Part shown: positions 1 through 50,841 of the stretch, piece after piece | Layout of the letters: each line of letters starts with the position of its first letter | Numbering within the stretch: the first letter of the stretch is position 1 | Assembly: GCA_003158875.1 (NCBI GenBank) | Contig: PMLK01000058.1 | Location: forward strand, 1 to 50,841 | DNA length: 50,841 bases | DNA from: Chloroflexota bacterium | GTDB lineage: Bacteria; Chloroflexota; Limnocylindria; Limnocylindrales; CSP1-4 | Direction: 5' to 3' | Translations under genes and position numbers: made by a program | Notes under the pieces: generated by a model | Told to the model about the DNA's origin: nothing | Database searches by the model: none | What the model saw: the letters and a program-made list of their open reading frames with translations, nothing else

Positions 1-1412
1 GCCGGGAACGGCTGCAGCTTCACAGTAAACCCGGCCGCCTGCAGCGATGCCTGGACGATCGCTGCCGCCTTGCCGTTGACCGGAGTGTCTGGGTAGTTGT
101 AGGTGAGCGTCGGGGCGGCAATACCCGACTGGGCGATCAGCTGCTTCGCAAAGTTCGGGTCACCGGCGTCCGGGACCTTCTCTCCAAGAAGAGTGTCCCA
201 CATGCCCGTCGTGGCATAGTCCGGGCCGATGTTCGGCTTGACCGTGCCGTCGGCGTAGTCGCCATAGAAGTCGCCGCCGGCGTTCTTGCGCAGCGAGCTG
301 CGGTCCAGAGCGACCGCCATTGCCTGGCGGATGTGCAGATTAGAAACCTTCTGAACGTTGATCCAGAGGTAGCGGCTGTAGATGTCGTAGCTGCTGTTGG
401 CGCGGCCCGCGAACTTCGAGTTGGCTGTCGTGGGATTCGTGAACACGGTGGCCAGATTCTCGGGTTGCATCGGGCCGTACTGCAGATCGTATTGATCGTT
501 GCCGGTGCTCTGGATCAGCCGCTGGTCGATGACCGCGGGGTCGATGCCGAAGTCAACCTCCCACTGGTCCGGATAGGGATGTCGGTAGGCGTCGCTCGAC
601 TGGTTCCACTTGGGGTTCCGGACGAGGATCATCTTGCCGCCCTTGCCGGTGGTGTAGCTCTGGACCATGTACGGGCCGGATGCCACCGGCGGCTTCGTGA
701 CGCCATAAGACTCGCCGGTGTCGGCGGCCTTGGGAACCGGGGAGAACCCGAGCGTCACGGTGTAGTTGAAGTCCGGGACCGCCTGCTTCAGGTGGAACGT
801 GATCGCCTTCCCGTCCGCGGAGCAGGTTACGGCCTTGTCGAACAGGGCCTGCTGGTCCGGGGTGGCCTTGTACGGGCCCGGGTATTGCGAGTTGCCCTTG
901 GCGTCCTGCGGGATGTCGAGGTACGCGATCGCGTACGTCGGACCCTGGTTGATGACGTCGGTCGCGAACGTCCGCGAGGTTCCGTAGGCGATGTCCGCGC
1001 AGGTGATCGCCGAGCCATCCTGGAAGGTGACGCCATCGCGGAGCGTGAAGCTCCACGTCTTGGCGCCGTCAGTGGACGTGCCGAGGTCGGTCGCCAGGTC
1101 CGGCGTCAGTTTCGATGCCGTTGAGTTGTCCGGAGAGTAGGTGTAGGCCTCGAGGGACCGGTAGATCGTGGCCGAGAAGAATGCGAGGTCCTCACCTGTG
1201 TAAGAACGCTGCGGGTCGATCTGGTCGAACTGGTCGGCCTGGTTCAGGAGATAGATTGTGCCGCCGGACTTAATGCTTGTCTGGGCCGTGCCCCCCGAAG
1301 CCTGTGAGGCCGGCGGGGCGCTCGTAGCGGTCGAGCCGCAGGCGCTGAACACCAGCGCCGCAACGGCACTGAGCGCCAAGGCGCGCAACCACCCCTTGTC
1401 CATTCTGTTCAT
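1..1412 (-). CDS. ABC transporter substrate-binding lipoprotein, family 5 (peptide/nickel type), C-terminus cut by window edge
   Basis: This is the extracellular solute receptor of an oligopeptide-type ABC importer. About 470 residues are visible and the gene runs off the left edge without a stop. It starts at the ATG ending at 1412, nine bases after GGAGGA. The protein opens with a signal peptide and a lipobox ending VFSAC near residue 25, followed by a Ser/Thr/Ala-rich linker. The body shows family 5 features: a segment reading FDQIDPQRSYTGEDL, then TPDLATDLGTSTDGAKTWSF, then a TFQDGSAITCADI block, the usual layout of DppA/OppA proteins. It lies 107 bp downstream of a DppC-type permease on the same strand. 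Ligand specificity cannot be read from the sequence. Confidence 0.9.
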   Translation of the reverse strand, partial: MNRMDKGWLRALALSAVAALVFSACGSTATSAPPASQASGGTAQTSIKSGGTIYLLNQADQFDQIDPQRSYTGEDLAFFSATIYRSLEAYTYSPDNSTASKLTPDLATDLGTSTDGAKTWSFTLRDGVTFQDGSAITCADIAYGTSRTFATDVINQGPTYAIAYLDIPQDAKGNSQYPGPYKATPDQQALFDKAVTCSADGKAITFHLKQAVPDFNYTVTLGFSPVPKAADTGESYGVTKPPVASGPYMVQSYTTGKGGKMILVRNPKWNQSSDAYRHPYPDQWEVDFGIDPAVIDQRLIQSTGNDQYDLQYGPMQPENLATVFTNPTTANSKFAGRANSSYDIYSRYLWINVQKVSNLHIRQAMAVALDRSSLRKNAGGDFYGDYADGTVKPNIGPDYATTGMWDTLLGEKVPDAGDPNFAKQLIAQSGIAAPTLTYNYPDTPVNGKAAAIVQASLQAAGFTVKLQPFP

Positions 1413-1519
1413 TCCTGGTTCCTCCAACTCCGCCGGATACCCGGCCTCAGCGAATAGTACACGCACGAGCAGGGAGATCCAGAGAACCGTTTCCGACCCA
1501 ATTTGGTGTCAGGAACGGG

Positions 1520-2449
1520 TCAATGGACCCCCTTTGGATCCAGGGCGTCCCGGAGCGAGTCGCCGAACAGGTTGAACGACACGACCAGGATGACGAGCAC
1601 CGTACCGGGGATGAACAGGTACGTCGGGACCACGTTGAAGTAGGTCACCGAATTGGCAAGCATCGTGCCGAACGTGACGTCGGGCGCGGTCACGCCGACA
1701 CCGAGGAATGAGAGGGCCGCCTCCAGCCCGATGTAACTCGGCAGCGTCAGCGTCGTATAGACCAGGATGGGCGCCCACAGATTGGGCAGGATCTCGGTAA
1801 ACAGGATCCGCCGCCGGCTGGCCCCCATCGACACCGCGGCTTCCACGAACTCGCGCTCGCGGAGGCTCAGGACCTGGCCTCGCACGATGCGGGCGAGATA
1901 CGGCCAGCCAAAGACGCTCATCACGAGGATCATATAGAGCATCCGAGACGCGAGGCCATCCGGCACCCCCAGGTCCACCAGCCGCTGGGTGAGGACACCA
2001 GATAGTGCCAGCACGATCAGCAGGAAAGGGAATGCGAGGATCAGGTCCATCAGACGGCCGAGCAAGCTGTCCGTGATGCCTCCGGCATACCCGGCGACGA
2101 TGCCGATCAGCACCCCGATGGTCACGGTTACGAACGTCGCGGCCGTCGCGATGACAAGTGAGATTCGGAGTCCAAACAGCAACTGAGCAAAGATGTCGCG
2201 GCCGGTCCCCCACTCAACACCCAGGGGGTGAGCCAGGGTGATCCCGCCGAAGTCGGCGACCGGCTTTCCGCCAAAGTTGCCGATCGCGTTGGGGTCGAGC
2301 GTGTAGGGGGAGATGCCGAACATGCCCGCGATCACGGGGCCAAAGATCCCGATCAGGTAGAACGCGATCAGGATGATGAGGCATATCATCGCGACCCGGT
2401 CCCGCCGGAGACGCGCCCAGATAATTTGACGAAGGCTTCGGCCGACCAT
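1520..2449 (-). CDS. ABC transporter permease, DppC/OppC family
   Basis: This 309-residue inner-membrane subunit forms half of the channel of a peptide-type ABC importer. It has an N-terminal membrane helix (ICLIILIAFYLIGIFG), a periplasmic stretch, and five further helices. The ATPase-coupling EAA loop is visible near residues 200-230 (EFVEAAVSMGASRRRILFTE). I chose the ATG ending at 2449 rather than the TTG 13 codons upstream because neither has a Shine-Dalgarno site and TACACT sits seven bases before this ATG, the spacing of a leaderless promoter. The binding protein gene follows it. The partner DppB-type permease and the ATPases are not in the window; they may lie beyond the left edge. 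Confidence 0.9.
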   Translation of the reverse strand: MVGRSLRQIIWARLRRDRVAMICLIILIAFYLIGIFGPVIAGMFGISPYTLDPNAIGNFGGKPVADFGGITLAHPLGVEWGTGRDIFAQLLFGLRISLVIATAATFVTVTIGVLIGIVAGYAGGITDSLLGRLMDLILAFPFLLIVLALSGVLTQRLVDLGVPDGLASRMLYMILVMSVFGWPYLARIVRGQVLSLREREFVEAAVSMGASRRRILFTEILPNLWAPILVYTTLTLPSYIGLEAALSFLGVGVTAPDVTFGTMLANSVTYFNVVPTYLFIPGTVLVILVVSFNLFGDSLRDALDPKGVH

Positions 2450-2456
2450 GGGGCGG

Positions 2457-2462
2457 AGTGTA
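2457..2462 (-). promoter_or_regulatory. -10-like hexamer TACACT for leaderless permease gene
   Basis: TACACT on the minus strand ends seven bases before the permease ATG, and no Shine-Dalgarno sequence is present. A -10 element at this spacing would start the mRNA at or next to the A of the ATG. A weak TTGCTC lies about 20 bases upstream as a possible -35. Confidence 0.45.
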
Positions 2463-2815
2463 GCAGAGGTTGGAATGTGGCAGAGCAACTCGGGCGAACC
2501 GGCGAATGAAGCCCGTCGACTGCCGGTGGGACGTCGAGAGCGTATCGCTTGACCCGATCATCGACGACGATGGCGGGCGAGTATTGGTCCATGCCGCGCT
2601 CGATATTCACTCAGGCAAGGACGGTGTAGCCTCGGCGTTGCAGCCTCCGCCTCCGGTCGTGGCTTGAGGAGTTCCGGTGACCACCACCGGATACATTCGA
2701 CTATGCGCGACAAGATCTAGTCGCGGTCCAGAACAACTCTCCATGCGGAATGTTGCGTCGATGGCGCGACGGGTGCCATACCTCGGACGCCTCCCAGAGG
2801 CACAAGGAGCGAGTC
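2463..2815. other. Intergenic region between divergent permease and hypothetical gene
   Basis: I see no supported gene in these roughly 350 bases. The only structured element is a short inverted repeat at 2673-2691. The region should hold the promoters of the permease (minus) and the small operon that starts at 2816 (plus). A 65-codon open frame at 2470-2667 has no ribosome site and no recognisable motif. Confidence 0.5.
2673..2691. repeat. Inverted repeat TCCGGTG-N5-CACCGGA
   Basis: Perfect 7-bp arms flank a 5-base spacer. It is not followed by a T-run on either strand, so an operator is at least as likely as a terminator. Confidence 0.4.
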
Positions 2816-3280
2816 ATGTCCTACGTCGTGGATTTCGCCAACGTCTCGACCATCGGCCTGGAGTCTTCGCCGGTGGCTCCCGCGCTCGCCGGCCTCCGGG
2901 CGAATGAGGCCCGCTATTTCAAGAACAAGTACGGCCACGACTTCACGGTCGAGCCCGCAGGGGAGGCCAAGGAGACCGTCGAGTGGGTGCAACGCATCCT
3001 TCGGCAGGAGCGCGACATCGTCATCTCGTCGCGCCCGCTCGAGGCGACGGTCTTCCAGGTCGAGAACACCAAGTGGGCCTACGTCTTCTACGAGAGCGGC
3101 CTATCGATCAACGTTTTGTACGCGCTCGACGATGCCGGCAAGCGGGCAGTGGGATTCAAGCTCTCGGACGGGATGGAGATACCCGCCGAACTCGCCGCGC
3201 GGTTCAAGTTCGTCCGGCAGAAGTCCAAGCTGGCCGGCACAATCCGGGGTTCGTACTTCGTTATCAAGGGCGAGCACTGA
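2816..3280 (+). CDS. Hypothetical protein, 154 aa
   Basis: I do not recognise the family. The start at ATG 2816 is supported by AAGGAG seven bases upstream; the frame continues further upstream but without a ribosome site. The protein has no signal peptide or membrane segment. It begins MSYVVDFANVSTIGLESSP and is a mixed charged alpha/beta sequence ending in a Lys-rich stretch (RFKFVRQKSKLAGTIRGSYF). The next small gene starts two bases after the stop, so the two are probably co-transcribed and translationally coupled. Function unknown. Confidence 0.75.
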   Translation: MSYVVDFANVSTIGLESSPVAPALAGLRANEARYFKNKYGHDFTVEPAGEAKETVEWVQRILRQERDIVISSRPLEATVFQVENTKWAYVFYESGLSINVLYALDDAGKRAVGFKLSDGMEIPAELAARFKFVRQKSKLAGTIRGSYFVIKGEH

Positions 3281-3281
3281 A

Positions 3282-3569
3282 GTGGGCCTGTTCGGCGAGG
3301 CTAAGCCCAAGCGGGTCGTGGTCAAGGAGTACGGTCGCGACAGCTTCCTCGGCCTGATCAACCCGATCATGACGTTCCTGCTGCTGGGCGCCCGAGGAGC
3401 GAACTACCGGTCCAGCTACCAGGATCGGCTGACGCAGAAGATGGAAGACGACGCCGCGGCCATGGCCAGGCACGGCTACCGGATCGTCTCCTCCCGCGAG
3501 TACGCGAGACCGGCGTTCGGCATCGGCTACGTGAAGGTGACATACGAGCTGGTCGAGCCGCCGAAGTAG
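3282..3569 (+). CDS. Hypothetical protein, 95 aa, with one hydrophobic segment
   Basis: A GTG start one base after the preceding TGA, with purine-rich AAGGGCGAG upstream, gives a 95-residue protein. It has basic N-terminal residues (KPKRVVVKEYGRD), a hydrophobic stretch (SFLGLINPIMTFLLLGARG) that could contact the membrane, and a charged C-terminal half ending VTYELVEPPK. I do not recognise the family. Its near-overlap with the gene at 2816 suggests that the two products act together. Confidence 0.65.
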   Translation: MGLFGEAKPKRVVVKEYGRDSFLGLINPIMTFLLLGARGANYRSSYQDRLTQKMEDDAAAMARHGYRIVSSREYARPAFGIGYVKVTYELVEPPK

Positions 3570-3619
3570 ATATCGCCGATTCAAGCCCTCTCGCCCCGAC
3601 CAGTCCCATCACTCGATGC

Positions 3620-4108
3620 ATGCGCGAAAGCCTCAGTGAGATCGCCTCATGCGCCGACGTGCTGGTCGGCAACGAGGAGGACCTGCAGAAAGGCCTGGGC
3701 GTCGAAGGCCCGGAGATCAAGCCCGCACTGCCCTCGATCCGGCCGTCTTCCTTGGCATGATCGATTCCGTCGTGGCGCGCTTCCCCAACGTGAAAGCCGT
3801 GGCCACGACACTAGGTGAAGTCCACTCGACTCAACGTCACACCTGGGGCGCGGTGGCCTGGGTTGACGGCGAGACTGTCCAGGCCCCCATATGCGATCTC
3901 GAGATCCTGGACCGTGTGGGCGGAGGCGACGGCCTTCGCCTCGGGCTTCATATATGGACTGCTGAGCGGCGCCACGCCGGCAGAGGCCGTCAAACTCGGC
4001 TGGGCGCACGGGGCGCTGCTGACCACGACGCCCGGCGACACGAGCATGGTCACCCTGGAACAAGTCGAGGCGTTGACGAGAAGAAGTACGGCCCGCATCC
4101 AACGCTGA
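3620..4108 (+). pseudogene. 2-keto-3-deoxygluconate kinase (PfkB family) remnant: N-terminus missing, two frameshifts
   Basis: The C-terminal half of a PfkB-family KDG kinase is legible in three successive reading frames. Segment one (3620 to about 3710) reads ADVLVGNEEDLQKGLGVEGP. Segment two, from about 3715, reads ALDPAVFLGMIDSVVARFP, then VKAVATTLGEVHSTQRHTWG and DRVGGGDG. Segment three gives FASGFIYGLLSGATPAEAVK, then LGWAHGALLTTTPGD and a typical STARIQR end. The second break is explained by one extra C near 3933, just after the PfkB signature GGGDG. The N-terminal substrate-binding part, roughly half of a normal kinase, is absent upstream. A living gene of this type would phosphorylate KDG in hexuronate degradation. 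No pathway partner is nearby. Confidence 0.85.
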
Positions 4109-4131
4109 CTCCGGCGCGAGGCCGGTTCGGG

Positions 4132-4152
4132 GCTTCGGATTCGAACCGAAGC
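4132..4152 (+). terminator. Hairpin GCTTCGG-N7-CCGAAGC followed by TTT
   Basis: A perfect 7-bp stem with a 7-base loop is followed by only three T residues. It lies just after the kinase remnant and may be its old terminator. The loop resembles the T-arm of a tRNA on the minus strand, but no other tRNA arms are present. Confidence 0.4.
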
Positions 4153-4276
4153 TTTGGGGCCCAACCGAACTCACCGCTCAACTTGCTTTGGGAGCGACGG
4201 CGGCGGAGACTGAACGAGTCCCAAACAAGAGACCATTTCCGTCGCCAGGCCAGCCACCGAGGAGAACCCTTCCCTC

Positions 4277-5458
4277 ATGCCCCCCGCCACTCTGTCGCCG
4301 GCCGCGCGCACGTACCGAGTGCAGGGCTCGGTAATCCGATCGCTGCTCAAGGTGACTCAACAGCCGGGCGTGATCTCGCTCGGAGGTGGAATGCCGTCGC
4401 CCGCGTCGTTCCCGATTGACGCGATGCGAGCCGCCTACGATGCCGAACTCGCGGAGAACGGCCCGGCCGCGGTGCAGTACAGCACGACGGAAGGCGAGTT
4501 GTGCCTGCGGGAATGGATTGCGGAACGTGAGACTGCCAAAGGCGTGCCCACCGATCCGGACGATGTCCTGATTACCGCCGGCTCGCAGCAAGCCCTGGAC
4601 CTGCTTGCCAAGGCCTTCGTCGAGCCCGGCGCGCCGGTTCTCGTCCAGTCGCCGACATACCTGGGGGCGCTCCAGGCCTTTTCGGCCTTCGAGCCCGACT
4701 ACCGCGTCGTCGGCATCGATGGCGAAGGATTCCGCCGGGAAACCATCGAAGCGGGTCTGACCGATGGCGCCCGCTTCATGTACATCATGTGCAACTTCCA
4801 GAACCCCACGGGCGGCACTCTCACCGAAGCCTGCCTGCGGGCTGTGGCCGAGAGGGCGCGTTTGGACGACTTCTGGTTGGTCGAAGACGATCCTTATGGC
4901 GACCTCTGGTACCGGACGCCGCCTCCGCCGAGCCTTCGAACCTGGGCGCCCGAACGCACCATCCGCATGAGCTCATTCTCGAAGATCCTCGCGCCCGGCC
5001 TGCGGCTCGGCTATGTTGTAGCGCCTCCGGAAGCGATCGAGTTGCTCGCTCGCCTCAAGCAGGCCACCGACCTCCAAACTTCGACGCTGACCCAGCGCGC
5101 GGCCGCTCGCGTCTTGCGTAGCGGCATCCTCACAGAGCATCTGCCGCGTATCCGCGAGATCTATGCGGTGCAGTGCGCGGCCATGCTCGAGGCGCTCGAG
5201 GCATGTATGCCGTCCGGAGTCAGCTGGTCGCGCCCAGAGGGCGGTATGTTCGTTTGGGTCACGCTGCCCGAGCCCCTCGACAGCCTCGTACTGTTGAAAG
5301 CGGCGGTTGAGCGAGGCGTCATCTTCGCGCCGGGGAATGGCTTCTACGCCGTTGAGCCGGCTCTCAATACCCTACGACTGAGCTTCTCAACGGTTCCACC
5401 CGAGAAGATTCGTACCGCCGTCGGAATTCTCGGCAAGCTGATACGAGAGGCCATCTAG
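4277..5458 (+). CDS. PLP-dependent aminotransferase, class I/II (2-aminoadipate/aromatic type)
   Basis: A 393-residue cytosolic fold-type I aminotransferase. GAGGAG lies about a dozen bases before the ATG. The start PGVISLGGGMPSPASFPID and the block VQYSTTEGELCLREWIAE are typical of the LysN/AraT-like group. The PLP pocket is visible: a glycine/serine turn (TAGSQQALDLLAK), NPTGGT, the cofactor-contacting Asp in VEDDPYGDLWY, and Schiff-base Lys236 in SSFSKILAPGLRLGY, with the carboxylate-binding Arg near the C-terminus (LRLSFS). Length matches free-standing enzymes, not MocR fusions, because there is no winged helix. The amino-acid substrate cannot be fixed; neighbours give no pathway clue. 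Confidence 0.88.
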   Translation: MPPATLSPAARTYRVQGSVIRSLLKVTQQPGVISLGGGMPSPASFPIDAMRAAYDAELAENGPAAVQYSTTEGELCLREWIAERETAKGVPTDPDDVLITAGSQQALDLLAKAFVEPGAPVLVQSPTYLGALQAFSAFEPDYRVVGIDGEGFRRETIEAGLTDGARFMYIMCNFQNPTGGTLTEACLRAVAERARLDDFWLVEDDPYGDLWYRTPPPPSLRTWAPERTIRMSSFSKILAPGLRLGYVVAPPEAIELLARLKQATDLQTSTLTQRAAARVLRSGILTEHLPRIREIYAVQCAAMLEALEACMPSGVSWSRPEGGMFVWVTLPEPLDSLVLLKAAVERGVIFAPGNGFYAVEPALNTLRLSFSTVPPEKIRTAVGILGKLIREAI

Positions 5459-5523
5459 CGGTCCAAGCCCGGGCGGATTGGCGTCGACGGACCGCCCCAC
5501 GGCCGGAGATCCAGGAGAGGGAA

Positions 5524-6342
5524 GTGGATCCGATCTACGTGATCTCCGGCCTTGGCGAGCTGCCGTGGCATGGAACACTGGCCGCACCGACCCACGTTCC
5601 CGCGGACATCGCGGCCATCTTCGTCCTGGCCGCGATCTATGGAGCCGCCTTCGGTTGGATGGCACGGATCGCCGGCCACAGGCTCAGGGTCTGGTTTCCG
5701 CTGGCATTCATCGGCGGCCTGTTCGCCGGCGTCCTCGCCGAGATCATCGTGGGGGTGGCGTTCGCGGTCGCCGTCTTTGTGGCACTCCCAACGCGTCCAC
5801 TGACGCTCGAGGAAGACGCCGCGGTGGAACCGATGCCCGGCGTCGTGGGCAAATCCTGGTACGTGCGCGGGCGCGCCTATTGGGGCATGCGGATCGTTGC
5901 CGTTGCGGCATTTGGTTGGACTGTACTCATCGGTGCAGCCATTTGGGTTGGGATGGCCCAGGCGATCGCCGCACCGCCGGAACGCGGCTTGTTGGGCGAC
6001 TTGCTGCCACCGCCACCGGACCCGTTGCTGCCCTTCAAGCTGGTTGGCCTGGTGGTGGTGTGCATCACAAGCAATCTCATCTCGGGCACACGGATGTGGA
6101 CCTCACTGAGGGCAACGGATCGCAGACTGCTGGCTCTGCCGGCGCACACACCGTTGCCCTGGCCGCGATTTCGGCCGCACTACGGACTGCGGCCGTTGTT
6201 GCTCCTGGCCTTGCCGTTTGTCACGGGCGCGCTTTCGGTGCTTCTGCTCGAATACTGTCGCCACGAGATCCCTTCGGAGCGGCTGATGCGGGCACGAACT
6301 CAGATGCGCCTTCAGCGGAGACGGTCCCGATCCGTTGCTTGA
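5524..6342 (+). CDS. Integral membrane protein, about five helices, unknown function
   Basis: A 272-residue protein starts at GTG 5524 behind AGGAGAGG. Likely membrane helices cover about residues 30-52, 60-90, 120-145, 165-182 and 222-245. Between the second and third is an acidic, proline-containing loop (EEDAAVEPMPGVVGKSWY), and the C-terminus is strongly basic ([13 protein letters not shown]-like), so it is probably cytoplasmic. I recognise no family motif. It starts 65 bp after the aminotransferase stop on the same strand and may share its transcript. Confidence 0.75.
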   Translation: MDPIYVISGLGELPWHGTLAAPTHVPADIAAIFVLAAIYGAAFGWMARIAGHRLRVWFPLAFIGGLFAGVLAEIIVGVAFAVAVFVALPTRPLTLEEDAAVEPMPGVVGKSWYVRGRAYWGMRIVAVAAFGWTVLIGAAIWVGMAQAIAAPPERGLLGDLLPPPPDPLLPFKLVGLVVVCITSNLISGTRMWTSLRATDRRLLALPAHTPLPWPRFRPHYGLRPLLLLALPFVTGALSVLLLEYCRHEIPSERLMRARTQMRLQRRRSRSVA

Positions 6343-6547
6343 GTGCCTGAGCCAGCTCAAGACCAGTGGACGCAGGGTTCGATGTGGGCTAGATCCAGTG
6401 AGCAGGCGAGCGGGCGGGCAGGCCGCTTACCCTGGGCTTACGTGGCTTTCACAATTCCCCCACGAGTGGCCACCAGTGTGAGGCGCGAGATTGGGCCGCT
6501 GTGGTCCAAGTCTTCCCAGATTGGGGACGTCACACAGGGAGACCGAA

Positions 6548-6997
6548 ATGACCACGCCGCTTCCTGAGCCAGCCGCGGGAGACCGGAATATCGGAGCCGG
6601 GGCTGCCGGGCTACTGCCCCTCGCGTTCGCGGCGTTCATGGTCCTTCATGGCCTGGTCCACGTGATCGGTTTCACCGCGCCGTGGGGCATCTATGCCATG
6701 CGGGGCGTAGGGTACTCAACCGCGATTCTCAACGGTTCGATCGACATCGGCGACGCGGCCTCCCGCGCGCTCGGACTGGTGTGGCTGGCGGTCAGCGTCG
6801 CCTTCGTGGCGGTTGCGGTGATGCTCTGGCGCCACCATCCGCTGGCGCGTCGCGCGACCGTCGCCGTCTTGCTGTTCTCACTGGTCCTGTGCGCCATCAG
6901 GCTGCCCGGCGCTGTGGCGGGACTGGGCATCGACGTCGTGCTGCTCGCGCTTCTGGCGGTCGCGTCGGACCGGCTGATCCTTCGACCCAACACTTGA
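6548..6997 (+). CDS. Small integral membrane protein, about four helices
   Basis: ATG 6548 is preceded by AGGGAG six bases upstream. The 149-residue product has a short polar N-terminus and about four helices: LLPLAFAAFMVLHGLVHVIG, then a segment around residues 70-95 (LGLVWLAVSVAFVAVAVML), one around 103-118 and one around 122-140. The HGLVHVIGF motif in helix one, with two membrane histidines, is the most distinctive feature. The family is not recognised with certainty. It sits 37 bp before an acetyltransferase gene that appears to have its own promoter. Confidence 0.7.
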   Translation: MTTPLPEPAAGDRNIGAGAAGLLPLAFAAFMVLHGLVHVIGFTAPWGIYAMRGVGYSTAILNGSIDIGDAASRALGLVWLAVSVAFVAVAVMLWRHHPLARRATVAVLLFSLVLCAIRLPGAVAGLGIDVVLLALLAVASDRLILRPNT

Positions 6998-7021
6998 GCG
7001 GACGGCGGGGCCCGAGTGGGA

Positions 7022-7027
7022 TAGTCT
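7022..7027 (+). promoter_or_regulatory. -10-like hexamer TAGTCT for leaderless acetyltransferase gene
   Basis: TAGTCT ends seven bases before the ATG at 7035, and there is no Shine-Dalgarno sequence in between. This matches the leaderless pattern seen at other genes in the window. Confidence 0.45.
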
Positions 7028-7034
7028 GCCGCTC

Positions 7035-7484
7035 ATGATCGAGATCCGACGCGCCGAGGACTATGACCGCAGCGCCATCGAGCGCTTGCTTTCATCGAAC
7101 GACCTGCCGCTCGATGGGCTGGACCGCGCCTTACCGCTCGCCCTCATCGCCGTCGATGGCGGCAAGCTCGTAGCTTGCGGGGCGATCGAGCCGTACGGCA
7201 TCTCGGGGCTGCTGCGATCGATCTGCGTCCAGGCGGAGAGTCGCGGAACCGGCGTCGGGTATCGACTCGTCGAGGCACTGGAGAAGCTAGCGCTGGACTC
7301 GGGGATCGGCGAACTCTTCCTGCTTACGGAGACGGCCGGCGCCTGGTTCCCCAGGTTCGGTTACGAACCCGCGGAGCGTTCGGTCGCGCCCGCGGCCATG
7401 GGCGATTCGGCAGAATTCACGATCGCCTGTCCGGTGAGCGCGCTTCTGCTGCGAAAGAGCCTGGCACGGGTGCCCGGCCGCTGA
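7035..7484 (+). CDS. arsN2: GNAT acetyltransferase, ArsN2-like
   Basis: A 149-residue cytosolic N-acetyltransferase. The fold is shown by an N-terminal IEIRRAEDYD strand-helix, the central LVACGAIEPYGISGLLRSIC beta region, the acetyl-CoA pyrophosphate loop AESRGTGVGYRLVEALEKLA (motif A, R/Q-x-x-G-x-G/A), and FLLTETAGAWFPRFGYEPAE. The block LLTETA...WFPRFGY...AAMGDSAEFTIACPVSA is characteristic of the ArsN2 group often encoded with arsenic resistance genes. No other arsenic gene is in the window, so the substrate is uncertain; the family call is firmer than the function. It is probably translated from a leaderless mRNA. Confidence 0.75.
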   Translation: MIEIRRAEDYDRSAIERLLSSNDLPLDGLDRALPLALIAVDGGKLVACGAIEPYGISGLLRSICVQAESRGTGVGYRLVEALEKLALDSGIGELFLLTETAGAWFPRFGYEPAERSVAPAAMGDSAEFTIACPVSALLLRKSLARVPGR

Positions 7485-7541
7485 CTCGAGCGGCTTTGAG
7501 GTTAGACCAGCAGCCTGCCCCGGACGGCTCCGAAGACCGGA

Positions 7542-7790
7542 TCAGCCCGGGCGGACCTTGGCCGGGCAGTAGGTGGTGCTGGCGACCTTGCGCTGGGCCC
7601 ATGTTTGGCCGGCGCGGTTTCGGCCCTTCAACCAGGCCTTGCGGTCACGAAGGTGGCTGCGCTGGACGCCGGCGCCGCCGGTCAAGCGGCTGTCGACGGT
7701 GGCCGCGGGCGCGGCGCGGTATCCAGACTTGCCACTGGCTTCGGCCTTGGCTGGAGCTGGCGAATTTGCGGCTGTGTTCTCGTCGGCCAT
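7542..7790 (-). CDS. Small basic protein, 82 aa, hypothetical
   Basis: ATG at 7790 follows CGGAGAC at a plausible ribosome-site distance. The product begins with an Ala/Pro/Lys-rich tail (MADENTAANSPAPAKAEASG) and ends in a compact basic segment with Trp residues (RDRKAWLKGRNRAGQTWAQR, then a single Cys before KVRPG). The composition suggests a nucleic-acid-binding or otherwise cationic protein, but I recognise no family. The opposite strand is also open here, so the call rests on the ribosome site and the non-random N-terminal composition. Confidence 0.45.
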   Translation of the reverse strand: MADENTAANSPAPAKAEASGKSGYRAAPAATVDSRLTGGAGVQRSHLRDRKAWLKGRNRAGQTWAQRKVASTTYCPAKVRPG

Positions 7791-7890
7791 GGTGGTCTCC
7801 GTCTTGGGTGCGTCGGGCGCGTCTTAGCGTCGGGCGTCAGGGTTGTGGTTGGAACCGCGGCACGGTGGTCAGTCTCCAAGGACTGGCCGT

Positions 7891-8253
7891 CTACGCGGCG
7901 GGGGCGACCTTCTCGGCGTCACGGCCTACGCCCATCTCGCCTCGCACTGCTGACGCTCCGTGGCTGTGGGACCAGGTCGAGACGGCGGCTGCGAGCGCGG
8001 GTGATTCGGGGCGAACCGAGAGCTTGTCGTCCTGGCCGCGGAGGTTCGGACCAAGCTCGGCAAGCACACCTCGGTAGGCAGGCTTGTCGTTCTGCGTGCG
8101 ATCAATGGGAGGGTAGACGTCGAAGTAGCCGTCGGTGCTCACGACGATGAGCGCATCGGCAGTTCGGAAGCTTCTGCGAGCCACCGGCCAGTCCAATCTG
8201 CCGGACGCTGCGGGCGACGTAATCGCGACCCGGCGCAGTCGGCGACTGACCAC
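7891..8253 (-). CDS. Uncertain open frame, 120 aa
   Basis: A GTG-initiated frame gives a 120-residue product with a plausible globular middle (ADALIVVSTDGYFDVYPPID, then AYRGVLAELGPNLRGQDDKL). No Shine-Dalgarno or TANNNT element supports the start, and I recognise no family. The middle looks more protein-like than the competing frames on either strand. It may be a degraded or incorrectly started gene. No better candidate exists between 7791 and 8338. Confidence 0.3.
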   Translation of the reverse strand: MVSRRLRRVAITSPAASGRLDWPVARRSFRTADALIVVSTDGYFDVYPPIDRTQNDKPAYRGVLAELGPNLRGQDDKLSVRPESPALAAAVSTWSHSHGASAVRGEMGVGRDAEKVAPAA

Positions 8254-8338
8254 AATGGGACCATCGGGGCCTTAGGTCAAATCGGGCCACGTTCGGGGGC
8301 ATCGAGCTGACGCCCCGCGATCCCCACGGCCGTCGGGA

Positions 8339-8674
8339 CTAAGCCCTTACGAGAGGTCGATTGGCGCGGGACCAGGCGCTGGTGCCACCCTTAACGGAAA
8401 CGGCGCCCTTAAAGCCCTCGCCGAGCAGGAAGTTGGTCGCGCTGCGGCTGCGACTGCCGCTGGCGCAGATCACGGCGTACGGCTTGTCGCGCTTGAGTTG
8501 CGCCGCTCGCAAAGGCAGCTTCTTGAGGGGCACATTCACCGCTCCGGGCACGCTACCGCGCCGGAACTCCCAATCCTCGCGGACGTCGAGTACGCGGACG
8601 GAGCGGCTCTGAATGAGCGCGTCGAGCTCAGCGACGGCGATTTCGGGAGTGCTCAGGCGAGAGAAGAAGCGCAT
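8339..8674 (-). CDS. Rhodanese-like sulfurtransferase domain protein
   Basis: A single-domain rhodanese of 111 residues, the normal length for this class. It shows the CH2A motif (VRVLDVREDWEFRRGSVPGA), the VNVPLKKL strand, and the active loop CASGSRSRSA with catalytic Cys70 that carries the persulfide. CGGAGCA lies before the ATG. It acts in the cytosol in sulfur transfer or detoxification. It is divergent from a DUF2892 membrane protein gene, with a palindrome between them. Rhodanese and this type of membrane protein are fused in E. coli YgaP, so the pair probably works together. Confidence 0.9.
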   Translation of the reverse strand: MRFFSRLSTPEIAVAELDALIQSRSVRVLDVREDWEFRRGSVPGAVNVPLKKLPLRAAQLKRDKPYAVICASGSRSRSATNFLLGEGFKGAVSVKGGTSAWSRANRPLVRA

Positions 8675-8734
8675 ATCTGCTCCGTTGGAAGTCGTGGATC
8701 AGTCGATCCGTCGTGCAGGTGCCAACATAGCCGC

Positions 8735-8754
8735 ACTTGCATGATTGCGCAAGT
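8735..8754. promoter_or_regulatory. Palindrome ACTTGC-N8-GCAAGT between divergent rhodanese and DUF2892 genes
   Basis: A perfect 6-bp inverted repeat with an 8-base spacer lies about 60 bp before the rhodanese start and 100 bp before the DUF2892 start. Its size and symmetry fit a dimeric ArsR/CstR-like repressor site that would control both genes. No such repressor gene is in the window. Confidence 0.5.
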
Positions 8755-8853
8755 AGCATAGTAGTGGCCCGCTCCGATGTATCCATTTCGCCGCGGATCT
8801 CGTCCTTGGAGTGAAGGCGGCACAAAGCCCGTCTCAACCAAGGAGAACCAATC

Positions 8854-9066
8854 GTGAAGCTTCAGATCAACGAAGGCCCGATCGACCGCGGCATTCGCAT
8901 CATCATCGCGATCGCACTGCTAGTCGCCGCCGCAGCTGGGCTGCTCGCCGCTCCTCTTGTCTATGTGACCTCGCTCGTCGGTGCCGTCCTGCTCGTCACA
9001 GGCATCGTCGGCTTCTGCCCGCTGTATGCCATCCTTCGACTCAGCACCGTGTCCGCCCGAAGGTAA
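8854..9066 (+). CDS. DUF2892 family inner-membrane protein (YgaP C-terminal-like)
   Basis: A 70-residue protein from GTG 8854, eight bases after AGGAGA. It opens with the family signature NEGPIDRGIRIIIAIALLVA and has two membrane hairpin helices (IIIAIALLVAAAAGLLAA and LVGAVLLVTGIVGFCPLYAIL), with the conserved Cys-Pro in GFCPLY. In YgaP the equivalent helices follow a rhodanese domain and are linked to thiocyanate or sulfur handling. Here the rhodanese is encoded divergently. The sigma factor gene starts four bases after the stop. Confidence 0.9.
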   Translation: MKLQINEGPIDRGIRIIIAIALLVAAAAGLLAAPLVYVTSLVGAVLLVTGIVGFCPLYAILRLSTVSARR

Positions 9067-9070
9067 GCCT

Positions 9071-9865
9071 GTGACCCAACAAACTCAGCCGGCAGCTCAG
9101 GCCGGCGAGAACGAGGCGGATGCGTTCGCCGAGCTTCTTGCGGCCGAGCTGCCGCGCCTGGTGGGGCTCGCAACGCGGCTCCTGTCCGACCCGGACCAGG
9201 CCGAAGACTGCGCCCAGGAGACGATCGTCGGCGCGTGGCGTCGACGCGATCAACTGCGCGATCCGGCCGCTCTCCCGGCATGGTTGAAGCGTAGTCTGGT
9301 CAACCGAATCATCGACCGCTCAAGGCGCAGACACGATGAACTCGACATCGAGTCTGACTGGAAAGACGATGCCTACTCCGTTCAGCCGGAACTCGTCCTG
9401 GAAAGGGCCGAACTTCGCGACGAACTCGAAGACGCGCTGGCTCGCCTGCCGGTCATCTACCGGCTGCCGGTCGTCCTCCACGATGCGCTCGGCTGGACCG
9501 GGGTCGAGATCGCCAACTCCATGGACGTGAGCCTGCCTGCTGCCAAGCAGCGTCTCCGGCGTGGCCGGATGATGCTGGTCAGCGCCCTCGCCTCGTCCGA
9601 CGGACGCCGTGAGGCAAGCCTGGCACAGCCGATGAGATGCTGGCAGGCGCGGCGACACGTTTCGTCCTACCTCGACGACGAGCTGGACGAAGCCACGAAG
9701 TCGATGGTTGAGGAGCACCTTGCCGGCTGCCCAACCTGTCCGCCCCTCTACACGAGCCTGGTTGGGATCCGTGCCACTATGGGCGAACTTCGCGACGCCG
9801 ACGCGGTCGTCGACGACGGCATCGCCGGCCGAATCCACGAACGTCTGGGTCGGGAGCGTCCCTGA
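9071..9865 (+). CDS. ECF-type sigma factor with fused zinc-binding anti-sigma-like tail
   Basis: A 264-residue transcription factor from GTG 9071. Sigma region 2 covers about residues 15-90 (LVGLATRLLSDPDQAEDCAQ, then PAWLKRSLVNRIIDRSRRR), and region 4 about 118-172 (ALARLPVIYRLPVVLHDALG, then a helix-turn-helix ending AAKQRLRRGR). After a short linker, residues 188-235 form a zf-HC2/ZAS-like segment: CWQARRHVSSYLDDELDEAT and H216-x3-C220-x2-C223, the usual zinc ligands of anti-sigma factors. Normally that module is a separate membrane-anchored protein; here it is on the sigma factor and has no membrane helix. Redox or zinc control in cis is an inference. The gene is close behind the DUF2892 gene. 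Confidence 0.85.
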   Translation: MTQQTQPAAQAGENEADAFAELLAAELPRLVGLATRLLSDPDQAEDCAQETIVGAWRRRDQLRDPAALPAWLKRSLVNRIIDRSRRRHDELDIESDWKDDAYSVQPELVLERAELRDELEDALARLPVIYRLPVVLHDALGWTGVEIANSMDVSLPAAKQRLRRGRMMLVSALASSDGRREASLAQPMRCWQARRHVSSYLDDELDEATKSMVEEHLAGCPTCPPLYTSLVGIRATMGELRDADAVVDDGIAGRIHERLGRERP

Positions 9866-9890
9866 GCCTGAGAACCGATCCGAGTCGGAG

Positions 9891-10406
9891 ATGACTGCAA
9901 AGATCGTGTGCCCGCAATGCGGAGCCCTCGTTATGGCTATCGACGGACCCGTCCACGCCTACGTTCCGAGCGCCCCGGGCTGCTGGGCGGCGTTCGGTGC
10001 CCTCCGCGCCGACGAGATGCTCCGGTTCGCCGGATTGGAGGCGAACAACCTGGTCGTCGACTCCTACATGGCCCAGCACCCGGGCGATGGCCTGGATAGG
10101 CGGGACCGCCAGTCCGTGTTCGTGCACCTGGTGAGCCTGTGCGCGGTATTGGAGCGCGGGGCGTCGCCGTTACGCTCACCGGATGTGCTTCGAGCCGTTC
10201 TCGCTCGCCAGACGGATTTCCCCGTTCTCTTGAGGGCTCGCGGTCCGGGCGAACTGACCGTGCTTTCCGCGATGGGCGCGACGAGCGCCGAGGATCACGA
10301 TGCGCGGGTCCGTGCCTGGGCAGGCTCCGTCTGGGCGTCATGGCGCGAGCATCACTCCCGAATCAGGGCCGCCCTCGACACCGTTTGGCCAGTCGCTCAC
10401 AAGTAA
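9891..10406 (+). CDS. DUF5946-like protein with N-terminal CxxC
   Basis: A 171-residue soluble protein beginning MTAKIVCPQCGALVMAIDGP, with one CPxC zinc-knuckle-like pair, then VHAYVPSAPGCWAAFGALRA, a DSYMAQHPG segment and a conserved-looking VHLVSLCAVLERG helix. This order (Cys-pair, pGCW, Y-x-x-QHP, H-L) matches DUF5946 proteins as I remember them. Function unknown. It starts 25 bp after the sigma factor stop, with GGAG touching the start codon, and ends 14 bp from the convergent glpK. Confidence 0.7.
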   Translation: MTAKIVCPQCGALVMAIDGPVHAYVPSAPGCWAAFGALRADEMLRFAGLEANNLVVDSYMAQHPGDGLDRRDRQSVFVHLVSLCAVLERGASPLRSPDVLRAVLARQTDFPVLLRARGPGELTVLSAMGATSAEDHDARVRAWAGSVWASWREHHSRIRAALDTVWPVAHK

Positions 10407-10420
10407 CCCTTCGAAGCGAG

Positions 10421-11953
10421 TCAGCGTGCTCCGCCGGCGTCGTCGGGCGAGACCCAGTCGAAGGTCCGGGTGACGGCCCGTTTCCAGTTCGAGTACTCGC
10501 GCGCTCGCCGGTCCGCGGGCATCTCCGGATTCCATCGCCGATCCTCGGCCCACTGGCCACGGAGATCGTCGAGCCCGGCCCAGAAGCCAACCGCGAGTCC
10601 CGCGGCGTAAGCGGCGCCGAGCGCGGTCGTCTCGGACACCCGGGGCCGGATCACGGGCACTCCGAGTACATCCGCTTGAAACTGCATCAGCAACTCGTTG
10701 TGGACCATGCCGCCGTCCACCTTCAGCGCCTTGAGCGCCACTCCAGAATCGGCGTTCATCGCGTCGAGCACCTCGCGCGTTTGCCAGGCTGTCGCCTCGA
10801 GAGCGGCCCGCGCGATATGGCCTCGGCCGGCGTATCGGGTCAGGCCCACGATCGCGCCGCGGGCTTCGGCACGCCAGTACGGGGCGAAGAGCCCGGAGAA
10901 GGCGGGCACGAAATACACGCCGCCGTTGTCCTCGACCATGCGGGCAAGCGTCTCGACCTCGGCGGCCTTGCGGATGACACCCATGCTGTCTCGGAGCCAC
11001 TGAACGAGAGCGCCGGCGATTGCGATCGAGCCTTCCAGGGCGTAGACCGCCGGCGCCGAGCCGATCCGGTAGCCGACCGTCGTCAGCAGGCCGCTCTTGC
11101 TCACAACCGGCCTGGTCCCGGTGTTCAGGAGCATGAAGCAGCCCGTGCCGTAGGTGTTCTTGGCCTCGCCCGGAGAGAAGCATGCCTGCCCGAACAGGGC
11201 CGCCTGCTGGTCGCCCAAATCGCCCGCGATCGGGACGCCAGCGAGTCTGCCGACCGCCTCGCCGTAGAACTCGCTCGAGGACCGGATCTCGGGCAGCATG
11301 GCGCGGGGAATGCGCATCAGGCCGAGGAGTTCATCGTCCCATTGCAGCGTCTCGAGATCGAACAGGAGGGTCCGGCTGGCGTTCGTCACGTCGGTGACGT
11401 GAACGCCCCCGCGTCGACCGCCGGTCAGGTTCCAGATGCACCAGCTGTCCACAGTGCCGAATAGAAGCTCGCCGGCTTCGGCTCGCGCCTGAGCCCCGGG
11501 CACGTTGTCCAGAATCCAGCGGACCTTAGGCCCGGAGAAGTACGTCGCGAGCGGCAGTCCCGTCTTCGGACGGAAGCGGTCCTGCCCACCGTCGCGAGCC
11601 AGCTCAGTGCAGATGTCGGCCGTTCGTGTGTCTTGCCAGACGATGGCGTTGTGTATGGGCTGGCCCGTCTTGCGGTCCCAGACAACGGCGGTCTCGCGCT
11701 GATTCGTGATGCCGACCGCGGCCAGATCCGAGGGCGGGACGCCGGCCGCGGCCATCGCGCCCCGCAAGATCGCGTCCACCCGCCTGTTGATCTCGAGCGG
11801 GTCATGCTCGACCCACCCGGGCTGGGGCATGATTTGGCGATGTTCGCGTTGCGCGATACCGACCGGCGATCCCGTCCGATCGAAGATGATGCAGCGGCTG
11901 CTCGAGGTTCCGAGGTCGAGCGCAGCCACGTAGTCGCGGCGAGGCCCCGGCAT
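10421..11953 (-). CDS. glpK: Glycerol kinase
   Basis: Phosphorylates glycerol with ATP to sn-glycerol-3-phosphate in the cytosol. The 510 residues match the FGGY-family glycerol kinase length. Visible features are the phosphate-1 loop [13 protein letters not shown] near residues 13-25, [10 protein letters not shown], the substrate block [14 protein letters not shown] with its Arg-Glu pair, IVWQDTRT, and the ATP-side motifs [11 protein letters not shown] and [20 protein letters not shown]. The start codon overlaps the glpD stop by one base (TGATG), so expression is coupled to glpD. No glycerol facilitator gene is adjacent. The N-terminus is a few residues longer than in E. coli GlpK. Confidence 0.96.
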
Positions 11954-13665
11954 CAGGAGCCCTCCTCAGGCACGTCGTACTCGCGGTGGGCCTCGCGGAG
12001 GTAGGTCTGGACGGCAGCGTCTCGATCGGCCGCCGACCAGCCCAGTTCCGGACCCGCCAGCTCCGCGACGCGGTTGGCCACGGCCGCCGCTCGATCTGGC
12101 AGCTCTTGCGCCAATCTGGTTCTGCGGGCAAGGAAGTCGTCGACCGACAGGGCGCTTTCGTTACGGACCGACCAGACGACCTCAACCTCGAGCGGCGAGG
12201 GCCCGGTCCCGAGCGGTCTCAGCAGACCCAGTTCCTTGCCGAGGCGGACCACATCGGAAGCTTCGGTGCCGTAGCGAGCGACCAGGCGGTCGGCGCTGGA
12301 CCGTTCGAGGCCGGCATCTGTCGCCAACCGTGCCCCGAGTGCGGCGAGCGCCAGCGGCGTAGCTGACCCGACGATCGGGGTCTCGTGCGTCCTGGACGGC
12401 CGCTTCTTGGCCGCGGCAAAGCCGAGGGCTGCGTCGACGGCCTGGAGCGCCATCAGGCGGTACGTCGTGTACTTGCCGCCACTGATCCGGACCAGGCCGT
12501 TCGAATCGGTCCGAATCCGGTGTTCACGCGACGCCTTGACCGTCGAACCCGGTGTTCCTCCAGGATCGGTGGCCAGCGGCCGGAGGCCCGCGAACGCCCC
12601 GGCGACATCGTTGCGGCTGAGATCCACGTCGAGACTTCCGTTTACGTTGTCGAGGATCTCGTCTACCTCGGCGATCGTCGGCGTGGAGCGATCCGGAGGG
12701 GCGTCGGCCTCGTGGTCGGTCGTACCGATGACCCAGCTGTCGGGCTCGGGGACCAGGAAGCAGACACGGTGCGGTATCCGCAGAGTCAAACCGTAGCGAC
12801 TCGGGATTCGGTCGCGCGGCACCACCAGGTGAACGCCGCGGCTGGGCTGCGTCAGTCGTCTTGCGGTCGCCGGGAACGGCCCATCGGCCCGACCGGTCCA
12901 TACACCCGTAGCGTCGACGACCGAGGTTGCGCGGACTTCGAATTCCGAGCCACCGAGTTCGTCTCGGACGACGCAGCCTACGAGGCGTCCGCCTTCTTCG
13001 ATGCCGCTGATGGCCCGCGCTCTGGTCAGAGCCAGAGCGCCCATACCGCGAGCGGTCCTGACGACGCTCACCGCGTACCGAGCGTCGTCCTCCTGCCCGT
13101 CATGGTAGAGAAACGCGCCGCGAAGGCCCTTGCGGCGCAGGTCGGGAACCGCCGCGAGCGATTCCTCGACAGAGAGGTGTCGATGGAAGCCGCCGTCGGC
13201 CGACGCTCCGAGCAAGTCGTACATCGTGAGCCCGGCGCCGTAGAAGGGCCGGGCCAATGGGCCGCCGTAGATCGGGAAGAGGAACGGCTCGAGGCGAACA
13301 AGGTGGGGCGCCAGCTTCAAGAGTATCGAACGCTCGCGTAGCGCTTCGCGTACGAGGCCGATCTGGAATTGCTCGAGGTATCGCAGCCCGCCGTGAATCA
13401 GGCGTGAGGAACGGCTGCTCGTTCCGACGGCGAAGTCGTCGCGCTCGATGAGGGCGGCCCGAAGCCCTCGGCTGGCAGCGTCGAGCAGGACTCCGCAGCC
13501 TGTGATTCCGCCGCCGACGACCAGCAGGTCCCAATGGTCCCCGGCAAGTGCTTTGAACTCGCGGGCACGTGCGTCGAGGACGGCCGCGGACCGGCGACCG
13601 CCCGACGAAGTCACCTCAGTCAACGAGAAACTCCCTTCCGCTCGACCCTGGGAGCGCAGCGTCAT
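11953..13665 (-). CDS. glpD: Aerobic-type glycerol-3-phosphate dehydrogenase (FAD)
   Basis: Oxidises glycerol-3-phosphate to dihydroxyacetone phosphate and passes electrons to the quinone pool, here presumably the menaquinone made by the operon at 20-29 kb. The FAD-binding [20 protein letters not shown], the [18 protein letters not shown] block, and the C-terminal DAO domain with GLRPLATD and [13 protein letters not shown] are all present; about 570 residues is normal. I chose ATG 13665 because TATCCT lies nine bases upstream, a leaderless arrangement; a TTG three codons earlier is possible. It forms a two-gene operon with glpK. An extended polar N-terminus of about 40 residues precedes the Rossmann fold. 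Confidence 0.94.
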
Positions 13666-14014
13666 TCGGTTCAAAGGATATGGCGAGCGAGATGCGCCCG
13701 GTTGCGCCGCAGGCGGCGAAAGCTGCCGCGTGGACTGTCACCAGAGTTCGTGGCGGAACCTGGCGAGTCGTGAGTCCGGGGAGGGTGGCTTCAACTTGCC
13801 TGGTCATGTTCAGACGCGCCTCAAAGCCGGGATGCGGGCCAGTATAGGCGGGCATCGAATGGACCCGAGCCGGCGGTGACAACTACGCCTCGGGCGAGAC
13901 TGGATCCTCATCCTCCGCTCGTTCGGGACTCGCCGTGCAGGCTTCCCGATTGCACCCCTCGATCCGACGGCCGACGTGCTAACTTGGCGAAGCATTACCA
14001 GGCAGAGGTGGGAT
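13666..14014. other. Intergenic region between divergent glpD and zinc-ribbon protein gene
   Basis: This 349-base stretch holds the glpD -10-like TATCCT (about nine bases before its ATG) and presumably the promoter of the gene at 14015. I found no clear operator palindrome or small gene. A frame extends the downstream gene to GTG 13976, but without a ribosome site. Confidence 0.5.
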
Positions 14015-15121
14015 GTGGGGAGTTACTACCAGGTCACGAGAACTCCGGGCGGGGGTTATTGGGTCAACGAGGGCGATGCCTTCGATGGCATAGCGACCGA
14101 GGGCGCGGCTCTCGCCGGCGCGGCTATCGGACTAGCCGTCTTCGGGACCTTCCGTGCCGTCGGGAAGTTCAGGCACGACCGCGCCTGGGCGGCCATCGAG
14201 CGGGCGGAGCAAGCTCAGGACTGGCCGCTGCTGGAGAGACTTGCTGGCGGCTTCGTCCGATCTCATCCCGAAGAACTCAGCGGTTACGGAGCACTCGCCC
14301 AGGCGATGCTGGAATTGAAGAGGCCGCCCGCAGACGTCGTTGCCATGACCAACCAGTGGCTTTCCCGCGGAGGCTCTGCGGGCGAGATATCCGGCGTGCG
14401 CGCCCTCAGCTACCTCGACGCTCAACAGATGGCCAACCTGCTCCGCGAAGCCAATTCCCTCGTCAACTTCAATAACGAGTACAAAGTTCTCGGCCACATG
14501 ATGCGAGCGCGGGCTCTGATGTGGCTCGGCGACCTCAGCGAAGCTATGGTCAACGCCACAACCGCCGTCTCGCTCATGCCGGAGCGCATGCCGTATGAAG
14601 TCCGAGGCGATGTCCGTTGGGCTTCAGGCGATCTCGCCGGCGCGATCGAAGACTTCGGCCGGTCGATACGCCTCTCCGACGATCCCATCGAACTGCTCGA
14701 GAAACGGGCCTCGGTCAAGCATGCCCAGGGCGACGATGCGGGCGCCGAGGAGGACGCTCACCAGGCATCCGAACTGATCGAACAGAGAAGGGCGGCGGCC
14801 GAGGCTAAGGCGGCGGCGATCCAGGCGATTCCGTCGGGCGGTTGGATGCCTGAACAAGCGCGGCCGTCAGGAATTGCGTGTCTCAACTGCGGCTACGATC
14901 GAACCCCAGCCGGCAAGGCCAGTTGCTTCAACTGCGGCCGACCTCTGCCCGGGACGCCGTCTCAGGATGCCGTATCCGTTACTCAGCCTCAGGGAGTCGC
15001 CGAAGCAACCGCGCCACAGCAAGCTGATTCGACCCCGGCATGCCCAAACTGCGGCTACACGCGGACCCCGACCGGCAAGGCCAGCTGCTTCAACTGCGGC
15101 CGACGCCTGCCCACGGAGTAA
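14015..15121 (+). CDS. Helical-repeat (TPR-like) protein with two C-terminal zinc ribbons
   Basis: A 368-residue protein from GTG 14015, chosen because GAGGTGG lies just upstream. A short N-terminal region (VTRTPGGGYWVNEGDAFDGI) precedes one possible membrane helix (GAALAGAAIGLAVFGTFRAV). Then come TPR-like helical pairs (about residues 50-270: HPEELSGYGALAQAMLEL, MRARALMWLGDLSEAMVN, RGDVRWASGDLAGAIEDFGR). The tail holds two nearly identical zinc ribbons, CLNCGYDRTPAGKASCFNCG and CPNCGYTRTPTGKASCFNCG, separated by a Thr/Gln/Ala-rich linker. TPR and ribbons suggest a scaffold for protein contacts. Function is not recognised. Confidence 0.75.
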   Translation: MGSYYQVTRTPGGGYWVNEGDAFDGIATEGAALAGAAIGLAVFGTFRAVGKFRHDRAWAAIERAEQAQDWPLLERLAGGFVRSHPEELSGYGALAQAMLELKRPPADVVAMTNQWLSRGGSAGEISGVRALSYLDAQQMANLLREANSLVNFNNEYKVLGHMMRARALMWLGDLSEAMVNATTAVSLMPERMPYEVRGDVRWASGDLAGAIEDFGRSIRLSDDPIELLEKRASVKHAQGDDAGAEEDAHQASELIEQRRAAAEAKAAAIQAIPSGGWMPEQARPSGIACLNCGYDRTPAGKASCFNCGRPLPGTPSQDAVSVTQPQGVAEATAPQQADSTPACPNCGYTRTPTGKASCFNCGRRLPTE

Positions 15122-15168
15122 CCCCCTCCGGCCCATGCCGGCCGTTCGGCCGGGCAGCTTACCCGCGT

Positions 15169-15585
15169 CTACTTGACGACCAGGGTGTACTCCTGGGTGG
15201 CCGTCTGCCCATTGACCTGCGTGCCGTAGCACCACACGTAGATGCCGAATTCGAACGTGCCGGTGACGGTGGGCGTTCCCGAAATCCGAATCGTGTTCTC
15301 GGGCGTCTTGGCCAGCTCGACGGTCAGGCCTGCCGGAAGCGCGCCGTCCCGGATCGACGCGTCGCCCACCGGCGTCGCGGCCTGAGTAACGGTGATCGTG
15401 GCGGAGTACGCGGCGCCGACCTGAGCGTCCGGCAGGGTCGCGGGAGAGAATTCCAGATCTGGTCTGGGCGTGCAGCCGAGCACACCCGTGAGTGCGACGA
15501 TGCAGGCGATCATGACCGCGACGGTTCGGCCGTAACTGCCGATCCGGCGGCCAGCCTGGCCCAGCGGCTGCGTCCTGGCTTGCAT
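15169..15585 (-). CDS. Lipoprotein with one putative Ig-like (He_PIG) domain
   Basis: A 138-residue exported protein starting at ATG 15585, eleven bases after the MgtA stop, so it is probably in the same transcript. After a basic start (RRIGSYGR), the signal helix TVAVMIACIVALTGVLGC ends in a lipobox Cys. The rest is one cadherin-like/He_PIG module: SPATLPDAQVGAAYSATITV, then ALPAGLTVELA and ISGTPTVTGTFEFGIYV. Such domains serve adhesion or surface structure. The earlier in-frame starts lie inside the MgtA gene and are less likely. Confidence 0.75.
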   Translation of the reverse strand: MQARTQPLGQAGRRIGSYGRTVAVMIACIVALTGVLGCTPRPDLEFSPATLPDAQVGAAYSATITVTQAATPVGDASIRDGALPAGLTVELAKTPENTIRISGTPTVTGTFEFGIYVWCYGTQVNGQTATQEYTLVVK

Positions 15586-15595
15586 CCGGGAAGAG

Positions 15596-18325
15596 TTACC
15601 GGGCGGCAACGTTGCCGGAACGGTGGGCGCTGCCGGAACGGTGGCCGTTGCCTGAAGGGTGGGCGCTGCCGGAACGGCCGACAGCAACGGTGGGATGGAG
15701 TCGGGCCTCGCGCCGGTCGAACCAATACTTGGTCAGTTCAACGAGGGTCAAGTACCCGGCGACGATCGCGACGACAATCGGCCAGAACTGCCACGGCAGC
15801 GCCCCGAAGCCGATTATGGATCCCAGGGGACTCAATGGGATGATCACCGCCGCGGCCAGCGCTGCCATGATCGCCGCCACGAGCTGCTTGCTGGGGTGGC
15901 TCCGCCAGAAAGGCGTGAATCGGGTGCGGATTACCAGCACGACCAGGATCTGAGTGAAGAGCGACTCCACAAACCAGCCGGTGTGGAACGAATTCTCGTT
16001 ATTGCCGAGCAGCAGGAGCAGCAGGCCGAAGGTGAGGTAGTCGAAGATCGACGAGACGGGGCCGAAGACGACCATGAACCGCTCGATGGCGTGGACATCC
16101 CAGCGAGCCGGATCGGCCTGCATGTCGGCGTCGACATTGTCCGTCGGGATGGCCGTTTGCGAGGCATCGTAGATCAGGTTGTTGAGCAGGATCTGGCCCG
16201 GTGTCATGGGCAGGAACGGCAGCAGCAGGGCGGCGCCGGCCATGCTGATCATGTTGCCGAAGTTCGAGCTGGTGCCCATTCGGATGTATTTGAGAGTGTT
16301 CGCGAACGTCCGCCGCCCCTCGGTGACGCCCTGGGAGATGGCGGCGAGGCTGGGCTCGAGCAGGATGATGTCGGCCGCCGAGCGAGCCACGTCGGTGGCG
16401 TTGTCGACGCTGATGCCCACGTCGGCGACATGCAGCGCAGGGGCGTCGTTGATGCCATCGCCCATGTAGCCGACGACATGGCCCGATTCGCGCAAAGCCC
16501 GGATCACCTGGAGCTTCTGGTCCGGGTCCACGCGGGCGAAGATGGTGGTTCGCTGAGCACGAGCGACCAGGGCCGGGTGAGTCAGCTTCCGCATCTGATC
16601 GCCGGTCAGGACACCGTCGACGTGTAACCCCACCAGACCGGCCACGTGGCGAGCCACAAGGTCGTTGTCGCCGGTAATGATCTTGAGGGCGATGCCCTGT
16701 TGCGCCAGATCCGCGATCGCCGCTCCCACATCCGGCTTGGGTGGGTCGCTGAAGAGGATCACGCCCTCAAAGGTGAGATCGTGCTCGAGACTAGAAGCGT
16801 GACTGATGTCGCCTGCCATCTCGGCCGGCGTCAGCGCCCTCGAGGCGACCGCCACCAGCCGGAATCCGTCGGCCGAGGAGTCGTTAACCAGCTTCGCCAG
16901 CCTCTTGTGTTCGGCGGTCTTGATCGGTCGCGCCGTGTGATCCTCGCGGACGTTCGTCGAGACCGCGGCAACTGCCTCCGGAGCCCCCTTCGTAACCAGC
17001 ATCGGCGGCTCCGTGCCGCGCTGGACGACCACGCTGAGCATTCGGCGGTTGAAGTCGTAGGGCAGCTCGGCGAGCTTGCGATATGACTTCAGATCGGGCG
17101 GCTTGGGGGCGCTCGCCAGAATGGCCGTGTCGAGCGGGTTCACGAAGCTTGCCTGGAAATGGCTGTTGAGGTAGGCGAGCCCGATGGCGTTCGAGGCCTC
17201 GTCGGCGTCGTCCTTGTCTACCCCGACGGCCTTCACCAGCTCGAGCTTGCCGAGCGTAAGAGTGCCCGTCTTGTCGGTGCACAGGACTGTGATACTGCCG
17301 AGATTCTGGATCGCGGGCAGACGCTTGACCAGGACACCGTGGGCGGTAAGCACCCGAGCGCCGCGGGTCAGGTTGAGGGTCACGATGGCCGGCAACAGTT
17401 CAGGCGTCAGTCCGACCGCGAGAGCGATCGAGAATAGGAGGGCGTCGAAGAGCGGCCGGTGGAGAGCCACGTTGATGGCGAACACGCCCACGACCAGGAT
17501 CAGGGTTACGCGGCCGATCAGCATGCTGAAGGCCCGAACGCCGTGCTGGAAGTCGGTTTCGGGGGCCCGCTCGGCGAGCCGGTGGGCAATCGCTCCGTAG
17601 CTGGTCCGAGCGCCGGTGGCGGTGACCACAGCCTTGCCGGTACCACTAACAACGCTCGTCCCGAAGAAGGCCAACCCGGCCCGATCCTCGTCCTTGTCCG
17701 GATCGAGAGTTCCGGGCATAGGGTTCTTCAGGGCCGCGGCCGATTCGCCGGTCAGCGACGACTCATCAACGAACAGATGATTGCCCTCGACCAGGCGCGC
17801 GTCCGCAGGCACGATATCGCCGGCGCCCAGGACGACAAGGTCGCCTCGAACGACCTCGCGGATCATGATTTCTTGCTGCTTGCCGTCGCGGACAACCGTG
17901 GCCCGCAGGGCCAGACGGGCCTGGAGCGCGGCGACGGCCGCTTCCGAACGAGCCTCCTGGACGAAGCCGAGCAGCGCACTCATGGCCACGATCGCGAGGA
18001 TGATGCCGGCCTCGACGCGATCGCCGACGACCATGCTCACGGCACTGGCGGCGACCAGGATCAGGACGAGAGGGCTGGCAAATTGGCTGATCAGGACCGC
18101 CAGCGGCCCGCGGTGACCTTCGCTGCCGAGCGCGTTGGGGCCGTCCTGCCGCAGCCGTTGTGCGGCTTCGGACGAGGTGAGGCCCGTGGCCTCCGGAAGG
18201 GACGGGTCGACCGGTTTGGCCGGGTCGACCGGGTCGGCCGATTTGGCCGGGTCGGCCGATTTGGCCGATTTGGCCGGTTTGGATGGCTTGGCCGGTTTGG
18301 ATGGGGCTGGGGATTTCTTCGCCAT
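15596..18325 (-). CDS. mgtA: Magnesium-translocating P-type ATPase (MgtA/MgtB type)
   Basis: A 909-residue P3B-type ATPase that imports Mg2+ across the cytoplasmic membrane. It has the actuator TGES (DESSLTGESAAALKN), the phosphorylation motif DKTGTLT with Asp351, nucleotide-domain KGAPEAV, the hinge GDGINDAPAL and about ten membrane helices. The MgtA group is indicated by AVGLTPELLPAIVTLNLTRG and the C-terminal FMVVFGPVSSIFDYLTFGLL. Odd features: the N-terminal 45 residues are KPAKS/DPAKS repeats, and the C-terminal 28 residues are built from SGSAH/SGNGHR repeats, both encoded by tandem DNA repeats. TAGCAT lies nine bases before the ATG without a Shine-Dalgarno site. A lipoprotein gene follows. 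Confidence 0.95.
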   Translation of the reverse strand: MAKKSPAPSKPAKPSKPAKSAKSADPAKSADPVDPAKPVDPSLPEATGLTSSEAAQRLRQDGPNALGSEGHRGPLAVLISQFASPLVLILVAASAVSMVVGDRVEAGIILAIVAMSALLGFVQEARSEAAVAALQARLALRATVVRDGKQQEIMIREVVRGDLVVLGAGDIVPADARLVEGNHLFVDESSLTGESAAALKNPMPGTLDPDKDEDRAGLAFFGTSVVSGTGKAVVTATGARTSYGAIAHRLAERAPETDFQHGVRAFSMLIGRVTLILVVGVFAINVALHRPLFDALLFSIALAVGLTPELLPAIVTLNLTRGARVLTAHGVLVKRLPAIQNLGSITVLCTDKTGTLTLGKLELVKAVGVDKDDADEASNAIGLAYLNSHFQASFVNPLDTAILASAPKPPDLKSYRKLAELPYDFNRRMLSVVVQRGTEPPMLVTKGAPEAVAAVSTNVREDHTARPIKTAEHKRLAKLVNDSSADGFRLVAVASRALTPAEMAGDISHASSLEHDLTFEGVILFSDPPKPDVGAAIADLAQQGIALKIITGDNDLVARHVAGLVGLHVDGVLTGDQMRKLTHPALVARAQRTTIFARVDPDQKLQVIRALRESGHVVGYMGDGINDAPALHVADVGISVDNATDVARSAADIILLEPSLAAISQGVTEGRRTFANTLKYIRMGTSSNFGNMISMAGAALLLPFLPMTPGQILLNNLIYDASQTAIPTDNVDADMQADPARWDVHAIERFMVVFGPVSSIFDYLTFGLLLLLLGNNENSFHTGWFVESLFTQILVVLVIRTRFTPFWRSHPSKQLVAAIMAALAAAVIIPLSPLGSIIGFGALPWQFWPIVVAIVAGYLTLVELTKYWFDRREARLHPTVAVGRSGSAHPSGNGHRSGSAHRSGNVAAR
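15606..15680. repeat. 18-bp imperfect tandem repeats encoding the MgtA C-terminal tail
   Basis: About four copies of an 18-base unit resembling GCTGCCGGAACGGTGGGC run through the last codons of the ATPase. They preserve frame and encode a Ser/Gly/His/Arg tail. Confidence 0.65.
18190..18310. repeat. 9-bp-based tandem repeats encoding the MgtA N-terminal extension
   Basis: Repeats built on GGTCGGCCGATTTGGCCG variants encode the Lys/Pro/Ala/Ser/Asp-rich N-terminus before the first conserved residues of the pump. The units are multiples of nine bases, so copy changes stay in frame. Confidence 0.65.
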
Positions 18326-18334
18326 ATCGCGTCG

Positions 18335-18340
18335 ATGCTA
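18335..18340 (-). promoter_or_regulatory. -10-like hexamer TAGCAT for leaderless mgtA
   Basis: TAGCAT on the minus strand ends nine bases before the ATG. A TTAGCC at plus positions 18359-18364 is 18 bases upstream as a possible -35. No Shine-Dalgarno is present, so there is no room for a long Mg2+-sensing leader. Confidence 0.4.
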
Positions 18341-18443
18341 CAGCCACCAGCGTTCGAGGGCTAACCGACGGCGCGGCGGGGAACCGTGTCGGCGTTGCGG
18401 CATCGCGCTTAGAGCGCCGCTCGCTCGGGCGCGGGCCATGGGC

Positions 18444-18449
18444 TATGGT
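18444..18449 (+). promoter_or_regulatory. -10-like hexamer TATGGT for leaderless EamA gene
   Basis: TATGGT ends six bases before the ATG at 18456, and no ribosome-binding sequence is seen. It lies in the 130-bp region between divergent mgtA and the EamA gene. Confidence 0.4.
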
Positions 18450-18455
18450 TCGGCG

Positions 18456-19400
18456 ATGACCTCGATCCGATCGAAGCTCGACGAGCGGTTCCGTCCGTAT
18501 CTGCTGCTGCTTTGCCTCGGCCTCGTATGGGGAGCCCATTGGCCGATTACCAAGATCGGCCTGCGCGACCTGCCGCCGTTCACATACGGCGTGCTGCGAG
18601 TCGCCACCGGGCTCGTGGTCATCGTCGCGATACTGGCCGTCCGTCGCGGCCTGAAGCTCCCCGACCGCCGCGACCTGCCGGTCATCCTGTCTGTCGGCTT
18701 AGGCCAGATGGCCGCGGCCATCGCCTTGATGAACCTCGCGCTGCAGCTCGTTGCCGCCGGCCGCTCTTCCATCCTGGTCTACACGATGCCTCTGTGGGTG
18801 GGACTCTTCCAGCTATCGAGTCTTCGCGCCGGCGGCGCCCGGAGGCAGGTCGCGGGTCTCCTCATCGGCCTCGCCGGCATCGGCCTGCTCCTTAGCCCTC
18901 AATCGATCGATTGGGGATCACCGGGCCAGTTGCTCGGCAGCGCAGCGTTGCTAGTGAGTGCGGTCATGTGGGCCCTCACGACGATCCACCTTCGCCGCCA
19001 CGAGTGGCACGGCACGCCGTTCAGCCTGATGCCGTGGCAACTGCTGGTTGCGATCGTGCCGCTGGCCGTGCTGGCGCTGACGCTCGAGGGCGGCAGGACC
19101 ATCAATTGGTCGCCGACCGCCATAGCCGCCATCATCTACAGCGGCCCGATAGCGACGGCTCTGGCGTACTGGCTCGCGCAATCCGTGTCGCGGGCGCTCA
19201 GCTCGCTTACCGCCACGATGGGCTTTCTCACCGTCCCCGTCGTCGGCCTGATCTCGTCGTGGCTGATGCTCGGCGAGCCACTCACTCTGCTCGATCTGGC
19301 GGGCGCGGCGGCGACTCTCGTCGGCGTGGTCGTTGTGTCAGTCTCAACGCCACCCAGCGAGGCGCCGTTGCCCGACACAGGCGAGTTGGCCGGCCTGTGA
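18456..19400 (+). CDS. EamA/DMT-superfamily transporter
   Basis: A 314-residue exporter-like membrane protein with two EamA repeats of about five helices each. Repeat one begins LLLLCLGLVWGAHWPITKIG and contains PFTYGVLRVATGLVVI. Repeat two begins near residue 165 (LLGSAALLVSAVMWALTTI) and ends in the family-typical PVVGLISSWLMLGEPLTLLD. Members usually export amino acids or other metabolites; the substrate cannot be predicted. The start at ATG 18456 is supported by a -10-like element just upstream; the open frame continues further into the mgtA promoter region without meaning. It precedes the menaquinone operon but is separated from it by 116 bp and a promoter. Confidence 0.9.
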   Translation: MTSIRSKLDERFRPYLLLLCLGLVWGAHWPITKIGLRDLPPFTYGVLRVATGLVVIVAILAVRRGLKLPDRRDLPVILSVGLGQMAAAIALMNLALQLVAAGRSSILVYTMPLWVGLFQLSSLRAGGARRQVAGLLIGLAGIGLLLSPQSIDWGSPGQLLGSAALLVSAVMWALTTIHLRRHEWHGTPFSLMPWQLLVAIVPLAVLALTLEGGRTINWSPTAIAAIIYSGPIATALAYWLAQSVSRALSSLTATMGFLTVPVVGLISSWLMLGEPLTLLDLAGAAATLVGVVVVSVSTPPSEAPLPDTGELAGL

Positions 19401-19418
19401 GACGGCGCCGTATGTGCC

Positions 19419-19447
19419 TTGCGCCCGCCGGTTCCCGCCAATAGCAT
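19419..19447 (+). promoter_or_regulatory. Promoter of the tetR-men operon
   Basis: TTGCGC (19419-19424) and TAGCAT (19442-19447) are 17 bases apart. Transcription would start near 19454, immediately before the palindrome at 19457. Confidence 0.5.
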
Positions 19448-19456
19448 CTCCGTTGT

Positions 19457-19480
19457 AACCGACCGACCAGTCGGTCGGTT
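19457..19480. promoter_or_regulatory. TetR-family operator, 11-2-11 perfect palindrome
   Basis: Arms AACCGACCGAC and its exact complement flank a CA spacer, 24 bp in all. The inner GACC-AGTC-GGT pattern is the classic TetR/AcrR-type site. It sits at the predicted transcription start, 37 bases before the tetR start codon, so autorepression and control of the whole men operon are likely. Confidence 0.85.
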
Positions 19481-19516
19481 GTGAGGGTCGGTTCGAACGA
19501 ATGTCGGAGAGCTGAA

Positions 19517-20176
19517 TTGGCACGTCGCCAGCAAACGCCGGCGGATCGGGCAGCCGCAAGCCGCGAGTCGATTCTCGACGGCGCCTTCGAAGCCTTCACC
19601 CGCACGGGCTATCGCGACACGGCAATCGACGACATTGCCGCCGCGGCCGATGTCTCCAAGGGCGGCATCTACTTCCACTTTCCCAACAAGGAATCGATCT
19701 TTCGCGAGCTGATGCGGACGACTGCCGACAAGCTGGTCGACAAGGTGGAACGTGTCGTCGGAGCCGAACCCGACCCGATCGCGAAGGCCGAAGCCGCTCT
19801 TCGAACGGTCCTTGAGGTGTTCGCGGGCCACCGGACCATGGCCCGACTCTTCTTCGAAGCCGGCGGCGCGGGGCGCGGCTTCCAAACCGAACTCAACGAC
19901 CTCCACGACCGTTTCGCGCGGCTGATCCAGGGTTACCTGGACGAGGCGGTCGCGGCCGGAACGATCGCGCCGCTCGACACCCGGATTACGAGCGTGGCCT
20001 GGTTCGGGGCGCTGGACGAGGTGGTGGCCAGCTGGCTGCAGGCCAGGCACCCGGGCCGCCTGGAGGATGCTTACCCGACTCTGCGCGCCGTGCTGCTGCG
20101 GAGCGCAGGCGTACCTGAGCAGCGGATCGCGGCGGAGTGGCGGGACTGGCCGAGCTTCCCGGAGGTGGCACCGTGA
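19517..20176 (+). CDS. TetR-family transcriptional regulator heading the menaquinone operon
   Basis: A 219-residue repressor-type protein. TTG 19517 is chosen as start because GGAGAGC lies eight bases upstream. The N-terminal helix-turn-helix is clear: SILDGAFEAFTRTGYRDTAI, DDIAAAADVSKGGIYFHFPN, KESIFRELM. The C-terminal ligand domain (about residues 80-205) is of the TetR_C_6/YcdC-like helical type, with FAGHRTMARLFFEAGG. Its stop overlaps the GTG start of menF, so regulator and biosynthetic genes are one transcript. The effector is unknown; a pathway intermediate or quinone is an inference. Confidence 0.9.
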   Translation: MARRQQTPADRAAASRESILDGAFEAFTRTGYRDTAIDDIAAAADVSKGGIYFHFPNKESIFRELMRTTADKLVDKVERVVGAEPDPIAKAEAALRTVLEVFAGHRTMARLFFEAGGAGRGFQTELNDLHDRFARLIQGYLDEAVAAGTIAPLDTRITSVAWFGALDEVVASWLQARHPGRLEDAYPTLRAVLLRSAGVPEQRIAAEWRDWPSFPEVAP

Positions 20177-21693
20177 CGGTGGCGCGCGCCTCGGGGAGTG
20201 GCGTGGCTGCGGGGACTGGCGTGGCTGCGACGGGCCGGCTCAGCGTGACGAACTCGGCCGTGGAACCGTTCGATCCCATTTCCCTGTACGCGGCGGGCGT
20301 CGAAGCGGGGCTCGAATGCGCGCTCTGGCTCCGGCCGAGCGAGGACTTCGCGCTCGTTGGCATCGGTAGGGCATGGGCCGTGGAGCCGGCCGGACCAGAG
20401 CGGTTCGGCGAGGCTGCGGCCGCCTTTCGCGGGCTCGTATCTGTGGCGGGCGCGGCAAACGTAGCGGGCGTGGCCGCTGCCGCGGGCGTGGCGGGCGCCA
20501 CCGGGTCCGGGGCCGGCGACGCCAGGCGACACGGCGCACTCCGTGGCATAGGCCCGGTGCTGATGGGCGGGCTGGGCTTCTCGGGCAGGGTACCGGCCGC
20601 AGACGGGGAGTGGAGTCCGTTCAGAGCCGCGTCGCTGATACTGCCGTCGTTAACGGCCTTGCGGTCGGGCGATGGCAGCTGGCTCACGACCGCGACGGTG
20701 AGTGCGGCGGCCCCAGACGCGTCGGGGGCAATGGGCCGGTCGGGCGGCGCCGACGGATCGGTGGCCTGGCCTCGGCTGGCCGCCCGCGCTTCGGAGCTGG
20801 CCGCCAGCGCATCAGATCTGGCGACTTCAGCCGCAGAATCGGGCGCCGACGTACCCCTCGCAATCGATGCACAGACGCCCGATCGCGAGCACTGGCGCCA
20901 CGCCGTCGGGCTGATCGCCGGGGCAGTCGGTCGCGGCCGCCTCGACAAAGTCGTGCTTGCCCGCCGGCTAGGGCTCACCGCCACCGCTCCGCTGGACGTG
21001 CCCTCGGCCCTTCGCCGTCTCGCCGTGACCTCCGCTGAGAGCAGCGTCTTCGCTTTTCATCGCGGCGCTACAACGTTCATGGGCGCCACGCCGGAACGAC
21101 TCGCGCGCACCGATGGGCGGGCCTATCGGACCGTCGCGATCGCCGGTTCGACTCGTCGAGGAGCGACGCCGGCGGAGGACGACGCCCTGGCCGCCGAACT
21201 CATGACCTCCGACAAGGAGCGCGAGGAACACGCGGTCGTGGTGCGGACCATCCGGCGCCAGCTCGAACCGATTTCGGAGCGCCTCGAAGTCGCGGCTCGG
21301 CCGAGTGTGCTGCGGCTGCGCCACGTCCAGCATCTGGTCACCGAATTCACCGGCTCGGTGCGCGGTGACGACGGGCTGCTCGGCCTCGCTGGACTGCTCC
21401 ACCCAACTCCGGCGGTGGGCGGCGAACCGCGGGACCTGGCTCTGGCGATGGTCGACGAACACGAGGACTTTGAACGTGGCTGGTACGCCGGGCCGATCGG
21501 CTGGCTCAGCCCCAACGGCGACGGAGAGTTGATGGTGGCCCTGCGTTGCGGGCTCGTCCGCGGCAGTGGTGCGGCCCTGTTCGCGGGATGCGGCATCGTG
21601 GCCGACTCGGATCCGGACCGCGAATGGGACGAGTCCACGATCAAGCTGCGGACCCTCGCGGCGGCACTGGGCCAGCTGGAGGGTGAACGTTGA
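20173..21693 (+). CDS. menF: Isochorismate synthase
   Basis: First committed step of menaquinone synthesis: chorismate to isochorismate. The 506 residues start at GTG 20173, overlapping the tetR stop. The chorismate-binding domain covers about residues 236-500: LDKVVLARRLGLTA with the catalytic Lys, STRRGATPAEDDALAAELM, VLRLRHVQHLVTEFTGSVRG, HPTPAVGGEPRDLALA and the end GCGIVADSDPDREWDESTIK. The N-terminal half is divergent and rich in Gly/Ala/Val, including GSGVAAGTGVAA at the very start, which is encoded by a short GC-rich repeat also found in menC. Sibling salicylate or anthranilate synthases are unlikely given the men context. Confidence 0.93.
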   Translation: MTVARASGSGVAAGTGVAATGRLSVTNSAVEPFDPISLYAAGVEAGLECALWLRPSEDFALVGIGRAWAVEPAGPERFGEAAAAFRGLVSVAGAANVAGVAAAAGVAGATGSGAGDARRHGALRGIGPVLMGGLGFSGRVPAADGEWSPFRAASLILPSLTALRSGDGSWLTTATVSAAAPDASGAMGRSGGADGSVAWPRLAARASELAASASDLATSAAESGADVPLAIDAQTPDREHWRHAVGLIAGAVGRGRLDKVVLARRLGLTATAPLDVPSALRRLAVTSAESSVFAFHRGATTFMGATPERLARTDGRAYRTVAIAGSTRRGATPAEDDALAAELMTSDKEREEHAVVVRTIRRQLEPISERLEVAARPSVLRLRHVQHLVTEFTGSVRGDDGLLGLAGLLHPTPAVGGEPRDLALAMVDEHEDFERGWYAGPIGWLSPNGDGELMVALRCGLVRGSGAALFAGCGIVADSDPDREWDESTIKLRTLAAALGQLEGER

Positions 21694-23531
21694 GCGGCGA
21701 ATCCGGAGCCCTGCGCGCCTTCGTCGATGAGCTCGTCGTTGCGGGAATCCGCGACGCCATCGTCTGTCCCGGATCGCGGTCGACGCCCGTCGCTCTGGCG
21801 CTTCGGGCCCACGCCGGCGTCCACGTCCAGGTTTTGATCGACGAGCGTTCCGCCGGCTTCTTCGCCCTTGGCCTCGCCCGAACCACCCGACGCCCCGTTG
21901 TACTGCTGGCCACGTCCGGCACCGCGGTCGTCAACTTCGCTCCGGCCGTCGTCGAGGCCTCCCTGGCGCGAGTACCGCTGGTGGTGCTGACGGCCGATCG
22001 TCCGGACGAATTGCTCGATCGCGGCGCGCCGCAAACCATCGACCAGAACCACCTGTACGGATCGCATGCCAGGTGGTTCGTGCGGCTGGACCTGGACTCG
22101 ACGGCGCCGGACGGCGTCGCCAACGCCCGGTTCGTGGCGGCGCGGGCTGTGGCCACTGCATCGGAGGGGCCGGCCGGGCCGGTCCAGATCGACCTGCCGC
22201 TCCGCGAGCCGCTCATCCCGGCTGGCGATCTGGGCGCGGTGGCGCCGATGGCCGGGGCCGGGGCGTCCTCGGGCACCGCATTCGCGTCGACCCTCCAGGG
22301 CCGGCGCCATCTCGACGAGGAACAGCTGACCGCCCTGGCTCGTCGGCTGTCGTCGATCGAACGGGGACTCATCGTGGCCGGGCCACTGGACGACCCGGCC
22401 ACCCACGAGCCGATTGCCTGTCTCGCTGCCGCCACGGGCTTCCCGATCCTCGCCGATCCGCTTTCGGGGCTGCGGGCCGGCGGTCACGACCGCTCCATGG
22501 TTATGACTCACGCCGATCACCTCGTCAGACCGGGCACGTGGCTCGACGCTCATCGCCCGGAGCTGATCGTCCGGTTCGGGGCCATGCCCACGTCCAAGCC
22601 ACTGACCGAGCTTTTTCGCACGTCCGCCGCGCCACTCATCGCGATCGACGGCGACGGCGGCTGGCGGGAGTCGGCGCTCGTGCCCGCCACTTTCATCCAC
22701 TCCGACGTGGCCTGGACGGCGGCGGCGCTCGCCGATGAGGTGCGGGGCACCGCCGAGGCTGCCGAAGCGAGCGCCACGGGTGCGGCCGGCACCGCGGCCG
22801 ATACTGCGGCCGGCGGCTGGACGCGCGACTGGCTCGACGCCGAGTCGACCGCCGAGAAGGCTCTGTCGGAGTGGCTCGCCGGGCTGGTCGAACCGTTCGA
22901 AGGCACACCGCTCCGGGCGCTGGCCGAGCTGCTGCCCGCCGGCTCGATCCTCTGGGCCGGCAATTCGATGCCAGTTCGCGATCTGGACGACTGGCTGCCG
23001 TCACGCGAGAGCCCGTTGCGAGTGATGTCGAACCGCGGAGCCAACGGTATCGACGGCGTCGTCTCGACGGCTTTGGGCTCGGCCGCCGGCTCCATTGGCC
23101 CGGTTGCGCTCGTCGTCGGCGACGTCTCGTTCCTGCACGACGTCGGCGCGCTCGTCACGGCCCGGCTGGCGAAGCCGGATCTGCTCGTTGTTCTGATCAA
23201 CAACGACGGCGGCGGCATCTTCTCGCTGCTAGCTCAGGCCAGGACTTCCGCGCCCGGTGCCGGGTTGCCCGAGCATTTCGAGGAGTTGTTCGGCACGCCG
23301 CACAGCATCGATTTGGGGGCGATCGTCCGCTCGATCGGCTTCCGGCACAGGCTGGTCGAGCCGGGCAGTCCGACCGACCTGCGCATTGCCATCGACACGG
23401 AACTCCGTGGAACCGGACTACGCGTCGTAGAGTTGCGAACGGATCGTGCCCGCAACGCCCAACTCCACCACGAGGCGGCAGCGGCCGTGGCTTCGGCCCT
23501 GGACACGCTCGGGGCGGGGACGCGGCCATGA
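21690..23531 (+). CDS. menD: 2-succinyl-5-enolpyruvyl-6-hydroxy-3-cyclohexene-1-carboxylate synthase
   Basis: Thiamine-diphosphate enzyme that joins isochorismate and 2-oxoglutarate to give SEPHCHC. The 613 residues fit MenD with a few inserts. The N-terminal pyrimidine domain shows DAIVCPGSRSTPVALALR and the cofactor Glu in DERSAGFFALGLA; the middle has NHLYGSHARWFVRL. The C-terminal pyrophosphate domain shows AGNSMPVRDLDDWLPS, SNRGANGIDGVVSTALG and GDVSFLHDVGAL followed by NNDGGGIFSLL for metal-ThDP. An Ala/Thr-rich insertion (EAAEASATGAAGTAADTAAG) lies near residue 355. The TTG start overlaps the menF stop and has GGAGGG upstream. Confidence 0.96.
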   Translation: MSGESGALRAFVDELVVAGIRDAIVCPGSRSTPVALALRAHAGVHVQVLIDERSAGFFALGLARTTRRPVVLLATSGTAVVNFAPAVVEASLARVPLVVLTADRPDELLDRGAPQTIDQNHLYGSHARWFVRLDLDSTAPDGVANARFVAARAVATASEGPAGPVQIDLPLREPLIPAGDLGAVAPMAGAGASSGTAFASTLQGRRHLDEEQLTALARRLSSIERGLIVAGPLDDPATHEPIACLAAATGFPILADPLSGLRAGGHDRSMVMTHADHLVRPGTWLDAHRPELIVRFGAMPTSKPLTELFRTSAAPLIAIDGDGGWRESALVPATFIHSDVAWTAAALADEVRGTAEAAEASATGAAGTAADTAAGGWTRDWLDAESTAEKALSEWLAGLVEPFEGTPLRALAELLPAGSILWAGNSMPVRDLDDWLPSRESPLRVMSNRGANGIDGVVSTALGSAAGSIGPVALVVGDVSFLHDVGALVTARLAKPDLLVVLINNDGGGIFSLLAQARTSAPGAGLPEHFEELFGTPHSIDLGAIVRSIGFRHRLVEPGSPTDLRIAIDTELRGTGLRVVELRTDRARNAQLHHEAAAAVASALDTLGAGTRP

Positions 23532-24400
23532 CCCAGATCACCGCCGACGGCGCCTGCTACAACGTCCGCGTCGAGGGATCGGGGCCGCCGCTGCTGCTCA
23601 TCCACGGGTTTACCGGCCGCGGCTCGAATTGGGCGCCGCTGCTGACCGAGCTGCGACGCGTCGCAACCACCGTCGTCGTCGATCTCCTGGGCCACGGCAA
23701 CTCCGACTCCCCGACCGATCCGGAACGGCACGCCATAGAACGTCAGGCCGCGGATATCGTCGCGATCCTGCGGCGCCTGCGCCTCGCCCCGGCAACTGTG
23801 ATGGGCTATTCGATGGGGGCGCGAGTGGCGCTGCGCCTCGCCGTCACCACGCCGAATGTGGTCTCGCGGCTGATCCTGGAGAGTCCGTCGGCCGGCATCG
23901 CCGACCCGGAGCTTCGGGCCGCCCGTCGCGCCTCGGATGAGGAGCTGGCCCAGCTCGTCGAACGCGACGGCATCGCGGCCTTCGTAGACCGCTGGGAGAA
24001 CCTGCCGATCTTCGCCTCGGAGCAGTCGTTGCCTTCGGAGGTCAGGGCCCGTCACCATGCGGAGCGGCTGCGTTGCCGGCCGCATGCCCTGGCCGCATCG
24101 TTGCGCGGCGCCGGTCAGGCCTCCATGGAGCCGCTCCACGGCCGACTGGGCTCAGTGGCCGCGCCCACTCTCGTGATCGCCGGGGAGTTGGACAAAGTGG
24201 GCCTGCCGAGGGCCGAGTCCATCGCCCGCGGAATTCGCGGCGGCGAACTGGCCGTCGTCGCAGGTGCCGGCCACGCCCCACACCGCGAGCAACCGGCCGC
24301 CGTCACCGGCCTGATTCTGGATTTCCTCGCCCGACCCGTAGCCCGCCGGCAGGCCGCCCCTCTCCTCGCCCCGCCCTCGTCCGAAAGGAGCCGTCAATGA
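23528..24400 (+). CDS. menH: SHCHC synthase (MenH), alpha/beta hydrolase
   Basis: Removes pyruvate from SEPHCHC to form SHCHC. A 290-residue alpha/beta hydrolase with the oxyanion-side [25 protein letters not shown], the nucleophile elbow [13 protein letters not shown] (Ser near residue 94), the Asp in AGELDKVG, and the catalytic His in [11 protein letters not shown]. The paired Gly-Tyr-Ser-Met-Gly and FTG motifs match MenH. ATG 23528 overlaps the menD stop (ATGA). The last about 25 residues are a Pro/Arg-rich tail not usual in the family. A second alpha/beta hydrolase is fused to MenE in the same operon. Confidence 0.92.
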
Positions 24401-25233
24401 CATCGCCCGCGACGCCCATCGAGTGGCGGTCGGTCGCCGAATACCGCGACATCCGCTACGAACATTCGGGTACCGGCATCGCCCTCGTGACGATCGACAG
24501 ACCCGAAGTCCGCAACGCCTTCCGGCCGCTGACTGTCGCCGAACTCATCGACGCCTTCCGCCGCATCCGTGACGACGCCACGATCGGCTGCGTCCTGCTG
24601 ACCGGCGCGGGCGACATGGCGTTTTGTTCGGGCGGGGACTTGCGAGTCAAAGGTCGCGGCGGATACGTCGGCGACGACGGCCTGGCCCGACTCAACGTGC
24701 TCGATCTGCAGCGCCAGATCCGCTCCCTGCCGATTCCGGTCATCGCTCTGGTCAACGGTTTTGCCATCGGCGGCGGCCACGTCCTGCACATTGTTTGCGA
24801 CCTCTCGATCGCCTCGGAGAATGCGATCTTCGGCCAGGTGGGGCCACAGGTCGGCAGCTTCGACGCCGGATTTGGGATCGGCCTGCTATCGAGGCTCGTG
24901 GGCGACAGGAAGGCCAAGGAGATCTGGTTCCTGTGCCGTCGCTATGACGCCGCCGAGGCGCTGGCGATGGGACTTGTGAACAAGGTCGTGCCGCAGGATC
25001 GATTGCTGGACGAAGGCGTCGCCTGGGCGGACGAGATCCTGGCCATGAGCCCCACCGCGATTCGCTTCTTGAAGTCGGCTTTCCTGGTGGCGACCGACGG
25101 CCTTGCCGGCTTGCAGGAATTCGCGGGCAACGCGACGGGGCTGTATTACACGACCGACGAAGCGCACGAAGGCTCGACCGCTTTCCTCGAAAAGCGCAAG
25201 CCCGACTTCCGGCGCTTTCCGCGGCGGCCTTGA
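24397..25233 (+). CDS. menB: 1,4-dihydroxy-2-naphthoyl-CoA synthase
   Basis: Closes the second ring by converting o-succinylbenzoyl-CoA to DHNA-CoA. A 278-residue crotonase-fold enzyme that starts after AAAGGAG and overlaps menH by four bases. Diagnostic segments are [74 protein letters not shown] and the Tyr/Asp region [20 protein letters not shown]. These are nearly identical to characterised MenB proteins, so the call is safe. The product needs a thioesterase before MenA; none is encoded as a separate gene here. Confidence 0.97.
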
Positions 25234-26234
25234 TGACGCCCGGCTCGGGCGACGTGGGCGACTTGGCCAACGCGCCCGGCACAACCGGCGCAACCGGCGC
25301 AACCGGCGCAACCGGCGCCAGTAACGTGTCGGGCGGGCGCCCTTCGGCCGTCCGAATCTGGATCATGGCGGCTCGACCGGCCACGCTGCCCGCCGCCATC
25401 GGACCCGTGCTGGTTGGGCTCGGTGTGGCCTTCGGCGCGGGAGCAGCCTTCCGCATCGACACTGCGGCCGCATGTCTGGCCGTGGGACTGCTGCTCCAGA
25501 TCGCCGCGAACTTCGCCAACGACCTGGCCGACTTCCGTCGTGGCGCGGACACGCCCGACCGAACGGGACCGCTGCGGGTCGCGGCGGCAGGGCTGCTGAG
25601 CGAGCGGCAGATCGAAGTGGGGATCGGCGCCGTCGTGGGGGCATCGGCCCTGATCGGGCTCTACCTGGCCTGGGTCGGCGGCCCGGCGATGCTCGTCCTG
25701 GGGGCGCTGGCGGTGGTGGCTCTGCTCGCCTACACGGGCGGGCCGTGGCCTTACGGCTACAAGGGTCTCGGCGAGGTTTTCGTGTTTGCCTTCTTCGGTC
25801 TGATGGCCACGGGTCTCACCGCCTACCTGCAGTCGCTCACGGTCGAGACGGCGTACCTGCTCGCGGCCTGCCCGATCGGTGCGCTCGTGACCGGCATCTT
25901 GATCGTGAACAACCTGCGCGACATCCCGACAGACCGCGCGGCCGGCAAGCGCACGCTGGCGGTCATCTGCGGCGAGCGATTCGCCAAGGCCGAGTACTTC
26001 GCGACGTTGCTCGTTGGGATCGTTGTGCCTGTGGCGATGCTGGCGATGGGCCTGGCTCGGCCGTCGGTGTTGCTGGCGGTTGCCGCGCTGCTGATGGCAC
26101 GGCCGCTGGCGCGCGAAGTGGCGGCCGTCGGAGCGGGCACGAACCGGCGGCGGCTCAACGTGGTGCTGAAAGGAACGGCGCGGATGTCGCTGCTCTACGG
26201 CGTGCTATTCGCGGTGGGGCTGGCGGTGCGATGA
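25233..26234 (+). CDS. menA: 1,4-dihydroxy-2-naphthoate polyprenyltransferase
   Basis: Attaches the polyprenyl chain to DHNA in the membrane. About nine helices are visible in 333 residues. The two Asp-rich Mg-diphosphate motifs of the UbiA family are NDLADFRRGADTPDRTGP near residue 96 and NNLRDIPTDRAAGKRTLAV near residue 230. IWIMAARPATLPAAIGPVLV at the first helix is typical of MenA. The N-terminal 40 residues hold a GAT repeat (four copies of a 9-bp unit, about 25280-25318) with no counterpart in the family. The ATG at 25233 overlaps the menB stop (TGATG). Confidence 0.95.
   Translation: MTPGSGDVGDLANAPGTTGATGATGATGASNVSGGRPSAVRIWIMAARPATLPAAIGPVLVGLGVAFGAGAAFRIDTAAACLAVGLLLQIAANFANDLADFRRGADTPDRTGPLRVAAAGLLSERQIEVGIGAVVGASALIGLYLAWVGGPAMLVLGALAVVALLAYTGGPWPYGYKGLGEVFVFAFFGLMATGLTAYLQSLTVETAYLLAACPIGALVTGILIVNNLRDIPTDRAAGKRTLAVICGERFAKAEYFATLLVGIVVPVAMLAMGLARPSVLLAVAALLMARPLAREVAAVGAGTNRRRLNVVLKGTARMSLLYGVLFAVGLAVR
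25279..25318. repeat. 9-bp tandem repeat (about ACCGGCGCA x4) in the menA N-terminus
   Basis: Four consecutive 9-base units encode a Thr-Gly-Ala repeat in the cytosolic tail before the first helix. Copy changes keep the frame. Confidence 0.7.
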
Positions 26235-27241
26235 GCATTACCGTGTCCTCCGCCGAATTGCGGCATGGCGCGGTCGAGGCGGCCGAGGCCATACACGTCC
26301 GGATTCCGTTCCGGCGGCCGGTGGCGACGGCCGCGGGTCTGTGGACGGAGTGCGATTCGTGGATCGTGAGGCAGCGTCGGGCCGACGGGTCCGTGAGCTT
26401 CGGCGAGGGGCGAACGCCCGAATCGGCCGCCGTCTTCGAGTGGCCGTCGAGCGTTGCGGGTCGTTCCGTGGCGGTGAACGCATTCCTCGGCGCCGGGCCG
26501 CTTGACGAGATAGTGGCCCAGGCAGGGGCGGCGGTCGCGGCCGGCTTCGAGACGCTCAAGATGAAAGTGGGCACGGAACGATCCACGGCCGAGCTGGCGG
26601 CGCGGGTCGGGGCGGTTCGCGCGGCGATCGGCCCCAACACACGGCTGCGACTCGACGCGAACGGGGCCTGGGACGCCGACGACGCACCGGGGAATCTGCG
26701 TGCGGTCGCCGAACACGGCATCGAGTTCGTCGAGCAGCCGATCACCGCGGGGAGTGGCGTGGCGGCGGGGAGTGGCGCGGTCGCCGAACCGGCCGCCACG
26801 GCTGCGTTCGCCGAAGCGCTCGCAACACTCCGCGCCGAGTCGCCCGTGGCGATCGCGGCCGACGAATCCGTCACGTCCGTCGAGGCGGCGCGCGCGCTGA
26901 TCGAGGCCCGGGCCGCCGACGTACTGGTCGTAAAGCCCGCTCGAGTCGGCGGCCCGGACGCGGCGGTGGCGATCGCGTCCCTGGCCAGTGCGGCGGGAAT
27001 TGCCGTCGTGATTTCCACTTTCTTCGAGACGGGCGTGGGCATCGCCGTCGCGTTGGCCGTCGCTGCGACTCTGCCGGTCGGACCGGCTCACGGCCTCGCC
27101 ACGGCCGATCTCCTCGAGTCCGATCTCCTGGTGCGGCCGATCGCGATCGCCCGCGGCAGGATGATCGTACCGGCTGGAATCGAACTGAATGAGACGGCCC
27201 TGGATCGCTATGCCGTTGAGCGGAGCGGCCGATGGACGTGA
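26231..27241 (+). CDS. menC: o-succinylbenzoate synthase
   Basis: Enolase-superfamily enzyme that dehydrates SHCHC to o-succinylbenzoate. The 336 residues contain the catalytic and metal ligands in order: Lys in TLKMKVGTE, Asp in RLDANGAWD, Glu in FVEQPI, Asp-Glu in AADESVT, and the acid/base Lys in LVVKPARVGGP. Directly after the EQP motif is an insertion, TAGSGVAAGSGAVAEPAA, encoded by two 18-base repeats at 26747-26782. It lies in the loop joining barrel strands and probably leaves the active site intact. The ATG overlaps the menA stop by four bases. Confidence 0.93.
   Translation: MSITVSSAELRHGAVEAAEAIHVRIPFRRPVATAAGLWTECDSWIVRQRRADGSVSFGEGRTPESAAVFEWPSSVAGRSVAVNAFLGAGPLDEIVAQAGAAVAAGFETLKMKVGTERSTAELAARVGAVRAAIGPNTRLRLDANGAWDADDAPGNLRAVAEHGIEFVEQPITAGSGVAAGSGAVAEPAATAAFAEALATLRAESPVAIAADESVTSVEAARALIEARAADVLVVKPARVGGPDAAVAIASLASAAGIAVVISTFFETGVGIAVALAVAATLPVGPAHGLATADLLESDLLVRPIAIARGRMIVPAGIELNETALDRYAVERSGRWT
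26747..26782. repeat. Two 18-bp repeats inside menC, sharing a 15-mer with menF
   Basis: GGGGAGTGGCGTGGC occurs at 26749-26763, and a near copy follows 18 bases later. The identical 15-mer occurs at 20193-20207 near the menF start, also in frame and encoding GSGVA. Confidence 0.7.
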
Positions 27242-29457
27242 GGGATGACGCGCCGGCCGTGCTCGACGGCAGCACGGTCTGGTCGAATGCCGAGCTTCAT
27301 CGTCGAGCCGAAGGCTTCGCCGCCAAACTGAGCGAGCTCGGCATCAGGTCGGGCGATCGAGTCGGGCTCATCGCCGCCTCATCCGCTGCAACGATCGCCG
27401 CCTTCCACGGGTGTCTCAGAAGCGGGATCGTGGCCGTGCCTATCGCGCCGCGCCTGACCGCACCCGAAATCGACGTCATCTCGTCAGCCGCCCGGCTTCG
27501 GGCCATCGTCTCCGGATCGTCGATCCAGTCGGTCGCGCGCGCGACCGCTGGTTCGTTGCCCGCCGATTCGTCGTCCGACGCCATCCCAACCACGCCCGGC
27601 CTCGCTGTGATCGTGACCACTTCGGGAACCACCGGTCGCCCCAAGCTCGTCCGGCTGACTCGCAGCCAGCTCGAGGCCAGCGCCGCGGCCTGGTCGGCCG
27701 TGCTGCCGCCCGCGACCGCCTGGTTGCTGTCGCTGAACATGGCCCACGTCTCCGGCATCGGCATCGTCGTTAGGGCCGCACGCGCCGGAGTGCCCGTCGT
27801 GGTTCCGCGCGGCTCGCTCACGGAAGACATAGCCGCCGCCGCCGACGCAGGCATCGCCGTCAGCCACGTCTCGCTCGTGCCGACGCAACTGACCCGCCTC
27901 CTGGACTCGAACGTGACGACGCCGCCGCAACTACGCGCCGTGATCCTCGGCGGCGGCCCCATTCCCGCTGCGCTCGTCGCCGCAGCCACAGTCGCCGGCT
28001 GGCCCGTGCTGCCGTCCTACGGCCTGACCGAAACGGCGTCCGGCGTGGTCGTGGGCGGCCGCCCCATGCCCGGCGTGAATGTGCGAATCGCGTATCCGGA
28101 CGCCACGGCGGTCGCGGACGGCCGCGTAACCAACGGCGCCGCCACCGAGCATGGCCTCGACCGCCACGACGACGTGGGCGAGATCGTGGTCCGCGGCCCC
28201 ATGGTATTTGACGGCTACGAGGGCGACCCGGATCTTACGGCCGCGGCGTTGGATCGCGACGGCTGGCTCCATACCGGCGACCTCGGCCGCATCGACGCAG
28301 ACGGGCTGCTTCAAGTCGTCGGCCGGCGCGACGAGATGATCGTTTCGGGCGGCGAGAACGTGGCCCCGGCCGAAGTGGAGGCCGTCCTGGCGGCCCATCC
28401 GGCCATCGCCGACGTTGCGGTCACGGGCATGCCAGACGAGGAGTGGGGCTCGGTGCCGGTCGCCCTGGTCGTCTACCGACCCGGAACCAGCCCCACGGAC
28501 GATGACTTGCGTGTTTTCGGGCGTGAGCGGCTGGCCTCGTTCAAGGTGCCAAGGCGCTTCGTCGCCGTGCCCGAACTGCCCCGCTCCGCCAACGGCAAGC
28601 TGCTCCGCCGCTCGCTGGGTGGCCTGGTCGGAGCCGCGGGCCGACGCCCCTCACTCATGGGCACAACCGCGATCCGCGCCGACGACGGTCAGCCCCTCGC
28701 GGTCAGGATTCTGGGCGACGCAACGGCGCCGAATTTGCTGATGCTCCACGCCACCGTGTCGACCTCCGGCCAACTCCTCCGACTTGCCGGCCTTCTGCGC
28801 GACGATATGAGAGTGGTATTGATGGATCGCAGGGGAAGCGGAGCCAGCCGCATGGAGACGCCGGGTCCCGTGTCGATCGCCCGCCACATCGCCGACATCG
28901 TCGACGTACTTGACGGCACGGGCACGGAACGAACCGCCGTCTTCGGCCACAGCTTCGGGGCGCTGCTGGCCCTCGAGCTGGCCGCGCGCCACTCCGAGAG
29001 AGTGACGTCGGTCGTGGCCTACGAGCCGCCGTACCTGCCCCTCGCCGAACCTCGGCATCTGGCCCGCCTCGCTTCGGTTCATCGCGACGTCGCCGCGGCG
29101 TTCGCAAGTGGTGGAGCCGCGGCCGCCACTCAGACTTTCCTCCGAGCCGTGGCCGGCGACGAGTACTGGGATCGGCTGCCTGCACCTCAACGGGCCGTGG
29201 TCGAGGCTGACGGCGCCGGGGCTCTCGCGGACACGTCCATGTCGGGCCTGGACCCCGCCGGACTGGCCGGCATCGCGTGTCCCGTCACCCTGGTCACGGG
29301 CGGTGACTCGGACCCGCTGTACGCGCCGATAGCCGACGCACTCAGCGTCCGCATCCCGGACTCGCGGCGGATCGTTCTGCCGGGCCTGCGCCACCCCGCG
29401 CCCATCACCGACTCGGCGGCCTTCGTTGAGCTGTTGCGGCCCGGTCGGGGCAACTGA
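27232..29457 (+). CDS. menE: o-succinylbenzoate-CoA ligase fused to a C-terminal alpha/beta hydrolase
   Basis: A 741-residue two-domain protein. Residues 1 to about 465 are an ANL-family acyl-CoA ligase that activates o-succinylbenzoate: AMP loop VTTSGTTGRPKLVRL near 128-142, YGLTETASGVVVG, GWLHTGDLGRIDADGLLQVV, GGENVAPAEVEAVL, and the C-terminal catalytic Lys456 in SANGKLLRRSL. Residues about 475-741 form a complete alpha/beta hydrolase with DRRGSGASRMETPG, nucleophile Ser574 in FGHSFGALLALEL, acid Asp692 or Asp694 in GGDSDPLY and His721 in LRHPAP. No stop, start or ribosome site separates the domains. MenE proteins are normally about 450-500 residues. The start overlaps menC by ten bases. 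The hydrolase substrate is unknown; DHNA-CoA is a candidate. Confidence 0.9.
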   Translation: MDVRDDAPAVLDGSTVWSNAELHRRAEGFAAKLSELGIRSGDRVGLIAASSAATIAAFHGCLRSGIVAVPIAPRLTAPEIDVISSAARLRAIVSGSSIQSVARATAGSLPADSSSDAIPTTPGLAVIVTTSGTTGRPKLVRLTRSQLEASAAAWSAVLPPATAWLLSLNMAHVSGIGIVVRAARAGVPVVVPRGSLTEDIAAAADAGIAVSHVSLVPTQLTRLLDSNVTTPPQLRAVILGGGPIPAALVAAATVAGWPVLPSYGLTETASGVVVGGRPMPGVNVRIAYPDATAVADGRVTNGAATEHGLDRHDDVGEIVVRGPMVFDGYEGDPDLTAAALDRDGWLHTGDLGRIDADGLLQVVGRRDEMIVSGGENVAPAEVEAVLAAHPAIADVAVTGMPDEEWGSVPVALVVYRPGTSPTDDDLRVFGRERLASFKVPRRFVAVPELPRSANGKLLRRSLGGLVGAAGRRPSLMGTTAIRADDGQPLAVRILGDATAPNLLMLHATVSTSGQLLRLAGLLRDDMRVVLMDRRGSGASRMETPGPVSIARHIADIVDVLDGTGTERTAVFGHSFGALLALELAARHSERVTSVVAYEPPYLPLAEPRHLARLASVHRDVAAAFASGGAAAATQTFLRAVAGDEYWDRLPAPQRAVVEADGAGALADTSMSGLDPAGLAGIACPVTLVTGGDSDPLYAPIADALSVRIPDSRRIVLPGLRHPAPITDSAAFVELLRPGRGN

Positions 29458-29472
29458 GCGGCCCCTTGGCCC

Positions 29473-29478
29473 TATCAT
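29473..29478 (+). promoter_or_regulatory. -10-like hexamer TATCAT for leaderless metF
   Basis: TATCAT ends eight bases before the metF ATG, in the 29-base gap after menE. It gives metF its own promoter independent of the men operon. Confidence 0.45.
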
Positions 29479-29486
29479 TCGAAGCC

Positions 29487-30362
29487 ATGTCCGACCGGCT
29501 GATCTCAAAACTCCTGACCGAGGGGCGTCCGCTGCGCTCACTCGAGTTCTACCCACCCAAGGACGAGGACGGCGTCGAAGCCCTGCGTCGAACCGCCGCC
29601 GCGCTCAAGCGCATCGAGCCCGACTTCGTGTCGGTGACCTACGGCGCGGGCGGCAGCACTCAGCAGCGAACCGCGCAGGTCTCAGCCCTGCTGCGCGATG
29701 AGTTCGACTTTACCGTGATGCCCCACCTGACGGCCGTGGACCACACGCGGGCCGAGATCGCGGCGGTCGCCGAGGATCACTACCGGCGCGGTATTCGCAA
29801 CATCATGGCTCTGCGGGGCGACCTCCCGAATGGTGAGTCGGCCGAAACGGCCTTCAAGGACGACCTGCGCTACGGCAGCGACATGGTCACCCTGCTCAAG
29901 GGACTTCATCCGGACCTGTGCCTCGGCGTCGGCGGATATCCGGAGAAGCATCCCGAGGCTGAGTCCATGGAGACGGACCTGGCCAACCTGAAGCTCAAGG
30001 TCGATGCCGGCGCGTCGTTCGTCACGACTCAGCTCTTTTTCGACAACGACGCCTACTACCGCTTCGTCGACCGCTGCCGAGCCACAGGCATAGACGTTCC
30101 GATCGTGCCCGGCATCATGCCGGCCCTGTCTCTCAAGCAGATCACACGTATCACCGCCATCTGCGGTTCCAATTTGCCGACGCGACTGGTCACGCGCATA
30201 GAATCTGCCGGCGACCAGCCGGAAATCATCGAGGCGGTAGGGATCGACTGGGCACTCAGCCAGATTCGCGACCTGCTCGCTCACGGCGCGCCGGGGTATC
30301 ACCTCTACATCCTGAACCGGGCCCGTAGCGCCTTGACTCTCGCCGCCGGCCTGGCCGCCTGA
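29487..30362 (+). CDS. metF: 5,10-methylenetetrahydrofolate reductase
   Basis: Flavoenzyme that reduces methylene-THF to methyl-THF for methionine synthesis. The 291 residues show the TIM-barrel signature SLEFYPPKDEDGVEALRRTA (family: EFFPPK), the substrate segment VSVTYGAGGSTQQRT, MPHLTAVDHTRAEI, NIMALRGDLPNG with the FAD/folate Asp, GVGGYPEKHPEAESMETDLA and TQLFFDNDAYYRFVDRC. ATG 29487 is preferred over the TTG seven codons upstream, because TATCAT fits a leaderless start. It ends immediately before the convergent gene at 30363. It has no evident link to menaquinone synthesis beyond position. Confidence 0.95.
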   Translation: MSDRLISKLLTEGRPLRSLEFYPPKDEDGVEALRRTAAALKRIEPDFVSVTYGAGGSTQQRTAQVSALLRDEFDFTVMPHLTAVDHTRAEIAAVAEDHYRRGIRNIMALRGDLPNGESAETAFKDDLRYGSDMVTLLKGLHPDLCLGVGGYPEKHPEAESMETDLANLKLKVDAGASFVTTQLFFDNDAYYRFVDRCRATGIDVPIVPGIMPALSLKQITRITAICGSNLPTRLVTRIESAGDQPEIIEAVGIDWALSQIRDLLAHGAPGYHLYILNRARSALTLAAGLAA

Positions 30363-30905
30363 TTAGCGCGCCGGCGGAGCTGCCGGAACTGCCGGAGCGG
30401 CCGTCGGGACGGGAGTGTCTGTAGGCGGTGGCGGTGGGGCCGTCGGGACAGGAGTGTCCGTCGGGAGCGGCGTGTCGGTGGGGAGCGGCGTGTCGGTGGC
30501 GACGGGCGACCCAAATGGGCTCGAGAACGGGGAGCCGGGCATGGTCGGTCGGACGGTTCTCGGCTGCCGGGGATTGCCAGGCCGGCCGGGTTGATCGGGT
30601 GCGGTGGCGCCTGTCGCAGCCGTGCCGGTGCCGTCCGTGCCGCCGACGCTAGCGCCGGTGCCATCGGAGCCCATTCCCGATGGGCCGTCGGTCAGCCCTT
30701 CTATCAGTTCCGTTTGACGGCCGCCGGATCCACCGGGCAGATTCGGGCTCGCTCCACCAGTCACGCCGAGGAGCCACGTTTCTCCGACCAGCAAGGCGAT
30801 GATCGCGTAGAAGGCGATGTAGCCGAGGGCGGCTCGGGTCCGGTGGCGTCTGGTCCGGGGCGAGCGAGCCCCTTCACGTGGCGTCGCTAGGTTCAATCGG
30901 CTCAC
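30363..30905 (-). CDS. Single-pass membrane protein with long Pro/Thr-rich outer tail
   Basis: A 180-residue protein of unknown function. A basic N-terminus (REGARSPRTRRHRTR) precedes one membrane helix (LGYIAFYAIIALLVGETWLL), then a Gly/Ser/Thr-rich segment and a Pro/Thr tail with PTDTPLPTDTPLP repeats. The topology suggests a cell-wall-spanning or surface-exposed stalk. The GTG start at 30905 has no convincing ribosome site, so the true start may differ. The stop abuts the metF stop. The tail repeats mirror the 15-20 base DNA repeats at about 30410-30500. Confidence 0.6.
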   Translation of the reverse strand: MSRLNLATPREGARSPRTRRHRTRAALGYIAFYAIIALLVGETWLLGVTGGASPNLPGGSGGRQTELIEGLTDGPSGMGSDGTGASVGGTDGTGTAATGATAPDQPGRPGNPRQPRTVRPTMPGSPFSSPFGSPVATDTPLPTDTPLPTDTPVPTAPPPPPTDTPVPTAAPAVPAAPPAR

Positions 30906-31107
30906 CGCTTGCGATCGGATCTGGCTGGCCTGACACGATCAACGCCGGGGGCTCACGGGTCAAGGCAGGGTGCGCTCGACACAACAAGTCCGCGTTCGAC
31001 CATGCGTCAAACGGCTGCTGCCGGCGTCAGAGGAAGCGTCAACAGTTCTGGAGCTCGATCTCAGAGGTGAATCTGGGTCCACGAAATCTGGTCCTCAACA
31101 AGGCTGT

Positions 31108-31126
31108 CGGCCGAGTTCATCGGCCG
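31108..31126 (-). terminator. Hairpin CGGCCGA-N5-TCGGCCG downstream of the sugar-binding lipoprotein
   Basis: A perfect 7-bp stem with a 5-base loop lies 36 bp beyond the lipoprotein stop on the minus strand. There is no strong T-run, so termination efficiency is uncertain. Nothing else is evident in 30906-31161. Confidence 0.4.
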
Positions 31127-31161
31127 GCAGTTTCCTTGCGTGAGGTTCAGATGGTGACGAT

Positions 31162-32190
31162 TCAGGGGGCCGTCGAGTGGCTGGAGGACGCGGACTGGCT
31201 GGGGGCCGTCGACTGGACTGGGGCCGTCGACTGGACTGGGGCGGTCGACTTATAGGACGCCACGTCTGCCTGGTCGATCAGCGTCGGAATGACCTGCGCC
31301 GACTTCGGCACCCTGCTCCCGGCTGCAAGCTGGGCCGCTTCGTCAACGATTACCCTGCCGATGCCGGAGCCATCCTGAAGGACGGTCGCTACCTCGATCT
31401 TGCCCTGGATGGCGACGATCTCGGCCGGGCTACCGTCGAAGCCGAAAACACCCACCATCTTGGTTTTGCGCTGGTCGCTAACGAGCTTCGCGACGGCCGC
31501 CGCGCCATCGCCGTTCGGAACGAAGATCGCGTCAAGGTCCTTGATCGTGCTCAAAGCCGCAGTCGCCAGAACGACTTCCTTCGCGAAGTCGAAGTCACCG
31601 TACTGGATGTTGCTGACCATGCCGCAGGCCTCCACGGCCGTCTGGACCGCGTTCTTGCGAGCGTCCCCAGCTGGATCCGCAAGAACTCCACCCATGACCA
31701 GGGCGGTGCCCTTGCCGCCGGTGAACTTGCAGATCTGGCCGCCGATGAGCTTGCCACCCGAGGTGTTGTCCGTCTGGACCAGCCCCGAGACATACGGGTT
31801 GGCTAAATCGGTCTCCACGGCCAGGACCGGAATACCGGCGGCCTTGGCCGCGGCGATGGTGTCGGTGAACGAGGCCGCGTCAACGGCGCCGATGACCAGC
31901 ACCGCGGGCTTCTTGAGCTTGGCCAGAGCAGCGGTTACGGGCGGAACCTGCTTCGCCGATTCGTTGTTGCCGGCGCTCACGTCGATGAAGTCGATGCCCT
32001 TGGAGTCGGCTTCAGCCGCAGCGGCCTTGGTGACGGTGACCCAATACGGATCCACATTCGACTTGCCCGAATAGAGGATCGTGATCTGCGGCGGCGTAGG
32101 CGTGGCCTTTGGACCAGCAGGTGTTGCGGTGGCCCCGCTGGAGCAACCCGCTATCGCGAGTGCGGCTGCGATCGATAGAGCCCTCTTCAT
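31162..32190 (-). CDS. Sugar-type ABC substrate-binding lipoprotein (periplasmic-binding fold I, RbsB-like), orphan
   Basis: A 342-residue exported receptor. The signal peptide is short (MKRALSIAAALAIAGC), with the lipobox Cys at 16. The two-lobed fold I is visible: PYWVTVTKAAAAEADSKGID, PAVLVIGAVDAASFTDTIAAA, GIPVLAVETDLANPYVSGLV, KGTALVMGGVLADPAGDARK and FVPNGDGAAAVAKLVSDQ, as in ribose/xylose-type receptors. GAGAGG precedes the ATG. No permease or ATPase gene is adjacent, so it is an orphan receptor or a chemosensory component. The last about 28 residues are STAPVQ repeats encoded by 18-bp DNA repeats. Confidence 0.85.
   Translation of the reverse strand: MKRALSIAAALAIAGCSSGATATPAGPKATPTPPQITILYSGKSNVDPYWVTVTKAAAAEADSKGIDFIDVSAGNNESAKQVPPVTAALAKLKKPAVLVIGAVDAASFTDTIAAAKAAGIPVLAVETDLANPYVSGLVQTDNTSGGKLIGGQICKFTGGKGTALVMGGVLADPAGDARKNAVQTAVEACGMVSNIQYGDFDFAKEVVLATAALSTIKDLDAIFVPNGDGAAAVAKLVSDQRKTKMVGVFGFDGSPAEIVAIQGKIEVATVLQDGSGIGRVIVDEAAQLAAGSRVPKSAQVIPTLIDQADVASYKSTAPVQSTAPVQSTAPSQSASSSHSTAP
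31194..31251. repeat. 18-bp tandem repeats encoding the C-terminal tail of the sugar-binding lipoprotein
   Basis: Almost three copies of a unit like GGGGCCGTCGACTGGACT encode the Ser-Thr-Ala-Pro-Val-Gln tail. A degenerate extra copy continues toward the stop. Confidence 0.7.
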
Positions 32191-32494
32191 CGTTCCATCC
32201 TCTCAATGTCCGGTACCAAGCTCGTCCTGGCGAGGTCCTCTCGATACCCCTCCGGTCGATTCGCTTTCGACGCCCGTGTTTCGCCTCGGATCGACAAGGC
32301 AGTTATTGAGATGGGCTCGAACCGGCTGCGTTGATTATCGCGGATTGGCGCCGATCGATGGCAAAAGGCTACCGCTGAACCGGAAAGACGGGGTTCCGAT
32401 GCTAGACTGGCCCCCGTTGGGGACGATCACCGACTGCCCGCCCTCGCGGTTCAGTGGGTCTCGAGGTTCGAGTTACATCGAGGAAAGCATCGAG
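32191..32494. other. Divergent intergenic region with a structured-looking leader
   Basis: These 304 bases hold the promoters of the sugar-binding lipoprotein (minus) and the kelch lipoprotein (plus). The kelch side contains nested short inverted repeats, described separately at 32335-32460. No open frame here is convincing. Confidence 0.45.
32335..32460 (+). ncRNA. Candidate structured 5' leader of the kelch gene (weak c-di-GMP-I riboswitch resemblance)
   Basis: The stretch contains GGCAAAAGGCTACC, a GAACC...GGTTC hairpin with loop GGAAAGACGG, a CCCC-GTT-GGGG hairpin, and distant complementary arms CTGAACCG (32375-32382) and CGGTTCAG (32447-32454). Parts resemble the conserved GCAAAG core and the GGGGTT-CCGATG arm of GEMM-I riboswitches, but the usual 5' GGCAAACC half is not clear. 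I treat it as a hypothesis. Confidence 0.2.
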
Positions 32495-33721
32495 TTGACG
32501 ACCACCGCACCGGCCATAGCCAGCCAGGCCGGCCGCCGTATCAGCCCTCCGCACAGGCTCCAGGGATCCGTGTCACGGTTCGTCCGGCTGGCCCTGGCCG
32601 GTATGGCTCTTACGCTCGCCACCGCCGGCTGCTTTGGCGGCGGCGCTCCTGCCGTGAAATCGTCGCCCAGCCCCACACCCTCGGTTGCAGCCACGACCGC
32701 GGCAGTCGTGCCTCCGCCCTTTACGGCAACGGGCTCGCTCTCGCCTCGTTACTTCCATACGGCAACGACTCTTCAGGACGGGCGCGTGCTGGTCGCGGGC
32801 GGCTGCTGCAACGGCGCGAACGGTCTATCGACGGCCGTGCTCTACAACCCTCTGACTGGGGTCTTCACCGCCACCGGCAACATGACGACCGCCCGATATC
32901 GTCAGACGGCGACGCTGCTCAAAGACGGCCGGGTCTTGATCGCGGGTGGGTTCGGCGCCTCCGGAGCCCTCAGCTCAGCCGAGGTGTACGACCCGACCTC
33001 GGGCACTTTCACCGCCACAGGGTCTATGTCAACGCCTCGCATCGACCACACGGCGACGCTCCTGTCCGACGGCAAGGTACTGATCGCCGGCGGCACGGTC
33101 TCCACTAAGCCACTCGACACGGCCGAGATTTACAACCCCGCGACGGGCACGTTCTCACGGGCCGCCAACGCCATGACTACGCCGCGAGCCGCCTTCACGG
33201 CCACGCTCCTGAACAACGGCCAGGTGCTGCTTGCCGGAGGTTCCCAGGGACTGAAGAACCCGGCCGTCTACGCGGAGCTATACAACCCGGCGGACGGCAC
33301 GTTCAAACGCACGGGCAAGCTGGCGACCGAGCGCATGGATCAAACCGCCACCTTGCTCCCGAACGGAACGGTGCTGATCGCCGGCGGCAGAGTGCTGGGG
33401 CTGACTAATCTCGATGCCGCCGAGATCTACGATCCGGCTACGGGCAAGTTCACCAATACGGGGACAATGACCTTCGCTCGCTTCGATCACACGGCAACGC
33501 TTCTCCAGTCCGGCCGCGTATTGCTCACGGGCGGCTCGCCGGGCCTCGACTCGGCTGAGATCTACGATCCGGCTACGGGCAAGTTCACCAAGACGGCCGG
33601 CCCGATGATCGTCGGCCGATTCCGCCACACAGCCTCGCTTCTGCAGGACGGTGAGGTGCTCATCGTGGGAGGCACCGGCAGCCCTGGGTCGGCCGGGCGG
33701 GCGGAGTTGTACAGGCCGTAG
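32495..33721 (+). CDS. Kelch-repeat lipoprotein, seven-bladed propeller
   Basis: A 408-residue secreted protein. TTG 32495 is preferred because GAGGAAAG lies just upstream; an internal GTG near 32570 is an alternative. A signal helix (FVRLALAGMALTLATAGC) ends in a lipobox and is followed by a Ser/Pro/Thr linker. Then come seven repeats of about 50 residues, each containing a core like HTATLLxDGRVLIAGG and ending AEIYDPATGTFTxTG. Seven copies fit one closed beta-propeller related to galactose-oxidase central domains. No catalytic residues are evident, so binding of glycan or protein at the cell surface is the likely role. Confidence 0.88.
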   Translation: MTTTAPAIASQAGRRISPPHRLQGSVSRFVRLALAGMALTLATAGCFGGGAPAVKSSPSPTPSVAATTAAVVPPPFTATGSLSPRYFHTATTLQDGRVLVAGGCCNGANGLSTAVLYNPLTGVFTATGNMTTARYRQTATLLKDGRVLIAGGFGASGALSSAEVYDPTSGTFTATGSMSTPRIDHTATLLSDGKVLIAGGTVSTKPLDTAEIYNPATGTFSRAANAMTTPRAAFTATLLNNGQVLLAGGSQGLKNPAVYAELYNPADGTFKRTGKLATERMDQTATLLPNGTVLIAGGRVLGLTNLDAAEIYDPATGKFTNTGTMTFARFDHTATLLQSGRVLLTGGSPGLDSAEIYDPATGKFTKTAGPMIVGRFRHTASLLQDGEVLIVGGTGSPGSAGRAELYRP

Positions 33722-33915
33722 CCTGGCAGCCAATCACGGCCCGACGTACGAGAGCTACAAAGGGCGGTGCGGAATTGGTGGCATCGAGGGCCGGGTCTGT
33801 AGCTAGACTGGATTGAACGCGGCGCCACGACGAAAAGCGGCCGCGGGGAGTCGATCCGGTGGCCGGACGGGGGTCCGGGCGCGCTGCAGCATCGCCAAGT
33901 CGAGGAGTCGCGCAC

Positions 33916-35145
33916 ATGTCTTTGCCGCCTCAGGGCCAGTTTGGCTCGTGCACCAACTGTGGCACTCCGTTCAATGTCGCCAACCCCGCTTTCTGTCCGG
34001 CCTGCGGGGTTCTCCAATCGGCGGCACAGAATGCAGCTGCGGCAGCTCCATGGACGTCCCCGGCCGCACCGACGCCCGCTCCAGCCGCACCTTGGACACC
34101 GAGCCCTTATCAGCAGCCGAACGCCTATCAGCCACAGGATCCAAACCAGCCGACCAACCCATATCAGCAGCCGAACCCATATCAGCAGCCGCCCTACTAC
34201 GGCCAGCAGCCCGGGTGGGGAGCCCCTCCGGCGGGCGGCCCCAATCGGAGCGTGGTCGGAGCGGCCATCGGCGCAATCGTCGTTGTGGCAATGGTCGTGG
34301 GCATCGTCATCGTCGGCGCCACACGCAACAACTCCACGGCCGACGCGACGGCGTTCCCGACCTACACGACCCCGGCGACGCCTTACATCGTCTGGTTTTC
34401 GCCGGCGCCCACACAGGGCAGCGTCACGTTCTCCCCGACGATCCTTATGTGTTCGGCTCCGATCGACTTTACGGAAACGGCAACGCTGCCGGCGTCGGTA
34501 GCTTCCGGCGACGTGATCTTCGAGATGTTCGACGGCACCAAGACCAGCACTTTCACCGTCGACTCCAACGACATGACCCAGCTCGCAGACGGCACGTGGC
34601 AGATCGTCTCGTCGGCCACCGCCACCCAAATGCAGACCGATTGCGCGAACTCCGGATTGAACTCGACTGGACTCGCTGTCCTTACCGCCGGCGACCATAC
34701 CCTCGCCTACTACACCGAGTCCGGAGATCTCCTGGCCCAGGGCGTCTACACGGTCATAGGCTCTGGGACGGAAGCGGTGCCGGTACCGACCGTGGCGCCG
34801 ACACCGGCCGGGGAAGGCAGCATCACGTTCTCTCCATCGACGATGGTCTGCTCGTCTCCGCAGGAGTTCGACACGACCATCTACTTGCCCGCGACCGTGA
34901 AGTCGGGTGAAGCGGTCACCGAAAAGCTCGACGACGAAACCTATGCCACCGGGGTCGTCTCGACCGCCTCGTGGACACAGTCGGCGGATGGCTCCTGGTC
35001 CAGCAGTACATCCGCCACCGCGGCGTCGGTCACCACCGCGTGCGAGGCCGACAACGGAGTCATGACCATCGGGACCCACCACGTCGAGATCGTCGACGCC
35101 GAGGGCGTCCTCCTCGCCGAGAACTGGTACACAGTCGAACCCTGA
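33916..35145 (+). CDS. Zinc-ribbon, single-pass membrane protein with duplicated extracellular domain
   Basis: A 409-residue protein from ATG 33916, behind GAGGAG. The N-terminal zinc ribbon CTNCGTPFNVANPAFCPACG (residues 12-31) is cytosolic. A Pro/Gln/Tyr-rich linker with NPYQQPNPYQQP repeats leads to a membrane helix (VVGAAIGAIVVVAMVVGIVI, near 114-135). Outside are two tandem related domains of about 110 residues: GSVTFSPTILMCSAPIDFTE ... and GSITFSPSTMVCSSPQEFDT ..., each with a matched Cys pair (MCS/DCA; VCS/ACE) and ending in GDHTLAYYT or GTHHVEIVD. They look Ig-like. The ligand and role are unknown. Confidence 0.8.
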   Translation: MSLPPQGQFGSCTNCGTPFNVANPAFCPACGVLQSAAQNAAAAAPWTSPAAPTPAPAAPWTPSPYQQPNAYQPQDPNQPTNPYQQPNPYQQPPYYGQQPGWGAPPAGGPNRSVVGAAIGAIVVVAMVVGIVIVGATRNNSTADATAFPTYTTPATPYIVWFSPAPTQGSVTFSPTILMCSAPIDFTETATLPASVASGDVIFEMFDGTKTSTFTVDSNDMTQLADGTWQIVSSATATQMQTDCANSGLNSTGLAVLTAGDHTLAYYTESGDLLAQGVYTVIGSGTEAVPVPTVAPTPAGEGSITFSPSTMVCSSPQEFDTTIYLPATVKSGEAVTEKLDDETYATGVVSTASWTQSADGSWSSSTSATAASVTTACEADNGVMTIGTHHVEIVDAEGVLLAENWYTVEP

Positions 35146-35210
35146 GCCAGGTGGTCCGGGCACGCCGGGGCGGTCCGGCGGATCCGGGCCGGACGCCTGG
35201 TCCGACTGGA

Positions 35211-36008
35211 CTAATGGAGCCCCCATTTCGTCTGGGAGTCGAGCACGGTCCGGCCGGCATAGCCCTGCAGTAGGGCGGCGTCGTCACCCGACGCGCCGCC
35301 CCGATAGCTCAACCCGGCCGGACTCTCGCGGAAGATCGCGGCATAGAAAACGCAAGCGGCCAGGTATGTGCCCAGAGCCGTGGGGTGGCTGTTGTCGTCC
35401 CGCCATAGCGCCATGTCCGGGTGGTCGGCGTGGACGTGCAACCACGCGTCGCCGACCGGCGCTACCGGCAAGCGCAGCTGTCCGGAAAGCTCCAGATACG
35501 TGGATTCGATCCGGGCTTGGGCGGCTTCGTAGCTCGGCAACCCGGCGCCCGACTCACCGTCCTTGTGGGCCCACGTCATGAAGAGCATCGGCATCGCCCC
35601 GACCTTGAAGGCAGCCGCCGAGAGCGTGTGCACCGGCCCGTACATCAAGCTGCCGGCCGACGAATACGCGGGCGTGTCACTCTGCTCCTGCAGAACGACA
35701 TACGACCATGGTTCGGCAGCCAGCTGGGTGGCGTCGTCCGACGATTCGACATGCTGGGCCAGAGTCTCTGCCCCGTTTGCGACCGAGCCCACGTCCACGG
35801 CGTGACCGCCGGACCTTGCCAGTTGGGCGAAGGTGGACGGCAGGTCGTTGACGTACGTATAGCTGTTGCCCACAAACAGCACCCGAGTGCAGACGCCCGC
35901 GTTCGGCCCCGTCGCGCACACCGGCCCGGAGGCTCCCAGGCAACCGGCAGCGGCCGTCGAAGTCAGCACAAGCAGGAGGCAGGTCAGCCAGCGGGTCCGA
36001 GTCTTCAC
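35211..36008 (-). CDS. Secreted SGNH/GDSL-type hydrolase lipoprotein
   Basis: A 265-residue exported protein. The signal peptide WLTCLLLVLTSTAAAGC has a lipobox Cys. The SGNH fold follows: block I RVLFVGNSYTYVNDLPSTFA with nucleophile Ser, a Gly in SVANGAETLAQHV, YVVLQEQSDTPAY in the block III position, and block V DDNSHPTALGTYLAACVFYA with the Asp-x-x-His catalytic pair. This variant resembles DUF4886/SGNH esterases acting on carbohydrate esters. The GTG start has GATAAT six bases upstream. It is convergent with the zinc-ribbon gene at 33916. Confidence 0.82.
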   Translation of the reverse strand: MKTRTRWLTCLLLVLTSTAAAGCLGASGPVCATGPNAGVCTRVLFVGNSYTYVNDLPSTFAQLARSGGHAVDVGSVANGAETLAQHVESSDDATQLAAEPWSYVVLQEQSDTPAYSSAGSLMYGPVHTLSAAAFKVGAMPMLFMTWAHKDGESGAGLPSYEAAQARIESTYLELSGQLRLPVAPVGDAWLHVHADHPDMALWRDDNSHPTALGTYLAACVFYAAIFRESPAGLSYRGGASGDDAALLQGYAGRTVLDSQTKWGLH

Positions 36009-36088
36009 ACTGGAATTATCGGCTGGCTAGCACTTCCAGCATGAGGCCAAGAGACCGACCGTGGACGAGTGCGCCATCGAGCCCGGTC

Positions 36089-36790
36089 CTAAGGGTTCCA
36101 CTGGGTAGCGGCGACCTTGGACTTCGAACCGGATGAAGAGCAGTTGGCGATGGGAGCGTCGCCGGGAGCCTTTGCCTGGAGGCGCCCCAGACCGAAGGGG
36201 ACGTAGACCGCCACGGTCACCTTCTGCTTGGGAGCGGACTTACACCAGTTGTCCCACTCGATGATCGAGTAGACCACTCCGTTGGGGATCAACGTCCAGA
36301 CCGGGTCGCCGGTCGAGATCTCGCCGCTGCCGCTTCCGGAGTCGACGATGACAGAGCCGCTGCCGCTGACGATCTGGCTCCGCGGCGTGCCCCGCATATT
36401 GCACGTCGCCGACGAAACGTTGGCGAGGTGGACGTGGGCATACGACGGGTTGCCCGAACTGCCGATCCAGTAGTCCAGGGTCAGTTTGAGCTGCGACCCG
36501 GTGCACAGGCCGATTGCCAGAGCAGGCAGTGGCGTCGGCTTGGGAGTGGGCTTGGAGGTGGCCTTCGGTGTCGTCGTCGGGAGCGCGGTGTCTGTCGGCG
36601 ACGAGATGGCAGTGAGCGCTGAGCTGGCCGACGGGCTGGTGGCCGGCGTGGCCGTGGCTCCCGCAACGCTCGACAGCGGCGTCGCCGTGGGCGATGCGCC
36701 CGTGGCGGAGCAAGCTGCCACAACCAATGCAATACCCACGCCGAGTGCGGCTCGTCGCCACTCGCTCGGCCGAGCAATCGAGATCGTCAT
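36089..36790 (-). CDS. Lipoprotein with DUF4232-like domain
   Basis: A 233-residue secreted protein starting at ATG 36790 behind GGAGGGA; the frame continues upstream without support. Signal peptide WRRAALGVGIALVVAAC ends in a lipobox, then a long Ser/Thr/Ala/Pro linker ending in KPTPKPTPLP. The C-terminal domain (about residues 100-233) begins CTGSQLKLTLDYWIGSSGNP and has HVHLANVSSATCNMRGTPRS, matching DUF4232 in which N-x-s-x-x-x-C and an L-G-P-like turn recur, and four Cys likely paired. Function of that domain is unknown. A short gap separates it from the SGNH gene on the same strand. Confidence 0.75.
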   Translation of the reverse strand: MTISIARPSEWRRAALGVGIALVVAACSATGASPTATPLSSVAGATATPATSPSASSALTAISSPTDTALPTTTPKATSKPTPKPTPLPALAIGLCTGSQLKLTLDYWIGSSGNPSYAHVHLANVSSATCNMRGTPRSQIVSGSGSVIVDSGSGSGEISTGDPVWTLIPNGVVYSIIEWDNWCKSAPKQKVTVAVYVPFGLGRLQAKAPGDAPIANCSSSGSKSKVAATQWNP

Positions 36791-36964
36791 GCTTCCCTCC
36801 GTGGCGTTCGTCGCGCTTGGTGCCGCCGAGGCGACAACTCCAGCCGGCATCTTGAAGCCGCGGCCGGCCGCCGACGCCACCGCGCCGCAAATGGCCTGAC
36901 GAGTGAGACGAGCGGTCCGTCGGCTGAACCTGCGGACCTACCTTGACCGTGGTGCTATTGTGAT

Positions 36965-36977
36965 ACCGACGGTCGGT
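36965..36977. promoter_or_regulatory. TetR-type operator ACCGACGGTCGGT
   Basis: A 13-bp palindrome centred on one G lies seven bases before the -10-like TAGAGT of the tetR at 36997. A repressor bound here would block RNA polymerase. It resembles the operator at 19457 but lacks one base of the spacer. Confidence 0.7.
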
Positions 36978-36983
36978 TTGTTA

Positions 36984-36989
36984 TAGAGT
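36984..36989 (+). promoter_or_regulatory. -10-like hexamer TAGAGT for leaderless tetR
   Basis: TAGAGT ends seven bases before ATG 36997, with no Shine-Dalgarno sequence. TTGTGA at 36958-36963 is a possible -35 at a long spacing of 20 bases. Confidence 0.45.
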
Positions 36990-36996
36990 CGAGCAG

Positions 36997-37680
36997 ATGC
37001 CGCGAACGCAGAACCCGCAAGCTCACGCCACTCGCCGGGATTCGTTCGTCGACACGACGCAGACGCTCATGTTGTCCAAGGGCTATGAGCAACTGAGCAT
37101 CCAGGAGATCCTGGATACGCTGGGCGTGTCGAAGGGCGCCTTCTACCACTACTTCGACTCGAAGCAGGCGCTCCTCGAGGCCGTCGTCGAGCGCATGGTC
37201 GACACCATAATGACGACCCAGGCAGAGGTGGTGGCGAACCCCGAAATCTCCGCTCCGGAGAAGATTCGATCGCTGTTCTCGGGCATTTCCCAGTACAAGA
37301 ACGCGCGACGTGAGCTCAGGGTCGGCATCCTCGAGGTCTGGCTGTCGGACGACAACGCGATCGTTCGCGAGAAGATGCGACGCGCCACCTCGTTCCGTCT
37401 GACTCCGATCCTGGCGCTCATCCTGCGCCAGGGCAAGGAGGAGGGAGTCTTCACAGTCGAGTCGCCGGAACACGATGCCGCCGTACTCGTGTCAATAATC
37501 CTGGGCCTCAACGAGAAGGCCACCCAGCTCTATGTCGACCGCCAGGCCGGCAGAATCACGTTCCAGGAAGTCGAGTTGGCCATCACCAGCTACGTCGGCG
37601 CATTCGAGCGGCTGATCGGCGTTCCGGCGGGGTCAGTCCTGCTAGTCGATCAGGCAACCGTGCGCCAGTGGTTTGCATAG
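36997..37680 (+). CDS. TetR-family regulator of the adjacent ABC exporter
   Basis: A 227-residue regulator. The DNA-binding helices are ATRRDSFVDTTQTLMLSKGY, SIQEILDTLGVSKGAFYHYF and DSKQALLEAVVERM. The C-terminal domain is longer than average and all-helical, with ARRELRVGILEVWLSDDNAI. It stands 15 bp before the ABC ATPase gene and has a palindrome in its own promoter, so it very likely represses itself and the exporter until a toxic ligand binds. Expected to be read from a leaderless message. Confidence 0.9.
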   Translation: MPRTQNPQAHATRRDSFVDTTQTLMLSKGYEQLSIQEILDTLGVSKGAFYHYFDSKQALLEAVVERMVDTIMTTQAEVVANPEISAPEKIRSLFSGISQYKNARRELRVGILEVWLSDDNAIVREKMRRATSFRLTPILALILRQGKEEGVFTVESPEHDAAVLVSIILGLNEKATQLYVDRQAGRITFQEVELAITSYVGAFERLIGVPAGSVLLVDQATVRQWFA

Positions 37681-37695
37681 ACAAGAGGAGATTGC

Positions 37696-38601
37696 ATGGC
37701 GGCCGTAATCCGCACCGACAAGCTCACCAAGTCGTACGGCTCGCACCGCGGGATCGTCGATGTCGACCTCGAAGTCCAGCAAGGCGAGGTGTTCGGCTTC
37801 CTGGGGCCTAACGGCGCGGGCAAGACGACCACGATCCGAGTGCTGCTCGATCTGATCCGACCGACGAGCGGCAAAGCCTTCGTATTCGAAATCGAGTCGT
37901 CGGCCGACCCAAACGCGATTCATCGCCGCATCGGCTACCTGCCCGGCGAGTTCGCTCTGTATGACCGGCTCACCGGCCTTCAGACGCTCGAGTACTTCGG
38001 CAACCTGCGCGGCGGCGTCGACAAGGTTTATCAGGCCCAGCTAATCGAGCGCTTTGATCTGGACCCAAGTCGCCGCTTCCGCGAGTACTCCAAGGGCAAC
38101 AAACAGAAGGTCGGGCTCGTGGCTGCCCTTCAGAACAAGCCGGACTTGCTGATGCTGGACGAGCCCACGTCGGGTCTGGATCCACTGGTGCAGCAGACCT
38201 TCTTCGAAGTGATGCGCGAGCGAGTTGCGGACGGCGGCACCGTCTTTCTCTCGAGCCACGTCCTAAATGAAGTGGAGCGGAGCTGCGATCGCGTGGCAAT
38301 CATCCGCGACGGCCGCATCGTCCAGACGGGTCGCGTCGACGCCCTGCGTGACCTGGCTCACCATCAAGTGGAACTGCGGTTCGCCGCAGAACCGCCGGTC
38401 GCCGAGTTCGACAAACTCCCCGGTGTAACCGATGTCGCGGTCGAGAATCACTTGATCCGGATGCGGGTGCTGGGGCCGATCACGCCTGTCGTCCAGGCCG
38501 CCGCGCGTCTTGGCGTTACCGATTTCCTCAGCCGCGAACCCAGCCTCGAAGAGACATTCCTGGCCCTGTACGGCCGTGAGTCGGCCGAGGTGAAGTCATG
38601 A
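37696..38601 (+). CDS. ABC transporter ATP-binding protein (antibiotic/drug exporter type)
   Basis: A 301-residue cytosolic ATPase, with AGGAG before the ATG. Walker A is GPNGAGKTTTIRVLLD, the Q-loop region GYLPGEFALYDRLTG, Walker B LLMLDEPTSGLDPLVQ, and the switch His SSHVLNEVERS. The signature is YSKGNKQKVGLVAAL instead of LSGGQ, which is usual in this exporter subgroup. The C-terminal extension (about 220-301) is the regulatory domain of DrrA-like ATPases. It pairs with the permease that overlaps its stop by four bases. Confidence 0.93.
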   Translation: MAAVIRTDKLTKSYGSHRGIVDVDLEVQQGEVFGFLGPNGAGKTTTIRVLLDLIRPTSGKAFVFEIESSADPNAIHRRIGYLPGEFALYDRLTGLQTLEYFGNLRGGVDKVYQAQLIERFDLDPSRRFREYSKGNKQKVGLVAALQNKPDLLMLDEPTSGLDPLVQQTFFEVMRERVADGGTVFLSSHVLNEVERSCDRVAIIRDGRIVQTGRVDALRDLAHHQVELRFAAEPPVAEFDKLPGVTDVAVENHLIRMRVLGPITPVVQAAARLGVTDFLSREPSLEETFLALYGRESAEVKS

Positions 38602-40277
38602 CCGCGCAGGCCGGGGCGCAGCCTCGAGCGGCGCATTTGACGCCCATTTCGGTCCGGAGCCGGATCGTCGGTCTGGGCAGCATCTACGGCAAGACGATTC
38701 GCGACTCCAGACTCTCGCTGATCATCGCTTCCGGCATGTTGGGCGGCATGGCCCTGGTGATGGCCGCGGGCGTGTCGAGCATCTTCCCGAACGCGGCATC
38801 GCGCCAGGAGATCGACAAGCTGATCGGAGCGATCCCCTCGTCGATGGTCAATCTCTTCGGCAAACCCGTCCAGCTCGGCACTCTCGGCGGCTATTTCAGC
38901 TGGAAGTACGGCGCGATCTTCGCCCTGGGCACATCGTTGTGGTCGATCATGGCCCTCTCCGGAACGCTCGCCGGCGAGGCAGGCCACGGTAGCCTCGACC
39001 TGGTCGCGGCCGCTCCCTTCGGCAAACGCCGAATCGCGCTGGAGAAGGTCGCCGCCCACCTCACGATCCTGACCCTGGCCCTGGCCGTCCTGGCCGTGGC
39101 CTGCTGGGCCGGCTCCCACCTCTTCGGGGACGCGTCGCTCGGCGACTCGATTTCGCCGTTGTCCGCCGTGGGCTACTCGCTCTGGTTGGGCTTCATCGCT
39201 TTGTTCTTCGGCGGGCTGGCCTTCGCGCTGGGTCCGCTCCTGGGGCGGGCCGGCTCGGCGGGTATTGCCGCCGCGGTGATGATCGTCCTGTGGCTGGCCA
39301 ACGGTTTTGATGGGCTCGCGGTTGTTGCGACGATAAGTCCCTTCCACTGGACGGCCAATCACATCGCTCTGGTCGGACAGTACGACTGGGCCGGACTGGC
39401 TCTAGTCGGCGTGGCGGCGGCCGCGTTCCTCGCGATTGGAGTCGAGTTGTTCGCGCGTCGCGATCTCGGGGTCACGTCGGGGCTGTCCCTGCCGGGAATG
39501 CCTAAGGTGATGCTGGGAGTCCACGGTTCGGTGAGCCGGGCGTTCGGCGAGGAACTGCCACGTGCGCTCTCCTGGGGAATCGGGCTCGGCCTCATGGGCG
39601 CCCTGATCGGATCGCTCGTTGGAACCATGGCCAACCAGATCAAGTCGGACGCCGGACTGATATCGACCTTTTCCGGGATCTTCCCCGGATTCGATCTCGC
39701 CTCGGCCGGCGGCTGGCTCCAGTTGTACGCCCAGCTGCTCTTTATCGCGGCGGGCCTGGCAGCTGCCACTTTCGTGTCGAAGTGGGCCTCCGACGAGACC
39801 GGAGGCCGCCTCGAGATGTTCCTGGCGACACCGCTCTCTCGGTCGCGCTGGGTGGTGTCGGGCGGAATCGGGGCGATTCTCGCGGTCGTAGTCGTTACGT
39901 TCATGTTCGCCGTGGGTCTCGCGCTCGGCACGGCTTCCGGCGGCGTGGAGGCCGGTGACGCTCTCGTTGGGTCGGCCGTACTGGGCATCTATGCCGTGGC
40001 GATCGTCGGTATCGGCGTTGCTGTCGGCGGCGTCTGGCGGACATCGATTGCCGGTGAGGTTTCGGCCCTGGTCGTGATCGCGACGTACCTGATCGACCTG
40101 GTGGCGCCGGCCCTCAAGCTACCCGACTGGATACACCAGCTCGCCCTCACGTCTCACCTGGGTCAACCGATGATCGGCGTTTGGGATCCGGTGGGAATCG
40201 GCTTCTGCTGTGCCCTGGCCGTGGGAGGAGTGGTCGTCGGCGCTGTGGGCATGCGACGGCGGGACGTGGGCCGGTAA
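38598..40277 (+). CDS. ABC-2 type exporter permease, polyketide-antibiotic exporter-like
   Basis: A 559-residue membrane protein with about twelve helices in two similar halves, each starting with a polar segment and a helix (ISVRSRIVGLGSIYGKTIRD and SVSRAFGEELPRALSWGIGL) and each containing an ETGGRLE/EAGHGSLDL-type turn. The motifs LSGTLAGEAGHGSLDLVAAA and WASDETGGRLEMFLATPLSR mark the exporter family annotated as polyketide antibiotic exporters. It starts by ATGA overlap with the ATPase. Together with the TetR gene it forms a drug or lipid export operon. The exported compound is unknown. Confidence 0.88.
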   Translation: MTAQAGAQPRAAHLTPISVRSRIVGLGSIYGKTIRDSRLSLIIASGMLGGMALVMAAGVSSIFPNAASRQEIDKLIGAIPSSMVNLFGKPVQLGTLGGYFSWKYGAIFALGTSLWSIMALSGTLAGEAGHGSLDLVAAAPFGKRRIALEKVAAHLTILTLALAVLAVACWAGSHLFGDASLGDSISPLSAVGYSLWLGFIALFFGGLAFALGPLLGRAGSAGIAAAVMIVLWLANGFDGLAVVATISPFHWTANHIALVGQYDWAGLALVGVAAAAFLAIGVELFARRDLGVTSGLSLPGMPKVMLGVHGSVSRAFGEELPRALSWGIGLGLMGALIGSLVGTMANQIKSDAGLISTFSGIFPGFDLASAGGWLQLYAQLLFIAAGLAAATFVSKWASDETGGRLEMFLATPLSRSRWVVSGGIGAILAVVVVTFMFAVGLALGTASGGVEAGDALVGSAVLGIYAVAIVGIGVAVGGVWRTSIAGEVSALVVIATYLIDLVAPALKLPDWIHQLALTSHLGQPMIGVWDPVGIGFCCALAVGGVVVGAVGMRRRDVGR

Positions 40278-40333
40278 GAAGGACGGCCGGGGCGGCGCTC
40301 GGTTTCCCGGCCTCACCACTCCTCCGGGCCACG

Positions 40334-40351
40334 CTCACGATTCCTTCACAA
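40334..40351 (+). promoter_or_regulatory. Direct repeat with 11-base period (CTCACGA / TTCACAA)
   Basis: CTCACGA at 40334-40340 and TTCACAA at 40345-40351 are 11 bases apart, a typical OmpR-family arrangement. It lies upstream of the small membrane gene and the two-component system. Confidence 0.5.
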
Positions 40352-40434
40352 GCCATCGTCAATCTTCGAGGCAAGGTTGGCGATCGCTCCCAGCCGACCA
40401 ATCAGAAACGGGAGCGCCATCGCAAGGAGTCGAT

Positions 40435-40980
40435 ATGCGCAACGGAAGCGGCTTCCGATTCATGGCCGCGTTGGCAATGTTCATTCTGGTCACGCTATTC
40501 GCCGTTGGGGCGTTCGGCGCGGGAATCGCCGTCGGGGTCGCTTCGGACACGACGGGCTGGACAGCCGGATCATGGCACGCAGGTCAGGTCGTCAGCCTCC
40601 TGATCACGATTCTCGCCGTCATCGTCCTCTTCCGCCTTATTCTCGGGCTCTTCTTCGGCTTCCCCCACCGGCGCCGGATGTGGGGCCATCGCGGCTACTG
40701 GCAGGGCTACTGGCACGGCCAGAGTGACTCCCATGGATTCGGCCCCGGCTCGGCCCCCTTCGGCCCCGGCCCGTTCGGTCCCGGCCCCGGCCCGGATGCC
40801 CGACACGGCGGATTCGGCGAGTGGCAGCACAGCGACTGGCGCGATGCCCGCCAGGCCGCGTTCAACGACTTCCACAACCGAGCCCACACGACGCCGCCGA
40901 CCAGCGGCACCGGCGGCACCACCGACTCCGGAACGGGCACCAGCTCGAACTCTGGCAACGGCACTCCGACGAACCAGTAA
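40435..40980 (+). CDS. Small two-helix membrane protein with Gly/Pro-rich and His-rich tail
   Basis: A 181-residue protein after AAGGAG. Helices are AALAMFILVTLFAVGAFGAG and VVSLLITILAVIVLFRLILG. The cytosolic part has HRRRMWGHRGYWQGYWHG, a GPGPFGPGPGP run, a short conserved-looking segment WRDARQAAFNDFHNRAHTTP and a Gly/Ser/Thr tail. The family is not named here, but similar small proteins are commonly encoded next to OmpR-type systems. It lies 151 bp before the response regulator and could be an accessory sensor or a target of it. The role is inferred from position only. Confidence 0.7.
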   Translation: MRNGSGFRFMAALAMFILVTLFAVGAFGAGIAVGVASDTTGWTAGSWHAGQVVSLLITILAVIVLFRLILGLFFGFPHRRRMWGHRGYWQGYWHGQSDSHGFGPGSAPFGPGPFGPGPGPDARHGGFGEWQHSDWRDARQAAFNDFHNRAHTTPPTSGTGGTTDSGTGTSSNSGNGTPTNQ

Positions 40981-41116
40981 TGGCGATCGCCATGGCGATC
41001 CTGCTGGCAGTACTCGTGCTGCAGGCCTAGCACCGACCGCCCGAAACCATTCAGCTGAGAGGGCGAGCCCACGGCAACCGCCGCGTTCGGGCCGCCCTCT
41101 CGGCAATTCCACGACT

Positions 41117-41122
41117 TACGAT
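41117..41122 (+). promoter_or_regulatory. -10-like hexamer TACGAT for leaderless response regulator
   Basis: TACGAT ends nine bases before ATG 41132, with no Shine-Dalgarno site. This would give the regulator gene a promoter of its own. Confidence 0.35.
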
Positions 41123-41131
41123 GAGACCACT

Positions 41132-41818
41132 ATGAAAACCGTCCTGGTCGTCGACGACGAACCGCGCATAGTCGAGCTTGCTCGCGATTACCTGGAGCAC
41201 TCGGGCTTTGCCGTGATCACCGCCGTGGATGGACCTTCGGCGCTGACCGCGGCCCGTGTCCGCAAGCCGGATGTGCTGGTCCTCGATCTCGGCCTGCCGG
41301 GCATGGACGGCCTGGACGTGGCGCGGGCGATTCGCCGCGATTCCACGATGCCGATAATCATGCTGACCGCTCGTGACGACGAGCTCGATCGCGTCCTGGG
41401 CCTGGAGATCGGCGCGGACGACTACGTCACCAAACCGTTCAGCCCTCGGGAACTCGTCGCTCGCATCCGCGCCATTCTGAGGCGCGTCGACCGCCAGGAC
41501 GAACCGGGCGATCAAATCGATGTCGGCGACGTCACGATAGATGTCGCCCGCATGCGAGTAGCCGTCGGCAGCCGCCTGGTCGATCTCACGCCGACGGAGT
41601 TCCAGCTTCTCGTGACCCTGGCCCGTCAGCCGGGCCGCATCTTTACGCGATCACAGCTGCTCGACTCGATCCACGGCGTGGCGTTCGAGTCGTTCGAGCG
41701 GGCGATCGACGCTCACGTCAAGAATCTGCGCCGCAAGCTGGAGGACGACCCCAGCCGGCCGCGCCACGTCCTTACCGTCTACGGTGTGGGCTATCGCTTC
41801 GCCGAGGAGCAGGAGTGA
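41132..41818 (+). CDS. OmpR/PhoB-family response regulator
   Basis: A 228-residue two-component regulator. The receiver domain has the acidic pocket VVDDEP (Asp8), phospho-acceptor Asp52 in VLDLGLPGMDG, Thr79 in MLTARDDE and Lys101 in TKPFSPRELVARI. The C-terminal winged helix (about 130-226) has DLTPTEFQLLVTLARQPGRI, SRKQLLD-like FTRSQLLDSIHG and HVKNLRRKLEDDPSRPRHVL followed by TVYGVGYRF. Such proteins bind direct repeats about 11 bases apart as tandem dimers. Its kinase overlaps the stop by four bases. The likely targets are the repeats at 40334, 44370 and 47378, which is an inference. Confidence 0.95.
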   Translation: MKTVLVVDDEPRIVELARDYLEHSGFAVITAVDGPSALTAARVRKPDVLVLDLGLPGMDGLDVARAIRRDSTMPIIMLTARDDELDRVLGLEIGADDYVTKPFSPRELVARIRAILRRVDRQDEPGDQIDVGDVTIDVARMRVAVGSRLVDLTPTEFQLLVTLARQPGRIFTRSQLLDSIHGVAFESFERAIDAHVKNLRRKLEDDPSRPRHVLTVYGVGYRFAEEQE

Positions 41819-43119
41819 CTGGCGGCGAAGGCCCGGGGCATCCGGACGACCCGTGGGAAGTGGCATACAGCCACTTCCAGCACGACCCCCGCGACGACTT
41901 CGGGCACGACCCCGGCCAGTTCGATTGGCGCGGCGGGCCGGACCGCGGCGATCGGCGCCAGCGCCGTAGAGACTATCGCCGGTACTACACGCAATGGGCG
42001 CGACATCAGCGTCGCGGGCCGTGGGACCCCTACAACTACCCGCGCCCCCGACCCGGCTGGTGGCCGAAGGATGAGCCGTGGCCGCCGGTCGGCGAATTCC
42101 CCTGGCGCAAGGTCCGGCGCAGGTTCCTGGTCCGCTTCGCCGCATTTCTCATCGTCATAAGCGCTGTTGTCGTGGCAGCCCCGATCGTGGTGATCAGCCA
42201 GGTCCTGACCGCCGCCGGGATTTCGGGCAGTTCCTATCCGGGCGTTGCCATCGTCATCGGGATGTTCATCGTCCTCGCCGTTCTGGGCACGGCCCGGAGT
42301 GCGCGGCGCTTCGCGGTCCCCTTCGGCAACCTCATCGAGGCCACCGGCAAGGTCGAGAGCGGCGATTACTCGGCTCGTGTCTTCGTCCCTCGCAACGGCA
42401 TGCGGGAGTTGCGCTGGCTCACCGAATCGTTCAATTCCATGGCGGCTCATCTCGAGGCGGACGAGCGGCAGCGCCGCACGCTCCTGGCCGACGTAAGCCA
42501 CGAATTGCGAACGCCGCTGGCTGTGCTGCGGGGCGAGCTGGAGGCCATGATCGACGGCGTCCATCCCATGGACGAAGCCCACCTTACCGCCGCGGTGGAC
42601 CAGATCGCGATGTTGACCAAGCTCGTCGAGGATCTGCGAACGCTCGCTCTGGCTGAGGGCGGAACTCTGCCGATCCACAAGGAACAGACCGACCTGGCGA
42701 TTCTGGCCGGCGACGTGGCCGGTTCCTTCGAGACACTCGCGGCGGCCGGAGGCGTCAAGGTCTCGGTCGAGATGCCGCCGGACATGCCGCTTGTGGATGT
42801 CGATCCGCTGCGCATCCAGCAAGTCATCGGCAATCTCGTCGCCAACGCCCTTCGATACGCCCCGCGGGAATCGACGATCGCCATCGGCGGCGAGACGATT
42901 CCGGGTTCAGTCCGCGTGTCGGTCACCGACCACGGTTCCGGCGTCGACCCGGATCTACTGCCCCACATATTCGACCGCTTCGCCAAGTCGGAGGACTCGC
43001 GTGGGTCGGGCCTCGGCCTGGCCATCGCACGCAGGCTGGTCGAAGCCCACGGCGGTTCGATTCGGGCGGAATGCCCAACGGACGGCGGTACCCGGATCGC
43101 CTTCGATCTGCCGGCCTGA
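41815..43119 (+). CDS. Sensor histidine kinase
   Basis: A 434-residue membrane kinase beginning at GTG 41815 (GTGA overlap). A 105-residue cytosolic N-terminus rich in Asp, Arg, Tyr, Trp and Pro precedes two helices (about 106-128 and 143-161) separated by only about 15 residues, so there is almost no extracellular sensor domain. HAMP follows, then the phospho-acceptor His229 in DVSHELRTPLAVLRGE, N-box NLVANALRYAP, G1 DHGSGVDPDLLPHIF, F-box DRFAKSE and G2 SGLGLAIARRLVEAHGG. The tiny loop suggests that it senses membrane state or a partner, perhaps the two-helix protein at 40435. Confidence 0.93.
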   Translation: MTGGEGPGHPDDPWEVAYSHFQHDPRDDFGHDPGQFDWRGGPDRGDRRQRRRDYRRYYTQWARHQRRGPWDPYNYPRPRPGWWPKDEPWPPVGEFPWRKVRRRFLVRFAAFLIVISAVVVAAPIVVISQVLTAAGISGSSYPGVAIVIGMFIVLAVLGTARSARRFAVPFGNLIEATGKVESGDYSARVFVPRNGMRELRWLTESFNSMAAHLEADERQRRTLLADVSHELRTPLAVLRGELEAMIDGVHPMDEAHLTAAVDQIAMLTKLVEDLRTLALAEGGTLPIHKEQTDLAILAGDVAGSFETLAAAGGVKVSVEMPPDMPLVDVDPLRIQQVIGNLVANALRYAPRESTIAIGGETIPGSVRVSVTDHGSGVDPDLLPHIFDRFAKSEDSRGSGLGLAIARRLVEAHGGSIRAECPTDGGTRIAFDLPA

Positions 43120-43131
43120 GCCGGGCAGAGT

Positions 43132-43158
43132 GAGAGGCGGCCAAAGCGGCCGCCTCTC
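43132..43158. terminator. Hairpin, 11-bp stem, between convergent kinase and protease genes
   Basis: GAGAGGCGGCC and its exact complement flank a 5-base loop. It is symmetrical and can serve both converging transcripts. Confidence 0.7.
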
Positions 43159-43170
43159 GTAGCAGCGAGT

Positions 43171-43190
43171 CGGTCGGGTTTGCCCGACCG
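43171..43190. terminator. Second hairpin CGGTCGGG-TTTG-CCCGACCG with trailing T-rich stretch
   Basis: A perfect 8-bp stem and 4-base loop are followed on the plus strand by TCTTCAATTT. This is the better intrinsic terminator of the pair and lies ten bases beyond the protease stop codon. Confidence 0.75.
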
Positions 43191-43199
43191 TCTTCAATT

Positions 43200-44300
43200 T
43201 CAGCCAGGCAGCTGACCGAGCGTCACGGTGATCGTGGCGTCGGTGCCGTCCTGATGCTGGACCTTGACCTGGACGCTGTCGCCGGGCTTGTGGGAGGCGA
43301 CGACTTCGCCGAGTGTCGAGGTGTCCGGGGTCACGGTACCGTCGATAGACTGAACGACGTCACCAACCTGGACACCGGCCTTGCCGGCGGGGCCGCCCGC
43401 AGTCAAAGCCACGATGACCGGACCGTTGGTGCCGTCACGCATTTCCACGCCCAGGTAAGCGCGTCCCGAATTGGTGACTTTGCCGCCGGCGATCAGCTGA
43501 TCGGCGATGAGCTTGGCCCGGTTGCTGGAGATCGCGAAGCCGATTCCGGCCGCGGCGCTGCCCTGGTCGGTGGCCTCGAGAGTCGGGATGCCGACGACGT
43601 TGCCGCTCAAGTCGACGAGCGCCCCGCCGCTGTTACCGGGGTTGATCGCGGCGCTGGTTTGAATGGCGTCGGGGAGCGCATTGCCGGCGGGTTCGCTGAC
43701 CTGGCGGCCGACGGCGCTCACGATGCCTTCAGTCACACTCGACTGGAGACCGAGGGGATTGCCCATGGCCATGACGAAGTCGCCGACGGACAGCTTGGAG
43801 GAGTCGCCGAACGTAGCGGGCGTGAGATTAGGGGCGTCGACGTGGACGACCGCGATGTCGTCCGCGGTGTAGCTGCCGACGAGCGTGCCGCTGTAGATCT
43901 TGCCGTTGGCGAGAGTGACTTTGAACGTAGTGGACGTTCCGACGACATGGGCATTGGTGACGATGTCGCCCTTGTTGTCGTAGACGACGCCCGATCCCAG
44001 GCCGGTGCTGGTCTCAATGACGACGATGGACGGCCCGAGCTGCTTGATGACCGATACCATCTGGGCCTGAAGAGCCAGGGCCGCGGATCCGGATGAAACG
44101 AGCGTCGTGCTGGCCGTCGCGGCCACGGACGGCGGGGTCGTCGCTACGACCGTGGCCTGAGCGACCTCCGCCACGCCTAGCGCGGACTGTTTGACCGAAG
44201 TGCCCGCGGAGCCGCAGGCCGCGACGAGCAAGGCGGCGACCGAGAGTGATGCGAACCAGCCGATGTGACGGCGGCCGAGTGGCCGCGTTGCGAGAGCCAT
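43200..44300 (-). CDS. HtrA/DegP-like serine protease with PDZ domain, lipoprotein
   Basis: A 366-residue exported protease. The ATG at 44300 has a strong AGGAGGT. Signal helix WFASLSVAALLVAAC places a lipobox Cys at 29, and a Thr/Val/Ala linker follows. The trypsin-like domain shows His118 in TNAHVVG, Asp148 in YTADDIAVVHVD and Ser224 in INPGNSGGALVD. One PDZ domain covers about 280-366 (RAYLGVEMRDGT, GKAGVQVGDVVQSIDGTV). It degrades or refolds damaged envelope proteins. It is convergent with the two-component genes and carries TTCAGG repeats upstream, suggesting that the pair regulates it. Confidence 0.94.
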   Translation of the reverse strand: MALATRPLGRRHIGWFASLSVAALLVAACGSAGTSVKQSALGVAEVAQATVVATTPPSVAATASTTLVSSGSAALALQAQMVSVIKQLGPSIVVIETSTGLGSGVVYDNKGDIVTNAHVVGTSTTFKVTLANGKIYSGTLVGSYTADDIAVVHVDAPNLTPATFGDSSKLSVGDFVMAMGNPLGLQSSVTEGIVSAVGRQVSEPAGNALPDAIQTSAAINPGNSGGALVDLSGNVVGIPTLEATDQGSAAAGIGFAISSNRAKLIADQLIAGGKVTNSGRAYLGVEMRDGTNGPVIVALTAGGPAGKAGVQVGDVVQSIDGTVTPDTSTLGEVVASHKPGDSVQVKVQHQDGTDATITVTLGQLPG

Positions 44301-44369
44301 GATTACCTCCTGCGGGCCGTCGTCCATGAACCTGACGACCTCGATGCGAGCTGCATGGTTGACTCGCTG

Positions 44370-44386
44370 CCTGAATTGAACCTGAA
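44370..44386 (-). promoter_or_regulatory. Direct repeat TTCAGG-N5-TTCAGG upstream of the HtrA protease
   Basis: Two exact TTCAGG copies on the minus strand are 11 bases apart, about 70-86 bases before the protease ATG. The geometry matches OmpR-family binding sites. Confidence 0.55.
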
Positions 44387-44419
44387 CCAAGTCAGCCGAA
44401 CCGCGCTGCGGTCGGGCGC

Positions 44420-44995
44420 CTACTCTCGGGCCGTGTCGGCCTCGCTGAAGCAGGTCGATCTGAATACCTGCAGGTGAGCCGAGCTCTGGCGCCAGGCCCC
44501 GGCGGGGAGATCAGCCTTGCCGCACACGCCATCCAGCATCTGCTCCGCGTTCCAGCCCTGCTCCGTGGCTACCTGAGGCAGGAGCAGCCCACGATGCATC
44601 CCCTTCTCGATGATGACCCCATGTCGCCCCACCTCAAACGCAGCCGGGTCCGGCAGGTCAATGGGCGGCTCCAGAACCGAGACCTCCAGCTCGAGAGCGG
44701 GCAGCTCGGCCGCCGCCACGGGCATGAATCGCCAGTCTTCGAGAGCGGCGGAGCGCGCGGCGTCGCGAACGTTCAGCCAGAGTGGCGCGTCGAAGCGCAT
44801 CAAACCGATGCAGCCACGGAGTTCGCCCCGTTCGCGGATAGTGACGAAGGCGGCCGCGGGCTCGGACAACCTGTCCGGCATCGCGTCGGCCGTGGCGGCC
44901 GTGGCGGCAGCGCGGTTCGGCGCGCCTACCGCCGCCTCGATGGACCGTCGGGCGATCGCCAGCAGCTGCCGCCGAGCATCCGCATCGAGTTCCAT
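44420..44995 (-). CDS. amrA: AMMECR1 family protein (AmmeMemoRadiSam system protein A)
   Basis: A 191-residue soluble protein. The AMMECR1 core is clear: AAFVTIRERGELRGCIGLMR (family hallmark LRGCIG), NVRDAARSAALEDWRFMPV, LPALELEVSVLEPP, and the C-terminal HGVIIEKGMHRGLLLPQVAT with EQGWNAEQMLDGVCGKADLP. Biochemical activity of the family is not established. I start at ATG 44995, although a purine-rich GAGAGCGAG is only loosely placed. It is divergent from the radical SAM and Memo genes that usually accompany it; the three together define the AmmeMemoRadiSam set. Confidence 0.93.
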   Translation of the reverse strand: MELDADARRQLLAIARRSIEAAVGAPNRAAATAATADAMPDRLSEPAAAFVTIRERGELRGCIGLMRFDAPLWLNVRDAARSAALEDWRFMPVAAAELPALELEVSVLEPPIDLPDPAAFEVGRHGVIIEKGMHRGLLLPQVATEQGWNAEQMLDGVCGKADLPAGAWRQSSAHLQVFRSTCFSEADTARE

Positions 44996-45163
44996 CACAC
45001 CGATCTCGCTCTCATCGGAAACGAGGTTACTCCACCACCGGAATGACGCCAGTGCCCAAAGGCGCGATCGGCTGTCGCGGCATGGGGCGGCGCAGCCAGG
45101 GGCCGTTCGGCCCTGGAAACGAACCACTCCGGCGGACCACGATGCCACGGGAGGGACTGAGAG

Positions 45164-46324
45164 ATGTTCATCCGGCGCCTGGAATTGCCAGCTCGATCGC
45201 CCGCGTCAGGGTCCGGCTCCGCCGCGTTGCCGGCTCCTGCATCAAGAAGCGCGCCGATCGACGCGACGCCGGCGATCCTGGGCCTGCCCGAGGCCGGCGG
45301 CGCGGTCCGCTGCGTGGCCTGTGCTCATCGTTGCGTCATCAAGCCGGGCCGGGCCGGTATCTGCCGCGTTCGGGAAAATCGGGACGGCGAGCTGGTCACG
45401 CTCGTCTTCGGTCGGGCGGTTGCCGCCAACGCGGATCCCATCGAGAAGAAGCCGCTCTTCCACTTCTTCCCCGGCAGCGTGGCCTATTCGATCGCCACGC
45501 AGGGCTGCAACTTCCACTGCGACAACTGTCAGAACTGGACGATCTCTCAGGCCGTCCGCGAGGGCCGTTCGATATCGGCGCCGTTTACCTCCCCGGCCAG
45601 CGTCGTCCAGGCGGCTCGGTCCGCGGGCGCCCGCAGCATCGCCTACACGTACTCCGAGCCGACTGTGTTCATCGAGTACGTCCTGGAGACGGCTCGACTC
45701 GCCGCAGAGGCCGGGCTCGCCAACGTGATGGTCACCAACGGTTACCAGACGCCCGAAGCGCTGGACCTGCTGGCCCCACTGATCGCGGCCGCGAATGTCG
45801 ATCTGAAGTCGTTCGAAGACCGCTTCTACCGCCGAGTGGCCGGCGCGAGGCTGATGCCGGTGCTCGAGTCGCTGGTTGGGATGCGTCGCCGGGGCATTTG
45901 GGTGGAAATCACCACGCTGCTCATTCCGGGCCTCAACGACCAGACGTCGAATCTGGAATCGCTTGCCAGGTGGATTGCCACGGAGCTCGGCCCGGAAACG
46001 CCGTGGCACGTCAGCCGGTTCTTCCCCAACTACAAGCTCATGAGCCTGGACCCGACGCCCGTTTCAGCCGTGGCGCGAGCGGTGGCAATAGGGCGTGGCG
46101 CCGGCTTGCGCCACGTCTACACCGGCAACGTGCGCGACGGCGACGACGACACTCGCTGCGCCGACTGCGGTGAGAGGCTGATCCAGCGCAGCGGCTATAA
46201 CGTGGCGCGTACCGACGCCATGATCGAGGGCGCCTGCGGGAGTTGCGGCAAGCCGCTGGCAGGCGTCGGCATCGCGGATAGCCCGATGGCTGACGTACCG
46301 GCGCCGGTGGGGAGCAGCCACTGA
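45164..46324 (+). CDS. amrS: AmmeMemoRadiSam system radical SAM enzyme
   Basis: A 386-residue radical SAM protein with GGAGGGAC before the ATG. The 4Fe-4S motif C-x3-C-x2-C is GCNFHCDNCQNW, with Cys115, Cys119 and Cys122. Upstream is a four-Cys segment (RCVACAHRCVIKPGRAGICR), and FHFFPGSVAYSIAT precedes the cluster as in PflA-like AmrS proteins. The middle has AYTYSEPTVFIEYVLETARL and NVDLKSFEDRFYRRV. Near the C-terminus is a zinc ribbon (RCADCGERL ... ACGSCGKPL). An Ala/Ser/Pro-rich N-terminal extension of about 35 residues is unusual. Its stop overlaps the Memo start (TGATG). The reaction is unknown. Confidence 0.94.
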   Translation: MFIRRLELPARSPASGSGSAALPAPASRSAPIDATPAILGLPEAGGAVRCVACAHRCVIKPGRAGICRVRENRDGELVTLVFGRAVAANADPIEKKPLFHFFPGSVAYSIATQGCNFHCDNCQNWTISQAVREGRSISAPFTSPASVVQAARSAGARSIAYTYSEPTVFIEYVLETARLAAEAGLANVMVTNGYQTPEALDLLAPLIAAANVDLKSFEDRFYRRVAGARLMPVLESLVGMRRRGIWVEITTLLIPGLNDQTSNLESLARWIATELGPETPWHVSRFFPNYKLMSLDPTPVSAVARAVAIGRGAGLRHVYTGNVRDGDDDTRCADCGERLIQRSGYNVARTDAMIEGACGSCGKPLAGVGIADSPMADVPAPVGSSH

Positions 46325-47196
46325 TGACCGGCACCCCGCGGCAGCCGGCCGTGGCCGGGACCTTCTATCCAGCCCAACCGGACCGTCTCAGGCTGCTCAT
46401 CGCCACCCTCCTGGATGGAGCGGCCGCCGCTCCGCCGCCCGCCGGCCTCGAGCTTGTCGACGTGCTCGGCTTGCTGGTTCCTCACGCAGGCCTCACCTAC
46501 TCCGGAGCCGTGGCCGCGCTGAGCTGGGAACTGGCTCGCAGGATTGCCCCAACCACGATCGTTCTGGCGGGCACGGACCACCAGGCCTGGGCAGCGGGAA
46601 TCGGCGTCTGGACCGGCGGTCCGTGGCACACGCCCCTCGGAGACGTGGCGATAGACGACGCTCTCGCCGCCGCGATCGTCGAACTCGGCGACCCGTTCGC
46701 CGCCGACGACGCCGCGCACATGACGGAGCACTCCCTCGAAGTTCAGCTGCCACTGCTCGTCCAGGCCTGCCCCGGCGCCCGCATAGTTCCCCTTGCGGTC
46801 AGCCCTCGTCTCGGGACTCACACCCAGGCAGGGGCGATGCTGGGGCGGCTGCTGGCCCACCGCCAGGCGGCCGGCGAGCGGCTTCTCCTGGTGGCAAGTT
46901 CCGACATGGCCCACTACCCCCCGGTGAGAATCTGCGAAGAGACCGACGCGCAGCTGCTGGAGCCCCTCCTGCGGCTGGATCCGGACGACCTCCGAGCCAG
47001 GGAGGCGCAAGTCCTCCGGGCGAATCGGCCCGGCCTGGTCTGCGGACTTTGTGGCATCGACCCGGTCAGGGTGAGCCTGGCGGCACTTTCCGTGATGGGG
47101 GCCACGCGAGGCATCCTGCTCGGGTCCGCCACATCGGCCAATGCCGGCGGCGACCCCAACAGAACCGTAGGCTACGCAGCCGCCGCCTTCGTGTAG
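46324..47196 (+). CDS. amrB: Memo family protein (AmmeMemoRadiSam system protein B)
   Basis: A 290-residue protein of the extradiol-dioxygenase-like fold. Conserved blocks are RQPAVAGTFYPAQPDRL, LVPHAGLTYSGAVAALSWE, a metal-site block VLAGTDHQAWAAG (family usually LGPNH), EHSLEVQLPLLVQAC, VASSDMAHYPP and GLCGIDPVRVSLAAL. Memo proteins bind redox metals; the bacterial role is unsettled. Here the GPNH motif is replaced by GTDH, which keeps the His. Translation is coupled to amrS by the one-base overlap. Confidence 0.93.
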   Translation: MTGTPRQPAVAGTFYPAQPDRLRLLIATLLDGAAAAPPPAGLELVDVLGLLVPHAGLTYSGAVAALSWELARRIAPTTIVLAGTDHQAWAAGIGVWTGGPWHTPLGDVAIDDALAAAIVELGDPFAADDAAHMTEHSLEVQLPLLVQACPGARIVPLAVSPRLGTHTQAGAMLGRLLAHRQAAGERLLLVASSDMAHYPPVRICEETDAQLLEPLLRLDPDDLRAREAQVLRANRPGLVCGLCGIDPVRVSLAALSVMGATRGILLGSATSANAGGDPNRTVGYAAAAFV

Positions 47197-47265
47197 CCGC
47201 CGAGCATCCGCATCCGCACGGAGATGCGTGTGGTGGTGCTGCCGTGGCGTCCAGGCGTGAATTCG

Positions 47266-47277
47266 GGTATATATACC
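47266..47277. promoter_or_regulatory. AT-rich palindrome GGTATATATACC upstream of the MFS gene
   Basis: A perfect 12-bp palindrome with an 8-bp TA core stands out in GC-rich sequence, about 200 bp before the MFS start. It could be the -10 region, an operator or both. Confidence 0.4.
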
Positions 47278-47377
47278 GTCCCCGTTGCGCCCGGCAGTTC
47301 AGGGCGATGCGCGCCGGCCCCGTGGAAGCGGTTCAGGCGGACCATCGACCCGATATTCCGCGGATTTGCGGGAGACC

Positions 47378-47395
47378 TTCACCAGCCCTTCACAA
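47378..47395 (+). promoter_or_regulatory. Direct repeat TTCACCA / TTCACAA with 11-base period
   Basis: TTCACCA at 47378 and TTCACAA at 47389 are exactly 11 bases apart, about 85-100 bp before the MFS start. The same form occurs at 40334. An adjacent CCCGAG-N5-CTCGGG hairpin lies at 47397-47413. Confidence 0.5.
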
Positions 47396-47479
47396 TCCCG
47401 AGTCAGGCTCGGGTATGGCGGTCGCCACTCCGGCGGCATGTCGTTCGAAGCCGGACACCGCGCAAAGTTAGGAGTTCCT

Positions 47480-49156
47480 ATGACATCGCAGATCGCCAGC
47501 GCGCCGGAGCACGCCGCGATCGAGGTTAATCCCCGAGCACGTTTCGAAATCCTGGGCGCCATCCTGCTGGCGATGTTCCTGGGTGCGCTGGACCAGACCA
47601 TCGTCGGTCCCGTCCTGCCCCGGATCTCGACCGAGCTCAACGGCTCCAGCCTGTACGTTTGGGTCGTGACCTCATACCTCGTGACCAGCACGGCGGCCAT
47701 CCCGGTTTACGGCAAGCTGTCGGATTTCTTCGGTCGCAAGCCGATGCTGATCATCGGCATATTGCTGTTCCTGCTCGGCTCAATCCTGTCGGGCTTCAGC
47801 CAGACGATGGAGCAGCTCGTCTTCTTCCGGGGCGTTCAAGGCCTCGGAGCCGGAGCCCTGTTCCCCATCGCCCTCGCTGTCATCGGCGACCTCTTCACCC
47901 CGGCCGAGCGAGGCAAGTACCAGGGCCTGTTCGGCGCTGTGTTCGGCGTCGCATTCCTGGTCGGGCCGTTCCTCGGCGGAGTCCTGACCGACAACCTGTC
48001 CTGGCACTACATCTTCTTCGTCAACGTGCCGGTCGGGTTCGTTTCGCTCTTCCTGATCTGGCGACTGCTGCCAATGGTTCATCCCGAGGACGCCAAGTTC
48101 ACGCTCGACATCGCAGGCGTCATCACATTCACGGGCGCCATCGTCCCCGTCCTGATCGCCCTAACCCTGGCCGAGACCAGCAGCTGGACTGACACCGCCG
48201 TGCTGAGCTGGTTCGCCATCGGCTTCGTCTTCCTGCTCGTATTCATCGGAGTCGAGTACAAGGCGAAGGATCCGATGATCCCGCTCGACCTCTTCCGCAA
48301 CCGGACATTTGCGGTTTCGGCGTTCGCGACCTTCTTCGCGGTCTTCGGCTTCTCGATCCTGATCATCTTCCTGCCGCTCTGGTTCCAGATCGTCCAGGGC
48401 GCGACCACTACTGAATCCGGCTACATGCTCTTCCCGTTCTTGATCGGCCTGATCTTCAGTTCTATCGCGGCCGGCCAGGTCGTCAGCCGGACCGGCCGGT
48501 ACAAGGTTCTACTGGCCGCCGGTATGGCCTTCATGGCCGTCGGCGTCGGGCTCTTCTCGCTCCTCCACGGCGACACACCGTATCTGGTGATGTCCGGCTG
48601 GATGTTGATTGCCGGTCTCGGCGTCGGTCCCACGATGGCGATCTTCACCCTGATCGTGCAGAACGACGTTCCGTTCCAGCGACTCGGGACGGCCACCAGC
48701 GACCTGACCCTGTTCCGCCAAATAGGAACCTCAGTCGGGCTGACCATGGCGTTCACGCTCTTCCGCAACAACTTGACGCCCGACTCGATCGGCAAGGCCG
48801 CCATGGCCGCCGGAGCAACACCGGCCCAACTCGGGGCCGCCTCCGGTTCGTTCAACGCCGACGCGAGCCAGTTCCTCTCCGTCGGCGGCGATCTGGCCAA
48901 GACGCTGTCGCAGCTGCCACCCGCCTTCAAGACGGGCTTCTTCGAGGCATTTTCGCAAGCCATCGCCCAATCGATGCCCCTGGGCATCTTGGCTGCCGCG
49001 ATCTCCTTCTTCGCCGTGCTGGCGCTCAAGGAGAATCCGCTGCGAGCCCATTTCCACGCCGATCAGGCCGCCAGATCCGGCCTTCAGGCCCAGGCCGCCG
49101 GACCGGTGGCGGGCGTGGCCGGCGTGGCGGGACCCGCGTCGGGCGCAACCGAGTAG
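47480..49156 (+). CDS. MFS multidrug exporter, DHA2 (EmrB/QacA) family, 14 helices
   Basis: A 558-residue drug:proton antiporter. ATG 47480 follows AGGAG. It has the DHA2 hallmark LGALDQTIVGPVLPRISTEL in helix one (motif D1), motif A GKLSDFFGRKPMLIIG between helices two and three, and motif C GVAFLVGPFLGGVLTDNLSW in helix five. Helices continue to about residue 520. The last about 25 residues are a soluble Ala/Gly/Val tail containing GVAGVAGPA, coded by a short repeat. A long leader with an 11-base-period repeat suggests regulated expression. The substrates are unknown. Confidence 0.93.
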   Translation: MTSQIASAPEHAAIEVNPRARFEILGAILLAMFLGALDQTIVGPVLPRISTELNGSSLYVWVVTSYLVTSTAAIPVYGKLSDFFGRKPMLIIGILLFLLGSILSGFSQTMEQLVFFRGVQGLGAGALFPIALAVIGDLFTPAERGKYQGLFGAVFGVAFLVGPFLGGVLTDNLSWHYIFFVNVPVGFVSLFLIWRLLPMVHPEDAKFTLDIAGVITFTGAIVPVLIALTLAETSSWTDTAVLSWFAIGFVFLLVFIGVEYKAKDPMIPLDLFRNRTFAVSAFATFFAVFGFSILIIFLPLWFQIVQGATTTESGYMLFPFLIGLIFSSIAAGQVVSRTGRYKVLLAAGMAFMAVGVGLFSLLHGDTPYLVMSGWMLIAGLGVGPTMAIFTLIVQNDVPFQRLGTATSDLTLFRQIGTSVGLTMAFTLFRNNLTPDSIGKAAMAAGATPAQLGAASGSFNADASQFLSVGGDLAKTLSQLPPAFKTGFFEAFSQAIAQSMPLGILAAAISFFAVLALKENPLRAHFHADQAARSGLQAQAAGPVAGVAGVAGPASGATE

Positions 49157-49173
49157 CTTTCCGGACGCGAATC

Positions 49174-49207
49174 GGAAATGGCCGCGAGACACATAGCGGC
49201 CATTTCC
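49174..49207 (+). terminator. Hairpin with perfect 12-bp stem after the MFS gene
   Basis: GGAAATGGCCGC and its exact complement flank a 10-base loop, 17 bases after the MFS stop. No T-run follows, so it may act as a Rho-independent-like barrier or an mRNA end stabiliser. Confidence 0.65.
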
Positions 49208-49262
49208 ATAACCTGACCGGAAACATCCGCGCCCAAATCGTGGGCCTCAAGACGTTTCGGCG

Positions 49263-50291
49263 ATGGCGCGTGACAATATGCCGATGAGAATCCGCCGTCC
49301 CAACCGCGCAGCGTCGGCCATTTGGGCAATCGCCATCTCCGCAGTTGTGGCCGGCTGCGGCTCGGCCCCAACGGACACGCCATTCTCCGCCGATGTAACC
49401 GGCACGAGCACGCCCGAACCGACGGCCACCGGCACGCCGGCAACGTCGGCGGCGGCATCCGGTCCCGTCGCGGAGTCCCAAACTCCGGGATCCGGCCTGC
49501 CGGATTTCAGCCACGTCTACGTGATCATCATGGAGAACAAGAGTTACCGCAGCATCGTCGGGGCCGGCAACGCTCCGTACCTCAACTCGCTGATCGCCCG
49601 GTACGGGCTGGCCACCAATCTGGATGCCGAGACGCATCCCTCGGAGCCGAACTACATCGCCCTTGTCTCGGGCGGGCTCCAGGGAACTACCCTGGACTTA
49701 ACGTACAACCTCAAGGCCCCGAGCCTGTTCGACCAGATCGAGACCGCGGGACGGACCTGGCACGTATACGCCCAGTCGTATCCGGGCAACTGCTACAAGG
49801 CTTCGTCCGCGTCCGGATTCGCCGACGGACCGGGCTCGGTGGGCGACTACGCCAGAAAACACAACCCCGCGATCAGCTTCGTGTCGATCAGCGCCAACGC
49901 CACACGATGCGCGAACATAACTCGGTTGACCGGCTTCAACCCGGCCGCGGCCGACTTCGAGATGATCATTCCCAACCTCATCAACGACATGCACAGCAGC
50001 TCGACCCGGGCCGGAGACAACTTCCTCAAGGCCTTCGTGCCCAAGATAACTTCGAGTCCGGCGTTCGCGAATTCGCTGCTCATCATCACCTGGGACGAAG
50101 GGGCCGAGAGCGACAAGGCGGGCGGCGGCGGCCACATAGCCACGATATTCGCCAGCCCCGGAATGAAGCCCGGCTCGAAGTTCACGGGGGCGGCGACGCA
50201 CTATTCGATCCTGCGCACGATCGAACTCGCCTGGGGCCTGCCGCTGCTGGGCGACGCGGCCAAAGCTTCCTCGATCGAACTGCCCTACTGA
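49263..50291 (+). CDS. Secreted phosphoesterase (acid phosphatase/phospholipase C superfamily), lipoprotein
   Basis: A 342-residue exported hydrolase. Several Met codons occur at the N-terminus; ATG 49263 is the longest and none has a good ribosome site, so the start is uncertain within eight residues. Signal helix ASAIWAIAISAVVAGC ends in a lipobox Cys, followed by a Thr/Pro/Ala linker. The phosphoesterase domain begins HVYVIIMENKSYRSIVG, where the Glu-Asn pair binds metal, then ETHPSEPNYIALVSGGLQGT, LLIITWDEGAESDKAGGGGH and THYSILRTIELAWGLP. It probably releases phosphate from outside substrates. Confidence 0.85.
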   Translation: MARDNMPMRIRRPNRAASAIWAIAISAVVAGCGSAPTDTPFSADVTGTSTPEPTATGTPATSAAASGPVAESQTPGSGLPDFSHVYVIIMENKSYRSIVGAGNAPYLNSLIARYGLATNLDAETHPSEPNYIALVSGGLQGTTLDLTYNLKAPSLFDQIETAGRTWHVYAQSYPGNCYKASSASGFADGPGSVGDYARKHNPAISFVSISANATRCANITRLTGFNPAAADFEMIIPNLINDMHSSSTRAGDNFLKAFVPKITSSPAFANSLLIITWDEGAESDKAGGGGHIATIFASPGMKPGSKFTGAATHYSILRTIELAWGLPLLGDAAKASSIELPY

Positions 50292-50406
50292 CAGCGGCGC
50301 GGTTCTGCCGGCCGGGCCGTGCGCTTTCCGGCCGACCTGTTCACCTTCCCCCCGGCAAGTCATCATTGGCCAAACGGCATGAACAGACAGCGGAGGTCCG
50401 ATTAGC

Positions 50407-50841
50407 GTGGCAGTCGACGAGCGAGCGGGCAAGCCGGCGGTGGCGTCGATGCTGGTCGATGTCGGCCGGCTCATCGGAGCCTACTACGACGTCCACCCCG
50501 ATCCCGCCGTTCCCGCCCAGGCCGTCAGCTTCGGCACTTCCGGCCATCGCGGCTCCTCTCTCAACGCCTCGTTCAATCAGGACCACATCCTGGCCACGAC
50601 CGAGGCGATCTGCCGTTACCGCAAGGGCAAGGGCATAAACGGGCCGCTCTTCCTGGGTAAAGACAGCCACGCACTCTCCGCCCCGGCAACCCGGACCGCC
50701 GTCGAAGTCCTCGTCGCCAACGGCGTCGCGGTCCAGCTCGACGTCGACGACGGATTCACCCCGACGCCCGCCGTCTCGCACGCCATCCTGACCTACAACC
50801 GCGGCCGGACCGACGGACTCGCCGACGGCATCGTCGTCACG
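50407..50841 (+). CDS. pgm: Phosphoglucomutase, N-terminal part, cut by right window edge
   Basis: The first 145 residues of an alpha-D-glucose phosphate-specific phosphoglucomutase, which interconverts glucose-1- and glucose-6-phosphate. GTG 50407 has GGAGG ten bases upstream. Diagnostic segments: VSFGTSGHRGSSLNASFNQD, FLGKDSHALSAPATRTAVEV, DDGFTPTPAVSHAILTYNRG and DGLADGIVVT, after which the catalytic Ser loop would follow beyond the edge. The match is to the E. coli Pgm type rather than ManB/GlmM. Confidence 0.95.
   Translation, partial: MAVDERAGKPAVASMLVDVGRLIGAYYDVHPDPAVPAQAVSFGTSGHRGSSLNASFNQDHILATTEAICRYRKGKGINGPLFLGKDSHALSAPATRTAVEVLVANGVAVQLDVDDGFTPTPAVSHAILTYNRGRTDGLADGIVVT

Follow-up and report, generated by a model that had tools for sequence, protein, structure and literature searches.

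Among the closest described systems to the locus analysed here are SigR/RsrA of Streptomyces and SigH/RshA of Mycobacterium, both of group ECF12, in which an ECF sigma factor is likewise combined with a soluble ZAS anti-sigma factor of the CHCC type. Oxidation of the CHCC site of RsrA expels zinc and the sigma factor is lost, and redox-induced release in ZAS proteins needs the N-terminal cysteine, that is, the CHCC type (PMC4960319). In class I anti-sigma factors, helix 1 touches sigma-4 and helix 4 touches sigma-2 (PMC7406223). Anti-sigma-like extensions fused to the sigma factor, soluble or membrane-bound, are reviewed for several groups, with ECF48, ECF52 and ECF53 as zinc-finger fusions carrying transmembrane helices (PMC8999054); fused ZAS domains are therefore already known. 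In the open-licence literature searched, reactive sulfur is sensed by repressors and by regulators of other kinds, CsoR-like, MarR, PerR, SoxR and AdpA among them, and no ECF sigma factor was found there in such a role. In PerR, polysulfide frees zinc from a Cys4 site (PMC9952342).

The window, by which we mean the whole stretch of 50,841 nucleotides, comes from a Chloroflexota MAG of 2.64 Mb in 124 contigs. The features of the locus are as follows.

8339–8674, minus strand: rhodanese (Pfam PF00581), divergent neighbour
8778–8804, plus strand: ECF-type promoter TGTATCC-N16-CGTC, presumed autoregulatory; 0.07 expected in the window by shuffling
8854–9066, plus strand: YgaP-like transmembrane protein (PF11127), first gene of the operon, ending 4 bp before the sigma start
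9071–9865, plus strand: ECF sigma factor with a fused C-terminal ZAS domain, 264 aa, GTG start at 9071, stop ending at 9865
9140–9331, plus strand: sigma-2 domain, aa 24–87 (PF04542)
9419–9577, plus strand: sigma-4 domain, aa 117–169 (PF08281)
9638–9739, plus strand: CHCC zinc-site region C190-x25-H216-x3-C220-x2-C223 (PF13490), ligands by homology
9891–10406, plus strand: DUF5946 gene (PF19371), 26 bp downstream of the sigma gene

The original prediction, an ECF sigma factor with a zinc-binding type of domain at its C-terminus, holds in its coordinates, its frame and all three Pfam domains, each of which scores above its gathering cut-off: Sigma70_r2 at aa 24–87 with 56.5 bits against 24, Sigma70_r4_2 at aa 117–169 with 40.9 against 25.7, and zf-HC2 at aa 192–223 with 40.4 against 22.2. 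Sigma-2 and sigma-4 are present without sigma-3, and no other sigma domain was matched in Pfam, as in the ECF class (group IV); the sigma70-ECF model TIGR02937 gives 73.0 bits against a cut-off of 42.9. No Pfam match at E 1 to the SnoaL-like or TPR C-terminal domains of ECF41 and ECF42 was found in the protein. Its only cysteines are C47, C190, C220 and C223, and the ligand strings and the Cys220/Cys223 numbering first quoted for it are correct on translation. CHCC ZAS proteins carry H-x3-C-x2-C with a cysteine 23–26 residues N-terminal to it, and C190 lies 26 residues before H216. The spacing is identical to that of the RsrA ligands C11, H37, C41 and C44 (PMC4960319). The pattern C-x24-26-H-x3-C-x2-C arises in a fraction of 1e-5 of 200,000 shuffles of the protein, and one of the 488 stop-to-stop frames of at least 60 aa in the window contains it, namely the sigma gene itself. 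No second HxxxCxxC frame of at least 60 aa occurs in the window, which agrees with the claim that no separate anti-sigma gene adjoins, for anti-sigma factors of the ZAS type. A profile of the ZAS part matched a single PDB sequence, 3hug_B (E 2.3e-5), presumably RslA bound to sigma-L. AlphaFold2 left the ZAS part at low confidence, with a mean pLDDT of 64.6 in the full-length protein and 62.2 for the piece alone, so no cis docking is seen in the model; Foldseek with the full model re-found ECF sigma factors only and therefore gives no evidence for a ZAS fold.

The fused protein is found without an internal stop in 15 of 101 genomes (the window genome and 100 relatives), and all 15 carriers belong to a single family, f1, for which the search covered 61 genomes. 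Scanning genome contigs yielded at least 21 loci; 18 are orthologues (L009–L026) and three are other ECF sigma factors. Fourteen loci from the 101-genome search lie largely on the same contigs as L009–L026. Among 400 genomes of the phylum, with six candidates scored per genome, at least nine have a match spanning sigma and ZAS parts, all of them f1; two of the nine were scored with one TGA, and the aligned proteins from the same contigs (L022, L023) are open. The alignment comprises 22 rows: the window protein, L009–L026, and three loci from the 101-genome search only (L035, L037, L038). Its 21 Chloroflexota orthologues are 59–92% identical to the window protein. C190, H216, C220 and C223 are invariant in all 22 rows, as is the string CPTCPPLY, and C47 is kept in 21. 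The four ligands are also invariant in 17 of 17 rows of a set that includes two Rhodococcus proteins of about 30% identity. Conservation of the ZAS part is close to that of sigma-2 and sigma-4, with mean majority-residue fractions of 0.84 and 0.89 compared with 0.85 and 0.88. One further genome, G056 (L097/L111), has the ZAS part only (profile aa 189–269); SQR-like, HdrA-like and ArsR-type genes lie in the same region.

Both neighbours that the original prediction had named are present: the rhodanese domain PF00581 (8339–8674, minus strand) and PF11127 (8854–9066, plus strand), which we take to be the former DUF2892. In 19 of 22 fused loci the gene immediately before the sigma gene, on its strand, is YgaP-like; at L026 the match is weak (E 8e-5), L024 has none, and L019, which starts at a contig edge, is not assessable. 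The proposed search for a conserved promoter motif upstream of 8854 was successful. The site at 8778–8804 lies 49 bases 5′ of the YgaP-like start, and the same site, TGTATC-N17-CGTC, precedes the YgaP-like–sigma operon in 19 of 22 loci. The exceptions include L098 with one mismatch and L019, again not assessable; in L024 the site precedes a CoA-disulfide reductase–rhodanese gene. A whole-genome search that kept the right spacer and tolerated one mismatch placed the site in 16 of 17 carrier genomes, at 29 places, compared with 3 for the reversed pattern, and in 15 of the 17 it stands at the YgaP–sigma operon. A spacer one base shorter gave 12 scattered places and the operon site in none of the 17 genomes. 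No sigma-70 promoter was found in a scan of 8300–10500, and Rfam at gathering scores returned nothing for 6000–14000. The window sigma factor presumably uses the TGTATC-N17-CGTC promoter. Among 15 non-carrier genomes, G004 alone has a full-looking site, at a YgaP-like gene that is cut short and with the sigma gene missing. There (L093, 6560–6851) the promoter and the start of the YgaP-like gene survive, the remainder and the sigma gene are absent, and the remnant sits between TauE/DUF1634 and DsrE_2/TusA/DsrE/ArsR genes; it is a loss or an assembly join.

The DUF5946 gene stands beside the sigma gene in the window genome only and is absent there from the other 21 loci, and therefore it is probably outside the sigma module. 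The FGGY kinase and DAO/DAO_C genes at 10421–13674 (minus strand), similar to glycerol kinase and glycerol-3-phosphate oxidase, are apparently unrelated. At 13976–15121 a protein ends, by eye, with a zinc-ribbon-like unit, CxNCGYxRTPxGKASCFNCGRxLP, twice after TPR-like sequence.

We lean towards the reading of the protein as a one-chain sigma/anti-sigma switch, in which an RsrA-type domain inhibits in cis and an autoregulated operon answers reactive sulfur or thiol stress. For the window protein, we infer zinc binding, cis inhibition, the trigger signal and autoregulation. In a reduced resting cell, the CHCC ZAS domain would bind zinc and pack on sigma-2 and sigma-4 of its own chain, by which the sigma factor would be kept off RNA polymerase. 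A persulfide, polysulfide or other thiol oxidant would attack C190, C220 and C223, and the loss of zinc would let the ZAS domain refold and release the sigma part. The free sigma factor would then transcribe from TGTATC-N17-CGTC, foremost its own YgaP-like–sigma operon in positive feedback, and in some genomes further sulfur or redox enzymes that may lower reactive sulfur. Second promoter-like sites, which mark candidates for such further targets, lie 5′ of genes for a methyltransferase that includes a CMD/AhpD-like part, in G333 (on the contig of L018), in G059 and in L021; the proteins with such sites, in three genomes, are encoded at L103 2678–3745, L094 4944–6053 and L021 3583–4704, with CMD above its cut-off in two of the three and with uncertain start codons. 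G050 has a second site 5′ of a CoA-disulfide reductase–rhodanese gene, and G051 has one 5′ of a second YgaP-like gene. Most other second sites, including four in the window genome, have no evident target and look random, and a regulon beyond the YgaP-like–sigma operon is therefore only suggested.

Control by reactive sulfur or thiol oxidation had been proposed from the neighbouring genes. This proposal is supported by sulfur neighbours in many relatives, yet not in all. Within 5 kb of the 22 loci, TauE and DUF1634 each occur at 8, rhodanese and OsmC each at 6, DsrE_2 and DsrE each at 4, ArsR-type genes at 9, TusA at 5 (two reference proteins combined), SQR-like genes at 4 (one partial) and HdrA at 2. 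To confirm the neighbour names, single representatives were compared with Pfam or NCBIfam, and the SQR-like and HdrA-like matches are below NCBIfam's own cut-offs. Within 10 kb in the 15 carrier genomes, rhodanese is found in 7 (0.35 expected), DrsE_2 in 4 (0.07 expected) and TusA in 4 (0.13 expected); nearly all of this enrichment comes from the genus of the window, so neither the 15 genomes nor the p-values are independent. None of the sulfur reference genes was found at six of the 22 loci (L014, L015, L016, L017, L026 and L100), some of which have short flanks, and L021 and L099 have an ArsR gene at most. A sulfur island joined to the sigma gene was looked for in the window genome and not found; its DsrE_2/TusA genes are on another contig (C104), with no promoter site.

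Relatives outside the phylum are carried on plasmids. Thirteen records of a plasmid collection match, 12 from Rhodococcus and one from Arthrobacter, and the Rhodococcus protein as query found no record in a phage collection. Each of the 12 Rhodococcus records matches at least 80% of the protein WP_011331570.1 from plasmid pREL1 of Rhodococcus erythropolis PR4; in six of these the match is split in two, suggestive of a frameshift or of a different start. Two of the plasmid proteins were translated; both are fused and have the four ligands at about 30% identity. Five of the 12 Rhodococcus regions were viewed. TauE is present in all five and rhodanese in four, the fifth stretch ending in TauE; a YgaP-like/DUF2892 gene adjoins in four, with an IS256 transposase in its place in the fifth; one neighbour is annotated DUF2892, and DsrE occurs in two. 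In two Rhodococcus loci, a search close to the gene gave no promoter of the type seen in Chloroflexota. Sulfur-gene neighbours in two distant bacterial groups suggest that the one protein serves as a sensor of reactive sulfur or of damage to thiols. The wider claim, of a sulfur-dedicated ECF family across Chloroflexota and Actinomycetota that has merged sigma factor and RsrA-type sensor into a cis persulfide/thiol switch for its own YgaP-like operon, is a real possibility that we put forward tentatively. Alternatively, the same cis zinc switch could answer general disulfide or peroxide stress, as SigR/RsrA does, with sulfur and redox genes merely clustering around it. The CHCC pattern and spacing equal to those of RsrA are in favour of this, and so are thioredoxin and CcdA, which flank four of the five Rhodococcus copies viewed. 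However, YgaP-like, TauE, rhodanese, DsrE and TusA genes recur in two phyla, and we consider a general stress signal rather unlikely. The Rhodococcus copies bring the question into culturable bacteria.

Whether the extension is an anti-sigma domain at all can be approached from a two-gene counterpart. The window protein is one chain, whereas in ten loci of families f44, f21 and f22 a short ZAS frame of its own comes after the sigma gene. The ZAS proteins of L113 and L118 (65 and 84 aa) match zf-HC2; at L113, L118 and L120 a small neighbouring protein matches YgaP-like_TM above cut-off. CxxCPxLY is present in 10 of 10 split ZAS proteins versus none of 16 other ZAS proteins from the same profile search (Fisher p 1.9e-7, the groups being related sequences); the split label was fixed before this count, with the motif already seen in two of those loci. 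Within 2.5 kb, 6 of 10 split loci have a YgaP profile match (E 0.1 or better), versus 0 of 28 other ECF loci. Sulfur genes are not obvious at the split loci; the exception is a thioredoxin-like gene at L120. In a sigma tree the fused proteins form one clade (100/99); eight of the ten split proteins are its weakly supported sisters (77/87), and two f21 loci fall elsewhere. In a sigma-plus-ZAS tree, the fused, split and Rhodococcus proteins form a group apart from 15 other ECF rows (95/96). On whether the Chloroflexota and Rhodococcus fusions go back to a single event, the support is 52/23, with a long-branch warning. Given these two-gene homologues and trees, the fused protein is best read as merged sigma and anti-sigma genes, and its C-terminal domain as the short soluble ZAS anti-sigma encoded next to sigma genes in other Chloroflexota families, in keeping with the original assignment and with its CHCC type. 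Another locus of the window genome (L002; G000 contig C55) has a sigma gene and, after it, a separate gene in frame that contains hydrophobic stretches and looks like an ordinary membrane anti-sigma.

The two-gene layout also bears on the possibility that the domain is required for activity, or is structural only, and inhibits nothing, comparable to metal-activated CorE and to ECF42 extensions. Activating extensions are known (PMC8999054), a zinc site can be structural, as in RsiW (PMC7406223), and the ZAS part is unusually well conserved. Nevertheless, its homologue is a separate short gene beside the sigma gene in the ten split loci, the usual anti-sigma layout, and we hold an activating or structural role to be improbable.

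Activation might instead depend on proteolytic removal of the extension, a route proposed for ECF48/52/53, the known fused ZAS sigma factors (PMC8999054), and shown for IutY. ECF48, ECF52 and ECF53 have a transmembrane helix after the zinc finger. As first predicted, the window protein has no membrane anchor, its highest 19-residue Kyte–Doolittle mean being 1.12, and no transmembrane segment was found among the 22 aligned proteins (mean at most 1.32). A membrane-protease route is therefore not expected; a cytoplasmic protease could act instead, and proteolysis as a whole appears very improbable. A chance or artefactual fusion by frameshift or assembly error, for which one could cite the MAG contigs and the broken versions in G004 and G056, is refuted by the conservation of open fused frames in 22 aligned loci and in the two translated Rhodococcus proteins, and its probability is negligible.

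The one-chain switch towards which we lean can now be set beside known systems. Its sulfur setting recalls the sulfane-sulfur circuit of S. coelicolor, which includes a CsoR-like protein, a persulfide dioxygenase, rhodanese and TauE, the last two in common with the present loci; in the account of that circuit in PMC7533328, however, control lies with a CsoR-like repressor and not with an ECF sigma factor. CorE/CorE2 (ECF238) and OrbS (ECF243) likewise carry, in a soluble C-terminal extension, a cysteine motif that is believed to sense metal in cis, but with other cysteine patterns and no ZAS fold as they are presented in PMC9023288; the ECF238 motifs described there, C-x4-C-x2-C-x-C for CorE and CC-x3-C-x2-C-x-C for CorE2, do not occur in the window protein. 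ECF48, ECF52 (SCO4117) and ECF53 resemble it in having sigma factor and zinc finger in one chain. PMC8999054 and PMC5826349 describe them from Actinobacteria, with extensions that are long and include one or two transmembrane helices, whereas the window protein is soluble and its extension short. In the open-licence literature searched, no soluble CHCC fusion was found described together with sulfur genes and a YgaP-like partner, and the 2021 ECF classification may already include the fused group. The two-gene Chloroflexota counterpart and the fused Rhodococcus protein share with the window a YgaP-like neighbour in most cases and a CHCC ZAS domain with CxxCP. They differ from it in that sigma and ZAS are separate genes in the former, and in the low identity (about 30%) and the divergent YgaP-like gene of the latter. 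SigR/RsrA and SigH/RshA have a gene neighbourhood unlike that of the window; RsrA has seven cysteines, compared with three ligand cysteines and C47 here; and their anti-sigma factor is a separate protein, whereas here it is the C-terminal domain. If our reading is true, sigma factor and redox anti-sigma share one chain, release would be a unimolecular conformational event, and such a single-chain switch would be easy to reconstitute and engineer.
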